This document shows, piece by piece, positions 1-64,000 of a stretch of 64,000 nt of DNA; within the stretch, counting starts at the first letter, position 1; every line of letters begins with the position of its first letter. This DNA is from Choricystis sp. odSpoLacu1 (lineage: Eukaryota > Chlorophyta > Trebouxiophyceae), in contig OY253655.1 of assembly GCA_958009055.1 (NCBI GenBank), forward strand, positions 186,001-250,000, in the 5' to 3' direction. Under the pieces are notes generated by a model. The model was not told the DNA's origin. It worked only from the letters and a program-made list of their open reading frames with translations, and ran no database searches. The position numbers and the translations under genes were made by a program.

Positions 1-111
1 GTCCACCACGCGCACACTCGGCGCGCGTGCAGCTTCCAGCGACAGCCGCCGCACCAGGCCGTCATGTCCCCCGTCAACTTTGCTGACGGACGGGGGAGGG
101 TGGTGTGACAT
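1..111 (-). CDS. NAT family transporter, copy 0 (first-exon part only)
   Basis: This is the start-codon part of exon 1 of a further array copy (ATG at 111-109). The rest of the gene lies left of the window. It matches exon 1 of the three complete copies base for base, which is why I treat it as the same gene and not a solo exon. It shows that the array has at least four gene copies. Function as for the complete copies. Confidence 0.75.
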   Translation of the reverse strand, partial: MSHHPPPSVSKVDGGHDGLVRRLSLEAARAPSVRVVD

Positions 112-408
112 GGAAAAAGGATGGAGTCGAGGGGGATTTGGGGGGTACGTGGGCGCCCACCGCCGGGGTTGTGAGTCTCTGATGGAGGTTGCACAGTTCG
201 GCCGAATTTGTAGGAACGCCTAGACCCTTGGGGGAGAGAAGTGACCAATGGACGCGAAGCTTTTTATCGGTACCAACGGCGTCGAGTTTGCACACACACG
301 CCCCCGTCCCGGAGAGGTGGGTTTGCGTCTACGTGTTGGACTCGCGAGGGCAACCCCCAACACCAAAAACATGTGGCCATTCACTTGGTCAATCACTTGG
401 TGACGCTT

Positions 409-2361
409 TCACACAGTGCCGTCGGCACCACCACCACCACCCTTTCTCAACCGCAACCGCCGCCGCACCCACTGCCCCGCCTTGAGCCTCGCCTCCCCCA
501 CCTTTGTGCTGACGCCAAACGGCAGGCCGTACACAGCGACCAGTTCGGGCACCCTCCACCACGCAGCCGCGTCGTCGTGGTGCGCGTGCCACGGGACCAG
601 CCCGCGCTCAGCCGGCGTGGCGGGCGCGGTGGCGTCCAGCAGCAGGCTCACAATCAGCGCCACCACAGCCCCCGACTTCAGCACCGAGTTCGCCATCGCG
701 TTCACAGTGGGCGACGTCGTGGTGACAGGCCCACCGGTGCCCGCGTAGCGCGGGTCGTGGGCAAACGCGGCCACCGAGAGTCCACTGTAAATCGAAACGC
801 CCACAACGATGACGGAGCGGGGCGAGTTCATGTCCACAAACTCCAGCATGCCGAGCGCAAGGCCGGCCACCGTGGAGCACAGCACGACCAGCAGTCCCCC
901 CACCATGGCGCTCGGAATGGACGCCAGCGCGGCCGACACTTTGGGCAGCAACGCGATGACGATGCCGACCACCGCGCTGACCTGCACCACGACGCGCGCG
1001 CCGACCCGGGTGACGGCTATCATGGCCGCGTTTTCGTTGTACACGGTGGACCCGGAGGTCGTTGGAAACACGCCGGCCAGCACGCTGGTCAACCCTTGCA
1101 AGACGACGGCGCGCTCGACGACAGCGGTCGGGGGGACAGGGGCGCCTGCCACGCGGGAAACCAGGTAGTAGTCGCCCAGACTCTGCAAGGCGGTGGTCAG
1201 GCCAGCCCCCATCACGATCAAGATGGACTCGGCGGAGAATGTGGGTGTTCCAAACGCTCCCGGCAGCGGCAGCCGCACCCATGGTGCGCGGGCGATGACG
1301 TCGACCGGCGTGGCGCACGCGGCCACGGTTTCGGGGGACGCGCCACGCCACGCGCCCGCTGCCGTGGCGATGCCCGCCCCGCTCCACACCACGAACAGGG
1401 CCAGCACAACGGGAACCGTCTCGAAAATGGGGGCAGACACGCCACGCCAGAGTGGCAGGCGCACGTGGCGCAGGTGGAGGGTGAACAATAAAATCATCGC
1501 CAGCGTGGGCACAGACACAGACCAGCAGTCCGCCATGGCGGGCACGCCAACGGTGTAGTTGGTGAACCCGACGGCCGCGATGGACGCCGCGACGACGAGG
1601 GGGGAGATGAAGCGCAGGCACACACGCAGCAGCCCACTGGCCGCGATGGCGGCCACCGCGACCCCCGCCACGATGCAGGCACCACTCACTTCGCGCATGG
1701 TGGCGGCGAAGCGTGCGGGGTCTGTGCCGTCGGGCAGAGGGGTCCAGCCGCCACGCGCTTTGACGATGGCGGTGACGGCGGCCACGGGTTGGACGTAGGC
1801 AAACGCGCCGCCTTGCACAGCGGGCAGACGGTCCCCCACAAACGTTTGGATGAGCGTGATGATCCCGGAAACAAAAAACAGCGTCGAAATCGCGAGCGCG
1901 ACGTCGTCTCGAGAAGCCCCCATCGGTGGCACCGTGATCACGACGACACCCACAGTGGACCCGATGAACACAAGAAAGTGTTGGATGCCCAGGATGAGGG
2001 TTGCTTGCCAGGGGGGGCGGTCCAGGATGGAGTAGCGGACTGGAGGAAGGGGGGGTTGGGAGGCGGCAAAGTGTCAAGGCCGTGCCGGGGAAGGCGCTGT
2101 GCGCCCCGAACGCATCTGGCGGCATGGTCGTGCCCTCGCGCCCGTCACCTCGCTGACCGTCTGGAGGCCCCTTTTTGCCCCTTTTTGCTCATCTCTCTCT
2201 CTCTTTCTCTCTCTCTTCCACAACTCACGGTTCTGCCGTGTCGGGTCGGTGTCCACCACGCGCACACTCGGCGCGCGTGCAGCTTCCAGCGACAGCCGCC
2301 GCACCAGGCCGTCATGTCCCCCGTCAACTTTGCTGACGGACGGGGGAGGGTGGTGTGACAT
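409..2361 (-). CDS. Nucleobase/ascorbate transporter (NAT/NCS2), array copy 1
   Basis: A two-exon gene for a 587-residue polytopic membrane protein of the nucleobase-cation symporter-2 family, which imports purines, uracil or ascorbate with protons or sodium. Exon 1 is 2361-2229 and exon 2 is 2039-409. The 189-bp intron (2228-2040) has a GTGAGT donor and an acceptor after a C/T tract; it joins 133 nt to 1,631 nt, exactly 588 codons. The join recreates the family start RYSILDRPPW followed by LGIQHFLVFIG, with the TM1 QH pair. The TM10 signature reads ENAAMIAVTR. The usual Gly at signature position 4 is Ala, and the usual Glu of the TM8 ES-GDY motif is Gln (ALQSLGDYY), so the substrate may not be a standard purine. 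The intron carries a GA-rich microsatellite. Substrate is unknown. Confidence 0.88.
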
Positions 2362-2658
2362 GGAAAAAGGATGGAGTCGAGGGGGATTTGGGGGGTACGT
2401 GGGCGCCCACCGCCGGGGTTGTGAGTCTCTGATGGAGGTTGCACAGTTCGGCCGAATTTGTAGGAACGCCTAGACCCTTGGGGGAGAGAAGTGACCAATG
2501 GACGCGAAGCTTTTTATCGGTACCAACGGCGTCGAGTTTGCACACACACGCCCCCGTCCCGGAGAGGTGGGTTTGCGTCTACGTGTTGGACTCGCGAGGG
2601 CAACCCCCAACACCAAAAACATGTGGCCATTCACTTGGTCAATCACTTGGTGACGCTT

Positions 2659-4611
2659 TCACACAGTGCCGTCGGCACCACCACCACCACCCTTTCTCAA
2701 CCGCAACCGCCGCCGCACCCACTGCCCCGCCTTGAGCCTCGCCTCCCCCACCTTTGTGCTGACGCCAAACGGCAGGCCGTACACAGCGACCAGTTCGGGC
2801 ACCCTCCACCACGCAGCCGCGTCGTCGTGGTGCGCGTGCCACGGGACCAGCCCGCGCTCAGCCGGCGTGGCGGGCGCGGTGGCGTCCAGCAGCAGGCTCA
2901 CAATCAGCGCCACCACAGCCCCCGACTTCAGCACCGAGTTCGCCATCGCGTTCACAGTGGGCGACGTCGTGGTGACAGGCCCACCGGTGCCCGCGTAGCG
3001 CGGGTCGTGGGCAAACGCGGCCACCGAGAGTCCACTGTAAATCGAAACGCCCACAACGATGACGGAGCGGGGCGAGTTCATGTCCACAAACTCCAGCATG
3101 CCGAGCGCAAGGCCGGCCACCGTGGAGCACAGCACGACCAGCAGTCCCCCCACCATGGCGCTCGGAATGGACGCCAGCGCGGCCGACACTTTGGGCAGCA
3201 ACGCGATGACGATGCCGACCACCGCGCTGACCTGCACCACGACGCGCGCGCCGACCCGGGTGACGGCTATCATGGCCGCGTTTTCGTTGTACACGGTGGA
3301 CCCGGAGGTCGTTGGAAACACGCCGGCCAGCACGCTGGTCAACCCTTGCAAGACGACGGCGCGCTCGACGACAGCGGTCGGGGGGACAGGGGCGCCTGCC
3401 ACGCGGGAAACCAGGTAGTAGTCGCCCAGACTCTGCAAGGCGGTGGTCAGGCCAGCCCCCATCACGATCAAGATGGACTCGGCGGAGAATGTGGGTGTTC
3501 CAAACGCTCCCGGCAGCGGCAGCCGCACCCATGGTGCGCGGGCGATGACGTCGACCGGCGTGGCGCACGCGGCCACGGTTTCGGGGGACGCGCCACGCCA
3601 CGCGCCCGCTGCCGTGGCGATGCCCGCCCCGCTCCACACCACGAACAGGGCCAGCACAACGGGAACCGTCTCGAAAATGGGGGCAGACACGCCACGCCAG
3701 AGTGGCAGGCGCACGTGGCGCAGGTGGAGGGTGAACAATAAAATCATCGCCAGCGTGGGCACAGACACAGACCAGCAGTCCGCCATGGCGGGCACGCCAA
3801 CGGTGTAGTTGGTGAACCCGACGGCCGCGATGGACGCCGCGACGACGAGGGGGGAGATGAAGCGCAGGCACACACGCAGCAGCCCACTGGCCGCGATGGC
3901 GGCCACCGCGACCCCCGCCACGATGCAGGCACCACTCACTTCGCGCATGGTGGCGGCGAAGCGTGCGGGGTCTGTGCCGTCGGGCAGAGGGGTCCAGCCG
4001 CCACGCGCTTTGACGATGGCGGTGACGGCGGCCACGGGTTGGACGTAGGCAAACGCGCCGCCTTGCACAGCGGGCAGACGGTCCCCCACAAACGTTTGGA
4101 TGAGCGTGATGATCCCGGAAACAAAAAACAGCGTCGAAATCGCGAGCGCGACGTCGTCTCGAGAAGCCCCCATCGGTGGCACCGTGATCACGACGACACC
4201 CACAGTGGACCCGATGAACACAAGAAAGTGTTGGATGCCCAGGATGAGGGTTGCTTGCCAGGGGGGGCGGTCCAGGATGGAGTAGCGGACTGGAGGAAGG
4301 GGGGGTTGGGAGGCGGCAAAGTGTCAAGGCCGTGCCGGGGAAGGCGCTGTGCGCCCCGAACGCATCTGGCGGCATGGTCGTGCCCTCGCGCCCGTCACCT
4401 CGCTGACCGTCTGGAGGCCCCTTTTTGCCCCTTTTTGCTCATCTCTCTCTCTCTTTCTCTCTCTCTTCCACAACTCACGGTTCTGCCGTGTCGGGTCGGT
4501 GTCCACCACGCGCACACTCGGCGCGCGTGCAGCTTCCAGCGACAGCCGCCGCACCAGGCCGTCATGTCCCCCGTCAACTTTGCTGACGGACGGGGGAGGG
4601 TGGTGTGACAT
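2659..4611 (-). CDS. Nucleobase/ascorbate transporter (NAT/NCS2), array copy 2
   Basis: Exact repeat of copy 1, shifted by 2,250 bp: exon 1 4611-4479, intron 4478-4290, exon 2 4289-2659, 587 residues. The 297 bp between its start codon and the stop of copy 3 must contain its promoter. That spacer is identical in each unit, so every copy should be expressed in the same way. No residue differs from copy 1 in the translation. Confidence 0.88.
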
Positions 4612-4908
4612 GGAAAAAGGATGGAGTCGAGGGGGATTTGGGGGGTACGTGGGCGCCCACCGCCGGGGTTGTGAGTCTCTGATGGAGGTTGCACAGTTCG
4701 GCCGAATTTGTAGGAACGCCTAGACCCTTGGGGGAGAGAAGTGACCAATGGACGCGAAGCTTTTTATCGGTACCAACGGCGTCGAGTTTGCACACACACG
4801 CCCCCGTCCCGGAGAGGTGGGTTTGCGTCTACGTGTTGGACTCGCGAGGGCAACCCCCAACACCAAAAACATGTGGCCATTCACTTGGTCAATCACTTGG
4901 TGACGCTT

Positions 4909-6861
4909 TCACACAGTGCCGTCGGCACCACCACCACCACCCTTTCTCAACCGCAACCGCCGCCGCACCCACTGCCCCGCCTTGAGCCTCGCCTCCCCCA
5001 CCTTTGTGCTGACGCCAAACGGCAGGCCGTACACAGCGACCAGTTCGGGCACCCTCCACCACGCAGCCGCGTCGTCGTGGTGCGCGTGCCACGGGACCAG
5101 CCCGCGCTCAGCCGGCGTGGCGGGCGCGGTGGCGTCCAGCAGCAGGCTCACAATCAGCGCCACCACAGCCCCCGACTTCAGCACCGAGTTCGCCATCGCG
5201 TTCACAGTGGGCGACGTCGTGGTGACAGGCCCACCGGTGCCCGCGTAGCGCGGGTCGTGGGCAAACGCGGCCACCGAGAGTCCACTGTAAATCGAAACGC
5301 CCACAACGATGACGGAGCGGGGCGAGTTCATGTCCACAAACTCCAGCATGCCGAGCGCAAGGCCGGCCACCGTGGAGCACAGCACGACCAGCAGTCCCCC
5401 CACCATGGCGCTCGGAATGGACGCCAGCGCGGCCGACACTTTGGGCAGCAACGCGATGACGATGCCGACCACCGCGCTGACCTGCACCACGACGCGCGCG
5501 CCGACCCGGGTGACGGCTATCATGGCCGCGTTTTCGTTGTACACGGTGGACCCGGAGGTCGTTGGAAACACGCCGGCCAGCACGCTGGTCAACCCTTGCA
5601 AGACGACGGCGCGCTCGACGACAGCGGTCGGGGGGACAGGGGCGCCTGCCACGCGGGAAACCAGGTAGTAGTCGCCCAGACTCTGCAAGGCGGTGGTCAG
5701 GCCAGCCCCCATCACGATCAAGATGGACTCGGCGGAGAATGTGGGTGTTCCAAACGCTCCCGGCAGCGGCAGCCGCACCCATGGTGCGCGGGCGATGACG
5801 TCGACCGGCGTGGCGCACGCGGCCACGGTTTCGGGGGACGCGCCACGCCACGCGCCCGCTGCCGTGGCGATGCCCGCCCCGCTCCACACCACGAACAGGG
5901 CCAGCACAACGGGAACCGTCTCGAAAATGGGGGCAGACACGCCACGCCAGAGTGGCAGGCGCACGTGGCGCAGGTGGAGGGTGAACAATAAAATCATCGC
6001 CAGCGTGGGCACAGACACAGACCAGCAGTCCGCCATGGCGGGCACGCCAACGGTGTAGTTGGTGAACCCGACGGCCGCGATGGACGCCGCGACGACGAGG
6101 GGGGAGATGAAGCGCAGGCACACACGCAGCAGCCCACTGGCCGCGATGGCGGCCACCGCGACCCCCGCCACGATGCAGGCACCACTCACTTCGCGCATGG
6201 TGGCGGCGAAGCGTGCGGGGTCTGTGCCGTCGGGCAGAGGGGTCCAGCCGCCACGCGCTTTGACGATGGCGGTGACGGCGGCCACGGGTTGGACGTAGGC
6301 AAACGCGCCGCCTTGCACAGCGGGCAGACGGTCCCCCACAAACGTTTGGATGAGCGTGATGATCCCGGAAACAAAAAACAGCGTCGAAATCGCGAGCGCG
6401 ACGTCGTCTCGAGAAGCCCCCATCGGTGGCACCGTGATCACGACGACACCCACAGTGGACCCGATGAACACAAGAAAGTGTTGGATGCCCAGGATGAGGG
6501 TTGCTTGCCAGGGGGGGCGGTCCAGGATGGAGTAGCGGACTGGAGGAAGGGGGGGTTGGGAGGCGGCAAAGTGTCAAGGCCGTGCCGGGGAAGGCGCTGT
6601 GCGCCCCGAACGCATCTGGCGGCATGGTCGTGCCCTCGCGCCCGTCACCTCGCTGACCGTCTGGAGGCCCCTTTTTGCCCCTTTTTGCTCATCTCTCTCT
6701 CTCTTTCTCTCTCTCTTCCACAACTCACGGTTCTGCCGTGTCGGGTCGGTGTCCACCACGCGCACACTCGGCGCGCGTGCAGCTTCCAGCGACAGCCGCC
6801 GCACCAGGCCGTCATGTCCCCCGTCAACTTTGCTGACGGACGGGGGAGGGTGGTGTGACAT
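4909..6861 (-). CDS. Nucleobase/ascorbate transporter (NAT/NCS2), array copy 3
   Basis: Right-most complete copy: exon 1 6861-6729, intron 6728-6540, exon 2 6539-4909, 587 residues identical to the other copies. Its upstream DNA matches the other copies for only about 172 bp before the array breaks at about 7033. If the promoter extends farther than that, this copy may be regulated differently from those inside the array. Confidence 0.88.
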
Positions 6862-7033
6862 GGAAAAAGGATGGAGTCGAGGGGGATTTGGGGGGTACGT
6901 GGGCGCCCACCGCCGGGGTTGTGAGTCTCTGATGGAGGTTGCACAGTTCGGCCGAATTTGTAGGAACGCCTAGACCCTTGGGGGAGAGAAGTGACCAATG
7001 GACGCGAAGCTTTTTATCGGTACCAACGGCGTC

Positions 7034-7260
7034 GGAGTTTGGCGGGGGAGGCGAGGCTCAAGGCGGGGCAGTGGGTGCGGCGGCGGATGCGGTTGAGAAA
7101 AGGTGGTGGTGGTGGTGGCGACGGCACCGAGTGAAAGCGACACCAAGTGATTGACTATGTGAATGGCCACATGTTTTCGGTGTTGGGGGTTGCCCTCGGG
7201 AGTCCAACACGTAGACACAAACCCACCTTTCCGAGACGGTGCGTTGTTGGCGGGGGGGGT
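7034..7260 (+). pseudogene. Inverted, diverged NAT 3'-end fragment at array border
   Basis: From about 7034 the plus strand reads as the reverse complement of unit positions about 505 down to 315: the last ~28 codons of NAT (GEARLKAGQWVRRR then a poly-Gly tail) and its 3' flank, with scattered substitutions. It lacks the rest of the gene. Because the array copies are identical but this fragment has diverged, it is older than the present array. It lies in inverted orientation directly against the truncated fourth unit. Confidence 0.8.
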
Positions 7261-7412
7261 GGCGTTTTGTAGGCCCCTGGTCGGCGGGGGTGCGGGGTTT
7301 GGAGGGGCGGCGGGTCGTGGTGGTGGCGAAGCCGGGGGGAGGGCCGTCGTCGTCGGCGGCGCGCGCGCCTCGCGGCGCGGCGCGCGGCGCGCGGCGGCCA
7401 AAGCATGAACAC

Positions 7413-7530
7413 GTGACGGCGACCACGGGTTGGACGTAGGCAAACGCGCCGCCTTGCACAGCGGGCATACGGTCCCCCACAAACGTTTGGATGAGCGTGA
7501 TGATCCCGGAAACAAAGAACAGCGTCGGTG
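7413..7530 (-). pseudogene. Short NAT coding fragment, same orientation as array
   Basis: About 118 bp matching unit positions ~1769-1884. It encodes the stretch FFVSGIITLIQTFVGDR, followed by a Leu-to-Met change and, further on, an Ala-to-Val change. Nothing before or after it continues the gene. Between it and the inverted fragment (about 7260-7412) lies CG-rich DNA without recognisable NAT similarity. It is a relic of an older NAT copy. Confidence 0.8.
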
Positions 7531-8192
7531 TCATCCTCTCACTTTCCATTCTATTTCCTTCTTTTGCTGTCCGCCAAACCTCCTCCTCCCGCCTCCAAAC
7601 CAACCCTCAAACCAACCCCCCTTTTTTTTCCAAACAACGCTTGCTGCACTTTTCCTCCCTTTTAAAAAAACGCGCTGACCCCCCTCTCATTTTTTGTGTG
7701 TCGACACACTGTTGTTCACTGCTGACCCGATCCTGTAAATATGGAGAGCCCCCCAATACCAGCACTTGAATTGTTTGTCTCTTTGCGTTTGTCACGAAAA
7801 GAAATGATCGAGTTTCAGTAGGCACACAAAAAGCGTTTGTCAGCGCGTCGCGCGCTGCTACAGCAAAGCCCGCACCCCGGCCCCCCACACTCGGGAAAAG
7901 GGTGGTGGCCGGGGGGCGGGCGCCAGAGCGCGCAACAAAAGAGGGGGGGGATAGGGGGGTTAGATGAACGTGAGCATAGAAAGGAAAAAATGAAGCGTTT
8001 GGGGGCGGGGCGGGCAGCAGCAGCAATGTACGAATGAGGGGGGAAGAAACAAAAAAAGGGATGGATCGTACGTAAGGGCGGGGGGGGGATGTTAGGAAAT
8101 GGTCCTCGGGGGCGTCGTGGAGTGGTACGCAAAAAATGGAGGAAAGGGACGTGTTTTTTTGAAGGGGAAACCCAAGCAAAACAAAAAAAGCA
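7531..8192. other. Intergenic DNA between NAT relic and GH5 gene
   Basis: About 660 bp with C/T-rich and A/T-rich tracts and lower GC than the genes nearby. Open frames here have no recognisable protein character and no conserved motif. It probably holds the 3' UTR of the GH5 gene. I see no tRNA or repeat family. Confidence 0.5.
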
Positions 8193-10750
8193 TCACAGGC
8201 CCGCCCGCCCCAGCTGGGGCGGCCCGTGCTCACCACCGCCCGCCAACGGCCCCGTGGGGCCGTCCGTGGGGTCGGTCGCGCCCCCGCCCGCCAGGCGGTC
8301 GGGCGTGTCGGCCACAATCTGCGCCGACGACGCAGCTGCAACAAACCCGCCGCCCAGGTGGGAGCCGGCAGCGGCATCCCCATCGGCTTCAGCGCCGGCG
8401 GGATCGTTGTAAGCCAGGGCCGCGTCGGTGGCGGCGGCGGCGTCCAGCGCGTTGGTCAGGGAGCGGGCACCCGGCGACGCGCCGGGCGCAGGCGCAGACG
8501 GCTTGGCCGCGGGCGCGCCATCAATCGACGCGACGGGCGTCGGCGTCTGCGCCGTCACAGCGTCCACGCTGGTTTGCACCGAGGTGCTGGTCGCTTCAGC
8601 GTCGGGGGACGGCAGAGAGACGGACGTGTCGGCGTCGTCAGTGTCACCGTCCTCCATCGACACCTCCACCGCCTCCTCAGCCGACGCCTGCCGCCACGCG
8701 TCCACCTTCTTGAACGCGTACCCCGGGTTGGCCAGCTTGGCCGCCACCTCGGGCATCAGCGTGGTCCAGTGCGACTGCATGGCGTGTTTCACGACGCGGC
8801 GCCAGGGGGAGGAAAGTCCATACCCCGCCTCCTCCTGCACATCAAACCAGGCCCACCCCAGGCCACCGGCATAGCCTTTGGTGAGGAGACCGTGCCAGAT
8901 TTCGGGGGTGACCGGGTTTTTGCCTTGGGGACCGCCCGCGACCGCATCCCAAAACTCGCCGCCCAGCAGTGGTTTGTCCAGGCCCCAGTAGCTCTTGTCC
9001 CGCCAGAACACCATCTTGTCCCTGTCGTAGTCGTTGACGTTGGGGTCGGACCAGTCGGGGTAGGAGTGGACCTGGTAAAAGTCGAGGGTGCCGAGGGGGT
9101 CGCCACCCGCCGCGACAAGGGCGGCGTCTTTGTACAGATTCCTCGCCGCAGGCTTCCAGTCCTGCAGCTTGAGCCCCGCCCGATCCGTGTTGTAGATGAT
9201 GGAGTCGGCGCCCAAGGTGACGAGGGCTTTGGGGTCTTCCCGCTTGATGGCGGCGGTCATGCGGTTGACGGTGCGTTGGACTCTGTGCGCCGACGAGATG
9301 CCCTTGGTCACCAACCCCTTGTTCTTGCACTGGTCCAGCAGGTAGGTGTAGTCACTGTTGAACTGTCCAAGCACGTCGTGGTACATGTACCAGTTGAAGT
9401 AGTCTTTGCCCTTGTAGGTTTTGAGAAAGTAGTCGCCGCCGTAGATTGCTTGCGACGAGTCTGTGGGGTCCACCCTCTGCATGTCGCGGGTCAGGAACGA
9501 AATGTTTTGGTAGTCCACGCGACGGCGGGGGTCGGCGTTGAAGACGGAGGGGTTGGCGTAGGTGTACTCGCCGCGGGTGACCTAGTGTGTGGGGGAGGGA
9601 GTGTGTGAGCAAAAAAGAGAAGCGACCACCACAACGACACCACCCCCACCAAAAACGCCCTCCCCTCTCCTCTCACCTTGTACTGATAATCCGTGTTGCC
9701 CTCCAGCTCAAAGCACGCCTTCTCGGGCTCATTCATGATCTCCCACGCCAGCACGCCCCCCTCCAGGAAGGTTTTGCCGTCGGCCATCCTGGACGCCCGC
9801 AGCGCCCTCATCAACGGCGACAGCGCGTTTTTCACGTAGGCATCCAGGGCGGCATCCTCCTCCCAGATGCGCAGGGCGCGGTCCCGGTTGGCGGGCGGGT
9901 TGCAGCGGCGGACGGCCAGAATGTCGTGCGACCAGAGGGATAGTATGACCTCCACCCCCACGTCCCTCGCCTTTTGCAGGGTCCACTTCAGGTCGGCAAT
10001 GGTGTCGGGCGAGATGGAGGCGGTCAGGCCGGTGGCGGGGTCCCACTCGGGCGACTGGGAGCCATCGATGTGGAGCCAGAAGCGGACAGTGTTGCCGCCC
10101 GCGGCGGCCACCTCGCGCAGCGCGGTGCCCAGGATGCCGCGCAGCTCCTCCGCGCTGTGCGAGTACTGGGTCGCCTTGGCAAACGGCAAAAACTTGACGT
10201 TGCCAAGTTTGACGCCCAGCATGAAGAAGGGGGCGCCATCGCGGCGGCGGCGGATGAGGTTGCCCGCGACTTTGGAGCCGGGGGGGGCCGCCCCCAGGTC
10301 GAACCCCTCCTTGACGGGGGCGGCGGCGTCAGCAGCAGCAGCAGCGCCGGGCTGGACGGCGGCGGGCTTGGCGGGGACGGGGGCCACGGAGGCCGCGGGC
10401 GGCGCGGGCGGCTTGACGACGGGGGGAGCTGCAGCCGCGGTCGTGGCCGTGGCGTCAGGGGCGGCAACCTCGGCCTGAGGATTGCGCACCGGTGGCCCGG
10501 GAGCCGCCGGCGTGGCGGCAGGCGCGGCGGGGGCCACGGGCGGCGGCGGCGGCGGCGCGGCCGCGGCGGGCTTGGCCGTCGGCGGCGACGGCGCGCCGCC
10601 CAGCCTCAGCCCGCCCGGCAGCTGATTTGGGCTGCAGCGGGGGCGACTGTGGCCGCCACCAGCAGTGCGGCCAGCAGGAGGGTGGTGGTGCAGCTGTGGG
10701 TGTGTCGGGCGGACAAGGGACAAAAAAGTCAGACTGCGCCGCAAAAGGCT
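8193..10750 (-). CDS. GH5-like glycoside hydrolase (mannanase/cellulase type)
   Basis: A probable endo-acting beta-glycan hydrolase. Two exons are clear: one ends at 9677 (donor GTGAGA), and the next begins at 9581 after a 95-bp intron and runs to the stop at 8193. The catalytic domain has the GH5 pattern: WEIMNEPE with the acid/base Glu before the intron, HSYPDW in the middle, and LLGGEFWD with the putative nucleophile Glu later, then GWAWFDVQ. The last ~150 residues are a Pro/Ala/Ser/Asp-rich tail without a fold I recognise. The 5' end is unresolved: the frame stays open far upstream through Ala/Pro-rich sequence, and no start codon stands out. A hydrophobic run (TTLLLAALLVAATV) in another frame at about 10690-10625 looks like a signal peptide and may be the true start, reached by an unseen exon or an indel. 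Substrate is not known. Confidence 0.7.
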
Positions 10751-10789
10751 GAGGTGGCGAGCCACCGGCGGGGACGCAAGAGGTTTTGA

Positions 10790-11566
10790 CACGCGCTGCG
10801 AAAACAACGCGCAGCCGCCCCGCCTCCACCGCCACGCCTGCCTCCTGCCGCCCGGCCGCGCCCCAGACGCCTGGAGTTGTGTCAAGCACCAGGCTAGGCA
10901 CGCAACGTGGTGCACGAGGCGCCGGCAGAGAGGCGTGGCCCCGTGTGCGCGCGGCATAGGACGGCGCATGGCCCGCTGCGTGTTTCGGACTGGCACACGG
11001 CGCCGCCTCGCGTCGGACGCTGCGTTGCTGACTGCGCGCCTTGGAAACGCCACACGCAGCATCCCTCTCCCCAACAAGGCGAGCGTTGACGCGGTGCAAG
11101 GGGTGGGGGGCGCGGCGCCCACTGTGCGTGTGAGGGCTGGGCCAAGATGGTGCGGAGCAAGGCTGTCGCCGCGCACACACGCACCACCGTCCCGCATTGC
11201 GCAGCGTTTGGCACCCACACCACTGTAGCGCGTTGTTTGGGGGGCAGAAACTCTGAAACGCACGCCTCGTTCCCTGTCTCACCTGGCGCGACGCATCGTG
11301 TGTCTTTCTCGTTTCGGACGCGCGCGCGCACGTCCAGACACTGACAAACAAACGTGGGAGGAACGCGCCCCAGCAGAGTGCGTGTTTCCAAACGGGACGG
11401 AGAGTCGCGGGGGGGGGGGCGTCGCTGTGGTGCGGCTTCCCACTGGGTTTTTCGTTTTCGAAAGTGGACGAGAGCCACAAACGTTAGTTTGTGGAAAGCG
11501 ACACCAAAAACACCAAAAACGAACCGACAGCCAACACACCCTTCCTTTCGCGGACGATACTCCCTC
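10790..11566. other. Intergenic / upstream region of GH5 gene
   Basis: Roughly 780 bp between the apparent 5' end of the GH5 gene and the 3' end of the sulfite oxidase gene. Long open frames occur on both strands but look like random GC-rich translation. It probably carries the GH5 promoter, 5' UTR and possibly a first exon. No repeat or RNA gene seen. Confidence 0.4.
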
Positions 11567-13488
11567 TCAACTCTCGTCCGTGATGTTGATGGTGGACCGG
11601 GCCCAGTGGTTGGCGCACAGGCCTGTGTGGTGTGCGTGTGTGTGGTGGGGGGTGGGGGTGGTGCAGGGTGTGAGTTTTCGCTTTCTCGCGACTCGAAGCC
11701 TCGTCACCCTTTTTCTCCCGGGCCAACACACCCACCGCCCGCCCTCCCCAAGCCCAAAAAAACTCACCCCGCACATTCCACACGTGGGCCGCGCTCTCGG
11801 GTTGCACATTGCAGGACGTGTCCACCGCGCGCGCCACCAGGGTGACGCCCCCCGTCTGGTGGTCGGGAGGGAGCGGCACTGTGGCAGACCACTGCGTCCA
11901 CGCCCACGCGGGCGCCGCAAAGCCGTCCCCATCCCCCGGCACCCGGGCCAGGGACGCGGTGTGCCAGGTGGCGCCACCATCCGCGGAGACGTCGACGCGC
12001 ATGATGCCGCGACCGCCGCCGGAGAACGCCCACCCGGACACAGGGAGTTCGTCGATCGGGCCCTCCACGCTGGCCCCCGGGGGTGGGTCCGCGATGGCGG
12101 ATGTCACGTTGGTCTCCATGATGGAGGGGGAGGCGTCCCAGGGGACGCCGCCGGGAGAATCCCAGTTGATGGAGGGTGAAAACGTGCGGTAGTCTTTGCG
12201 CTGCCAATGGCTCTCGCTCTCATCCGGCGACCCGGTCACCGCCCGCACCCACTTGACAGACCGCGCGGCAGTGACGCCCGGCACCACCATGCGCAGCGGG
12301 GCGCCGTGGTCGGGGGGGAGGGGGGCGCCGTTCATGCCCCACGCGAGCAGCACGTCGGCCGAGGGATCCAGCGCGCGGCGCGCGGGGATGGAGGCCCCAT
12401 ACGCGACGCCCCCCCCCGGCTCCGTGTCCCCCCCGTCAAAGATGACGTGGGCGACGCCGGAGGCAGCCGCGGAGGCGGGGGTGAGGCCGGCGGCGGCGAG
12501 GACGTCAGAGAGGCGAACGCCCGTCCAAGTCGCAGTTGAAATGGCCCCCGAGTCCCACTCCAGGCCCTGGACTCCCCTCACCTCGCTCAGCTCGTTGCGC
12601 CGGTTGCCGGAGCACTGCAGCGTGGCGGGCAGGGTGGTGGGGGGGCCGTAGGCGCCGGATTGAAGGTCTTTGAGTGTGAGTGTTGTGTGGGGCGCGCCCG
12701 CGTGGGGCGTCACGGTCAACTGCCAGCCCGCCGCCGCCTCCTCATCCACCACGGGCACGGGCAGGTGGTTGCGCACGTAGTGCAGATCGGACGGCGTGAT
12801 CGGGGCCGTCAGCACGGGGGTGGGGGTCTCCCCGTTGAATGGTTTCGCCGTGCGCACGCGCAGCGCGGGGTGGCGCTGAGGGTCGGTCGAGTAAGGGTCG
12901 TCGGCGGCGGGGGGTGGGGGCTCGCCGGGGGCCTGTTGGGTTTGTGTGTGGGATGATGGTGAGGTTTTGGAGGTGTGGACGGCGGGTCGGGGTTGTCGAT
13001 CCATGCGGGTGCCTTCCCCCTTATCCTCCCTCCCCACACACACAACTCACCAGCGTCCCAATCCGGTACGGCTCCAGAATGGCCCTCACTTCCGGCGTCT
13101 GGTGCTGCGCGTACGCCGCCCAGAAGGGGTCTATCGCGCCCCCCGCCGCCAGCATGAGGCGCGCGGGGCCGCCCGGGTGTTGGGCGATGAAGGACGAAAC
13201 ATCGTACACGCCGTCCCCGTACGTCACCCACACGTCGCCGGGGGTCGCGTGTTGAGCCACCTGGTCCCGCGTGTAGACGGGGCCAGAGGCGACGGGGGCG
13301 GGAGGGGCGGGCTTGGCGGGCGCGGGTTTTTGTGCGGGCTCCGACATTGCGGCCGTGCCCGCGGCCACCCCCGCCACCGCGGCGACTGCCAGAGGCGCCC
13401 ACCGGTGGGGGGGAGCATGCGAGGGTGCCGAAGAGCTGTAAGCGCGGCGCCCGGCGGCGGCAGCCGCGCGGGCGGCGTAGCGGAGCAT
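11567..13488 (-). CDS. Sulfite oxidase with N-terminal cytochrome b5 domain
   Basis: Oxidises sulfite to sulfate, passing electrons from the Mo centre to heme. Three exons (13488-13051, 12932-11768, 11622-11567; introns 118 and 145 bp) sum to 553 codons. Residues 1-~45 are Arg/Ala/Ser-rich (MLRYAARAAAAAGRRAYSSS) followed by a short hydrophobic stretch, like a mitochondrial presequence of intermembrane-space type. The b5 domain has FIAQHPGGPARLMLAAGG and the second heme His in FWAAYAQH. The molybdenum domain carries the ligand Cys in LQCSGNRRNE (~residue 253), followed by the Mo-cofactor dimerisation domain. Exon 3 completes the usual Trp-Asn end (WNVRGLCANHW). Land-plant sulfite oxidases lack the heme domain and are peroxisomal, so this is the animal-type architecture. 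Confidence 0.9.
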
Positions 13489-13757
13489 AGGTGTAAAGAA
13501 AACGACGCGCGGGTTGTGTTTAGGTCGCCCGGTGTTTTTTTTTCGAGTGTCTTGCCACACGTACACCACAGACTCTGCTGTGTGCAGAGAGACGTGCTTG
13601 TTAACGGTGGGGCAATACAAAAGAGCTACAGACATGAAAAAATTGAATATCAGTGTTTGCGTACGATAACTGAGGGAAAACAAAAAAACACAAAGAGGCA
13701 GCGCGCGCGCCAGAAACACACAGGGGCTGCGGGAGGCGATCCACCTTTCTCTCCCTC

Positions 13758-15529
13758 TCACACGTACATCGTGTGCACTTCACAATTTTTGAGGCGGGCC
13801 CCCCCCCCGGCCAACGTGCCAAAGTGGGTGGAGTGGCCGACACACACGATGACACGCTCCGGCACAGACTGCAGCCACCGTCTGAACCCGCCCACGCGCG
13901 CGGTCAGGGCTCGCCTGGGTTCGCACGCGGTCAGGGCGCCGCGGGACGCGCAGTTGGCGTGGGGGGCGTGCCACCAGCGCTCGGGCAAGCCTTCAAACGC
14001 GCCGGCCGCTGTCAACACGGGCCACGCCTCGCGCAGGGCCGACGCCGGCGTGCCCACGTCGCCCGCGGTGGCCAGGTGTTCCGCCAGGTCGGCCCGCACC
14101 ACGACACGGAAGGGGGGGTGGGAGGCGGAGGACGTGTGGGGGCTGGCGGTGGCACTGGTGGTTGCCGTTTTTTCGTCACCACCCACCCGGTGCGCCACCG
14201 GGCACGCCAGCGCCCACGTCTCCAGCGCCCGCGTCAGCGGGGACACCACCCACAGAGCGTCGGGGGGCAGGCGCAGCGCGGCCAGCGTGGCCCGGGCGCG
14301 GGTGGCTTGCACGCGGCCGCGCGCGGTCAAAGGCGCGTCGAAGATCAAGGGATCCGCAAACCCAGACCCCGCCGCCGCCGTTGCGGCATTGAACTCGGAC
14401 TCACCATGCCGCAGGATGTGCACCGTCTTGCGCTGGTTGAGGGGGCGGAATATGGGGAACAGGGGGCGGGGGGCGCCGTCTGCGCGCGCGCCGCCTCCCG
14501 GCGTGCGCGTCGCGCCGCCGCCGCGCGCGCCGTCCGCGTCTGGGGCGAGCTCAGGGGTGACACACCGAGCTGAGACGGCAGCGGCAGCAGCAGCAGCGGC
14601 ATCCTGCACCGGCAGGGGCGTGCTCTCGCCCCGGGAGGGCAGGGGCGGTCGCCGCGGCGGCGACGGCGCGGGCGCGCTGCCGCCGCGGCGCGGGCTGGCG
14701 GGGGAGGGGGCGCCGCCGCCAGGGCGCGCGTAGGATTGAGAGTAGGAGATGGTGAAGCCGTCGACTGGGGGGCGGGGGGCGAGTGGTGCTGCGCGGAGCG
14801 GGGACACAGTCGCGCCGCCGGGCGGCGCGACAGCAGCCCCCCCGGGCGTGTCCAGAGACTGAGACCCCAGGGCGCGCTCTGCGGAGGCCAGCCTGGCCAG
14901 CGTGTTGGGCGGGATGGCGCGCGGCGGGGCGGGCGTGGGGCCGGGGGCTGGGAGGGGAGAGGAGAGGGGAGACCGGAGACATAGCGCCTGCCAAGACCGC
15001 CACTTCCAATAAAAAAAAACACTCACCATCCATCGGCGTGCCGGCGCACGATGCGACCCCGCAGCGCGGGGCGGCGGGCGTGGCCTGTGGGAGCGGGAAG
15101 GTGAGAGGTGTGAGCGCTTGGTCGGGTGCGGCGGTTTGCGGCCTGCGCGCGCGCTCTGCCGCCCCCGCCGCGCCGCCCTCCGCTGCCGCGCCCACATTGC
15201 CGGACTGCGACGTCACCTGTGGCCGCGCCTGCACGCGCTGCCCCCGTCCGAGGCTGTCCCCACGCCCGCGTCGGGCGCGGGGGGAGCCCAGCGCGCGCGG
15301 CGCGCGGGCTGCGAGAGGAGGTGCATGCCGCGGCGTCGTGCCGGGCTGCCAGCCTCTCGCGGCCTCCCATCCACCCCCCCGTGCTCACACACACACACAC
15401 CTGAGCATCGGTCCACACCCGCGCCCGCTTGGCGGGCGGCGCCTCCGCGGGCGGCAGCGGCGCCAGGGGCGGGCGCGGCCGCGCGGGCGCACGGTCGTCG
15501 GGGCGGGCGGCGGCGGCGAGGCCGTCCAT
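13758..15529 (-). CDS. Histidine phosphatase (phosphoglycerate mutase-like)
   Basis: A member of the histidine phosphatase superfamily; substrate unknown. Proposed exons are 15529-15401, 15216-15027 and 14947-13758, which join in phase to 503 codons. The second exon's acceptor (15217) is my choice among nearby AGs. The first ~275 residues are Pro/Ala/Arg-rich and probably disordered. The catalytic domain starts at TVHILRHGESEFN (~residue 285; the RHG His is the phospho-acceptor), continues with FDAPLTARGRVQA and SPLTRALET, and has the second catalytic His in CVGHSTHFG near the C-terminus. The conserved FDAPLT resembles plant PGM-like proteins of unknown role more than glycolytic mutase. The gene shares a 153-bp upstream gap with the divergent ABCC gene. 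Confidence 0.75.
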
Positions 15530-15682
15530 TTGGCACGCGGACGACGAGAGGGGGGGCGACGCAGGGAGTGTGGTATCGCGGAGGGGGCTGGCTCCCCCCA
15601 CAAAAACAGCAGAGAGAGAGAGCGCCTCACTGAAAACCAACGACTCGCGCTCGTCTCTCGCGGCCCCACATCTTCACAACGA
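15530..15682. promoter_or_regulatory. Putative bidirectional promoter (phosphatase / ABCC)
   Basis: Only 153 bp separate the proposed start codons of the minus-strand histidine phosphatase and the plus-strand ABC transporter, so both promoters and 5' UTRs must lie or overlap here. I see a GA-rich run (agagagagag) but no clear TATA box. Confidence 0.4.
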
Positions 15683-18600
15683 ATGGAAGTCGAGAGCGCC
15701 GCAACGCCCTCCGCCCGCCCCTGGTGGGCACGCGCGGCGCGTGCGCTGCAGCCTTTGCGTGCCTCCAGTCGCCAGCCATTTGTGCGGCTGGCGACGAGCG
15801 AGGGCGCGGCCGCCGGCGCGCCGCCAGCGCCGCACGGGCCGACCAGCGACGGTGACACGCACTCGGTGCTCGCGCCCTCCCCCGAAGACTCCGCCTCCTT
15901 CGTGGCCCGCCTGCTGTTCACGTATGTGTCTCCTCTCGTCAAGCTGGGTGGCGCCCGCCCCCTGCAAACGGCCGACCTGTGGCCCGTGTCGCCGCGCGAC
16001 GGCGCGGCGACGGTGGGCGGCGCGTTTCGGGCGACGCTCGCGGCGACAGCGACTCCGCCCTTCCCTCAAGGCCGCCTGGCGCGCGCCCTGGCGGCCCAGT
16101 ATGGGCGGCCGTTTGCGGTGGCGGGCGGCATCAAGCTGTTTCACGATGGGGTGATGTTTTTGTCGCCCGCCATACTGAGGCGCCTCCTGCGAACGCACGG
16201 CGACCGCGCCACCGCGGCCGCCCTGGCCCTCGCCCTGGCGGCCGCGGGCGCGTTGGAGTGCCTCACTGTCAATGCCTACTTCCACATCCTGTTCCGCATC
16301 TCGCTGCACGCGCGTGCTGGTGAGTGTTTGGGGGAGGACAAGAGAGGGGCGGCGGGGTCTGTGCAGAGAGACTGAATCCAACACACAACACAACATAACC
16401 CACCCTTCCAGCCCTCGTCGACACGCTCTACGCCAAGGGGCTGCGCACCTCAGCCGCCGCCCGCGACGCCAGGGGCGCGGGCGCAGTCGCCAATTTAATG
16501 AGCAATGACGGCTCAAAGATTTGGTCCCTGCCCTCCTACCTCCACATGCTGTGGTCCGCCCCTCTCCAGATCGTGGTCGTCATGGCCATGCTGGTGTCCG
16601 TGCTGGGGGTCGCCCCCGCCGCCGTCGCCCTGGGCGTGGCGGTGGCGTTGATCCCGGTGTCCACCGCGGTCACCCGCGCCCTCGCGTCCCTGCGCCGCGC
16701 CGTCACCTCCGCCTCCGACGCCCGCGTCAAGCTCGCCGCCGAAGTGGTGGGCGGCATCCGGGCCGTCAAGCTGCACGCGTGGGAGGATGCGTACGTGGAC
16801 CGGATCACAGAGTTGAGGGGCGTGGAACTGGCCGCCGTGCGCACGGCCGCGTACGTCGGCATCTTCAACACCCTGCTCTTCCAGGCCACCCCCGTCCTCA
16901 TCTCGGCGGCCGCCCTGGCCACGTACGCGCTGCGGGGGGGGGCGTTGACGGCGGACGTCGCCTTCCCCGCGCTTGCGCTGTTCCAGTTGCTGCGGTTTCC
17001 GGTCATGATGCTGCCGTCCCATATCAATGCCATTGTGGCGGGGCGGGTCGCGGTCGACCGCATCCAAACCTACCTGGCTGAAGAAGAGGTGGCGCCGCCT
17101 GCGTTGATTCCTGCGGCGGTGGCGCCTGCGGCTGCGGTCACCGTCGACGGCGGCGTGTTTGCATGGCGCGCGCACGGCGACCCCGCCCTCCACGTCCCCT
17201 CCCTCACCCTGCGCGCCGGCTCTCTGACCGTCGTCGTGGGCCGCATCGGGGCCGGCAAGTCGGCCCTGCTGGCCGCCCTGCTGGGCGAGATGCCGGCGTT
17301 GAGGGGGCGGGTGGGGGTCGCGGGACGCGTCGCATACGCGCCCCAAATGCCGTGGCTGCGCAACGCGAGCCTGCGCGACAACATTCTGTTCGACGCTCCG
17401 TTTCGGAAGGAGTGGTATGACGCCGTCATCGCGGCCTGCGCGTTGACCGTGGACATCGCCGACCTGCCGGCGGGCGATGAGACCGAGATCGGGGAGAGGG
17501 GCGTCAACTTGAGCGGCGGCCAGAAAGCCCGCGTCGCCCTCGCCCGCGCCTGCTACGCCGACGCAGACGTCGTGCTGGCGGACGACCCCATGGCCGCCGT
17601 CGACGCGCACGTGGGGCGCACGCTGTGGCGGGACGCGATCTGTGGCCTGCTGCGCGGGCGCACACGGATTGTCGTCACGCACCACGCGCACTTGACAGCC
17701 GACGTTGACACCGTCGTCGTCGTCCGCGACGGCGCCATCGTGGAGGTGGGCACGCCGTCCGACCTGGCGGCCCGCGGCGTGGACGTGGGAGCCCTGGTCG
17801 TGGACGCGGAGGACGGGGGTGGGGGTGGCGGCGGCGACGACGCGCCACCGCCGCCCGGCGCGCCGCGCCCGCTGTCTGGCCCGCCCGCGCCGCCGACGCC
17901 GGGCGGCACGCCGCCGTCTGAACCCGACGCGGGCGGGAACGCAGGCGTGCCGCCGGCCGTCCCTGCGACTGCTGTCGACGACGGTGACGCTGAACTGGTG
18001 CCCCTCTCCCTCGACGGGCCGCCCGACTCGGCCAAACCCGACGTCGCTCTTGACACCTCAACCACCACCCTCCCCTCCCGGTCCTCCACCCGCATCGTCA
18101 AAGCCGAGACCCGGTCCGTGGGCCGCGTCGGGCGCGACGTGTACGCCACCTACCTGCGTGCCTGGGGGCGGGCGGCGTGCGTGCCGCTGCCGGGCGCGAT
18201 CCTCGCGACCGCCGTCGTCGAGCGCGCGCTCGGCGCGGGCCAACAAATCTTTCTCGCCTCCTGGGCTGACGCCACCGCGGCGGGCACCCCCCCCACCGCC
18301 GCCCTGGCAATCACCGCGTACGCCAGCATGGGGGGTGCGTCCCTGGTGCTGGCCGCGGTGCGTGCCGCGGCCACGGTGGCCGGCTCGACCGCCGCCGCCG
18401 CGCGCCTGCACGCTCGCCTCCTCGCCACCATCGTCCGCCTGCCCATGGCCTTCTTCGATGCCCAGCCCTCGGGCCGCCTGCTCAACCGGTTCTCCAAAGA
18501 CACTGAGGCCCTGGACACCGCCCTGGGGGAGACAGTTCAGTCGGCACTCACCTGTTTCTCACAAGTCGTTTTCGCTGTGGCTGTCGCTGTGGGTGCAGCC

Positions 18601-19923
18601 CCCCCCCACCATCGTCCTCATCCCCTTGTCCCTCGTCTACTGGCGGGTGCAGGCCACCTATGTTGCCGCCTCCCGCGAAGTGAAGCGGCTGGATTCTGTG
18701 GCCCTGTCCCCTGTCTACGGCGCCTTCTCCGAAACACTGGCCGGCGTCACCACCATCCGCGCGTTTCGCGCGGCGTCCGCCGCCACGGCCCGCGAAGCCC
18801 GCCTCGTCGACGCCTCCTCCCGCACCATGTGGCCGTTGCGCGTGCTGGACCGCTGGCTGTCGGTGCGGCTGGAGCTGCTGGCGAATGGGGTGGTGGGCGG
18901 CACCGCGTTGGCCTACGCGATCGCGCCCCCCACCTCCGCCGGCGTCGCGGGCCTCGCCCTCACCTCCGCCCTGCAGCTCACGGGGTTGCTCAACTGGGCG
19001 GTGCGCAAAGCCACCGAGCTGGAGGTCAACATGAATGCCGTGGAACGGGTCACCGACTGCGACACAGAGCCGAGGGAAGCGGCGGCGATCATCCCCGACC
19101 GGCGCCCACCCCCTGGGTGGCCGATGGCTGGCGCTCTGACCATCGACAGGTTGGTGGTGCGCTACCGCCCCGACCTGGACCCCGTGTTGAGGGGGTGTCT
19201 TTCTCAGCGCCGGCTGCCTCCAAGGTCGGGGTCGTCGGGCGCACCGGGTCGGGCAAATCCACGCTCGCCGCTGCCCTCTTCCGCATCATCGAGCCCGAAG
19301 CCGGCCGCGTCCTCATCGACAGCGTCGACACGGCGTCCATTGGGCTGGCCGACCTGCGCTCCTCGCTGGGCCTCGTCCCCCAGGATGCAGTGCTGTTTTC
19401 GGGGGACGTGCGTGGAAATTTAGACCCCCTGTCCTCCCACACCGACACCGCCCTGTGGGCCGCCCTGGACGCCGCGTCGTTGGGCGCCACTGTGCGACCT
19501 TTACCCGCTGGCCTGCGCTCCCCCGTGGCTGAAGGCGGCGCCAACCTGTCGGCGGGGGAGAGGCAGCTGCTGGCGATCGCGCGCGCACTGCTGCGGGCGC
19601 CCCGCCTGCTCGTCCTAGACGAGTCCACCTCCGCCTGCGACGGCGCCACGGATGCCGCCATCCAGGTGGCGTTGCGCCACCACTTTGCGCAGGCCACCGT
19701 GCTGACGATTGCGCACCGGCTGCACACGGTGGAGGCGTCCGACGCCGTGCTCGTCCTCGACAGCGGCCGCGTCGCGGAGTACGGCCTTCCGGCCGACCTG
19801 CTGGCACGGCCGGGGGGTGCCTTCCGGGCCCTCGTGGACGAGACGGCGCGTGGTTTGAGTGGCATGGGAGACGCTGCCAGGGCGACGTCGGCGGCGGACT
19901 TGTTGGCGCGGGTGGCGGGGTGA
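15683..19923 (+). CDS. ABCC/MRP full-size ABC transporter (two apparent indels)
   Basis: An ATP-driven exporter of organic anions or conjugates, probably at the tonoplast or plasma membrane. Exon 1 is 15683-16319, the intron ends at 16411, and exon 2 is 16412-19923, about 1,382 residues. Order: TMD1 (~75-400), NBD1 with Walker A VGRIGAGKSALLAALLGEM (~487) and NLSGGQKARVALARA plus the ABCC-type DDPMAAVDAHV, an acidic/Pro-rich linker (~680-780), TMD2, and NBD2 with Walker A VGRTGSGKSTLAAALF (~1151) and NLSAGERQLLAIARA. The extra N-terminal TMD0 of long MRPs is absent. The frame changes at a 9-C run (18599-18607) and returns at a G run (19191-19195). Between them the correct protein (YVAASREVKRLDSV ... 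AFSETLAGVTTIRAF) is in the +1 frame. The two shifts cancel, so sequencing error is likelier than a pseudogene. Confidence 0.88.
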
Positions 19924-19955
19924 AGAAGGAAAACACAGTTTTAGTTTTTTGTGTT

Positions 19956-19960
19956 TGTAA
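19956..19960 (+). terminator. TGTAA polyadenylation signal of ABCC gene
   Basis: TGTAA, the usual polyadenylation signal of chlorophyte nuclear genes, lies 33 bp after the ABCC stop codon within a T-rich stretch. The match is to a short motif, so chance occurrence is possible. Confidence 0.4.
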
Positions 19961-20037
19961 AACATGACAACTCACTCACACACGACACACCGCTCCCTCT
20001 CTCCCTCCCCCGTTGATCCCACACACACAAATCCAAA

Positions 20038-20894
20038 TCAGTCTCCCTTTTTGGACTTGCTCATGAGCTCGCCCAAGTTCATCTTCGCCTCCGTCCACCC
20101 CAGCTTGCTGCCCTCCACCCTGGGATCCCACGACGCCGACAGCGCGCCGTACGAGATGCCCGCCAACCCCGCCCCAAAGGTGGCGGTCGAAAAGATGTAC
20201 ACCACCCATGTGGGCAGGTCGATGTCGGCCACCTTTTTTATGTAGTAAAAAATGGGAAAGAAAGCGATGCCCACCGCCACGGGCGCCCCCGCAAACGTCA
20301 GCATGCGGCGAAACATGCGGTTGTTGACGATGGGGGACACCTCCTGCATGACGGGGGATGACGGCGGGGGCGCGGGGAGGGACCGGACAAGAGGCGGGGG
20401 TGGCGCTGCCGCCCGCAAGTCAGCCGGGAGGGCGCCCGCGTCCCCCGTCTCGATGGCGCGGAAGGCGTCCGCCTGGGCGTCGGCCTCCTTGCGGGACAGC
20501 TGGCCGCCGCGCGAGGCGACGGTGCCGCGTTTAGAGAGCTGAGGAAAAAAGGGGTGGGGAGGTTGGTGTTTTGATCTTTTCCCTCATTCAATCCCTTTTC
20601 TCTTCGCCCACGCACACAAAAAACAAAAACATGCCTTGACATCGCCCTTGGCGCCGCCGTCACCCTTGCCGCCGAAGCCTTTGGTGCCTTTGGCCTGCGC
20701 AGCGACGCGGCGCGCGGCCTGCGCGGGCGCGCCGGGGCGGGCTGGCTGTGTGTGTGTGAAGAGGGGGTTGAGAAGGTTCGGATGAGTGTGAGCACAGTGG
20801 GAGGAGCGCGCACGCGAGGCGGGAGTGCAGGCACAAGGAGAGGGTCGGGTTTTGCTGTGTCGGCCCCAGCGCCCGCGCACGCGTGTCGCAGCAT
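20038..20894 (-). CDS. PAM68-like (DUF3464) thylakoid assembly protein
   Basis: PAM68 proteins sit in the thylakoid membrane and help assemble photosystem II or the NDH complex. The last exon (20538-20038) encodes the whole family core: SPIVNNRMFRRMLTFAGAPV, a first TM segment, PTWVVYIFSTATFGAGLAG as a second TM segment, and the diagnostic SYGALSASWDP followed by LGWTEAKMNLGEL. A preceding exon (20745-20635, 37 codons) supplies GTKGFGGKGDGGAKGDVK and joins in phase. The intron between them (20634-20539) appears to start with GC (AAG|GCATGT), a GC-AG intron; a GT four codons earlier is a weaker alternative. The first exon probably starts at 20894 (MLRHACAGAG), a plausible transit peptide, but its donor site is not resolved. 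Confidence 0.8.
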
Positions 20895-21149
20895 TGAGCG
20901 CTCCAATCGCCCGCTGTGACCAGCACACGCACCAGGTGAGCACGCATGGGTGGTCGTGTGTAGTGCAGACTCGCCCCGCGAGTGTTTTGTCCACACACGC
21001 TAAAGAAAAACAACGAAAACTGTGTCAAAACACGTTCTTTCCTTTCCGTCCGCGCCCAATTTGGCGCCGCCGAGTGCGCGGCGGGCCCCGGGCGGACCGC
21101 GTGTCAGACCACACCACACACACACACACACACACGCACGCACGCAGCC
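20895..21149. promoter_or_regulatory. Putative bidirectional promoter (PAM68-like / hydrolase)
   Basis: About 255 bp between divergent start codons. It contains a (CA)n run just before the plus-strand start and a hydrophobic-coding open frame that I consider spurious. No recognisable TATA element. Confidence 0.3.
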
Positions 21150-22019
21150 ATGGCGCCCCCCCTCTCGCCACGGTCGCCTGCGGCCACTTCCGTCGCGCTC
21201 CCCTCGGCCGACCCGTCGATCACTCTCGAAGGCCGCCTCTCCCTGAAACCCGGAACCGGCGCGTTCGCACACGCCATCCTCATCATCGCTCACCCGCACG
21301 CCCTGCTGGGGGGCAGCCTGCGCGACCCCGTGGCGTCCGCGCTCGCGTCCCGCGGCGCTGCATCCCCCGCCTTTGCCGCCGTCTGCCGCGTCAACGCGCG
21401 TGGGGTTGGCAGCAGTGGCGGTGGAAAGGCTGTGGGGTTGGGCCACGCGCCGGACGACGTGCTGGCGGTGGCGGGGGCGGTGGTGGAAGCTGTTTTGGAG
21501 GAGCGCGCAGACGCGGCCAAAAGTGACGCGCCGCCACCACCACTTCCCCGTGTTTACCTAGCAGGCTACTCGTGGGGCGCGTGCGTGTGTGCTGCTGCAG
21601 CTGCGACCGCAGCAGCCGCGTCCCCGCCCCTGCCGTTTGAGATCGGCGGCGTGGCAGCGATCTCCCCCCCGCTCGGCCTGCTGCCGTCCCTCGCGCTGGG
21701 CGCGGGGCGCGCGTTTGCATCCCTGGCGCGCGCGCCCACGACGCCTGTGTTCGCGATTATAGGTGATCGCGACCAGTTTGCGGCGCCAGGGCGGGTGACT
21801 GAGGCAGTGGAGGCGGTGTCCGCAGCGCGAGCAAAAGCGGCACGCCCACCAGGCGCCCCCCCCCCCGCCCCCGCGGCCTGCGTCATTGTGGAGGGGGCGG
21901 ACCACTTCTGGGCGCCCGACGACGACTCGTGGACGGGCAACTGGGGGGAGGTGGCGGGAAGGGTGGTGGCGTGGTGTGAGCGGGTGGAGAGGGAGGGCGC
22001 AGGGGTGACGCGTGATTAG
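21150..22019 (+). CDS. Alpha/beta hydrolase superfamily protein
   Basis: A 289-residue, single-exon protein with an alpha/beta-hydrolase fold. Seen: an early strand with HPHALLGGSLRDPV (the HPH region of the oxyanion loop), NARGVGSSGG, a nucleophile elbow GYSWGA (Ser ~140), GDRDQFAAPG carrying the putative catalytic Asp, and EGADHFWAPDD carrying the putative catalytic His. The pattern resembles the dienelactone-hydrolase/CocE-like hydrolases found widely in plants and bacteria, whose natural substrates are unknown. There is no clear transit peptide. The start is the first ATG after a CA repeat and has a favourable context (GCCATGGCG). Confidence 0.82.
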   Translation: MAPPLSPRSPAATSVALPSADPSITLEGRLSLKPGTGAFAHAILIIAHPHALLGGSLRDPVASALASRGAASPAFAAVCRVNARGVGSSGGGKAVGLGHAPDDVLAVAGAVVEAVLEERADAAKSDAPPPPLPRVYLAGYSWGACVCAAAAATAAAASPPLPFEIGGVAAISPPLGLLPSLALGAGRAFASLARAPTTPVFAIIGDRDQFAAPGRVTEAVEAVSAARAKAARPPGAPPPAPAACVIVEGADHFWAPDDDSWTGNWGEVAGRVVAWCERVEREGAGVTRD

Positions 22020-22247
22020 AGCGAGCATTGTGTTGTATTTTTTAGGCGTGCGAATTATTTCGTGTTAGACGGTGTGTTTTTAGTTCTCTTGTTTCATCAA
22101 ACAGGTGGCGGACGGAACACTGGGCGCCGTGTGGATTTTTGTGCCGGTAAGAACGACAGCACACGTTTACACTCCTGCACCAACACTTAAAAGGCGTCAA
22201 TCAAACACACGCCTCTCTCACACACTCCAACAGCCAATACAGCATTC

Positions 22248-23072
22248 TCACTGCCTCGGCGCCTCCAGCACCGTGCGCGCTCTCTCCACCAGCATCGTGC
22301 GATCCCCCCACGGCGACCCGTCCAGCGCGGCCACCGCTGCGTCCACCGCGGCCTCGGCGTCCAGCGCCACAAAGGCGACGCCGCGGGCGGCGAAGCGGAC
22401 GGCGGTGACGGCTCCAAAGTCTCCGAATTTTGAGCGCACTTCAGGCTCACGTGCACAGGGCGGGATGCCGGCGACAAACATGGTCAGTCCCGTCGCGGGG
22501 GGAGGCAGCTTGACGCGGCGAGTGTCGTGCGGCCTCGCCGGGTCGGGCGACCCGCGCGGGCGGGGGGGTGGGGGCGGGCCGCGCGAGTGCCGAGGGGGTG
22601 GCGGGCCGCGCCCCCACCCACCGCCACGCGGCGGGGGGGGCGGTGGCCCTCCCCACCGGCCGCGGTCGTCGCCGCGCCAGCCGTAGTCTCTAGGCGGGGA
22701 GCGCGACCGTCGGCTGTAGCGGGGCGAGCGCGAGCGGCGGCGCGGCGAGCGCGAGCGGTGGCGTGGGGGGGTGCGCGACCGCCGGCGCCGGGGGGAACGC
22801 GAGCGCGAGCGACGGCGGGTGCTGTATTCTCGGTCGTAGGAGCGGTCGTCGGCGTGGCGGCGTGGGGAGCGGGAGTAGCGCTGGAGGGGTTAAAAGGCGG
22901 GAAATAAAATCAGCGCGGCGCCGTTGCGCGCGGCCCAGCGCCGCGTGGGCATGGAAGCCCCCGTATTGTAGCGTGTACACATCAACATCCACATGCCCTC
23001 CTTGGCGCCCCCAGTACGTACCCGGCGCGGCGGCGAGTCGCGGCGCCGGTCGGGTGAAATGTGGCTCGTCAT
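22248..23072 (-). CDS. RS-domain / RRM RNA-binding protein (SR-like)
   Basis: A pre-mRNA splicing-type RNA-binding protein of 227 residues. Exon 1 (23072-23022) encodes MTSHISPDRRRDSPPRR, and the 141-bp intron joins in phase to exon 2 (22880-22248). Residues ~18-75 form an RS domain (repeated RSRSRSP and RRRSRSP), followed by a Gly/Pro/Arg-rich linker, then one RRM at the C-terminus with RNP2 MFVAGI and RNP1 RGVAFVAL. Classical SR proteins have the RRM first and the RS region last. The order here recalls SR45/RNPS1 or SR-like SCL proteins with N-terminal charged extensions. Likely nuclear, acting in splice-site choice or exon-junction deposition. Confidence 0.82.
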
Positions 23073-23352
23073 TCGAAGGAGCGAAATTGGAAACTGTCTC
23101 TTTCCTGTGTTTTGCTCTGTAGGTTTGCCGGTACACACGCTGGCTGGTCAGCACGCTCGATGCGGCCACCTGGTACGCGGGAGGGGAGGAGGGGAGGAAT
23201 TGCTGACGACGCTGAAAAGAAAAACGTCGTCGCACTGTGTTTTTCGTCTCCCCACTCTCGAAACGAAAACGACTCTCCCCCCTCCCTCCCGCGACTCGCG
23301 CCACCCGCACCACCCGCTTGAGTGCGGTGGCAGATTGCCACCACCACCACCC

Positions 23353-26300
23353 ATGCGGGGCACACGACACGACGGCGGGCCAGGTGTGTGTGTGTGTGAA
23401 AACGTCGCGTGGCATTGAGCATGCCGCGCGACGTTGTTTTTCAGGCCGTCGGCCCTCTCGCCCAACGCGCACGTTTCTGCTGTACAAGCTCGCTTGGGAC
23501 AACGTCGCTCACGCCCTTTCTCGCCCACCCCTCTCCACACAGCTGCCGCCGCCGCGCGCGCCGCGACGTCCGCCGCGGCGGACGCGGCCGAGCTGGCCGC
23601 GCTCAACACCCAGCTGAGAGCCGAGCTGGAGCGGCTGGCTGGGGAAAGAGTGAGTTTTGGGGGGGAGGGGGTTGTGGAAGGGAGAGAGGGCGGGCTCTTG
23701 TGTTCCCCTCACGCACTCTTCTTCCACACACAACAGGCTGGCAGCTTGCGCGCCTCCCCTCGCCGCGCCCACAGTGGCGGCGCCCCCGGCCCCTCCTCCC
23801 TGGCAGACCTCGAACGCGCCAACGCGGCGCTGGCCGCGAAGGTGGGCCTGTTGAGAGGCAACGTCGACGCACTGGCTGCCGAGGCGGCCGCCGCCGCCAC
23901 GTCCGCCGATGCAGCCACCGCAGCGCGCGCCCGGGTGGCCGAGCTGGAGTCCGAGGTGGCGACCCTGCGCGCGCGCGCGGACGCGGGCGCGCGCGTCGAC
24001 CGCGCGACCGCGATCGCGACCGCGGCCGCACTGGGGCCAGGGCGGGGGCCGCCGCCTGTTCCATTGGCGGACGACGCGCCGGACGACGTGCTGGCGGCTG
24101 TGGCAGACGCCAGGCGAGCGACCAGCGCGGCTGGCGAGCGCGCCGCGGCGGCCGAGGCGGAAACGGCGCGCCTGGCAGCGCTGCTGGCTGCTGCACGCAG
24201 TGCGCCCCCCGTCCAGGCACCCCCGCCGGCTTCGACGGCCGAACTGGCCGCGTTGAGGGCTGAGCGAGACGCTCTCGCAGCCGAGGTGGCCTCTCTGCGC
24301 GCTGCGCCGCCGCCCCGTCCGCCCCCCGCCGCCGCCGCGGCCGCGGCCCTCGACGCCGCCGTCGCGGATGCCAAGGCGGCCGCCGCCGACGCGCTGGCGG
24401 ACGCCACGGCACGCGCGGCGGCAGCCGAGGCGCGGGCGACGGCGGCCGAGGCGCAGAACGAGCAGCTGGAGCGGGCGGCGTGCGGGGCGCAGGTCAAAGC
24501 CGACGCTGCACGTGCAGACGCGGAGGCAGCCACCGCAGCCGCTGCTCGTGCCGAGGAGCATGTGGCATTGCTGGAGGCCGAGCTGAGGGCGCGTGGCGGC
24601 GGCCGTGAAAGCAGCGGCGGCACGAGCGGCGCGGTCGCGGTCGCAGGGGCGGTGGACGGCATCGACCGCCGCCCCTCTTCATCCGGAGTCGTGTGGTCGC
24701 CCCGCTCCGATGCCGCTGGCGCGGCCGACCCGCACGAGGTGGCCGCCCTGCGGTTTCGGGTGGCCGAAATGGAGCGCCAGCGTGATGAAGCACTGGCCGC
24801 GGCCGACGCGCTGGCGCAAGCGGCGGCCGCACCGACGCCGCCTGAAGACACCGCCCCCCTGCGCTTCAAAATTGAAGAGTTGACCCGCCAACGCGACGAA
24901 GCCCTGGCCCACGGTGAAGCCATGGCTGCTGCTGCCGCCGCGGCGCGGCAGGCTGGTGATGACGCGGCCGCAGACGCGCGCCGCTCGGCGGACGATGAAA
25001 CCGCGCCTTTACGCTTCAAAATCGAGGAACTCACCCGCCAGCGCGACGAAGCCCTGGCCCACGGTGAAGCCATGGCGGCCGCCGCCGCGGCGGCGAGGCA
25101 GGCTGCTGACGACGTGTCGGCCGCCGCGGCCGCCGCCGACGCGCGCCGCGCCATGGACGACGCCGCCACCGACGCGCGCGTCGATGCCGCCACGTCTCGC
25201 GCGGACGACGCGGTGGCGGCAGCCCAGGACGCGCGCGCGGATGCGGAGGACGCGCGGCGGGTGGCGGGCACGGCGGATGATGAGATCGCCAAGCTGAGGC
25301 TCGAGGTGGACGTGTTGACGGGCGTCGCTGCTGCTGCGGCCGCAAGTTGCACCACCCCCAACGGTGGCAGCACATCCGGCCCCGAAGTCGCAGACCTTAC
25401 AGCTACCGTGGACCGGCTGCAGGAGGAGTTGGCGACCGCACAGGCAACCATCGACGAGCGCGGCGCCGCGCTCGCGGCCGCGCGCGCGGAGGCGAGTCTC
25501 GCCGGCGAGCGCGCGGAGGCTGAGGCGGTGGCTGTCGCCCGTCAGCTCGCCAGCGATGCCGAAGCCGCTGCAGGGAGGGCGGCGGAGCAGGCGGCCTCCG
25601 CGCGCGGCGCGGTCGCGTCACTCGAGAGTGACCTCGACGCTGCTCTTGCCGACGCGGCCGCCGCACGCGCTGAAGCCGCGGAAGCGGTGGCAGCCGCTTA
25701 CAAAGCAGTGCCCTCCCCGTGCCCAGCCTGCGCTGCCGCCACCGCTCGCATTGCAGAGTTTGAGGCGGCACTGGCAGACGCGCGCGCGAGCACAGCCCTT
25801 CCGCCACTCGCGCTGCCGCCGCTCGCGGCGCCGCCTCGGCGGCCCAGCACGGACGCGGCGCCGCCGTCGCCCGCGGCGGCAGCGTTGCCGGCCGCCCTGC
25901 TGACGTCGCACGGGTCAGAGTCGAGCGAGATTGGGCCCGCGCCCGCGTTGGCGGTTGTGGCGGCTGCGGCCGCCGCGGCGGCAGCCACCACCACCGCCAC
26001 GCCACCCACCACCTCCGACGCATCCCCCACCACCACCACCGTGCCCGCCCTCCAGGCCCGGGTGGCGGCGCTAGAAGCAGCTCTGGCGGACGCAGACGCG
26101 ACGCACGCGCTGCGCGACGCCGCCCAGACCGCCACCAAAGCGGAAATTGCCGACCTCACGCGCCGCCTGGGGCGGGGCAACGTCAGCAACGACTACCTCA
26201 AAGGTGTCCTCGTGGGTGGCTTTGAATCAGGGGAGCTGGCCCCCACGTCCGCGCTGCGCCCCGTGCTGTCGCGGCTGCTCCATTTTGCGCCCGACGATGA

Positions 26301-26403
26301 CGCCCGCATCGATGCCGCGGCCGAGAGGAGGCGGGGTGGGGGCGGTGTGTTGGGGGGGTTGTTTGGCGGGTTGCCGAGGCGGGGGTCGGGGGCGGCACTG
26401 TGA
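23353..26403 (+). CDS. GRIP-domain golgin (coiled-coil Golgi tether)
   Basis: A trans-Golgi tethering protein. Proposed exons are 23353-23383, 23543-23649 and 23737-26403, which add to exactly 935 codons. The 87-bp second intron is a multiple of three and stays open, so it could be mistaken for coding. Most of the protein is Ala/Glu/Arg-rich coiled coil. Residues encoded near 24735-25130 hold three related blocks, two nearly identical and 150 bp apart (APLRFKIEELTRQRDEALAH). The C-terminus has a GRIP domain: NDYLKGVLVGGFESGE then ALRPVLSRLLHFAPDD. GRIP domains bind the GTPase ARL1 on trans-Golgi membranes. The first exon is the least certain part. Confidence 0.78.
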
Positions 26404-26506
26404 AGAAGAGAAAAATGATCGAGGGTTAAAAAACACAACTGCGGCCGGGGGGCCAATTGATGCCGCCCCCATCTCTCCCCTGCGCCTCCCACTCCTTGCT
26501 TCCTCC

Positions 26507-29442
26507 ATGCCCACCGTCTCCTTCCGCGTCGTCTACCCCACCACCTGGGGCCAGACGGTGGCCGTGCTGGGCGCCCCAGCGACGCTGGGCGGCGGCAACC
26601 CGGCGCGCGCGCCGCGCTTGACCGCCCGCGTGCTGGGCGGCCAGGTGGTGTGGCAGGCGACGCTGACGTTGCACGCTGGTGAGGATAGCGACCTCACCAC
26701 CCTCATCTACCGCTACGCCGTGCTGAACGCCGACGGCGTCACCGTCGTGGATGCAGAGCCACGTGACCGTGCCGTCGCCCTCCCCCCCGCCGGCGACGCC
26801 CTGCTGTGCCGGGACACGTGGACGAGCGACGCCGACCCGGGGGCGTTGTTGACGCGGGCCCCGTTCCGCATCTGGAGGCCGGCGCGGCGGTGTGTGAGCG
26901 GTGGGGTGGTGGCGCTGCCGCCTCCAACGGATGACCCGACAGCAGTCACCCTCCACCTGTCCGTGCGCGTCGCGGGCCTCGCCCCAGGCGACGCCGTCGT
27001 CGTCCTGGGGTCGGCCCCCGCCCTGGGCGCGTGGCGCCCGGAGCGCGCGCTCGCGCTGACCGAGACCGACACCCCGCTCTGGCGCGGCGTGGCGGTCGTC
27101 CCCGCCCCCCACTTTCCCGTCACCTACCGCTACGCTGTGCGGCGGGCGGCTGCCGCCCCTGACACTGAACCCGACCTGGAGGCGGGCGACAACCGCATCG
27201 CGGCCTGGGAGGAGGGCGGCGCGCCGAGAGCGCTCGCGTCTGATGGCGGCTGGCTGCGCACCGCGTCCCCGTGGCGCGGGGCGGGCCTTGCCGTCCCCCT
27301 CTTCTCCGTGCGCTCAGACGGCGGGTGTGGCGCGGGGTCATTTGGCGACATCGCGCCCCTCGCGACCTGGTGCGCGCGCGCGGGGTTGCGCGTGCTGCAG
27401 CTCCTGCCCGTCGTCGACACGCGCGTCGCCGGCGACTGGACCGACTCCTACCCCTACTCCGCGGTGTCCGCGTTTGCGCTGCACCCACTGTACATGGATG
27501 TGGATGGGTTGGTGGAGGAGTGTGGGCGCAGTGGGGTGAAACTGCCGCCGGTCGCAGCACAAGCCTACCAGTCCGCGCGTTCAACCCTCAACCCTCTGCC
27601 CGACGTCGACTACCCCGCCACGCTGGCCGCCAAACTGGCTGCCGCGGTCGCTCTGTACTATGATGGCGGCGGCGAAGGGAGGGCGATGCAGGAGGAGGAG
27701 GAGGCGGCGGCGGCTTCGCGCGGTGGCGACACCGGCGGCGCGCTCCCGTGCTCCGATCCACCTTTCGCCGCCTGGCAACGCCACCACGCGGCCTGGTTGC
27801 GCCCCTACCTGGCCCACCGCGTGCTGGCGGACGCCGTGTTCGGGCACGCAAGGCATGCAGAGTGGGGGGCCCTATCGGCACCCACCCACTCCGATGTCGA
27901 CCGCATCCTGGCCTCCCCCCTCTCCCGCCCCGCCCGCTTTGAGGCCTGGCTGCAGTGGCACCTGTGGCGCCAGCTGAAGGCGGCTGCGGCAGCCGCGGCT
28001 GGTGTCGGCGTCGCGCTCAAGGGTGACCTGCCGATCGGGGTGGACCCCTCCTCCGCCGACGCGTGGTGGAGCGCCCCCCTCTTCCGCCGCCACGCGTCCA
28101 CGGGCGCCCCCCCCGACGCCTTCGACGCCAGGGGCCAGGCCTGGGGGTTCCCCCCCTACGCGTGGGGCAGCGGCGACGCGGGCGCGATGGCGGCCTGGTG
28201 GCGCGCGCGCCTGACCCACATGGCCTCCTTCTTCGCCCTGCTGCGCGTGGACCACGTGCTCGGCTTCTTCAGAGTGTGGGAGCTGCCGGCGGGCGCGGCG
28301 ACGGGGCTGTGCGGCCAGTTTCGGCCGGCGGCCGCCATCACGCGGGCAGAGCTCGAGGCGGCCGGCCTGTGGGACGTCCACCGCCTGGCGGACCCCTACA
28401 TCACGCTCGAGTCTGCCACAACTGCTCTAGCCTCCGTGGGTGGCGCCGCCGCGGTCGCCAGGTTCACGGTGGCGGGGGAGGGGGGCAGGTTGAGGCTGGC
28501 CCCCGTGTGCGCGAGTGAGGCATTGATTGATGCCCTGACCCCCGCCGACGTCGCCGGCCTCATCCCCGACGCTGCAGACACGGACGCCCTACTGGCCGCC
28601 GCCCAGGCGGCCCTGTTGACGCTGGCCCAAAACGTGTGCCTGGTGCGTGATTTAGATGCCCCCTCCGAAACCTTCCACCCGCGCTTCAACGTCACCGCGT
28701 CCCCCTCCTTCGCGTCCCTGCCCGACCCACACTGGCGGGACACGCTGGCGGCCTGGCACGATGATTATTACTACGGCGCTCGCCATGACGCGCTGTGGAC
28801 CGCGCGCGCGCGCGCGCGTCGCTCGGGCCCCTCGTTTCAGCGACTTCCATGCTCATCTGTGGTGAAGACCTGGGCATGGTGCCCCGCTGCGTGCCGCCAG
28901 CCCTGGCAGCGCACGGTGTGCTGGGGCTGCGCGTGCAGCGCATGCCGCACGCGGAGGGTGGTGGGGGTGGGGGTGGCGGCGGCTGTTGTGGGAGTGGGGC
29001 AGACGCCGCCGCTTCCCCCGAGTTTGGGGACCCAGCCCGCTATCCGGTGCTGTCGGTGGCGGCGCCCTCCACCCACGACTGCCCCCCGCTGCGGGCGTGG
29101 TGGGAGGAGGATGGCGGGCGGAGGGAGAGGTACTGGGGAAAGGTGCTGCACCGCGCCGGCTCCCCACCCCCCACCTGCACCCCGGCCGTCGCCTCCGCCA
29201 TCCTCACCCACCACGCCCGCTCCCCCGCCATGCTGGCCGTGTTCCCTCTGCAGGATGTGCTGGCGCTGTCGCCGCGTGCCGCGGAGAGGGACGCAGCGCA
29301 GGAAATTGTCAATGATCCCTCCGTGCGCCGCCACTACTGGCGGTACAGGTGCCAAGTGTCTGTGCAGGCGCTGGCCGCGGATGGCGAGTTGACGGAGGGG
29401 GTGCGGCGCCTGGTGGCGGACGCGGGGCGGGATGTTGGGTGA
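26507..29442 (+). CDS. 4-alpha-glucanotransferase DPE2 (two CBM20 + GH77), frame slip at CG repeat
   Basis: Cytosolic disproportionating enzyme that moves one glucosyl unit of maltose to a heteroglycan or glycogen during starch breakdown. About 977 residues, single exon. Residues ~1-115 and ~140-255 are starch-binding CBM20 domains; the second has VVVLGSAPALGAWRPERAL. GH77 motifs: LPVVDTRVAGDWTDSYPYS, RVDHVLGFFRVWELP with the nucleophile Asp (~581), ICGEDLGMVP with the acid/base Glu (~783), and APSTHDCPPLRAWW with the third acidic residue (~854). The frame changes within an 18-nt CG repeat (28801-28818). One CG unit fewer would restore a single frame, so an assembly or replication slip is likely. 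A poly-Gly insertion follows RVQRMPHAE. Confidence 0.88.
28801..28818. repeat. (CG)9 microsatellite in DPE2 coding sequence
   Basis: Nine CG dinucleotides inside the GH77 domain. Removing two bases here rejoins the two halves of DPE2 (DALWTARARA to SLGPLVSATS). Confidence 0.85.
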
Positions 29443-29774
29443 TTGTTTTTTGTGGGGTGGTTTGAGAATGATAAAAGAAAACTGGTTTGGTTTTAGAATC
29501 GAGACCGTGTGCAGGCTGTTCTGATTTGTTGTTTGTTACGCTTTTCGTGTGTGTGCTAGCTTTGCTGTCACGCAGGGTGGGTGTGGGCGCGACGCTGATT
29601 TTTTCCTTCTCTTTGGCTTGGTTTTTTGTTTTCGTTGGAACACTCTCGCGCAGGCATTTGCGTTTCCTCCCCTCTTTTTCCCTCTTCCCCCAGCGCCACA
29701 CACGTGGTCCACCCGCGCCCGCCCTTACCAGGCGCGCACACACACCACACACACACAACACCCCGAAAAAAAAC
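29443..29774. other. DPE2 3' flank and DDX3 promoter/5' UTR
   Basis: About 330 bp. T-rich after the DPE2 stop and C/A-rich with a (CA)n run before the helicase start. Both flanking genes are on the plus strand. No further gene seen. Confidence 0.5.
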
Positions 29775-32318
<2,544 letters not shown>

Positions 32319-33303
32319 TTTGCATCGCCTGGTTCGGCGTCCCCCACGCCCTTCCCTTACACCCGCCCTTTTTTTACGCACGCGCTGCTGCACTGTCCGG
32401 GGTGAAGCGTTTCATTTCTCGCGCGTTCAACGATCGAGAAATCTTTCTTCCTCACCCCGGGCACCACCCCCCCCCCCAACGCGGGCACACAACCGAGACA
32501 CTGCGATGTGTGTGCCTGTGCGTCCCCTTATGATCACATGCAACACGCGGCAGCGCGTTTTTGGAGAGAGAGAGAGAGAGAGAGAACACACACACGGCTC
32601 GGGAGGCGGGCCCTTCACGCGCGTGCCAGCGCGGGTGCCCAACTGAGGCGGTGCGCGCCTTTTTTTAAAGACACCTTTGTTTTTCCTGTTTCGTGTGGGG
32701 GGGCGACCTTCTTACTTTGCGTGGGCGGGAGGGCTGTGGACGCCACACTCTTTTTTTGAATCACTGGACTTAGTTTTTTACGCACACCAGGCGCTGTCGC
32801 GCACCCCTCTTCTTCTTTTCACTGTCGTCCCTCCGCCCCCCTCCAGGGAGGCGGACGCGGCCGCGCGCGTCTTAAACCATAGTTCACTGTTGAATTCTCG
32901 AGTCTACACCACCCTTTTTTTACCCCCGCGCTTTTTTCGCTTTCCCACGCTGGGACACACACGACAAAACGTGCTTTTCATTTCAACACGCGCCCCACTC
33001 AACACGCACGCACGCACGCATGCCCCCACACACAATCCTACACTCCGTCGCGGGTGAGCGCGGGGCGGGACCGGGTTTCCACACGGTTTTTTTTTTTTTT
33101 CGCCGCCCCCCGACACGAGGGGGCGCCCCGGTCCGCGCCCTGGCACGCCGAGTGTAAAACACACAAAGACTCCCGACAGCCGACAAAAACGTGTGAGTGG
33201 GTGTGGACACACGCCTACAGAGAGAGAGGGCCGGTGGTGTTACAAACAACGCAGAGCAGGAGACAGAACAACAAAAAAGAAAAAAAAGGATCAAAAAATC
33301 AAA
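32319..33303. other. Intergenic region between convergent helicase and S26 genes
   Basis: Nearly 1 kb without a recognisable gene. It contains long C, T and G runs, a (GA)n microsatellite at about 32562-32584, and a short CGCA repeat near 33005-33020. It presumably contains both 3' UTRs. No tRNA T-arm or protein motif is visible. Confidence 0.5.
32562..32584. repeat. (GA)n microsatellite
   Basis: About 23 bp of alternating G and A in the intergenic space after the DDX3 gene. Confidence 0.9.
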
Positions 33304-34193
33304 TCACCACGTCACCAGCCTGTCGACATCCACCGGCTCCGCCGCCAGCACCGCCGCCGCGTCCGCCGCCGTGGCGGCGCACACGCCGTCCACCACGGGG
33401 CCGTGGTCGGTGGCGGAGGCCGCGGAGTAGACGACGCGGCCGATGAGGGAGGAGGTGGGGACGGGCCCAAACGAGCGCGAGTCGCGCGCGGCGGCGGCGG
33501 GCAGGGCCGCGTTGTCGGCCTCCACCCACACACAGCCCGGGGGGACCGCCACCTCGCCATCCGCGGGGTCGTCAGTGACGAGCGGCTGCCCCGCCACGGC
33601 GCCGATGCGGCGGACGAGGACGGAGCCCTGGGCTTCGAGCGGGGGGGCGGACGCCGCCGCGTCGGGCTGTGCCGGCGCGGTCAGCGCCACCACGTCCCCC
33701 ACCCTCGGCGCCAACCCCGGCTCCCGCCACAGGAGCAGGCCCTCGACAGCGCCCGCATCCCGGCGTGCCGCCGCGTTGAGGGTGGGCGCCATGGCGGCGC
33801 CCGCGAGGACGAGGGGTTGGGTGATGGCGCGCGTCGCGGCGGACGCGAGCGCGGGCAGCCAGGCGCCGCCGTCCGCTGTGGCGGCGCGCGCGTCGGCGGC
33901 GACGCAGGCGAGGCGAGCCTGAGTGGTGTGGGTGTGCGGGGTGTGCGGGGTTGAGAGAACAGAGGGTTGGACGAGGGGGGAGGGCGCCACGTCACCTCGA
34001 CGTGTGTGCGTGGTGACGCGTTGCGACGAAACCTCTCGCCCGCGCGCCCGTCTCTCTCTGTCCACGCACCAGTGCGTAGCGTAGGCTCCACGTTCCGGTG
34101 GCCATGTCTCCCGTCGCGCGGGGCGGAGAGGGTGCAGAAAGGGAGGGCCATGCGAAGAAAAAAACGCGGGGGCGCACTCAGAACGTGTTGCAC
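33304..34193 (-). CDS. S26 signal-peptidase-like protein lacking the catalytic dyad
   Basis: Resembles inner-membrane signal peptidases (IMP/LepB, S26), but the key residues are gone. Exon 2 (33918-33304) has GAAMAPTLN where active enzymes have the nucleophile in G-S-M-x-P-T-L, so Ser is Ala. It has SVLVRRIGAVAG where the catalytic Lys would precede the Arg, so Lys is Arg. The later family box VPPGCVWVEADNA and DSRSFGPVPTSSLIGRVV are intact. Exon 1 ends at 33996 in phase; its start is 34193 or, more likely, 34151 (MALPFCTLSAPRDG), giving about 256 residues with a basic, presequence-like start. Green plants have catalytically doubtful S26-like proteins linked to mitochondria, and this may be one. 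Function is inferred only from fold. Confidence 0.7.
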
Positions 34194-34404
34194 TCTCCGC
34201 TCAGCCTTTCAAAAACAGAGAACTGGGCCTCCGGACGGCGCCGCCCGCGCCCCCGCGCCCGCACTCACACTCTGCAGGGTGAGCTCGTGCGCACGCCCGC
34301 CTGCGCCCTCCCCCACTGGTGCAGGGGACGCGGCGGGGGGGCACGCATCGAGCGCCAAAAAAAAACAGTCGCGCGCTTCGCCCGCTTCGCCACCCCCACC
34401 CACG

Positions 34405-37310
34405 ATGCCGCCTCCCCCCCTGGACGGCGTGCGCGTCGTGTTGACCGGGTACTCGGCCACCTCCAAAGCCAAGCTGACCGCGCTGGCGACGCGGCTGGGG
34501 GCGACCGTGGTGGATGGTGTCAGCGCGGACGCGCCGCCCGCGGTGTGCGTCGCGTTCAGCGTGTTCACGGCCAAGTACAGGGTGAGTGGGAGAGGGTGGA
34601 GGTGGTGGGGCGGGGGCCGAGGGCGTGTGTGGGGAGGGAGGGAGGGGGCGGAATTCCAATGCCGACGCGTTTTCGTTCTTCTCCCACCCTCACACACACA
34701 GGAAGTCAAAGCGTTGCCGTCCACGCACCCCGTGCCCGTCGTGTCGGCGGCCTGGCTGGAGGACTGCGACAAAGAAAATGCCAAGGTGAGAGAGAGTGGG
34801 AGGGGGAAGGGAACGCTTTCTATCTTCCTTCTGCTTCTGCCCCCAGTCTCACACGACCCTCTCCTCCCCCTCAGGTCCCCACGACCCCCTACGCCCTCAC
34901 CCCGCTCACCGGCATCAAGTTCTCCATCACGGGCGGCCGGTCCGCCGCCAAGGACGCCCTGGCGGCCCGGCTGACGGCCGCGGGGGCGACTTACACAGCG
35001 ACCTTGACGAAAACGTGCACCCACCTCCTCGTCCTGAAAGACGATCCCCCGCCCGGCACCGCCGCCGGCACCACCGTCGCCACCCGCACCGTGTCCGCCA
35101 AGGAGCGCGCCGCGAGGGAGTGGCGGCAGCGCGTGGTGTGGGGGGAGGCGTGGGGGGGGGCGGTGTTGGGCCCCCGCGGGTACGACCGCTCTGTCGACGC
35201 CGACGCGGCGGTCCCCCCCGCCAGGTCATCCACCGCGCCCGCCCCCACGCCCGCCAGTGCGGCCGCGACGGCGGCATCCCTGCAGGCGCCGGCGGCGAGG
35301 CCGGCGGCTGCGCGGCCGGCGCCAGCCGCGCCGCGGCTGCCGCCGCCGCCGCCGCCGCCCTTCCTCATTCACATCCCCGTCGCGCCCGGCGACCCGGACG
35401 CCATGTTCCTGGATGGAGCCCGCATCGCGCTCACGTCGACTCGGGACGCGGGGGAGAGGGTGGCGCTGTTGGGGGTGGTGCGGGCGGGCGGCGCGACGTT
35501 TGAGCGGTTCCTCCACCCGTCGGTCACCCACGCCGTTGTCGGCTCCGACCCCTCCCCCGACGAAGCCGACGCCCTGCGCGCCCACACCGTGGCCCACCCG
35601 GGCGCTACAGCCATTGTGGGCGTGTCCTGGCTGGCCGCGTGTGCGGCAGAGAGGAGGATTGTGGAGGCGGGACCCCACGCGGTCGACGTGTCCACGCTCG
35701 CGCGCGGCGCCCCGCTCTCCGGCCACCACTTCACTCTGGCCGCCCTGGCCCACGGCGATGGCGCGGCTGACGCGGCGTCCACCATCGTGCGGGCGGGCGG
35801 GCGCACGTTTGACGGGCGCACCGCGCGCGGCGTGCCGCCAGAGGGCGCGTGGGCGGTCTGCCCGCCGGGGCTGCCCGCCGCCACCGCCGCCTCCCTGACC
35901 GCGTCGCACCCCGACTTTGCGATGGTGCCTCCCACCCACCGCGTCACCCAGGCCTGGCTGGCCGCCTCCGTGGCGGCGGGGCGGCCGGTGGCCACGCCGC
36001 CGCCGCCGCGCACGCTGAGTGCCGCGCGTGGCGTGCCGCCCGTGCCCCCCCTCGCCCCCCTCCCCCACGCCCTGCCCCTCCCCGATTTTGCGGAGGGACG
36101 CGTCGTGCTGTGCGGGTCCGGCCTGTCGGCCGCCGCCCGGGCGTCCGCGGCGGCGTTGGGCGCGGTGCTGGGCGCGCGCTGGCGCGACACCATGACCGCG
36201 GCCACCACCCACCTCCTCACCCGGGGCCGCACCGGCGAAAAGTATGCGCGCGCGGGCGAGTATGGCGTCGTCCCCGTCACCCCGGACTGGTTGACCGCGT
36301 GCGCGGTGGCGGGGGGGCGGGTGGAGGAGCACGAGTTTCACCCGCCGGAGAGTGGTGGTGAGCCGGCAGCGCGTGTGGCTGCTGCGGCCGCCGCGCCCTC
36401 CCCCGCGCCTCCCGCCGCTGCCGCCACTCCATCCAGCGTGGCCAGTCGGGGCGGCGGCAGCGGGCGCGGCGGGCGGCGCATGTCGGGGCTGGAGTTGTCG
36501 GCGGTCGCGCGCGCGGCGGTCGGTGTGCCGTCCCCCGCCGTCGCCTCCGCGCCGCCGCCGCCTCCCTCGCTGCCGCGGCGCACCCCCGCGCCCGACGCTG
36601 GAGGCACGCCGCTGGCTGCGTTTGCGTCCCGCCCGCCGGGCGAGACGCCGGTGGCAGCGTCGTCCCGCGTGGCGGCGGCGGCGACGCCGCGCGCGCTGTC
36701 GGCGGCGGCCGCCTCCCCGGTGGCTGCCGCACACCCGCCTCCACCACCACCACCACCACCCTCCGCCGACCGCCCCGAGCTGAGGGCTGCGTTCGATGCT
36801 CTGGACGCGGCCATCGGGTCGCGCGCGGGCGGCGGTGGAGCGTCGAGGCTCGGAGGCGGCGGCCGTGCCGCCACCGCCGCGCCTGCTGCCGCCGGCTCCA
36901 CCCCTCCCTCCGCCCGCACCCGCCGCCGGCTGCGCACTGCGGTGGCACCTCTGCCGCACGACGACTCCCAGAACAGCGACCCGACTGGTGGTGGGGGTGG
37001 TGGCGACGCCGCCGCCCCACCCGGGCGCAAGCGCGCGCGCCGCGCCGCGGTCGCGTCGTCGGCGCCCTCTCTGGGCGTCCCCTCCTCCCTGCCGCCGCCG
37101 CCGCCCGACTGCTCCCAACTGGTGGCGTACGACGCGGGCGCGGCCGCGCCGTCCCCGCCGCTGGGCGGCGACGGCGGCGCCCCGCCCGGCCGCCGCCGCC
37201 GCGACCGGGGGGCGCCGCCGTCGGCTGAGGCCAGGCGGGCCCTGGTGCGGGCGGTCACGAGACGGGGGGCGGGGGCGACGGACGTGCTGGCTGAGATGGG
37301 GTTGATGTGA
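34405..37310 (+). CDS. Five-BRCT protein, TopBP1/Dpb11/MEI1-like
   Basis: A DNA-damage and replication scaffold. Exons 34405-34581, 34702-34785 and 34875-37310 sum to 899 codons. BRCT 1 spans exons 1-2 (LDGVRVVLTGYSATSKAKL ... VPVVSAAWLEDC). BRCT 2 follows (LTGIKFSITGG ... CTHLLVLKD). BRCT 3 is FLDGARIALTSTRD ... VTHAVVGSD ... GVSWLAACAAERR. BRCT 4 is LSGHHFTLAALAHG ... VTQAWLAASVAAG. BRCT 5 is FAEGRVVLCGSGLS ... TTHLLTRGRTGEKY ... VTPDWLTACAVAGG. The last ~350 residues are Ala/Pro/Ser-rich and disordered, with a basic patch PPGRKRARRAA suited to nuclear import. Five BRCTs with this spacing match plant MEI1 more than eight- or nine-BRCT animal TopBP1. Such proteins bind phosphorylated partners in checkpoint and meiotic repair. 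Confidence 0.85.
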
Positions 37311-37611
37311 AAGGAGGAGTGGTTTGTTTCATTTTCTGCGTGTTTTTTTCTTGTTTCCCAGGCTGCGGTGTCCCCCCCCGCTGCAAAACACTTGCCCTGC
37401 AAAGCACTGCGTGTGTCCACACACAACACCATCTCTCATGAAATGTGGCTGATTTTCGTTTTGTTTTTTGCGCACAACACAGGGGATGTGTGGGGGGGGG
37501 AGGCAACGCGCCCCCGCCTCGAAACCCAAAGATGATCGCCCTGCCTCCCACCCCCCTTCCGACTCACACACACACACACACACACACATACTGCACCAAC
37601 GCCACCCCTCC

Positions 37612-38439
37612 TCACATGTGCTCATCAATCAGTCTCTCCAGGTCATCGGGTTTGGCCCCCGTCATCGTCGCCACGCGCGCGCCGCCCCGGTACAGCTGGA
37701 ACGTGGGCACCGACCGCACGCCCAGCTCCTTGCCCAGGTCCTTGTTGGCGGCGTTGCACTCAAACTTGACGGCGATCATGCGGCCGTTGCGGGCGGCCGC
37801 CATCTCGGCCAGTTTGGGCATCATCAGTTTGCAGGGGCCGCACCACGTCGTGAAAAAGTCGACCACCACCAGCGCGTCGCCCGCCTCCTCCTTGACAAAG
37901 GGCCAGAAGGTGGCGGAGGTGAGTTCGAGGAGGTCGGTGGACGCGGTGGGGGCGGCGTCGGCCGAGGCGGACGCGCGGACCGACGCGCGCAGCGTCTCCT
38001 CGCCCGCGGCCAGGGCGGCGGACGCGCCGGCGCGGGTGGACTGCAGGGCGCGGATGGCGGCGTCGCGGTCGGCGCGGGGGGGGGTGGGGGGGGGGCGGCG
38101 GCTGGGGAGGGGAGGGAGGGTTGGGGAGGGTGAGGTTGCGAAGCGGGAGGGTCGCGGCACGCAGCGTCGAAAGTGGGGATTGCGGGACGCTGGGGCTCTG
38201 CTCTCCACTGCCCACCCACGCGGCACACGCACTCCTACCCTCCCCCATGCGAGCGTGGGAAGAGAGGAGGCAGCGGCGGGGCGGGGGGGGAGAAAGGAGT
38301 GAAAGTCCGCTTTGCTTGGCCCTCGCAAGAGCGCGCTCCGTGCGCCGGCGGTTCGCCACAATCCTGCTCCCTCGTCTGCCCCAGTAACGCACCGCAGCGA
38401 GAGCGGGCGCGCAGTGGCACGAGACGCGAGGGCGGGCAT
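37612..38439 (-). CDS. Chloroplast thioredoxin f-type
   Basis: A thioredoxin that activates Calvin-cycle enzymes in light. Exon 1 (38439-38393) encodes MPALASRATARPLSLR and exon 2 is 38101-37612; a 291-bp intron (GTGCGT...CCCAG) joins them in phase for 178 residues. The first ~75 residues are Arg/Ala/Ser-rich, as expected for a transit peptide. The active site VVVDFFTTWCGPCKLMMPKL has the classical WCGPC (~residue 101). The sequence after it (FECNAANKDLGKELGVRSVP) carries a Cys a short way on, which is characteristic of f-type thioredoxins. The cis-Pro in SVPTF is present. Convergent with the BRCT gene, 301 bp apart. Confidence 0.88.
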   Translation of the reverse strand: MPALASRATARPLSLRCVTGADEGAGLWRTAGARSALLRGPSKADFHSFLPPRPAAASSLPTLAWGRVGVRVPRGWAVESRAPASRNPHFRRCVPRPSRFATSPSPTLPPLPSRRPPPTPPRADRDAAIRALQSTRAGASAALAAGEETLRASVRASASADAAPTASTDLLELTSATFWPFVKEEAGDALVVVDFFTTWCGPCKLMMPKLAEMAAARNGRMIAVKFECNAANKDLGKELGVRSVPTFQLYRGGARVATMTGAKPDDLERLIDEHM

Positions 38440-38510
38440 AGCGAAAGAAAAGAGGAGGCGGGACGAAAAAAAGAAAATGTCAAACAATTTTGTGTTCTGG
38501 CTCTCTCCGT

Positions 38511-39307
38511 CTACACACCCTCCTCCTCCGCCCTCCACCCACCCACCCGCGCCGACTCCACCGTCTCCACCACCACGTCAATGGTCGTCGTTAAACCTTC
38601 CCTCTCTATCACCGCTGCCGCGTCGGTGGTACGGGTGCCCCTCCACGCGTACGGCGTCATTCCCAACAACGCCCACCGCCCACCGCAGGCGACAGAGTGC
38701 GTCTCTGCGTCACAACAATCGCGCCGGGCGGCGGAGGCGGCGCGCGCGGTGTGGCAGCATCGCCATATATCAGAGCTTTCAAACCGTCCAGGTGGGACGG
38801 ACCGGGACGCACGACGACCGCAGCGCCGGACGGGCGCAGGACGCGCGCGAACTCTTCCGCTGCAAAGGGGGCAAACGCGATCAGGGCGATCAGGGATCAG
38901 GGATGCGTTGACGTGGCACGTCAACGCATGCGTCCAGCAGCGGCAGGTCGTACGAGGACGCGAGAGCGGCGCGGGTAGGACGTGCGGTGTGGTCGTGGTG
39001 TCGCCGCCCGCACACGCTTGCTCGCGGTCGCGTGAGGAGCCAAAAGAAGCAGCGCGCCGAGCTGGGGTGACAGGAAGCGCGCGGGGAGAGGCGGTGGTGG
39101 GCGAGAGGGTGAGAGGGAACAGAGCGCACACACGACGCACCCCTTGTTTTTTGTTTGCTGTTTTGTAGCTTGATCTACAAACCACACTGTCTCATATACA
39201 CGCCGGGAGCCCTCGCGCCCGATGTCGTAGGTGTGGTTGGCGATGCAGGGGGTGGTGCGTTGAGTGGTCGGGTGCAGGTGGAGCGGCGCGCCGCAGACGG
39301 GGCACAC
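38511..39307 (-). pseudogene. Decayed RlmA-like rRNA methyltransferase
   Basis: Order and motifs match RlmA-type 23S rRNA (guanine-N1) methyltransferases: a zinc finger CPVCGAPL ... CIANHTYDIGREG (39307-~39205), ASSYDLPLLDACVDV, AFAPFAAEEFARVLRPSG, VVVRPGPSHLDGLKALIYG, and the C-terminal LLGMTPYAWRG. These pieces lie in different frames. The SAM-binding motif I region between the finger and ASSYDLPLL is missing, no ATG starts the finger, and a frame change falls in a GGTGGGC repeat before LLGMTPYAW. A 41-nt insertion containing a 13-bp palindrome separates CVDV from FAPF. A 53-nt intron could partly explain that break but not the others. I call it a pseudogene. Confidence 0.65.
38903..38929. 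repeat. Perfect 13-bp inverted repeat, 1-nt spacer
   Basis: The arms atgcgttgacgtg and cacgtcaacgcat flank a single g. One arm is methyltransferase coding sequence; the other is part of an insertion that breaks the frame, next to short tandem copies of gatcaggg. Confidence 0.95.
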
Positions 39308-39578
39308 CCACAGCGGCGGTCACACAGGTGGCGACACAGGTGGCGTCCGGCGGCGTGGAGTGCGGTGTGGCTCGCCTGCGGCCGGGTGGGCAGGCGCGCT
39401 GGGCCAGCGACACGCGGGGCGCAGGCGGCGTGCGGGGCAGCATTTCTTTTCGGGGTCGGCAGCAGTGTGGTCGAGACACAGTCGTTTTTCGGTTAGCGGC
39501 ATTGCTGGGGGCTGTGGGCGCCGCCGCCCCTGCTGCGCCCCGCCGCTTCCCACGCCCCACCCGTCACAAGCATTCAAT

Positions 39579-41612
39579 ATGCTACGCATCACCCTGCCGC
39601 CCGTCAGCCGCACCCCGCGCCAACCACCACCCCGCACGCTGGCGCCGCGACGGCTCACCGCTCCACGCCACGTCCCGCTTGCCAAAGGCGGCCGCGCCGC
39701 GTGGGGCTCCAAACCAGTGCGCCTGGAAGACGACGCAGTTGCCCGCGCAGACGCGCTGCCGTCGCCGCCACCCACACCGGTGGGCCTGCTGCCGCCACCG
39801 TTGCCACCTCCCCCGCCGCGCGCCAGCGTGGGCGCTGTCCTGGCCTTCCTGGCCCGCGTCGCGCTGCGCGACGACCCGGTGCTGGCCTGGAGGTTGGCGT
39901 TTGCAGCGCTGTTGACGACGGCGTCGAAAATGGCGGGTGTCGCGGCCCCGCTCGCGCTGAAAGACGCGTTCGACGCTATGGCCGCCCCCACCGGCCCCAA
40001 CCCTTCGGCCGCCCTGGCCGCCTTCGCGCGCGCCACCCTCCTCAAAGTCGCCGCCTCCCTAGCGCGGGAGGCAAAGGCTCCCGCCTTCACCCCGGTGGCT
40101 CAGGCCGCCGCACGGCGCGTCGCGCACGGCACGTTTGCGCACGTGCTGTCCCTCGATGCGGCCTACCACACCCGCCGCCGCACGGGCGCCCTGGCCCGCG
40201 TGCTGGAGCGCGGCAGTCGCTCCGTGGCCATGGTATTTCGTGCGGTGGTCTGGACATTCGTACCGACGCTGATCGAGTTGGCGGTTGTGTGCGCGCTGCT
40301 CGCTTCCCGCTTTTCAGCGCGCGAAGCGGGCGCCGTGGCCGCCACCTTTGCCGCCTACACCACCTTCACTGTGCGCCTGACGACCGCCGCAGCCGCGGCA
40401 CGTCAACGCGTGAATGCGCTGGATGCTGCCGCCCGTGGCCGCGCGGTGGACGCGCTGGCCAACGTGGAGACGATCCAGTCGTTTGCGGCTGAAACGCGAG
40501 AAGCGGCCGCGTACGACGGCCTGCTGGTCGGCTACCAAGCCGCCCAGGTGGACACCGACACGCTGGCCGCCATCCTCAACGCCGGCCAGTCGATCATTCT
40601 GGCGTGTGGCTTGGGCGTGGTCACCGCAATGATTGCTGCGACGCCCGGGGCGACGCCTGGCGACCTCGTGCTCGCCAACGGCCTCCTCCTCCAGATCGCG
40701 GCGCCGCTCTCTTTTCTCGGCTATTTCTGGCGCGAACTCAGGCAGTCTTTAGTCGACATCAACGAGATGTGGGCGATTCTTAGGACGCATCCATTCGCCG
40801 ACGGGAGGACGCAGTTGCCGGCTGGAGCAGGCGGCTTGGCCGTCGCCGCACAAAACGTTTCATTCCACTACGACGATGGACGCGCCATCCTGACCGACGT
40901 GTCGTTGACCGTGCCCCCGGGATCATCCCTGGCCATCGTGGGACCCAGCGGATCGGGCAAGTCCACGCTGCTGCGCCTGCTGCTGCGCCTGCACCTGCCG
41001 ACGGCGGGCGTGCTGTCCGTCGGCGGCGTCGACGTCGCTGACGTCGCCACCGCGTCCCTGCGGTCTGCAGTCGCGGTCGTGCCCCAGGACACGGCGCTGT
41101 TCAACGCCACGCTGGAAGAAAACATCGCGTTTGGCGCCCCCGACGCTTCATCAGAAGCCGTCCGCGCCGCCGCCGCGGCCGCCGGCCTCGCCCCCGCCCT
41201 CGACCGCATGCCGGCCGGCCTGGCCACCCGCGTCGGGGAGCGTGGCGTCCGTCTGTCGGGCGGGAAGCGCCAGCGCGTGGCCGTCGCGCGCGCCCTGCTG
41301 AGGCGGCCGCGCCTGCTGCTGTGCGACGAAGCGACGAGCGCGCTGGATTCAGCGACCGAGGCCGACGTGTTGACATCCCTGCGCGCCCTGGCTTCCAACG
41401 GCGCCTGCACCTCCATCGTTGTGGCGCACCGGCTGTCCACCATCGTGGCGTGCGACGCGATCGCGGTGCTGAAAGGTGGCAAGGTTGTGGAGGTCGGCAC
41501 GCACAATGAACTGGTGGCGCGCGGCGGAATGTACGCGTCGATGTGGGCCCGTCAAGCACAGCATAGCCACGTGCGAGCAGTAGCAGGGGCGACGACGGCC
41601 CCACCGACGTAA
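39579..41612 (+). CDS. Mitochondrial ABC half-transporter, ATM/ABCB7 type
   Basis: Exports a glutathione-linked sulfur or iron-sulfur precursor from mitochondria for cytosolic Fe-S protein assembly. Single exon, 677 residues. The N-terminal ~80 residues are Arg/Pro-rich without acidic residues at first (MLRITLPPVSRTPRQPPPRT), a presequence. The membrane domain begins with KMAGVAAPLALKDAFDAM, the ATM-family TM1 pattern. NBD: Walker A VGPSGSGKSTLLRLLLRL, Q-loop VVPQDTALFNATLEENI, signature VRLSGGKRQRVAVARALL, Walker B RLLLCDEATSALD, H-loop VAHRLSTI. The signature has GGK where GGE/GGQ is usual. The last ~15 residues, including the stop, lie in DNA antisense to a peptidase-gene fragment. Confidence 0.88.
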   Translation: MLRITLPPVSRTPRQPPPRTLAPRRLTAPRHVPLAKGGRAAWGSKPVRLEDDAVARADALPSPPPTPVGLLPPPLPPPPPRASVGAVLAFLARVALRDDPVLAWRLAFAALLTTASKMAGVAAPLALKDAFDAMAAPTGPNPSAALAAFARATLLKVAASLAREAKAPAFTPVAQAAARRVAHGTFAHVLSLDAAYHTRRRTGALARVLERGSRSVAMVFRAVVWTFVPTLIELAVVCALLASRFSAREAGAVAATFAAYTTFTVRLTTAAAAARQRVNALDAAARGRAVDALANVETIQSFAAETREAAAYDGLLVGYQAAQVDTDTLAAILNAGQSIILACGLGVVTAMIAATPGATPGDLVLANGLLLQIAAPLSFLGYFWRELRQSLVDINEMWAILRTHPFADGRTQLPAGAGGLAVAAQNVSFHYDDGRAILTDVSLTVPPGSSLAIVGPSGSGKSTLLRLLLRLHLPTAGVLSVGGVDVADVATASLRSAVAVVPQDTALFNATLEENIAFGAPDASSEAVRAAAAAAGLAPALDRMPAGLATRVGERGVRLSGGKRQRVAVARALLRRPRLLLCDEATSALDSATEADVLTSLRALASNGACTSIVVAHRLSTIVACDAIAVLKGGKVVEVGTHNELVARGGMYASMWARQAQHSHVRAVAGATTAPPT

Positions 41613-41765
41613 ACTCGTGGGGGGAGAAGCGGAGCTGGCCCGCGGAGGCGCCGTCCTTGAATTCTTGGGGGTAGAGCCACGCGACGCAGGGCAGGGGGCC
41701 GTCTTCCGAGGCGTCATACCCTGGCGGCGTGTGCAGGTGGCCGTCAGCTCCACGCCATCCGGCCG
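41542..41765 (-). pseudogene. Glutamyl endopeptidase (CGEP-like) gene fragment
   Basis: About 224 bp on the minus strand encode DGVELTAT, then after a one-base frame change TPPGYDASEDGPLPCVAW, YPQEFKDGASAGQL, SPHEF, and ARGYAVLDGPT. This series is characteristic of the plant chloroplast glutamyl endopeptidase (S9 family) just before its catalytic domain. Nothing else of that gene is present in the window, so it is a relic. It overlaps the last 71 bp of the ATM-type transporter on the opposite strand. Confidence 0.8.
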
Positions 41766-41960
41766 GAGTTTGTGGGGGGTGGGAAAAAAAAAAAAAAAAA
41801 ACGATGAAGAGAGGCGGGGGGCGGCAGCGGCAGCATAGAGAGAGAGAGAGAGAGCTTTGTTTGAATTCTGTAGTATGATTGACAATTTCGGCGCAATGAA
41901 AACGGGAGGACAGAGAGTTCATCGTTGAACGAAAAAACAAAAAAATGTTTTTTTTCTCTC

Positions 41961-43160
41961 TTACTCGTCTCCATCTTCCTCGTCATATTCCAGATCGTCC
42001 AGTGCGAATTCGATGTACTGTCCGCTCAGCCCGATGTAGCCAATCAACAACGCTGCCGCGCATGCCAACCAGATGATGTTGCCGCGGCGGCGAGGGTCTT
42101 TCACCGTGCCCGCACTGCCCCCCCCGCGCGGTTGCGGCTTCTTGCGCCCGCTGCGCGCGGCCGCGGCCGCCGCCTCCGCGCGCGCCGTCCATTCATCGCT
42201 GTCGTAGGGCGGGGGCGGGGGCGGGGGCGCCACCGCCAGGCGGGCGGCGAGGCCATCCACGTAGCGGGTGAGGGAGGGGTGGCGGGTGATAGATTCGCGC
42301 AGTTCGGGGGCTGAGACGGGGGCGGCGGCCTGGAAACCCAGGTGAGCAAACAGCAGAGCGTCCAGGGAGGAGGGTGAAGACCCAAAGAAGAAGCCGCCAC
42401 CCGGGGAGGCCGCCAGGCGGGCTGCCAGGGCGGCGTGGGCGGCGGAGGCGGCGTCGTACACCTTGTCGCGCTGGGTGGCGGAAAAACGACGCGCCGCAGC
42501 ACGCCGCGTCGACGCGGGCACCAGCGTGGACAGCGGGAACGGCAGGTCCCCTCCATACGCGGGCCGCGTGTGGCGGGTGTACGCCTCCGCCTCGCACCAC
42601 GTGCAGAAGGTGGAGGCGGGTTCGAGAGCAGTGATGGCGAGCGCGGTCCACGCGGCCACCTCGGCACGTGCCGATGGCGACAGCGCGGCATCCAAGTCTG
42701 CCCCGGCCGCCGCCGCCGCCGCCACGACAGCGGAGGCGGCGTCCGCAGGGGAGGCTGCCGGCGGCGCGTCGTAGAGGTCGCCATCGATCTCGACGGCGGG
42801 GGCGACGCCTGTGGGTTGGTGAGGGGAGAAGAGGTGTGGCAAAGGTGTCGAACACGAGAAAAACGCTGTCTTCTCTCTTTCCCTCCCTCCTCACACACAC
42901 ACAAACACACACACACACCTGTCGGCGCCGACCGTGCACCCGTGCACTCCTGCACCGCCAGCGGCACGCCGGCCAGGCGGAGGTAGGCCTGATGGGGAGG
43001 GAGGGAAGGCCATTGATTTCGGGCGCGCATCGGGACTATTTTTCGCGCGGGACGCCCACCGCCCCGCTTCCCTCCTCCTCACCTCGGCCTGCGTGGACGA
43101 TGGGTCGATGGAGGGCAGGTTCCACCCCGCCGCCCACTTGTAGAGGACGTAGTTTGGCAT
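41961..43160 (-). CDS. Metaxin (mitochondrial outer-membrane import)
   Basis: Component of the mitochondrial sorting and assembly machinery for outer-membrane proteins. Exons 43160-43083, 42988-42919 and 42808-41961 join in phase to 331 residues. The start MPNYVLYKWAAGWNLPSIDP is the metaxin GST-N signature; exon 2 gives AYLRLAGVPLAVQEC and the junction SAPTG. Exon 3 has the GST-C-like helices with FFFGSSPSSLDALLFAHLGF, the metaxin_GST pattern. A C-terminal TM anchor (IIWLACAAALLIGYIGL) and an acidic tail (LDDLEYDEEDGDE) follow, placing the domain in the cytosol. Confidence 0.9.
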
Positions 43161-43427
43161 CGGGGAGGGGAGAGGAAGAAAAAAGGGTCGGAGGGAAGAT
43201 GGACAGGGAGAAGCAGTCCGAGGCGCGCGCGGCGTTGCCAGGCGCGAGGGGTGGGGCGCGCTTGGTGCGAGCAGACGCGGTGGGGGTGTGAGGGGTGGGT
43301 GTCGGGGTGTCTTTTGGTAAATACTGTTGTTTTGTGACACAGCGTCATTCTGTTTTGTTTTTCATTCATCCTGCACTCACTCTCTAACTGCCGCAAAAAC
43401 CAACGCCATCAACAGCCAAAGTCCCGC

Positions 43428-44054
43428 TCACTGCGCCCCCGCCACGGCAGCTGCCACGCCCGCCGCCACCAGGGCGGCGGCGGCAGCGACGGCCGCCACC
43501 CTTCCCGCCGCCGTGTCTCCATACTCGCCCGGCAACGCGCCACCATCCCCGATCGTCGGCAGACTGGCCAACCAGGCCGCCCATTCGGCATCGTCGTCCA
43601 GGCCCAGGTAGGTCGCCCCGATGCGCAGGCGGGCCGCGTAGGCGGCGCGCGGGGGGAGGGGGCCGGCGGTGAGGGTGAGCCCCGCGCACGACACAAACGC
43701 GAGCGCGGTTGCTTCCTCCCCGCCTCCTCCCACCACGCGCACCCTGAGGTCCACCAGTTTGTACCCACCCTCCCGCGCCGCCAGGGTGGCCACATCGGCA
43801 TCACTCGCCAACGCCAGCAGCGCGCCGCGCGCCGGCGCGGGCGACACGCACGCCGCGGTCACGCCGCCGTCGCGCCGCCACGCGGTCGTGGTGGGGGCGT
43901 CCGCCCGCACCAGGGTGGCGTACCCGCCCCGGTGGGCGAACGCGACCGCGTGGCCGGGGGCGAGGGCGGGGGTGGGGGGCGCGGTGAGCGTGACGGACCG
44001 GCGTGCGAGGACCTCGGGCGAAAGCAGAGCACCGTACGCAAAGAGGACTGGCAT
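43428..44054 (-). CDS. Gamma-glutamylcyclotransferase-like (GGCT/AIG2-like) protein
   Basis: A small GGCT-fold protein of 208 residues; family members cleave gamma-glutamyl peptides or glutathione. Seen: MPVLFAYGALLSPEVLARRS at the very N-terminus, the typical first strand and substrate loop, GYKLVDLRVRV, and YAARLRIGATYLGLD. I cannot place the catalytic Glu with confidence. The C-terminus ends in an Ala/Val-rich hydrophobic stretch ([19 protein letters not shown]) that could be a tail anchor. Enzymatic activity is therefore uncertain. Confidence 0.7.
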   Translation of the reverse strand: MPVLFAYGALLSPEVLARRSVTLTAPPTPALAPGHAVAFAHRGGYATLVRADAPTTTAWRRDGGVTAACVSPAPARGALLALASDADVATLAAREGGYKLVDLRVRVVGGGGEEATALAFVSCAGLTLTAGPLPPRAAYAARLRIGATYLGLDDDAEWAAWLASLPTIGDGGALPGEYGDTAAGRVAAVAAAAALVAAGVAAAVAGAQ

Positions 44055-44392
44055 GAATGGATCAAGGTGGGCCCTGTGCCCTCGGGGCCGCGCAGGCCCC
44101 TGCGCGGGGCGCCGGGATTGCGGCCCAAAAAAGGAAAGGGTCGAGGGTTGTGTGGAGGCAACCGAGAGGCGGGAAACCCCCCCTTTTCCTTCCCACCCGC
44201 CCCGGCCGACCCCCACTCCCATTTCCCACCACCCCCTCCTCATGCAACCTCCTGTTTCCACTCACGCATCACCATGGCGCCATCGCCACGCGCTCGGCGG
44301 GCCGTGATCGATGCTTTGTGATCGGTTTTGGGCCTCATTTCGCCCGTCTTGTTGAAATACCCTCAGAAATAGCTCTTCCAACAACGACGAGC

Positions 44393-44465
44393 GGGAGTGT
44401 AGCTCAAATGGTAGAGCGGTCGCTTAGCATGCGACAGGTACAGGGATCGATGCCCTGCACTTCCA
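44393..44465 (+). tRNA. tRNA-Ala (AGC)
   Basis: A 73-nt cloverleaf without intron. The acceptor GGGAGTG pairs with CACTTCC (one G-U pair), the D-arm is in AGCTCAAATGGTAGAGC, the anticodon loop TTAGCAT lies between TCGCT and GCGA, and the T-arm is ACAGGGATCGATGCCCTG. Discriminator A. Anticodon AGC reads Ala GCN codons. The canonical Ala G3-U70 pair is present. Confidence 0.93.
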
Positions 44466-44840
44466 CACAGAGTGTTTCTTCTTTTTTGCAGACGCAGACG
44501 CGTTTTGCACCATCATTTTGCAAGCACACGACATGGCACAGGCTTGCTGACGCTGAGCCACGGCCGCTGTATGGGTGACAAGCCATTGATCAGTGGGGTC
44601 GGGCGGCGCAAACGGGGCCGTCGACGCGTTTTTTTTTCGTTTTTTATCGACCGCTCTCTTCACACCTTTTTTCAATCGCTTTTTCGCCGGCCCGCGGCAG
44701 CCTCCCTTCCTCCTCGCCGCTCGAGACTGAGGGCGCACCTCCCAGTGCTCACGGCCTAGCCCGTACTGGTGATCACCCCCGCCCCCCCTGCGCGCGCGTG
44801 TCTCCGTCGAAAAAAGCACGCCCCAAAAAAACACAACTCG
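44466..44840. other. Upstream region of PEP carboxylase gene
   Basis: About 375 bp with a long T run and an A run shortly before the start codon. It should contain the PEPC promoter and 5' UTR, and the poly-T (about 44632-44647) can also serve to terminate Pol III transcription of the tRNA. No gene recognised. Confidence 0.5.
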
Positions 44841-47800
44841 ATGTCGACCGCCGCCGACCCCGCGTCGTTCCACTATGCCGAGGTAAGGTGTCGCACGGTG
44901 GCGTGCTGTGCGTTGGGGAGTAGCAGGAGGCAGATGCGGGGCGCGCGTGGGCGCGGCGGCCTGCAAATGGACCGCTGGCGACTGGCGACTGGCGACCCCG
45001 CTTTTTCGCCAACCGAGTTCCCTTCTCCCCCCACAGGACTACCCCCTCGCCCCGTTGGAGGATGACTGCAAGGTGTGTGTGTGTCGTGTGGCGTGTGGTG
45101 GGGGCAAATTGCGCCAGGCAAATTGCGCCAGGCGGGGTGGTGCCGCTGCGCGCGAATTGTGCGCCGCCGTCAATTGGTGTCGCCCTTTTGCAGAACACTC
45201 GCGCTGACCGCACCCTCCCTCGCTCCCCACCTCACAACACACACACAGCTGCTGGGCTCCCTGCTGGACGAGTGCTTGAGGATCGAAGTGGGGGAGGACC
45301 TGTTCGCCAAGGTGCGTGTGGAGGGAAGAGGGAGGGACGGCGCGCAGATGGGGTGCTGGCACGCGAAACAAGGGTGGGGCGGCGAGACCCCCTCTTTTGG
45401 GGTGGCGCCCCGCCTCTCCCTACGCCACAAACCAACATCCAAACGCACTCACTCTGACCTTCCTCTTCCCGCCCCCTTCTTCCACCCACACAGATCGAGC
45501 GCATCCGCACCGTCGCCCAATGCGCGTCCGCCCTCGCGCGCGCGGGCGACGACGACGCGGCGCACGCGCTGGCCCAACGCATGACGGATGAACTGACCGC
45601 GATGCCGGTGGAGGAGGCCATGCCGCTGACGCGGGCATGCGGGTGAGTTTGGGAGGGGACAAAGAGGGGGGTGATCACTGTTTTGCGTGTGCTTTTTTTC
45701 CGCAAAAACCTCCACCCCACCAAAACCCACCCACCCCACCCTCCAAACACACACACACACACTCCACCATTCCAGCCACTACCTCAACCTCACTTCCATC
45801 GCGGAGACGCACCATGCAGTGCGCACCCACCGCATCGACGGCGTGCCCACCAAAACCCCGGACCAGTTACTCGGCGAGCTCATAGCTTCTGGCGTGTCCA
45901 AGGACGACCTGTACAACGCGGTCGTCAAGCAACGTGTGGAGATCGTGTTGACGGCGCACCCGACGCAAGTCAACCGGCGCACGCTGCAGTACAAGCACGC
46001 ACGCATCGCCGCCCTCCTCCACGCCAACGATGCGCTCGCGTCCCAGCCCGACGCCCCTCCTGAAGAACGGTCGGCCGTCATCGCAGACCTGGTTCGCGAA
46101 GTGACGGCGTTGTGGCAGACGGATGAACTGCGGCGGCGCAAACCGACGCCCGTCGATGAAGCGTCGGGTGGCCTTCACATTGTCGAACAGTCCCTGTGGG
46201 CCGCCGTCCCCGCCCACCTGCGCCGCCTGTCAGCCGCCCTGTGCAAGCACACGGGGCGGGAGCTGCCGATTGATTCGGCGCCGTTGGCCTTTGGGTCGTG
46301 GATGGGGGGCGACCGCGACGGCAACCCCAACGTCACCGCCTCCGTGACCCGCGACGTCGCCCGCCTGGCGCGCTGGATGGCGGCCGACCTGTACCTGCGG
46401 GAGGTGGATGTGCTGCGGTTTGAGCTGTCCATGAACCAGGCGTCGGACGAGGTGTGGAGGATGGCGCGCTCGATCGTGAAAGCGGGGGAGGCTGCTGCCG
46501 CGGCCGCCGCAGCCTCTGGCGCGGATGGCGGCACCAGCCACGGCCCACCCGGCCTGGCGACGCAGCGGCCCACCGACAGCGCGGGCGCTGCGCTGGCGGC
46601 TGCTGCTGCCGCCGCGGGCGGCGCAACCGGCGGCGTCGGCGGCCTGGCTGTGCCGCCCCCCCCCGCCCACGGCCCCATGGTGGCTGGTGGGGACGGCGGC
46701 CCGTTGCCCCTGCACGAGGCAGGGTCACCCTCCTGCTCCCTCGTGTGGTCACCCCCCGCCTCTGGCGCCGGCACGCCGCGCGGCGGCGCGTCCTCCGCGT
46801 CCCTCGCCTCCCGCCCCTCCTTTGGCGGGGCCGCGGGCGCCGCCCTGGGCCACTCCGAGTCCGACCAGTGGGCGTCCTCCTGCAACCTGGTGGCCATGGG
46901 GACCGCCCGCGCGGCGCGCGCCGCCGGCCCGGCCGCCCCCGCCACGCGCGCGCCCCACGCGCTCGCCCCCTCCGCCGCCGCCGACGGCGCCGCCGCCGCC
47001 CTGGCGGCCGCCGCCTCCCCCAGGCTGGAACTCTCCCCTGATGCCCGCAAGCGGCGCGGCCTCCAAGCGGCGGCACGGCACAAGACGTCCATCGACGCTC
47101 TTCTCCACCCGCCCACGCGCGGCGCGGGGGCCGCCCCCTACCGCGCCGTCCTGGGCGAAGTCCGCGCCCGCCTCGTCGCCACCCGGCGCCGCATGGAGGA
47201 GTTGCTGGCGGGGCACGACCCGGATGGACCGTCTGGGGTGGGGGGGCCTGCTGCTTATGAGAGTGTGGATGATTTGCTGTCCCCCCTCGTCGCCTGCTAC
47301 TGGTCCCTGTGGGAGTGTGGGGCGGGCGTCATCGCGGAGGGGAGGCTGCTGGACCTCATCCGCCGCATCTCGTGCTTTGGCCTGTGCTTGATGAAGGTAG
47401 GAAGGAGGGAGGGGTGGGTGGGAGAGGGGAGCTCTGGTGTGCGAAACAAAAAACTCACCCACCCCACCCACCCTCCACCCAGATCGACCTGCGCCAAGAT
47501 GCCGCCCGCCACACCTCCGCCCTGGACGCCATCACGACCTCCATCGGCGCCCCCTCGTACGCCGCCATGGATGAGGCACAGAGGGTTGCCTTCCTCGCGT
47601 CCGAACTGGAGGGCCGCCGCCCCCTCATCCCGCGCGGCGTGGCCCTCCCCCCCGACGACGCCGAAGTCGTGGAAACCTTCCGCGTGGCGGCCGCCCTGGG
47701 CAGCGCGTCCCTGGGGGCGTACGTCATTTCGATGGCGACGAACCCATCGGACGTGCTGGCTGTCCAACTCTTGATGCGCGAGGCCGCCGTCTCGGCCGAC

Positions 47801-49046
47801 CCCCCCCTCCCCCCCGCCCAGCTGAGGGTGGTGCCGTTGTTTGAGACGCTGGCGGATTTGGATGCGGCTGGTGGTGCCTTGCGCTCGCTGTTGAGTGTGC
47901 CCTGGTACGCGCGCCACGTCGCCACGGTGCACGCAAACCACCAGGAAGTCATGCTGGGTTACTCCGACTCGGGCAAAGACGCCGGCCGCCTGGCCGCCGC
48001 GTGGGCGCTGTACCGGTCCCAGGAAGCGCTCGTCGCCGCCTGTGCGGATGCGCGGGTGGCGTTGACCCTGTTCCACGGGCGGGGTGGGACCGTCGGGCGG
48101 GGGGGAGGGCCGATGTACCTGGCCATCCAGTCCCAACCCCCCGGCTCCGTGCAAGGCTCCTTCCGCATCACGGAGCAGGGGGAGATGGTGCAGGCCAAGT
48201 TTGGCATCCCCGCGGTTGCCAGCAGGCAGTTGGATGTGTACACGACGGCGACTCTCTCCGCCACGCTCGCGCCGCCGTCGCCGCCGCGCGACCCGCGCTG
48301 GATTCAACTGATGGACCGCCTCGCCGCCGACTCGTGCGCCGCCTACCGGGCGGTGGTGTATGGCGACGACCGGTTCGCCGCCTACTTTGCGGCGGCCACG
48401 CCTCAATCCGAGCTGGCGTCGCTCAACATCGGCAGCCGCCCCGCGCGGCGGCCCCCGGTCGTTGTCGCCAGCGCGGTTGGCGCGGACGGCGCGCCCCCCC
48501 CCCCCCTCCACCGCCCCCCCCCCCGCCCCCGTCACCTCGCTGCGCGCCATTCCCTGGATCTTCGCCTGGACCCAGACCCGGCTCGTGCTGCCCGCGTGGC
48601 TGGGGGTGGGGGCCGCCATCGCGGCCGCGACGCGCGACGGGCACGCCGAGACGCTGCGCGAGATGTACCGGTCCTGGCCCTTTTTCGCGTCCACCGTCGA
48701 CCTGATCGAGATGCTGCTCACCAAGGGCGACGTCCGCATCGCCGCCCTGTATGACGACGTGCTGGTGGCGGACGCGAGCCAGAGAGCGCTGGGCGCCGAT
48801 TTGCGCGCCATGTTTTTCGAGACCGCGCGCGCCATCCTGGACGTCACAGGCCACGCCCGCCTGTGCGCCAACAACCCCACGCTGCGCCGACTCATCGAGA
48901 TGCGCAACCCCTACATCGACCCGTGCAACATTGTGCAGGTGGAGCTGTTGCGGCGGTTGAGGGCGGACCCGACGTCGTCCGCGCTGGCGGACGCGGTGCG
49001 GCTGTCGATCATCTCCATCAGTTCGGGCATGCGGAACACGGGGTGA
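44841..49046 (+). CDS. Bacterial-type phosphoenolpyruvate carboxylase
   Basis: Carboxylates PEP to oxaloacetate in the cytosol. Six exons: 44841-44882, 45037-45072, 45249-45311, 45494-45642, 45776-47396 and 47483-49046. All junctions are in phase, and the product is about 1,157 residues. Motifs: VLTAHPTQVNRRTLQ (catalytic His ~158), GSWMGGDRDGNPNVTAS, GYSDSGKDAGR (~796), FHGRGGTVGRGGGP and LRAIPWIFAWTQTR. Three features mark the bacterial-type subgroup of green algae and plants: HPTQ in place of HPTE, no N-terminal phospho-Ser motif, and the C-terminal tetrapeptide RNTG (plant-type ends QNTG). A ~200-residue Ala/Pro/Ser-rich insertion (46480-47080) is the disordered loop typical of the subgroup. 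The frame changes once between two long C runs (48494-48524), just before TSLRAIPWIF, probably an indel error. Confidence 0.9.
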
Positions 49047-49262
49047 ATGGGGGGAGTGTGTGTGTGTGGGGTGGGGGGGGGGGGGGGGGGCTGGGCATGG
49101 GTGGGAGAGAGAAGGGAGGGAGGACGTGTGTGACGAGGAGGCAGCGCCCCCCCCCCCCTCACTGAACACACAAGCCAGCGGCTCGACGAGTCGTCACATT
49201 GGTTTCTGGGGCTCCTCTCTCCGCCCCTCTCCTCCCCTCCTCCACCCCTCCCCATCCACACA

Positions 49263-52200
49263 ATGTCGGGGCGTGCAGCAGCCGCTGTCAAGAAGAAGCG
49301 GTCCCGCGCCGCCGACGAGCGCGCGGCCAACACGACCGACGCGCCGGCCACGCCAACTCCCCCGGCCGCCGCGCCCACCGTCGACGAGGACGTCGCCTTT
49401 CCACGTGGCGGCGCCCCCCTGCGCGCTCTGGGGCGGGCCCCTAAGCGCGTCAAATCGGGCGCGGGGGCGGGAGACGACGATGAACCGCTCGCATTTGGGC
49501 GGCCGCCGGCCAAAAACGCTGCTGCAGACTTTGTGCCCGCTCTGCGCGCGGGCGACCTGACGCCCGGCGTCAAGCTGCTGGGCATGGTGACGGCCGTCAC
49601 TCCGCGCCGCGTCGACGTCGCGCTGCCCACGGGGCTGCGCGCCGCCGCGACGGGCGGCGGCGCGGCCGCGCTGCCGCCGCCGCGTGGGGGGGTGGCGCCG
49701 CCTCTGACCGCGGTGTACCGGGTGGGCGACTATGTGAGGTGTGCTGTGCTGGAGGCGGATGCTGCCACTACGTCCAACCGCAAGAAGAAGAGCGTCGCCG
49801 TGACGATGGCCCCTGCTGCCGCCGCCGCTGGCACGCCGCGCTCCGGCCTCGTCGCCGGCGCCCCCGTGCTCGCGTGGTGCGTGTCGGAGGAAGACCACGG
49901 CTACGTCATGGACGTGGGCGTAGGCGGCGTGACTGGGTTTTTGCCACGCGCCGACGCGCCGGCGGGGCGGGCGTTGGTGCGGGGCGCCCAGGTCGACTGC
50001 ATCGCGGTCGCCCCACCCTCCGCCGCAGGGGCGCTGCCTTTGAAAGCGGCGGCAAGCACTGGGCCGGGTGCTCCTGCTCCCGAGCCGGCGGGTGGGTCTC
50101 TGGCGGGGATCACGCCAGGGACACTGGTCAACGCACACATCGCCTCCACCACGCGCGACGGGCTGCGCCTCACCTTCTGGACCTACTACACCGCCCTGGT
50201 GGACGCGTTTGGGCTGCCCCCGCCCGCCGCGGACGCGACTGCCGAACACGCAGTCGGCGCCAAAGTGCGCGCGCGCATCGTGTGTGTCGATGCCGCCACC
50301 AAAACTGTGCGTGCGACCCTGGTCCGCCACGTCGTGCGGCGGGAGGCGCCGCCGATTCTCCCTGCTCGGGGCTCCCTGATCGAGGCCGCCACCGTGGTGC
50401 GGGTGGATGAAGGGCTGGGCGTGCTGCTGGAGCTGGGGGTGGGTGCACAAAACGGTGGGGAAAACGGCGACGCCTCCACCCCCACCCCCACCCCTCGCCC
50501 CACCTACGGCTACGCCCACGTCTCCAACGTCACCGACGGCCGTGTCGCCAAGCTGGCCAAGCGGTTTGCACCGGGGGCCGCCGTCCCCGCCCGCATCGTG
50601 GGCGGGCGCCAGGTCGACGGCGTCGCGTCGCTGTCGCTGCGCCCCGCCGACGTCGGCCGCGCGCTCGCGTCGGCCGCCGACCTTGTCCCCGGCGCCACCG
50701 TCATCGGCGTCGTGGATGCAGCGGATGAACAGGCCGGCCTGCTGGTGGCGGTCGCCCCCCGGGTGCGGGTGCGGGTGCCGATCGAACACTTGACGTCCGG
50801 CAGCGGCGCCGCCGCTGTGCGCCGCCGCCCGCCCGGCACCCGCGTCTCCTGCCTCGTGTGGTCCGTCGACACCACCACCGGCCGTGCCGTCGCCACCCTG
50901 CGCAAACCGCTGGCCACGCCCAAGCTGGCGCCGTTGGTGGGGGGGGGGGGCGGTGGTGCCGGGCGCTCGCACGCACGGCGTCGTCACCGGGGCCGCGCGC
51001 GGGGGCGGCGTCTTTGTCTCGCTGTTTGGTGGCGCCACGGGGGTCGCGCCCGCGGGCGCCACGGGGCTGCCCCCCGGCGCCGATGTCGCCACCGAGCTGC
51101 CGCGCGGCACGCTGGTCAAGCCGCGGGTGGTGGCGGTCGGCGATGGTGGGCGCGTGACGCTCGCGCTGACCCGTGCTGGTGGCGACGACGATGCCGCCGA
51201 CGGCGGTCGTCCCACCGCATCGGTGCAGCAGGGCACCGTGTACGCGACCGCTGTCGTGACGTCGGTCGACGTGGACGCAGACGGCGAGGTGACGGGCGTG
51301 GGTGTGGCCGCGAGCGGTGGTGGCGACGCTGCCACCCCTGTTTCTGCTCACATCACCCGCTCCCACCTCGCTGACACCGCCCCCACCGCCGACGCCATCG
51401 TGGACGCGATCGCTGTCGGCTCCTCCATCGGCCCCATCGTCATCCTGGAGGGCGGGCGGCGGGGTGGCCCCCCGTCGGCTTCGCGCAAGCGCGCGCTTGT
51501 GCGTGCAGCCGTCGCCCTGCCTCGTGACGCCGCCCCAGCCCCCACCCTTGGCGCCGTGCTGCCCGGCTACGTCGCCTCCGTCACCCAGGGTGCCGTGTTT
51601 GTGAGATGGCTGGGGCGGGCGACGGGGCGCGTGCCTGCGCCGCGCGCGGGCGTGCCGCCCCCGACCGACGCGCGCGACGCGGCCAAGGTCGGAGACACCG
51701 TTGCCGCCACCGTCACCGCCGTCGACGCCGCCACCGGGCGGGCGTCGCTGTCCATGCTTCCCGCTGATGTGGGTGCGTCTGCTGCGGCCGCGGCTTTGGC
51801 GGATGGATTCGCAGACGCGGCTCTCGCCGACGCGCTGCGCCGCGCGGCCGACGAGGACGCCGCGCCGGCGGGCGCGCCTGCCGCGCCGGCGTGGCCCGCC
51901 CCCGGCGACACCCTGCGCGCCGTGCCCTCCGAAGTCAAAGACTATGGCCTGCTGATGGACGTGCCGTCCCACCCGGACGCGGTGGCGCTGGCCCCGGCGC
52001 CGCGGCACGCGGGCAACGACGCGGTTGGTGCGGCCGCGGCCGCCCGTCCTGTCTTCGTCCGTGTCCTGGACGTCTCCCCGTCCGACGGCGTCCTCGACGT
52101 CTCCCTGCGCCCCGACCTGGCGGGGCGGGGGCCGCGGCCTGACGGCCCCTCCGCCTGGAGCGTGGGCGATGTGGCGGCGGCGACGGTCGAGTTGGTGCGC

Positions 52201-55200
52201 CCGACGCACGCCATCGTCTCCCTGCCGCCGCGCGGCCCGCGCGGTGGGCGCGCGCTCGCCTTTGCCCCGCCCCCACCCCCCGCCGCCCTGGCTCTGGGGG
52301 ATGAAGTCGAGGTCACGGTGGCCGCCCGCCCGTCCGACGACACTGGGGACCGCCTGATCGTGACGCTGCCGCCCGCGTTGTCTGGCGGCGGCTCGCGCGG
52401 CCGCGACGACGGCGCGCGCGCAGCCGCCGCGCGCGCCGCCCGCGCCGCCGCCCGCCCGCCCGTCGGCGCGGTGGTAGACGCCACCGTCACCGCTGTGCAC
52501 GCGCTGACCGCCGACATTGCCCTGCCTGTCGGTGGCCGGGGCGCGCTGCACGCGACCGAGTGTGGTGATTCGCTGGCGGCCGCGCACGCGGGCGCGCCGC
52601 CCCTCGCCGCCCTCGTCCCCGGCGCCTCCATCTGGTGCGTCGTGCTGGGTCATGGCGCCGCCCGCGGCGCCCGCGCCCACGGCGTGCTGGACGTGACGTG
52701 CCGCGCGGACGCGGTGGCTGCGGCTGATGCAGCGGGCGGCGTGGCCCCAGCGCACGCGCTCGCGCGACCGACCGCCGCCTCCCTGCGCCCCGGCGACGCG
52801 CTGCGCGGCGTGGTGGCCGAGCCCATGGGCGATGGCAACGGTGCCCTGTGGATCGCGCTATCGAGGACGGTGCGTGGGCGGCTGGCGCCGCTGGACGCGG
52901 TGGCGTGTGGCGATGACAACGACGATTTGACGCCACTGTCCACCCGCTTCCTTCCCGGCGCTGCACTTGATGTCGTCGTCGACCGTGTCGAACCCGGGGG
53001 CCGCACCGTCGACCTGCGGCTGGCGAGCGTGCCGCCCCGCCCCGTGGGGGCGCCAGGCGTGGGGGAGATCGTGACGGGTGTTGTGCGTGCAGTCGGCGGC
53101 GCGGGCGTGCGCGTCGCGCTCCGCGCGGCAGCCCCCGCCGCGCCCGACGCGGCCGCCGACGCCCGCCCCTCCTCCATCCTCGCCCGCGTCGCCCTCACCG
53201 ATGTCGACGACACGCCCCGCACCAACGTGCTGGCCGGCATCGTGCCGGGCGGCATCGTGCGCGGCAGGGTCGTGGCCGCTGCCAAGGGCGGCCGCGACGT
53301 CGGCCTGTCGCTGCGCGCGGCTGATGGAGGTGCGCTCGGCTCGGTGGCCGCCTCCTCCCGCGCCCCCCCCGCCCTGGACGCCCCCTTCCTCCCGCCCACC
53401 GCCACCCCCACCATCGGCGCCACCGTGGCCGGCTACATCGCGTCCGTGGGGCGGGTGGGCGCGTTTGTGACTCTTGCGCGCGGCGCCGACGCGCGCGTGC
53501 GCCTGTCTGATCTGGCCGACGGCTTTGTCTCCGACCCGGCGGCCGCCTTCCCGGCCGGCACCCTGGTCACGGGGCGCGTGCTGAGCGTGGACGCGACGGG
53601 GAAGGTGGGCCTGTCGCTGCGCGCGGCGGGCAGCGGTGCGACTGCAGCCGCCGCGCTGGCCCCGGGCGCCGTCGTTTCCGGCCGCGTGCGCCGCATCGAG
53701 CCGTTTGGCGTCTTCGTCGACATCGATGGCGGCGGCGGCGGCCGGGCGGGCCTGGCCCACGTGTCCGAGCTGGCGGACGAGTTTGTGGCGGATCCCGCGG
53801 CCCGGTTTGCAGTGGGCGCGCCCGTGCGCGCGCGCGTGCTGCGCGTCGACACAACCTCCGGCCGCGTGTCGCTCTCGCTGCGCGCGTCGGCGCTGGCGGG
53901 CGCCCCCCGCCCGGGCAAGGGAGGGGGCAGCGCTGAGGCTGACGCAGCTGACGTGGATGACGACATCGACGACGCGGCAGAGGAGGAAGCGGGCAGCGAC
54001 GACGACGACGGCGCCGCGCCGGCCGGCTGGGGCGCGGGCGACGACGGGTGGCCGGCCTCCGACTCGCACGCCGGGTCGAGCGGCGACGACGACAGCGCGT
54101 CCGACGTGTCTGACGATGATGGCGACGCCTCCGATGACGAGTCTGCCAGCATGGACGTGGACGGCGGCGGCAGCGAGGGCGACGAGAGCGAGAGTGAACT
54201 GTCCGACGTCGACGACGCGGTCGCCGCGCGCCCGCGCGCTGCTGCCGCCGCCACCCTGCTGCGCCGCTCCCGGTCCGACCTGGATGACGCGCCTCCCTCG
54301 CCCCGGGCGGCGCGGTCGCCCGCGCCCGCTGCGGTGGGGCTGGGCGGGCTGGACGCGGGGCTGGCGGTGGGGTGGGGCGATGACGAAGACGATGGCGACG
54401 ACGCCACCACGGCGGCCGCGCCACCCCCCACCTCCGCGCCCTCCACCCCGGCCCAGCCCACCTCCCGCGCCGCCGCTCGCCGGGCCGCCCGCGCCGCCGC
54501 CGCGGCCGCCGCCGCCGCCACGGACGCGGCGGAGGCAGCCCTCGCGGCGCGCGGCGCCCCGACCGACGTGCCGTCATTCGAACGCGCCCTGGCCGCCGAC
54601 CCGGCCTCCTCCCTGCTGTGGATTCGGTACGTCGCCCACCTGCTCTCCCTGGGCGAGCCCGCCCGCGCCCGGGCAGCGGCGGAGCGTGCGTTGGACGCGA
54701 TCCCACTCGACGCGGACGCCGACCGCTTCAACATCTGGGTCGCGCGCCTCAACCTGGAGGCCCTGCACGGCGCCCCCGACCCGGTGGCCGCCACGCTGAC
54801 CCTTTTCAAGGAGGCGGTGCGGTCGACGGACGCCAAGAAGGCGCACCTGGCGTTGGTGAGTGTGCTGGACGCGGCTGAGCACGCGACTGCAGCACGTGAA
54901 GCAGCCGCCGCGCTGACCCGCAAATTCTCGGCCTCCTGCAAAGCCTGGCTGGCGCGCCACACCCTGCTGCTGCGCCAGGGGGATGCTGATGGTGCGGCCG
55001 CGTGCCTGCGTGCTGCTGCGACGGCTGCACCCGCCCGCAAGCACGTCAAGCTGCTGTCTCGCGCGGCGGTCGCGGAGTTCAGGGCTGGCTCCCCCGACGC
55101 CGGCCGCGCCCTGTTTGAGCGCCTGCTGGCCGCCGCCCCGCGCCGCCTGGACGTGTGGTCGGTGTACATTGATCAAGAGGTGAAGAGTGGGGATGCGGCC

Positions 55201-55425
55201 CGCGTGCGCGCACTGCTGGCTCGCGGCACGTCGCTCGACCTGCCCCCCAAGAAAGCGCGGTTCCTGTTCCGGCGGGCGCTGGAGTTTGAGAAGGCAATGG
55301 GGGATGACAAGCGGGCGGATGCGGTGCGGGCTGCGGCGCGCGCGTTTGTGGAGAAGGTGGGTGGGTGGAGAGAGAAGGGAAGGAGGGGATGTTTTTTTCC
55401 GAGGGTATTTTCTTTCCGCGCCTGA
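49263..55425 (+). CDS. RRP5/PDCD11 ribosome biogenesis factor (S1 + HAT repeats)
   Basis: A nucleolar scaffold for pre-rRNA cleavage, needed for both 18S and 5.8S/25S maturation. About 2,050 residues without clear introns. After a basic N-terminus (KKKRSR) come many S1 RNA-binding repeats, e.g. DHGYVMDVGVGGVTGFLP, YGYAHVSNVTDGRVAKL, AGYIASVGRVGAFVTL and IEPFGVFVDIDGGGGGRA with GLAHVSELADEFV. An acidic stretch follows (~53940-54240, rich in DDD/SDDD). C-terminal HAT repeats follow: FERALAADPASSLLWIRYVA, VWSVYIDQEVKSGD, ARFLFRRALEFEKAMGD. The frame changes at a 12-G run (50939-50950), where losing one G gives a single frame. The true 3' end may lie at a splice site after AFVEK (GTGGGTGG), as the last residues look unrelated. 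Confidence 0.85.
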
Positions 55426-55525
55426 TTTTTTGATTTGTTTTTTTGTTGTTGCGTGTGATTTCTTGTTTTGCTTTCCATGTTTTTAATTTTATTCGCCGGC
55501 TACTGGTTTCTACAAAAAACATCAG

Positions 55526-58500
55526 TCAACACTCTGCCTTGGCCACCACCGCCACCGCAGCCGCCCACCCCTCACTCCCGCCCTCATGCCTCAACGCCAG
55601 CGCTGTTGCATCCGCCACGTGGGCCAAGCCGCACGCCGGCTGCTCCTTGACAGCCGCCAGCAGTCGCCCCCGCACCGCGGCGACGGTGGGGCCCCACGTG
55701 CCGCCAGACCCCCGCAGTGCCAGCGACGCCAGTGTGGCCGGCAGCACAGCCACCGCGGCGGCTTTCCCACCATCCAACAACAACGCTGCATCCGCCACAT
55801 CGTCAGCCCGCCCGCCCGAGGCGGCCAGCGCGGCCGCCAGCGGGGCGGCCACCGCGCCGACGCCGGCGCGGCCGCCTCCGTCGGCCAGCCCAGCCGCCAC
55901 CGCGCCCACCAGCTCCTGGGCCGCCCGGGCGGCGGGCAGGCGGGCGACCGCCAGGGCGGCAGCCGCCGCGGGGACGGGGTCGCGGGAGGAGGCGGCGTGC
56001 GCCAGCGCGTGTGAGAGGGCGGGCGCGTCACCAGGCAGCGCGCGGCGCGCCGCCAGCACGGCGGCCGCCCAGGCGGATGTGGGGGGCGGGGCAGCAGTCA
56101 AAATTGCTTCCAGCACGTCGGGCGGGGCGGCCGCCAGAGCGTCCAACGCGGCGTGCAGAGTCGCGGCGGCGGGTGACGGCACACCCGCCGCGCCGCCCTC
56201 CGTCGTCCACTCATCCCCCGCCGCCGTCACCGGCAGCGGCGACGGCGCCGCCTGCAGCATTCCAATGGCAGCATCTTGGGCGGCAGCACCTAGGACGCCC
56301 CCGGTGTCTAGGCAGCCACCGATGCAGCGCCAGGCGGCCGCGGCGTTGTCCGCGAGTGGCAACCCCCGCAGCAGCGCGGCCGCTCGCCCTGGTTCCAGGG
56401 CGCGGGAAGCAGCTGGCAAGGCAGTCAACAGAGCAGCCCCCGCTGCAGGTGTGGGGGACGATGCAGCCCACTCTTTAATCAAATCGACAGCGCCGGGCGC
56501 CCCCCCAGCCGCCGCGGCCGCCGCGCACGCCGCCACCGCGGCCGCCACGCCGGCCGTGTCGCCGTGGGTAGCGGCCGCCCGCTGCAAGGCCGGCGCCAGA
56601 GGCGGGCCGGGCGGCAGGCGGGGAGCGGCCGCGAGGGCCGTCGCCGCGGCCGCGACCGCGCCTGCGCGCGCGGGGGGGTGCGCGTGCAGCGCAGCCACCA
56701 GCGTCAGCGCGGGTCCGTCGGTGGCGAATCCAGCAGCAGCGGCAGCAGCGGCACCATCATCAACCCCCCCGCCCCGCGCGTCGCGGGCGGCGGCGCAGGC
56801 GGCGGCGACCGCGCCCGCCGCCGCGCGGCGCGCACGGCGGTCGGCGTCGGCGAGGGCCACCCGGGCGGCAGCCTCCAGTGCGCCCCGCTCGCCGCCGTTT
56901 AGGGGAGGGGGGGACGTCGAAGCAGGCAAACCGGGCGCCATCGCGGGCGCGCCCAGCAGGGCGGCCAGGCCGGCCGCTGCGCCAGCACGCAGGGCGGCGG
57001 GGGGTGGCGGGTGCGCGCCCTTGCTCAGCACCGCTGTCAGAGCGTCCGCCGCGGCGCGGGGGGCGGTGGGGGCACCCAGGCCGGCACCGTCTGCGGCGGC
57101 TGCCAGCGCGCCCCAGCTGGCTGCGGAGACGCCGTCGGGCGAGGCGGGCGCCGCGGCCGAGAGCGAGGCGGCGGCACACGCGACGGCGGCGGCGTCACGC
57201 GACGTCACCGCCAGCGCCGGCAGCGCGGCGGCGGCTCCGTCGCCAACCGCGGCCAGGGCGGCGGGCAGCACAGCTGTGGCAAAGGCGGGGCCGGCGGTGG
57301 AGGCCAGGTGGGCGACGCCCGCCCACGCGCCGTCGGCGAGCGCGGCTGCGCCGTCGGAGGGGGGCGGGGAGAAGGGTGCAGCGCCAGCCTCCCCCACTCC
57401 AGCCCTCCACTCAGCCGGCGCAGCGGCAGCCACAACAGCCGCTGCTTTCGGCGCACACGCGGCCAGCGCTCCCAACACAGCGCCCGCCAAACGGGCGGCG
57501 GACGCCGCGTCGCCCGCGCGCACGCCCGCGGCGGCCGCGCCGGCCGCTTCGGCCGCCGCGCCGCGCACCGACCCTTCGCCCGACGCCGCCGCGGCGCAGA
57601 GCGCGTCCACGGCGATGGCGCGCGCCTGCACTGCCGCGGTCGGCAGCGCCGGCAGCAGGGCAGCCAGCCCTGCCGCCGCGCCGCGCGCGGCGGGGGGCGG
57701 CGCGTTGGGACGTGTGAGTGTAGCGGACAGCCGCACGGCAGCGGCTTCCGCGTCTGTGCCAGCCCCCGCGCCCCGGCTGACGGCTGCTACAGCAGCATAG
57801 CCAATGGGTGGGCCCTCGTCCCCGGGGGCGGCGTCCAGCAGGGCAGCGGCCGCGTCAACAGGCCGAGCGGGCGCCGCGCCCGCGCCGCGCTCGGCGACGG
57901 CGGCAGCGTGGGCGTCGTGCCAGGCCGCCGCGAAGCGACCCCACGCGGCACGCAAAGCTGGAGCGCGGGATGGCAGGGGCCAGGGGGCAGCAGTGGCTGC
58001 GGCGGCCGCGGTTGCCGCGGCGGCGCGTGCGGCAGCCTTGGCCGCCGCGCCTCCCGCCGCAGTTGGCGGCGACCACAGCTCCAGCGCGGCGACAGGGGAC
58101 GCCCTGTCGCCATCAGCCAGCAGCTGTTTGGGCAGAACGGTGACGGTGCGGTGTGTGAGCAGGGCTGCAGAGGAAGGGGCGGCGGTCGGCGCCGACGCGG
58201 GCGCGGACGCTGCCGTGCGTCGTCGCGTCGCGTACTCGTGGGTTAGCGCTGTCGCCGTCAACTCGGCCGCTGCAGCGGCTGCGTCCGCGTCCTCTTCCAG
58301 CAACAAAGCCCTGGCTGCGTCGCCGCCGGGGGGCACGATGCCCAGCGCATCGAGCGAGGCAGGCGCAAAGCGCGCGAGCGCGCGACGTGCCGACGCGCGC
58401 GCAGACGCGTCGCCGCTCTCAGCCAGCGTGCGCAGCCCTTCGACCGCGGCCGCAATGGCGGTGGCGGTGGCATCGTCAGTTTGTGCGGGTGGGGCGTCCG

Positions 58501-60635
58501 TTGCTGCGGCCGCAGCGTCGGCAGCGTCGTCCGCGGCCGCCGCGCCCGCTCCCAGCAGTCGTGCCCACGCTGCCGCCAGCCGCCCCGACGCTGTGCCAGC
58601 GCTGCTTGCCCCCAGCCGGTCGCGCACCACGGCCACCGCGGGCGCCCAGTCGAGGAGTTCGGCGTCGATCAGGGCGGTGATGGCGTCGAGGGCAAGAGAG
58701 ACGACGCCTGCGTGCGCGTCCCGCAAAAACGCGTCGATGCCAGCCGCCAGCTCCAGGCCGCGGTCTGCGTCTGCGCTACACACAGCGAGTGTAGCAGCTG
58801 CTGCCGCCGCCAACACCAGCGGTGGTGGCTGTGGCGCCGCCGCCGCAGTCGCCAGGATGAGCGTCTTCACCCGCGCCCACGCGGCGCGGCAGCCGCAGCC
58901 GCGCGCCGCGCGCCACGCGCGCACAGCCAGCGCCAGCCCCGCTGCCGCGGCGCGGGGCGGGGCAGTGGGTTCGGTAAGAGGTGTAAGCGCGCGAGCCGCC
59001 AGCCCTGCGGCGGAAGGGTGGGCCGACGCGGCCACGACGCCGCGCAGAGCGGACAGCGCGGCGCGCGCGCTCGCAGGGCGCGGCGGTCTTGTACGGCGCG
59101 ACGCGGCCGCCGCGGCCGCGACCAACGGCGGCAGCACGTCCAGCGAGGCCGGCCTGTCCGCTGCAGGCGCGGCGGCCAGGGCGGCCGCGGCAGCCGCGCG
59201 CACAGCTGGCGCGGGGTGGCGCGTCAACGCGGCCAGCAGAGCCAGCGCGGCACGCGGGGGGCGGGCCGCCGCCGCGGCCGCCGCGTCCCGCGGCAGCGGC
59301 GTGGTCAGAGCAGTTGAGTGCGGGGTGGCAGCTGCGGTGTCGGCGGCGGCCATCAGCAGCAGCGCACGCGCGCGGCGAGCAAAGGCAACGGCACCGCCGC
59401 GCGCCGCGCCACGCGGCCACCACCGCGCGGCGGACGCGGCCGCCACGGTGGCGACGCACTGAGTGGCGGTTGGCGGCACAGTGATTGCACCGTTGTCGTC
59501 CACCGGTGCCGCCTGCAGCGCCGCCAGCAGCGCGGCCGCCGCGGCGCGCAGGGAGGTGCCGCCAGGCTCCAGCGCGAGTGCCGTGACCGCGGGTTGGGCT
59601 GCCAACGCAACGATCGCAGGATCCAACGCCACGCCGCCCCCCGCCAATGCTCCAGCCGCCACCCGCATCAACGCGGCCGCGTCGTCGGCGGGGCAGACGG
59701 CCGCTAGCGAGGTCAGCGGCGCCAGCGCGGCCGCAACGGCCGCCCGCGGCGACGTGGCCACCAGGGCCTGGGCGGCGGGCGCAAGCGGAGCGATGGGGGC
59801 GCGTCTTGTGCGCAGGTCGGCTGCAATGGTGAGGTATGAGGTGAGGCAGGTGGCAGCGGCGGCGGGGGTGTGTGCAGCCGCGTCGACTGTGGCAAGAGCG
59901 GCTGACCAAACGGCCGCGCGCGCGGCGCGCGTGGCCAGCGGAGACGCGGCCAACGCGGTCGCCAGCACCGCAGACTCGTGTGCATCAGCCTGCCCACGCC
60001 CTGCCGCGTCGCGGGCGGCGGCCGCCAGCGGCAGCCCGGCGTCGCCGTCGACGCCGGGAGAGAGGAGCAGGGTTGCGAGTGTTGTCGCCGCTCCTCGCTT
60101 GCCTTCTTGAACTGGAGGCGGGGCCTCCAGTTCACGCGCCAGCGCGCCAAGCAAAGCATTGTGCGCCCTCACCCCGCCCGACGCCAGCACGCGGGCGAGT
60201 GGGGCGTCTGTCCAGGCGGTGAGTGTGCAGCGGCGCGGCACGCGCGCGGCTGCCACCACCGCCGCCTCCGCCAGCGACGACGCCGCCGAGTCGCTGGTGG
60301 CGCACGGCAGGGCAGCCAGCAGTGTGTCTAACAAGGTGGCTGGATCGGTGGAGGGGTCGGCCAGCAGGGCGGCGACTGTGGCTGAGACAACATCCTGTTT
60401 TGGAAAGGAGGGGGGGCATTGGGTCGGCAAAAAACAAAGCGGTTTGGACGCCCACGCGCACACAAAACAACACACAACACACACTCACCTCGCTGACGTG
60501 GGTCAAGCACCCATCCACGCCGCGCCCATTGGGCCCCGCCGCGTCCAGCACCGCGCCGACCGCGGCGCGGCGTAGCGACGCGTGGTCTGCATCGAGGCGG
60601 GCGAGGGCGGCGGCCAGAGTTGGGGGCCGGGACAT
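55526..60635 (-). CDS. Large alanine-rich HEAT-repeat protein, possibly RST1/focadhesin-like
   Basis: Two exons, 60635-60489 and 60394-55526, joined in phase give 1,671 residues. Almost the whole protein is helical and Ala-rich (over a third Ala by eye), with repeated paired helices of HEAT/ARM character, e.g. ALLAALTRHPAPAVRAAAAA. The start (SLRRAAVGAVLDA ... VDGCLTHVSE|DVVSATVAALLAD) and overall size recall RST1/focadhesin, which in plants bridges the Ski complex and cytoplasmic exosome. That assignment rests on general pattern only. Other HEAT scaffolds (importin or condensin relatives) are not excluded. It is convergent with RRP5, with 100 bp between stops. Confidence 0.6.
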
Positions 60636-60755
60636 GGTGCCTGGCGTCCGTGCTGTCGTCCCCGTTGAGCTGAGCACGAGAGACGGGGGGAGAGGGGATC
60701 GTTTTTCAGGCCATTGCTCTTTTGTTGTGCAAAAACGGGGTCGGCCCAGTCGCTT

Positions 60756-61440
60756 TCAACGCTCTCTGTGCGCGCCAACCAACCCAACAAGCCAGCATCC
60801 CTCCCGTCTCTCCTTGCTGGAGTGAAGTGCAGGAGACCCGTCCGCAGCCATGGTGATGTCCTCGAATCGAACACCGTCTGCGATGTAAGACACAGACGCT
60901 TCGCGCCAGGATTGCCCCGAGTCTGCACTCAACCAGATTCCACCCCCGTCTATGCAGGCCGCAATCCTGGTTCCGTCAGCGCTCGCACTGATACCCTTCC
61001 ACGCATTTTCAGGCGCGCTTGACTTGGTCCAGCTGGAGCCAGCGTTATCAGAGTAGTATATGCCATCGTTCCAAGTTGAGGCAACAAGACAGACCCGTTG
61101 GATGACGACGCAGCTCCACTCCACGCAGTCTGGGGCGCCGACGTACGTTGCCACGACCGGCCCGAGTCCGCGCTGGTGTATATGCGACCAATGATAAATG
61201 ACTATCAGGTTGCCCGGAGGCTGCGACCATTGTGGACCCGTCTGCCGATGCGCCGATGGCTCACCAAATGTCCTGTTCGATGGCGTCGACCCCGTCTCGT
61301 ATGCCGCGTTTTGGCGCGAGGCCAAGATTTCGACTGGCGATGTTGCTGTCCTCATCCCCATCATCCCCCTGAAGCCGGCCCCCCGCGGGAAGGAGTACAA
61401 GGCGTCCGTGGTGGCCCCGCCTGGTGCAGGTGGGCATTCG
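60756..61440 (-). pseudogene. BNR/Asp-box repeat gene fragment, broken
   Basis: At least three Asp-box repeats are recognisable: IYTSADSGRSWQRTSAP (about 61187-61140), GIYYSDNAGSSWTKSSAP with AWKGISASADGTRIAAC, and GGIWLSADSGQSWREAS. The first lies in a different frame from the other two, no start codon or full domain is present, and the sequence stops soon after the third repeat. Asp-box repeats build beta-propellers (sialidases, sortilins, Ycf48-like proteins). DNA at about 61000-61330 is clearly less GC-rich than its surroundings, so it may be acquired or a different sequence class. Upstream to 61440 the frames are open but unrecognised. Confidence 0.6.
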
Positions 61441-61885
61441 TTCGGCTGTTCTGGCGGATTTTTTGGCGCGGCGCGTGAAATTAACGTTTTCAGGTGTGTG
61501 TTTTGTGTTTTTTCATTTTCCCTTTTGCGCGTGCGGACGGCCACAACCCTCCCTCTGCCCGACCCCCCACCCTCCCACAAACACGCGGCCCGGCCGCCAC
61601 CCCGGTGTATGTGTGTGTGTGTTCGTGTTCATGTTTGTATTACGTGCGTTTGTTTCATCATCAAAAAAGCCATTGGTGCTCTTATCTCTCATGACGGTGC
61701 TGTCCGCGCCGCCCTGGCGGCCCCGCTCGCCCTGCCCGCGGTGGGCGGCGCGTAGTCGTCGTGCCAATGCATCAGTTTGGCGTTTGTACGGAGGCTGGAA
61801 ACAAAAAAAGGGACTTGAGTGGGTGGGGAGGGAGGTGTGTAGTGCGGCTGATCAGCATTTGCCCTTACATCAAAACAATGCCTCT
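61251..61885. other. Region between two broken genes
   Basis: Mostly no recognisable coding sequence beyond remnants noted for the neighbours. It contains a (GT)n run at about 61610-61625. A possible last exon (LRTNAKLMHWHDDYAPPT, 61789-61689, minus strand, after a TTTCCAG acceptor) could belong to the broken FAD gene to its right, but I recognise no family in it. Confidence 0.35.
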
Positions 61886-62456
61886 TCAAAACCTCCCCAC
61901 GACTCGCCTCTGTCCCGCCCCCACGGCGCGGCCTTCCAACACCACCACACGCTTGCCCCAGCGGACGGAAATCTCGAAACAGGCCGACAGGCCTGCCAAG
62001 CTGGCGCCGACGATGACCACGTCGACCGCGGCCGGCAGGGGGGGCGCGCCACGCGCCCCCTTCGGGCGCGCGTGGCGCGGGCGGAGTCCTGGTTCCACAT
62101 GGTGGCGGCCAGGCCTGTGCGAGTGTGTGTGGGGGGGTTGTGTGGGGTGGGTGGGTGGTTCGAGGGTGGTTTGGGTTTTCAGTCGCGCTCTCGGCGATGA
62201 GCGGGCGACCAGGGGGCGGGTGATGGTCACGATCTCCTCTCTCTCTCCTCTGCCCACCCCACATCACACACGCACACACACACACACACTCTCCCTCACT
62301 CACCCGCGGGCCGACCGCCGGGTCGGCGGGCAGCGTGCCCGTGGCCAGCCGCGCCGCGCCGGTCGGCGGCGTGTCGGCGCGCGGCGGCGACAGCGTGAGT
62401 AACGGGTAGCGCGGGCGCAGGTGGAGGCGGGAGAGGGCGGAGAAGATGGAGCCCAT
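61886..62456 (-). pseudogene. FAD-dependent oxidoreductase fragment (DAO-like), broken
   Basis: Exon 1 (62456-62304) encodes MGSIFSALSRLHLRPRYPLL and joins an acceptor at 62116. Exon 2 contains AAVDVVIVGASLAGLSACFE, a dinucleotide-binding beta-alpha-beta motif (G-x-S-x-A-G), then VRWGKRVVVLEGRAVGAGQ, as at the N-terminus of glycine/D-amino-acid oxidase-type enzymes. No splice choice connects exon 1 to that frame. The frame changes at an inverted repeat (62045-62079), and a stop follows soon after VGAGQ. The rest of the enzyme is absent. Confidence 0.6.
62045..62079. repeat. Imperfect inverted repeat at frame break
   Basis: Left arm cgcgccacgcgccc (62045-62058) and right arm gggcgcgcgtggcgcg (62064-62079) pair except for one extra GC, with a 5-nt loop. 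It sits exactly where the FAD-oxidoreductase frame changes. Confidence 0.85.
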
Positions 62457-62615
62457 GGTGTTGTTTGGGTGTTTGTACGTGGGAAGGTGAAGAGTGCGGG
62501 GAAAGAAAACGGAGAGGGGGTGTGTTTTGTGAAGAGGCGTCAATTTTTTACACACCTCCTCCGCCCCCCCTCCCCCACATCAGCCTCCCCTCCGCGCGCC
62601 CCACCCTCCTCTTTA

Positions 62616-62701
62616 TAGCGTGTAAGGGATTCGAACCCTTGAGGCGTTTTCACGCCGACGGATCAGAAGTCCGCCGCCTTCGACCGCTCGGCCAACACGC
62701 T
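62616..62701 (-). tRNA. Class II tRNA with UCU anticodon, Leu-like discriminator A73
   Basis: An 86-nt cloverleaf without intron. Acceptor AGCGTGT/ACACGCT (7 pairs), D-arm GCCGAGCGGTCGAAGGC, anticodon stem GCGGA/TCCGT with loop CTTCTGA, a 17-nt variable arm with 5-bp stem GGCGT/ACGCC closed by GAAA, T-arm AAGGG TTCGAAT CCCTT, discriminator A. The long variable arm and D-arm are those of Ser/Leu tRNAs, but loop positions 34-36 read TCT, the Arg (AGA) anticodon. Base 37 is G, whereas tRNAs for ANN codons normally have A37. Amino-acid identity is therefore uncertain. Confidence 0.75.
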
Positions 62702-62978
62702 CTGGGCTGCACGTACTCAGGGGGAGGACGTGCAGCAGAGAGGAGGGGGGGCGCAGAAAAAGAATGATGGTGTGGGGGGGGAAGGAAGAGACTGGACACG
62801 TCCTCCAGGGGGGAGGGACATGTCAGCAAGGGAGGCGGGGGAGTGGGGGAGGAAGGGGAGAGAGAGGAGAGACAAAAAAACAACAAGTCACCCTCTCTCC
62901 CCCCCCGGACTCACCTTGAGACGCGGCCGCCCCCCTACCCCAAACCCCAGCCACAGCACAGCACACACTCACCTCAAA

Positions 62979-63106
62979 CGTCGTGACTTGGATTCGAACC
63001 AAGGTAACGTTTTCACGTCAACGGGTGCCTCGCGGAGACGGAGGGAGAGGATTTTCCCCCCACAGTCACAGAAGCCCGCCGCCTTCAACCGCTCGGCCAC
63101 CACGAC
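62979..63106 (-). tRNA. Class II tRNA with UCU anticodon, intron, Ser-like discriminator G73
   Basis: Acceptor GTCGTGG/TCACGAC with one G-U pair, D-arm GCCGAGCGGTTGAAGGC, anticodon stem GCGGG/CCCGT, variable arm with GACGT/ACGTT closed by GAAA, T-arm CTTGG TTCGAAT CCAAG, discriminator G. A 42-nt intron sits at the canonical place after base 37. After its removal the loop is CTTCTGA, identical to the other class II tRNA 280 bp away, so the anticodon is UCU. The mature length is again 86 nt. G73 and the long arm fit seryl-tRNA synthetase; the anticodon fits Arg. Confidence 0.75.
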
Positions 63107-63524
63107 AGCGTGTGTATGTGTGTGTGTGTGTGTGTCTGGGGGTGGGCGGGTGGGCAGGCGAGGCAGAGGCGCGCTTCTGTTTGTTGACCCTCGGGCACAC
63201 CGCGCGCGTTCCGCGCCGCGCCCGCTCGCTCTCTCTCCTCCACCGACCCGCCTCCAACACACACAGGCCCGGCCGGCCCGGCGCAAACACAGAGCGCGAG
63301 GGCGAGGGCTGGGGCGCTGTGGGTGCGCGCGTGTGTGAACCGCGTGTGTGAACAGGGGCGAGTCTCTCACACCTGCCCTCATGTTTCTTTTTCGGGAGTG
63401 AGAAAGCGATCTTTTTGTTTCTGTTTTTGTTGTCGTTTTGCACCTCTCACCCTCCGCGCGACCCTAAAGAAAAAACCCTTCTTGTTCTCCTCCACTCACA
63501 CACCACCCCCACACCGCCCTCATC
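63107..63524. other. Intergenic region between tRNA and SRP receptor genes
   Basis: About 420 bp containing a (GT)n run (about 63113-63135) and T-rich DNA near 63390-63440. No gene recognised. Probably the 3' UTR of the SRP receptor gene and the upstream region of the intron-containing tRNA. Confidence 0.5.
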
Positions 63525-64000
63525 TCACTTCAACAGGCTGCGCACCACGCTCTTCACGTTCAACCTCTTCAAATCCACATACGTTTGGCCACACCCCACA
63601 AACATGATGGGCGCCCCGCTGGCATACACCATGGAAACGGCGGCGCCCACCTTGTCGTCAATGGTGTCAAACTTGGTGAGGACGACGCCATCGATGGCGG
63701 CGGGGCGGTCGGCTTCACCGCGCAGAGCGGTCGTGCCGTCGCCGCCGGCAGCCTCCGCCACACCCCGCCCCCCCGCCGCCGCGCGAGGGGGCGCCAGGTC
63801 CAGCAAGCGCGCGTTGAACGTGGTCAGTTGGTCCACGCCGTCGGCACCGACAAGGGCTTCACCCACGAACAATACAAGATCAGGAGCATTCGTGGCGATC
63901 AACCCCGCCAGCGCCCGCATCAACGGCTCATTGTCCTGCATGCGGCCCGCCGTGTCGACGAGGACGGCGTCGATGCCGTCCCGGGCGGCAGCGCGCACGG
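63525..64000 (-). CDS. SRP receptor subunit alpha (partial, 3' end)
   Basis: C-terminal part of the GTPase domain of the endoplasmic-reticulum signal recognition particle receptor; the gene continues right of the window. Seen: [20 protein letters not shown] (the G3 region DTAGR), [38 protein letters not shown] (G4, TKFD), [19 protein letters not shown] (G5) and the C-terminal [18 protein letters not shown] and GCGQ distinguish the eukaryotic receptor from bacterial/chloroplast FtsY and from SRP54. A ~25-residue Gly/Ala-rich insertion (63740-63790) interrupts the domain between strands. Confidence 0.9.

Follow-up and report, generated by a model that had tools for sequence, protein, structure and literature searches.

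The window analysed here is a stretch of 64,000 nucleotides (C7:186001-250000) from the G+C-rich genome of the green alga Choricystis sp. odSpoLacu1, which comprises 14.59 Mb in 19 contigs. Two tRNA genes, here called gene 1 and gene 2, lie close to the end of this window (Table 1). Read along the minus strand, the order is an SRP54-type GTPase gene (ORF end at 63528), gene 2, gene 1 and the apparent beginning of an FAD-oxidoreductase gene, with an ATG near 62456 as judged by eye. The SRP54-type gene, which lies upstream of the tRNA pair on the same strand, probably encodes SRP receptor alpha. A Pfam search with the FAD-oxidoreductase-like ORF returned no match, and a small-RNA scan around the pair gave, beyond both tRNAs, sub-threshold matches only. 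The hairpin before gene 1 overlaps the first two bases of the gene. The segment 62700-62745 folds at -23.1 kcal/mol (z -6.8). Inverted repeats with perfect 9-bp arms number 27 in the window, this hairpin among them. Elsewhere in the window, at 214-6855, a 2250-bp unit is present in three head-to-tail copies. ORF lengths and codon counts are the same in all three, and the one copy that was scanned encodes a xanthine/uracil permease-family protein. The tandem-repeat program covered periods up to 500 and was blind to this unit.

Table 1. Features of the tRNA locus and its surroundings (positions in the window)
Feature	Position	Strand	Details
Gene 1, class II tRNA	62616..62701	minus	UCU, A73, G37, intronless, 86 nt; Rfam 57.4 bits, ARAGORN Arg(tct)
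Gene 2, class II tRNA	62979..63106	minus	UCU, G73, G37, intron-bearing; mature 86 nt; Rfam 41.1 bits
Gene 1 anticodon TCT	62665..62667	minus	
Gene 2 anticodon TCT (with 37/38 intron cut)	63070..63072	minus	
Gene 2 predicted intron, 42 nt, between positions 37 and 38	63027..63068	minus	
T7, first T-run downstream of gene 2, at +98	62874..62880	minus	
T4, first T-run downstream of gene 1, at +106	62506..62509	minus	
Inverted repeat / RNA hairpin at 5' end of gene 1	62700..62742	minus	Repeat search and fold
SRP54-type GTPase gene, 3' end, ORF cut by window edge	63528..63998	minus	Pfam SRP54 3.6e-24

A preliminary description of this DNA had placed two 86-nt class II tRNA genes at 62616..63106, and both were confirmed at scores above the Rfam tRNA gathering cut-off of 29 bits. 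Gene 1 reached an E-value of 9.1e-10, and ARAGORN named it Arg(tct). The score of gene 2 comes from a permissive local scan; a gathering-threshold scan of the window, default ARAGORN and two whole-genome Rfam searches all missed it. Each gene forms seven acceptor, three D, five anticodon, five variable-arm and five T-stem pairs, all 25 of them standard. The variable region is 17 nt long and contains a 5-bp stem in both genes, class II being defined here as at least 10 nt with a stem. The loop CTTCTGA, and with it the anticodon UCU, was found in both genes as described (in gene 2 with the 37/38 cut), as were the differing discriminators, A73 and G73, and the atypical G37 beside U36. The modification t6A needs A37, which is not the base found beside U36 here. 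Both genes also carry U20. Neither gene bears a Leu or Ser anticodon under the canonical cut; ARAGORN's cut of gene 2 would give CAG. A tRNA-Sec was ruled out, as the anticodon is UCU rather than UCA and the acceptor and T stems have 7+5 pairs rather than a 13-bp acceptor branch.

The anticodon of gene 2 depends on where its intron is cut. The 42-nt intron proposed earlier agrees with the canonical 37/38 cut (63068-63027), the position at which eukaryotic tRNA introns lie. Intron-aware ARAGORN instead removed 40 nt and named the gene Leu(cag). This cut was rejected because it leaves a 9-nt anticodon loop, while the 37/38 cut gives a 7-nt loop identical to that of gene 1, which is intronless and shows UCU directly. 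Among the other nuclear tRNA genes, 15 of 22 have the length to accommodate an intron, with introns of up to 116 nt as cut. Pairing between anticodon and intron is possible in gene 2, and says little, since only five of the nine introns compared (gene 2 included) have it. The names of all intron-bearing tRNAs given below assume the 37/38 cut; ARAGORN differs on two of them, calling Leu CAA Met and Ser CGA Thr.

Genes 1 and 2 are diverged paralogues that differ at 21 of 86 positions. Sixteen of their 25 stem pairs are the same, eight have changed on both sides and one on one side, and none is broken. When random changes were placed at the same sites, all pairs were kept in 53 of 100,000 trials. 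With three further class II tRNAs from the nucleus added to the pair, pairing holds in 99.2% of cells, and the observed covariation was not reached in any of 500 shuffles. From this divergence with all stem pairs intact we infer that selection probably kept both genes as tRNA-shaped RNAs.

The comparison with other tRNAs of the alga draws on a nuclear set gathered mainly with sequence patterns. The D-arm patterns gave 137, 46 and 22 matches in the genome, and no class II UCU gene beyond the pair was found in 46 loci taken from the D-arm matches listed. A DNA search for more copies was insensitive, as it found gene 1 alone and missed gene 2. The T-arm pattern gave 121 matches against 157 for a reversed control, so that most of its matches are due to chance; 46 regions were taken from it, mostly by the pyrimidine at position 60. 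The resulting set is incomplete: genes for Val, Pro, His, Phe and Gln were not recovered, and Leu(UAG) and Ser(UGA) are absent among the genes found with D-arm patterns. Every other anticodon among the recovered nuclear tRNA genes was found once. Twenty-five genes were parsed, and the comparison of expression signals used 24, namely the pair and 22 others. The gene dropped was a tRNA-Asn(GUU) at C14:262870-262942, a near-copy of the mitochondrial gene. It is one base off that gene, lies in A+T-rich surroundings without a T-run and is probably a mitochondrial insertion. A weak Ala(UGC) (23.7 bits) and two implausible ARAGORN predictions (a 386-nt Ser and an 87-nt Thr) were left out of both gene sets. 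Two contigs, C18 (34.7 kb) and C19 (91 kb), have a high density of organelle-type tRNAs. An organellar copy was rejected as the source of the pair, since among the organellar tRNAs sampled, from part of these contigs, UCU occurs on a class I Arg tRNA but on no class II body. The plastid-like contig C19 itself holds, at 37361-37446 on the minus strand, a class II tRNA with anticodon CAU (Met/Ile) and A73, another long-arm tRNA with a foreign anticodon.

As parsed, the nuclear Leu tRNAs of the alga have A73 and G37 (four of four) and the Ser tRNAs G73 and A37 (three of three). Gene 1 is thus Leu-like at both positions, and gene 2 is mixed. Among seven nuclear bodies compared, tRNA-Leu(UAA) is the nearest to both genes by alignment score, sharing 48/70 core positions with gene 1 and 51/66 with gene 2. 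Its loop is CTTAAGA, and it has the frame CTTxxGA, G37 and the 17-nt variable region in common with the pair. Two anticodon changes would convert this loop to CTTCTGA, which would explain the presence of G37 beside U36. The pair may descend from a nuclear tRNA of Ser/Leu type whose anticodon changed to UCU, present in tandem and since diverged.

Descent from Leu(UAA) in particular is weakened by the better match of bacterial Ser-type bodies, which outscore it in four of four comparisons for gene 1 and three of four for gene 2. Apart from its twin, gene 1 is best matched by four class II tRNAs borne on bacterial plasmids, at 54-57/71 core positions, although this comparison is biased because the four were chosen from the top matches when gene 1 was run by BLAST against 7.3 billion bases. 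An E. coli tRNA-Ser sequence also scores above all algal tRNAs compared except the twin, for both genes. Mature gene 2 found 23 records in a plasmid BLAST, the best with 78.9% identity over 81%, and a phage BLAST found 17 records, two of them with 80% coverage. The nucleus might therefore have captured a bacterial or plasmid-type tRNA-Ser body. This origin is very unlikely, and stays a minor rival because of the way in which the four tRNAs were picked; gene 2 also has its intron at the site used by nuclear tRNAs of this genome, and the neighbours of the pair are ordinary cellular genes. In the course of this comparison, Ser-type class II tRNA-like genes with the loops CTGATAA and CTGATAC, which give the Ile anticodon GAU, were seen on plasmids of Arthrobacter and Brachybacterium; PLSDB's feature table, which is incomplete, has no feature there. 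Exact pattern scans for genes of the same type as the algal pair gave one viral and two prokaryotic places, none of them class II: two are tRNA genes, of 75 nt and 76 nt, and the third holds no tRNA. Because D-arm and loop are fixed in the pattern, it would pass over relatives whose D-arm differs.

Published identity rules suggest how the two tRNAs would be charged. Eukaryotic Leu identity is tabulated as A73 and a large variable region, with no anticodon determinants in the table (PMC9976931). Seryl-tRNA synthetase (SerRS) is described as not reading the anticodon (PMC9976931; PMC7609411), and a change from A73 to G73 can switch human tRNA-Leu to Ser identity (PMC9976931). By these rules, gene 1 is likely to be charged by LeuRS and gene 2 by SerRS, if they are made. 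G37 need not favour LeuRS, since in yeast tRNA-Ser it is listed as an antideterminant against that enzyme (PMC9976931). Charging by ArgRS, which would make the pair true arginine tRNAs that have gained a long variable arm, is highly improbable. The anticodon UCU supplies C35 and U36, and plant ArgRS is reported to recognize A20 together with C35 (PMC9976931). Both genes have C35, but U20 takes the place of A20, the main plant determinant together with C35, and the entire body is of Ser/Leu type. In addition, m1G37 in yeast tRNA-Asp is reported to block yeast ArgRS (PMC9976931), which also makes arginylation of these G37-bearing tRNAs unlikely. The search for synthetases in the genome found two places with a SerRS N-domain and only one with an ArgRS core, and no extra ArgRS was seen.

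The codon AGA has a conventional reader in this genome. The search for a normal tRNA-Arg(UCU) found a class I gene at C13:127845-127918 (68.8 bits) with the loop CTTCTAA, A37 and A20, directly followed at its 3' end by ten T. It occurs at a single place in the genome at up to three mismatches. The preliminary description had taken AGA to be Arg from the FFRVW motif of DPE2. The Arg assignment is borne out, although the codon lies at 28271-28273 and not at 28269-28271. In the plant-type DPE2 motif LGFFRVWE, the AGA site is R in 119 of 119 other homologues (among the best 120 of 647, the window's own included); of two bacterial amylomaltases shown from the PDB, one has R there and the other Ala. 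The AGA of CCT-beta encodes the arginine of GARVRVDS, which is R in both chains shown. Six further loci contained one AGA in a clear coding frame, that of CCT-beta. Opposite the AGA of PEPC, the chains shown carry Lys, and in a mannanase-like ORF the AGA falls outside the PDB match. None of the AGA sites tested in DPE2, CCT-beta and PEPC suggests Ser or Leu, and the reading of AGA as Arg rests on the two clearly conserved sites, in DPE2 and CCT-beta. A genetic code in which AGA means Ser or Leu was rejected on these arginines. The presence of a normal tRNA-Arg, together with the absence of the usual end signal from the pair, likewise makes a changed code unlikely.

The expression signals of the pair differ from those of the other nuclear tRNA genes. 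In all 22 others examined, a T-run of at least five begins no more than 30 nt after the 3' end. Neither member of the pair has one, and positions drawn at random from the window show one in 3.4% of cases. No T5 was found within 250 nt downstream of gene 1. Words resembling TCAAA or TTGAC stand upstream of 16 of the 22 others and of neither gene of the pair, with a frequency of 14% at random places; this result is merely suggestive, because the words were picked after the flanks had been viewed. To judge from these flanks, expression of the pair is probably weak, unconventional or absent. The absence of nearby terminators would fit a silent gene too, and the pair could be relics that have ceased to be transcribed as tRNA, being copies that died recently or elements working at the DNA level. 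In the latter case, the A and B boxes would bind TFIIIC as a boundary between two protein genes on the same strand. Such silence, to which the missing T-runs and upstream words both point, is unlikely on balance but a serious alternative. The perfect cloverleaves, in which eight stem pairs have changed on both sides and none has broken, count against dead genes, where loss of pairs would be expected. Weak, unconventional or absent expression is at odds with these signs of past selection.

The opposite extreme is that LeuRS and SerRS charge the pair, so that an appreciable share of AGA codons is translated as Leu or Ser. Class II bodies with A73 or G73 and the anticodon UCU favour such mistranslation, as do Leu identity without anticodon determinants and the blindness of SerRS to the anticodon (PMC9976931; PMC7609411), and nematode V-arm tRNAs (nev-tRNAs) with foreign anticodons are leucylated in vitro (PMC4300185). 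The same nev-tRNAs are reported to cause no detectable mistranslation (PMC4300185). In the alga, a normal tRNA-Arg(UCU) would compete with the pair, AGA occurs at conserved Arg sites and neither gene has a nearby terminator. Moreover, G37 beside U36 offers no A37 for t6A. Active mistranslation therefore has a small chance of being right, and the mistranslation implied by the preliminary description is not supported, given the normal tRNA-Arg(UCU), the AGA codons at two conserved Arg sites and the lack of a nearby T-run. A related possibility, with a slightly slimmer chance, is a dedicated off-code pair of one Leu-type and one Ser-type tRNA that competes with tRNA-Arg and renders AGA ambiguous, perhaps only when a terminator-less transcript is made, for example under stress.

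The preferred reading, held tentatively and at a little less than even confidence, is a green-algal parallel to nev-tRNAs: two tRNAs that would be charged with Leu or Ser if made, are weakly or unconventionally expressed and leave the code without visible effect. The output of the pair would be low or come from longer transcripts, and the normal tRNA would therefore read AGA as Arg. It is proposed that the cell tolerates the off-code tRNAs on account of their scarcity and of the codon they read, the least used of those for Arg. In Medakamo hakoo, a member of the Trebouxiophyceae with a genome of 15.8 Mb and 72.7% G+C, AGA makes up 379 of 51,114 Arg codons, fewer than any other (PMC9871001). 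This species is taken as a likely relative in view of the high G+C content, small genome and plant-type DPE2 found here, although the assembly sizes differ.

The parallel with nev-tRNAs, drawn already in the preliminary description, holds. In nematodes, nev-tRNAs have class II bodies with Gly CCC or Ile UAU anticodons; their expression is described as weak, they mature, are exported and are leucylated in vitro, and they occur beside normal-bodied tRNAs, with no mistranslation detectable in C. elegans (PMC4300185). Like the algal pair, they are nuclear class II tRNAs with a foreign anticodon that share a rare codon with a tRNA of normal body. Unlike them, the algal pair carries the Arg anticodon UCU, one of its genes has G73 and an intron, and it is known here from its genes alone. 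The likeness is one of type, and common ancestry is not claimed.

Other systems are less close. Bacterial allo-tRNAs also combine a Ser-type body with a range of many foreign anticodons, among them Arg, but their acceptor branch is described as having 12 bp (8/4 or 9/3) (PMC7609411), in contrast to the ordinary 7/5 of the algal pair. Alloacceptor anticodon shifts of nuclear tRNAs likewise give a body the anticodon of another amino acid, and were found by synteny in close relatives (PMC3923123). In the algal pair, the body class, with its long variable arm, conflicts with the anticodon as well, and two diverged copies are kept. The CAG-anticodon tRNA of Candida, as told in PMC4300185, also lets one codon be read as Leu or as Ser; that codon is ambiguous in the proteome, whereas AGA in the alga is without such sign and belongs to Arg. 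No class II nuclear tRNA with an Arg anticodon from a plant or alga was found in the open-licence PMC literature, although one may have appeared in print.

Foreign anticodons on class II tRNAs are already known from nematodes and bacteria, and the green-algal pair would be an independent case. It is a structurally maintained pair in a minimal green-algal genome in which each other recovered anticodon was found once. The pair makes it testable how an off-code tRNA is kept without mistranslation, and whether such genes serve roles beyond decoding.
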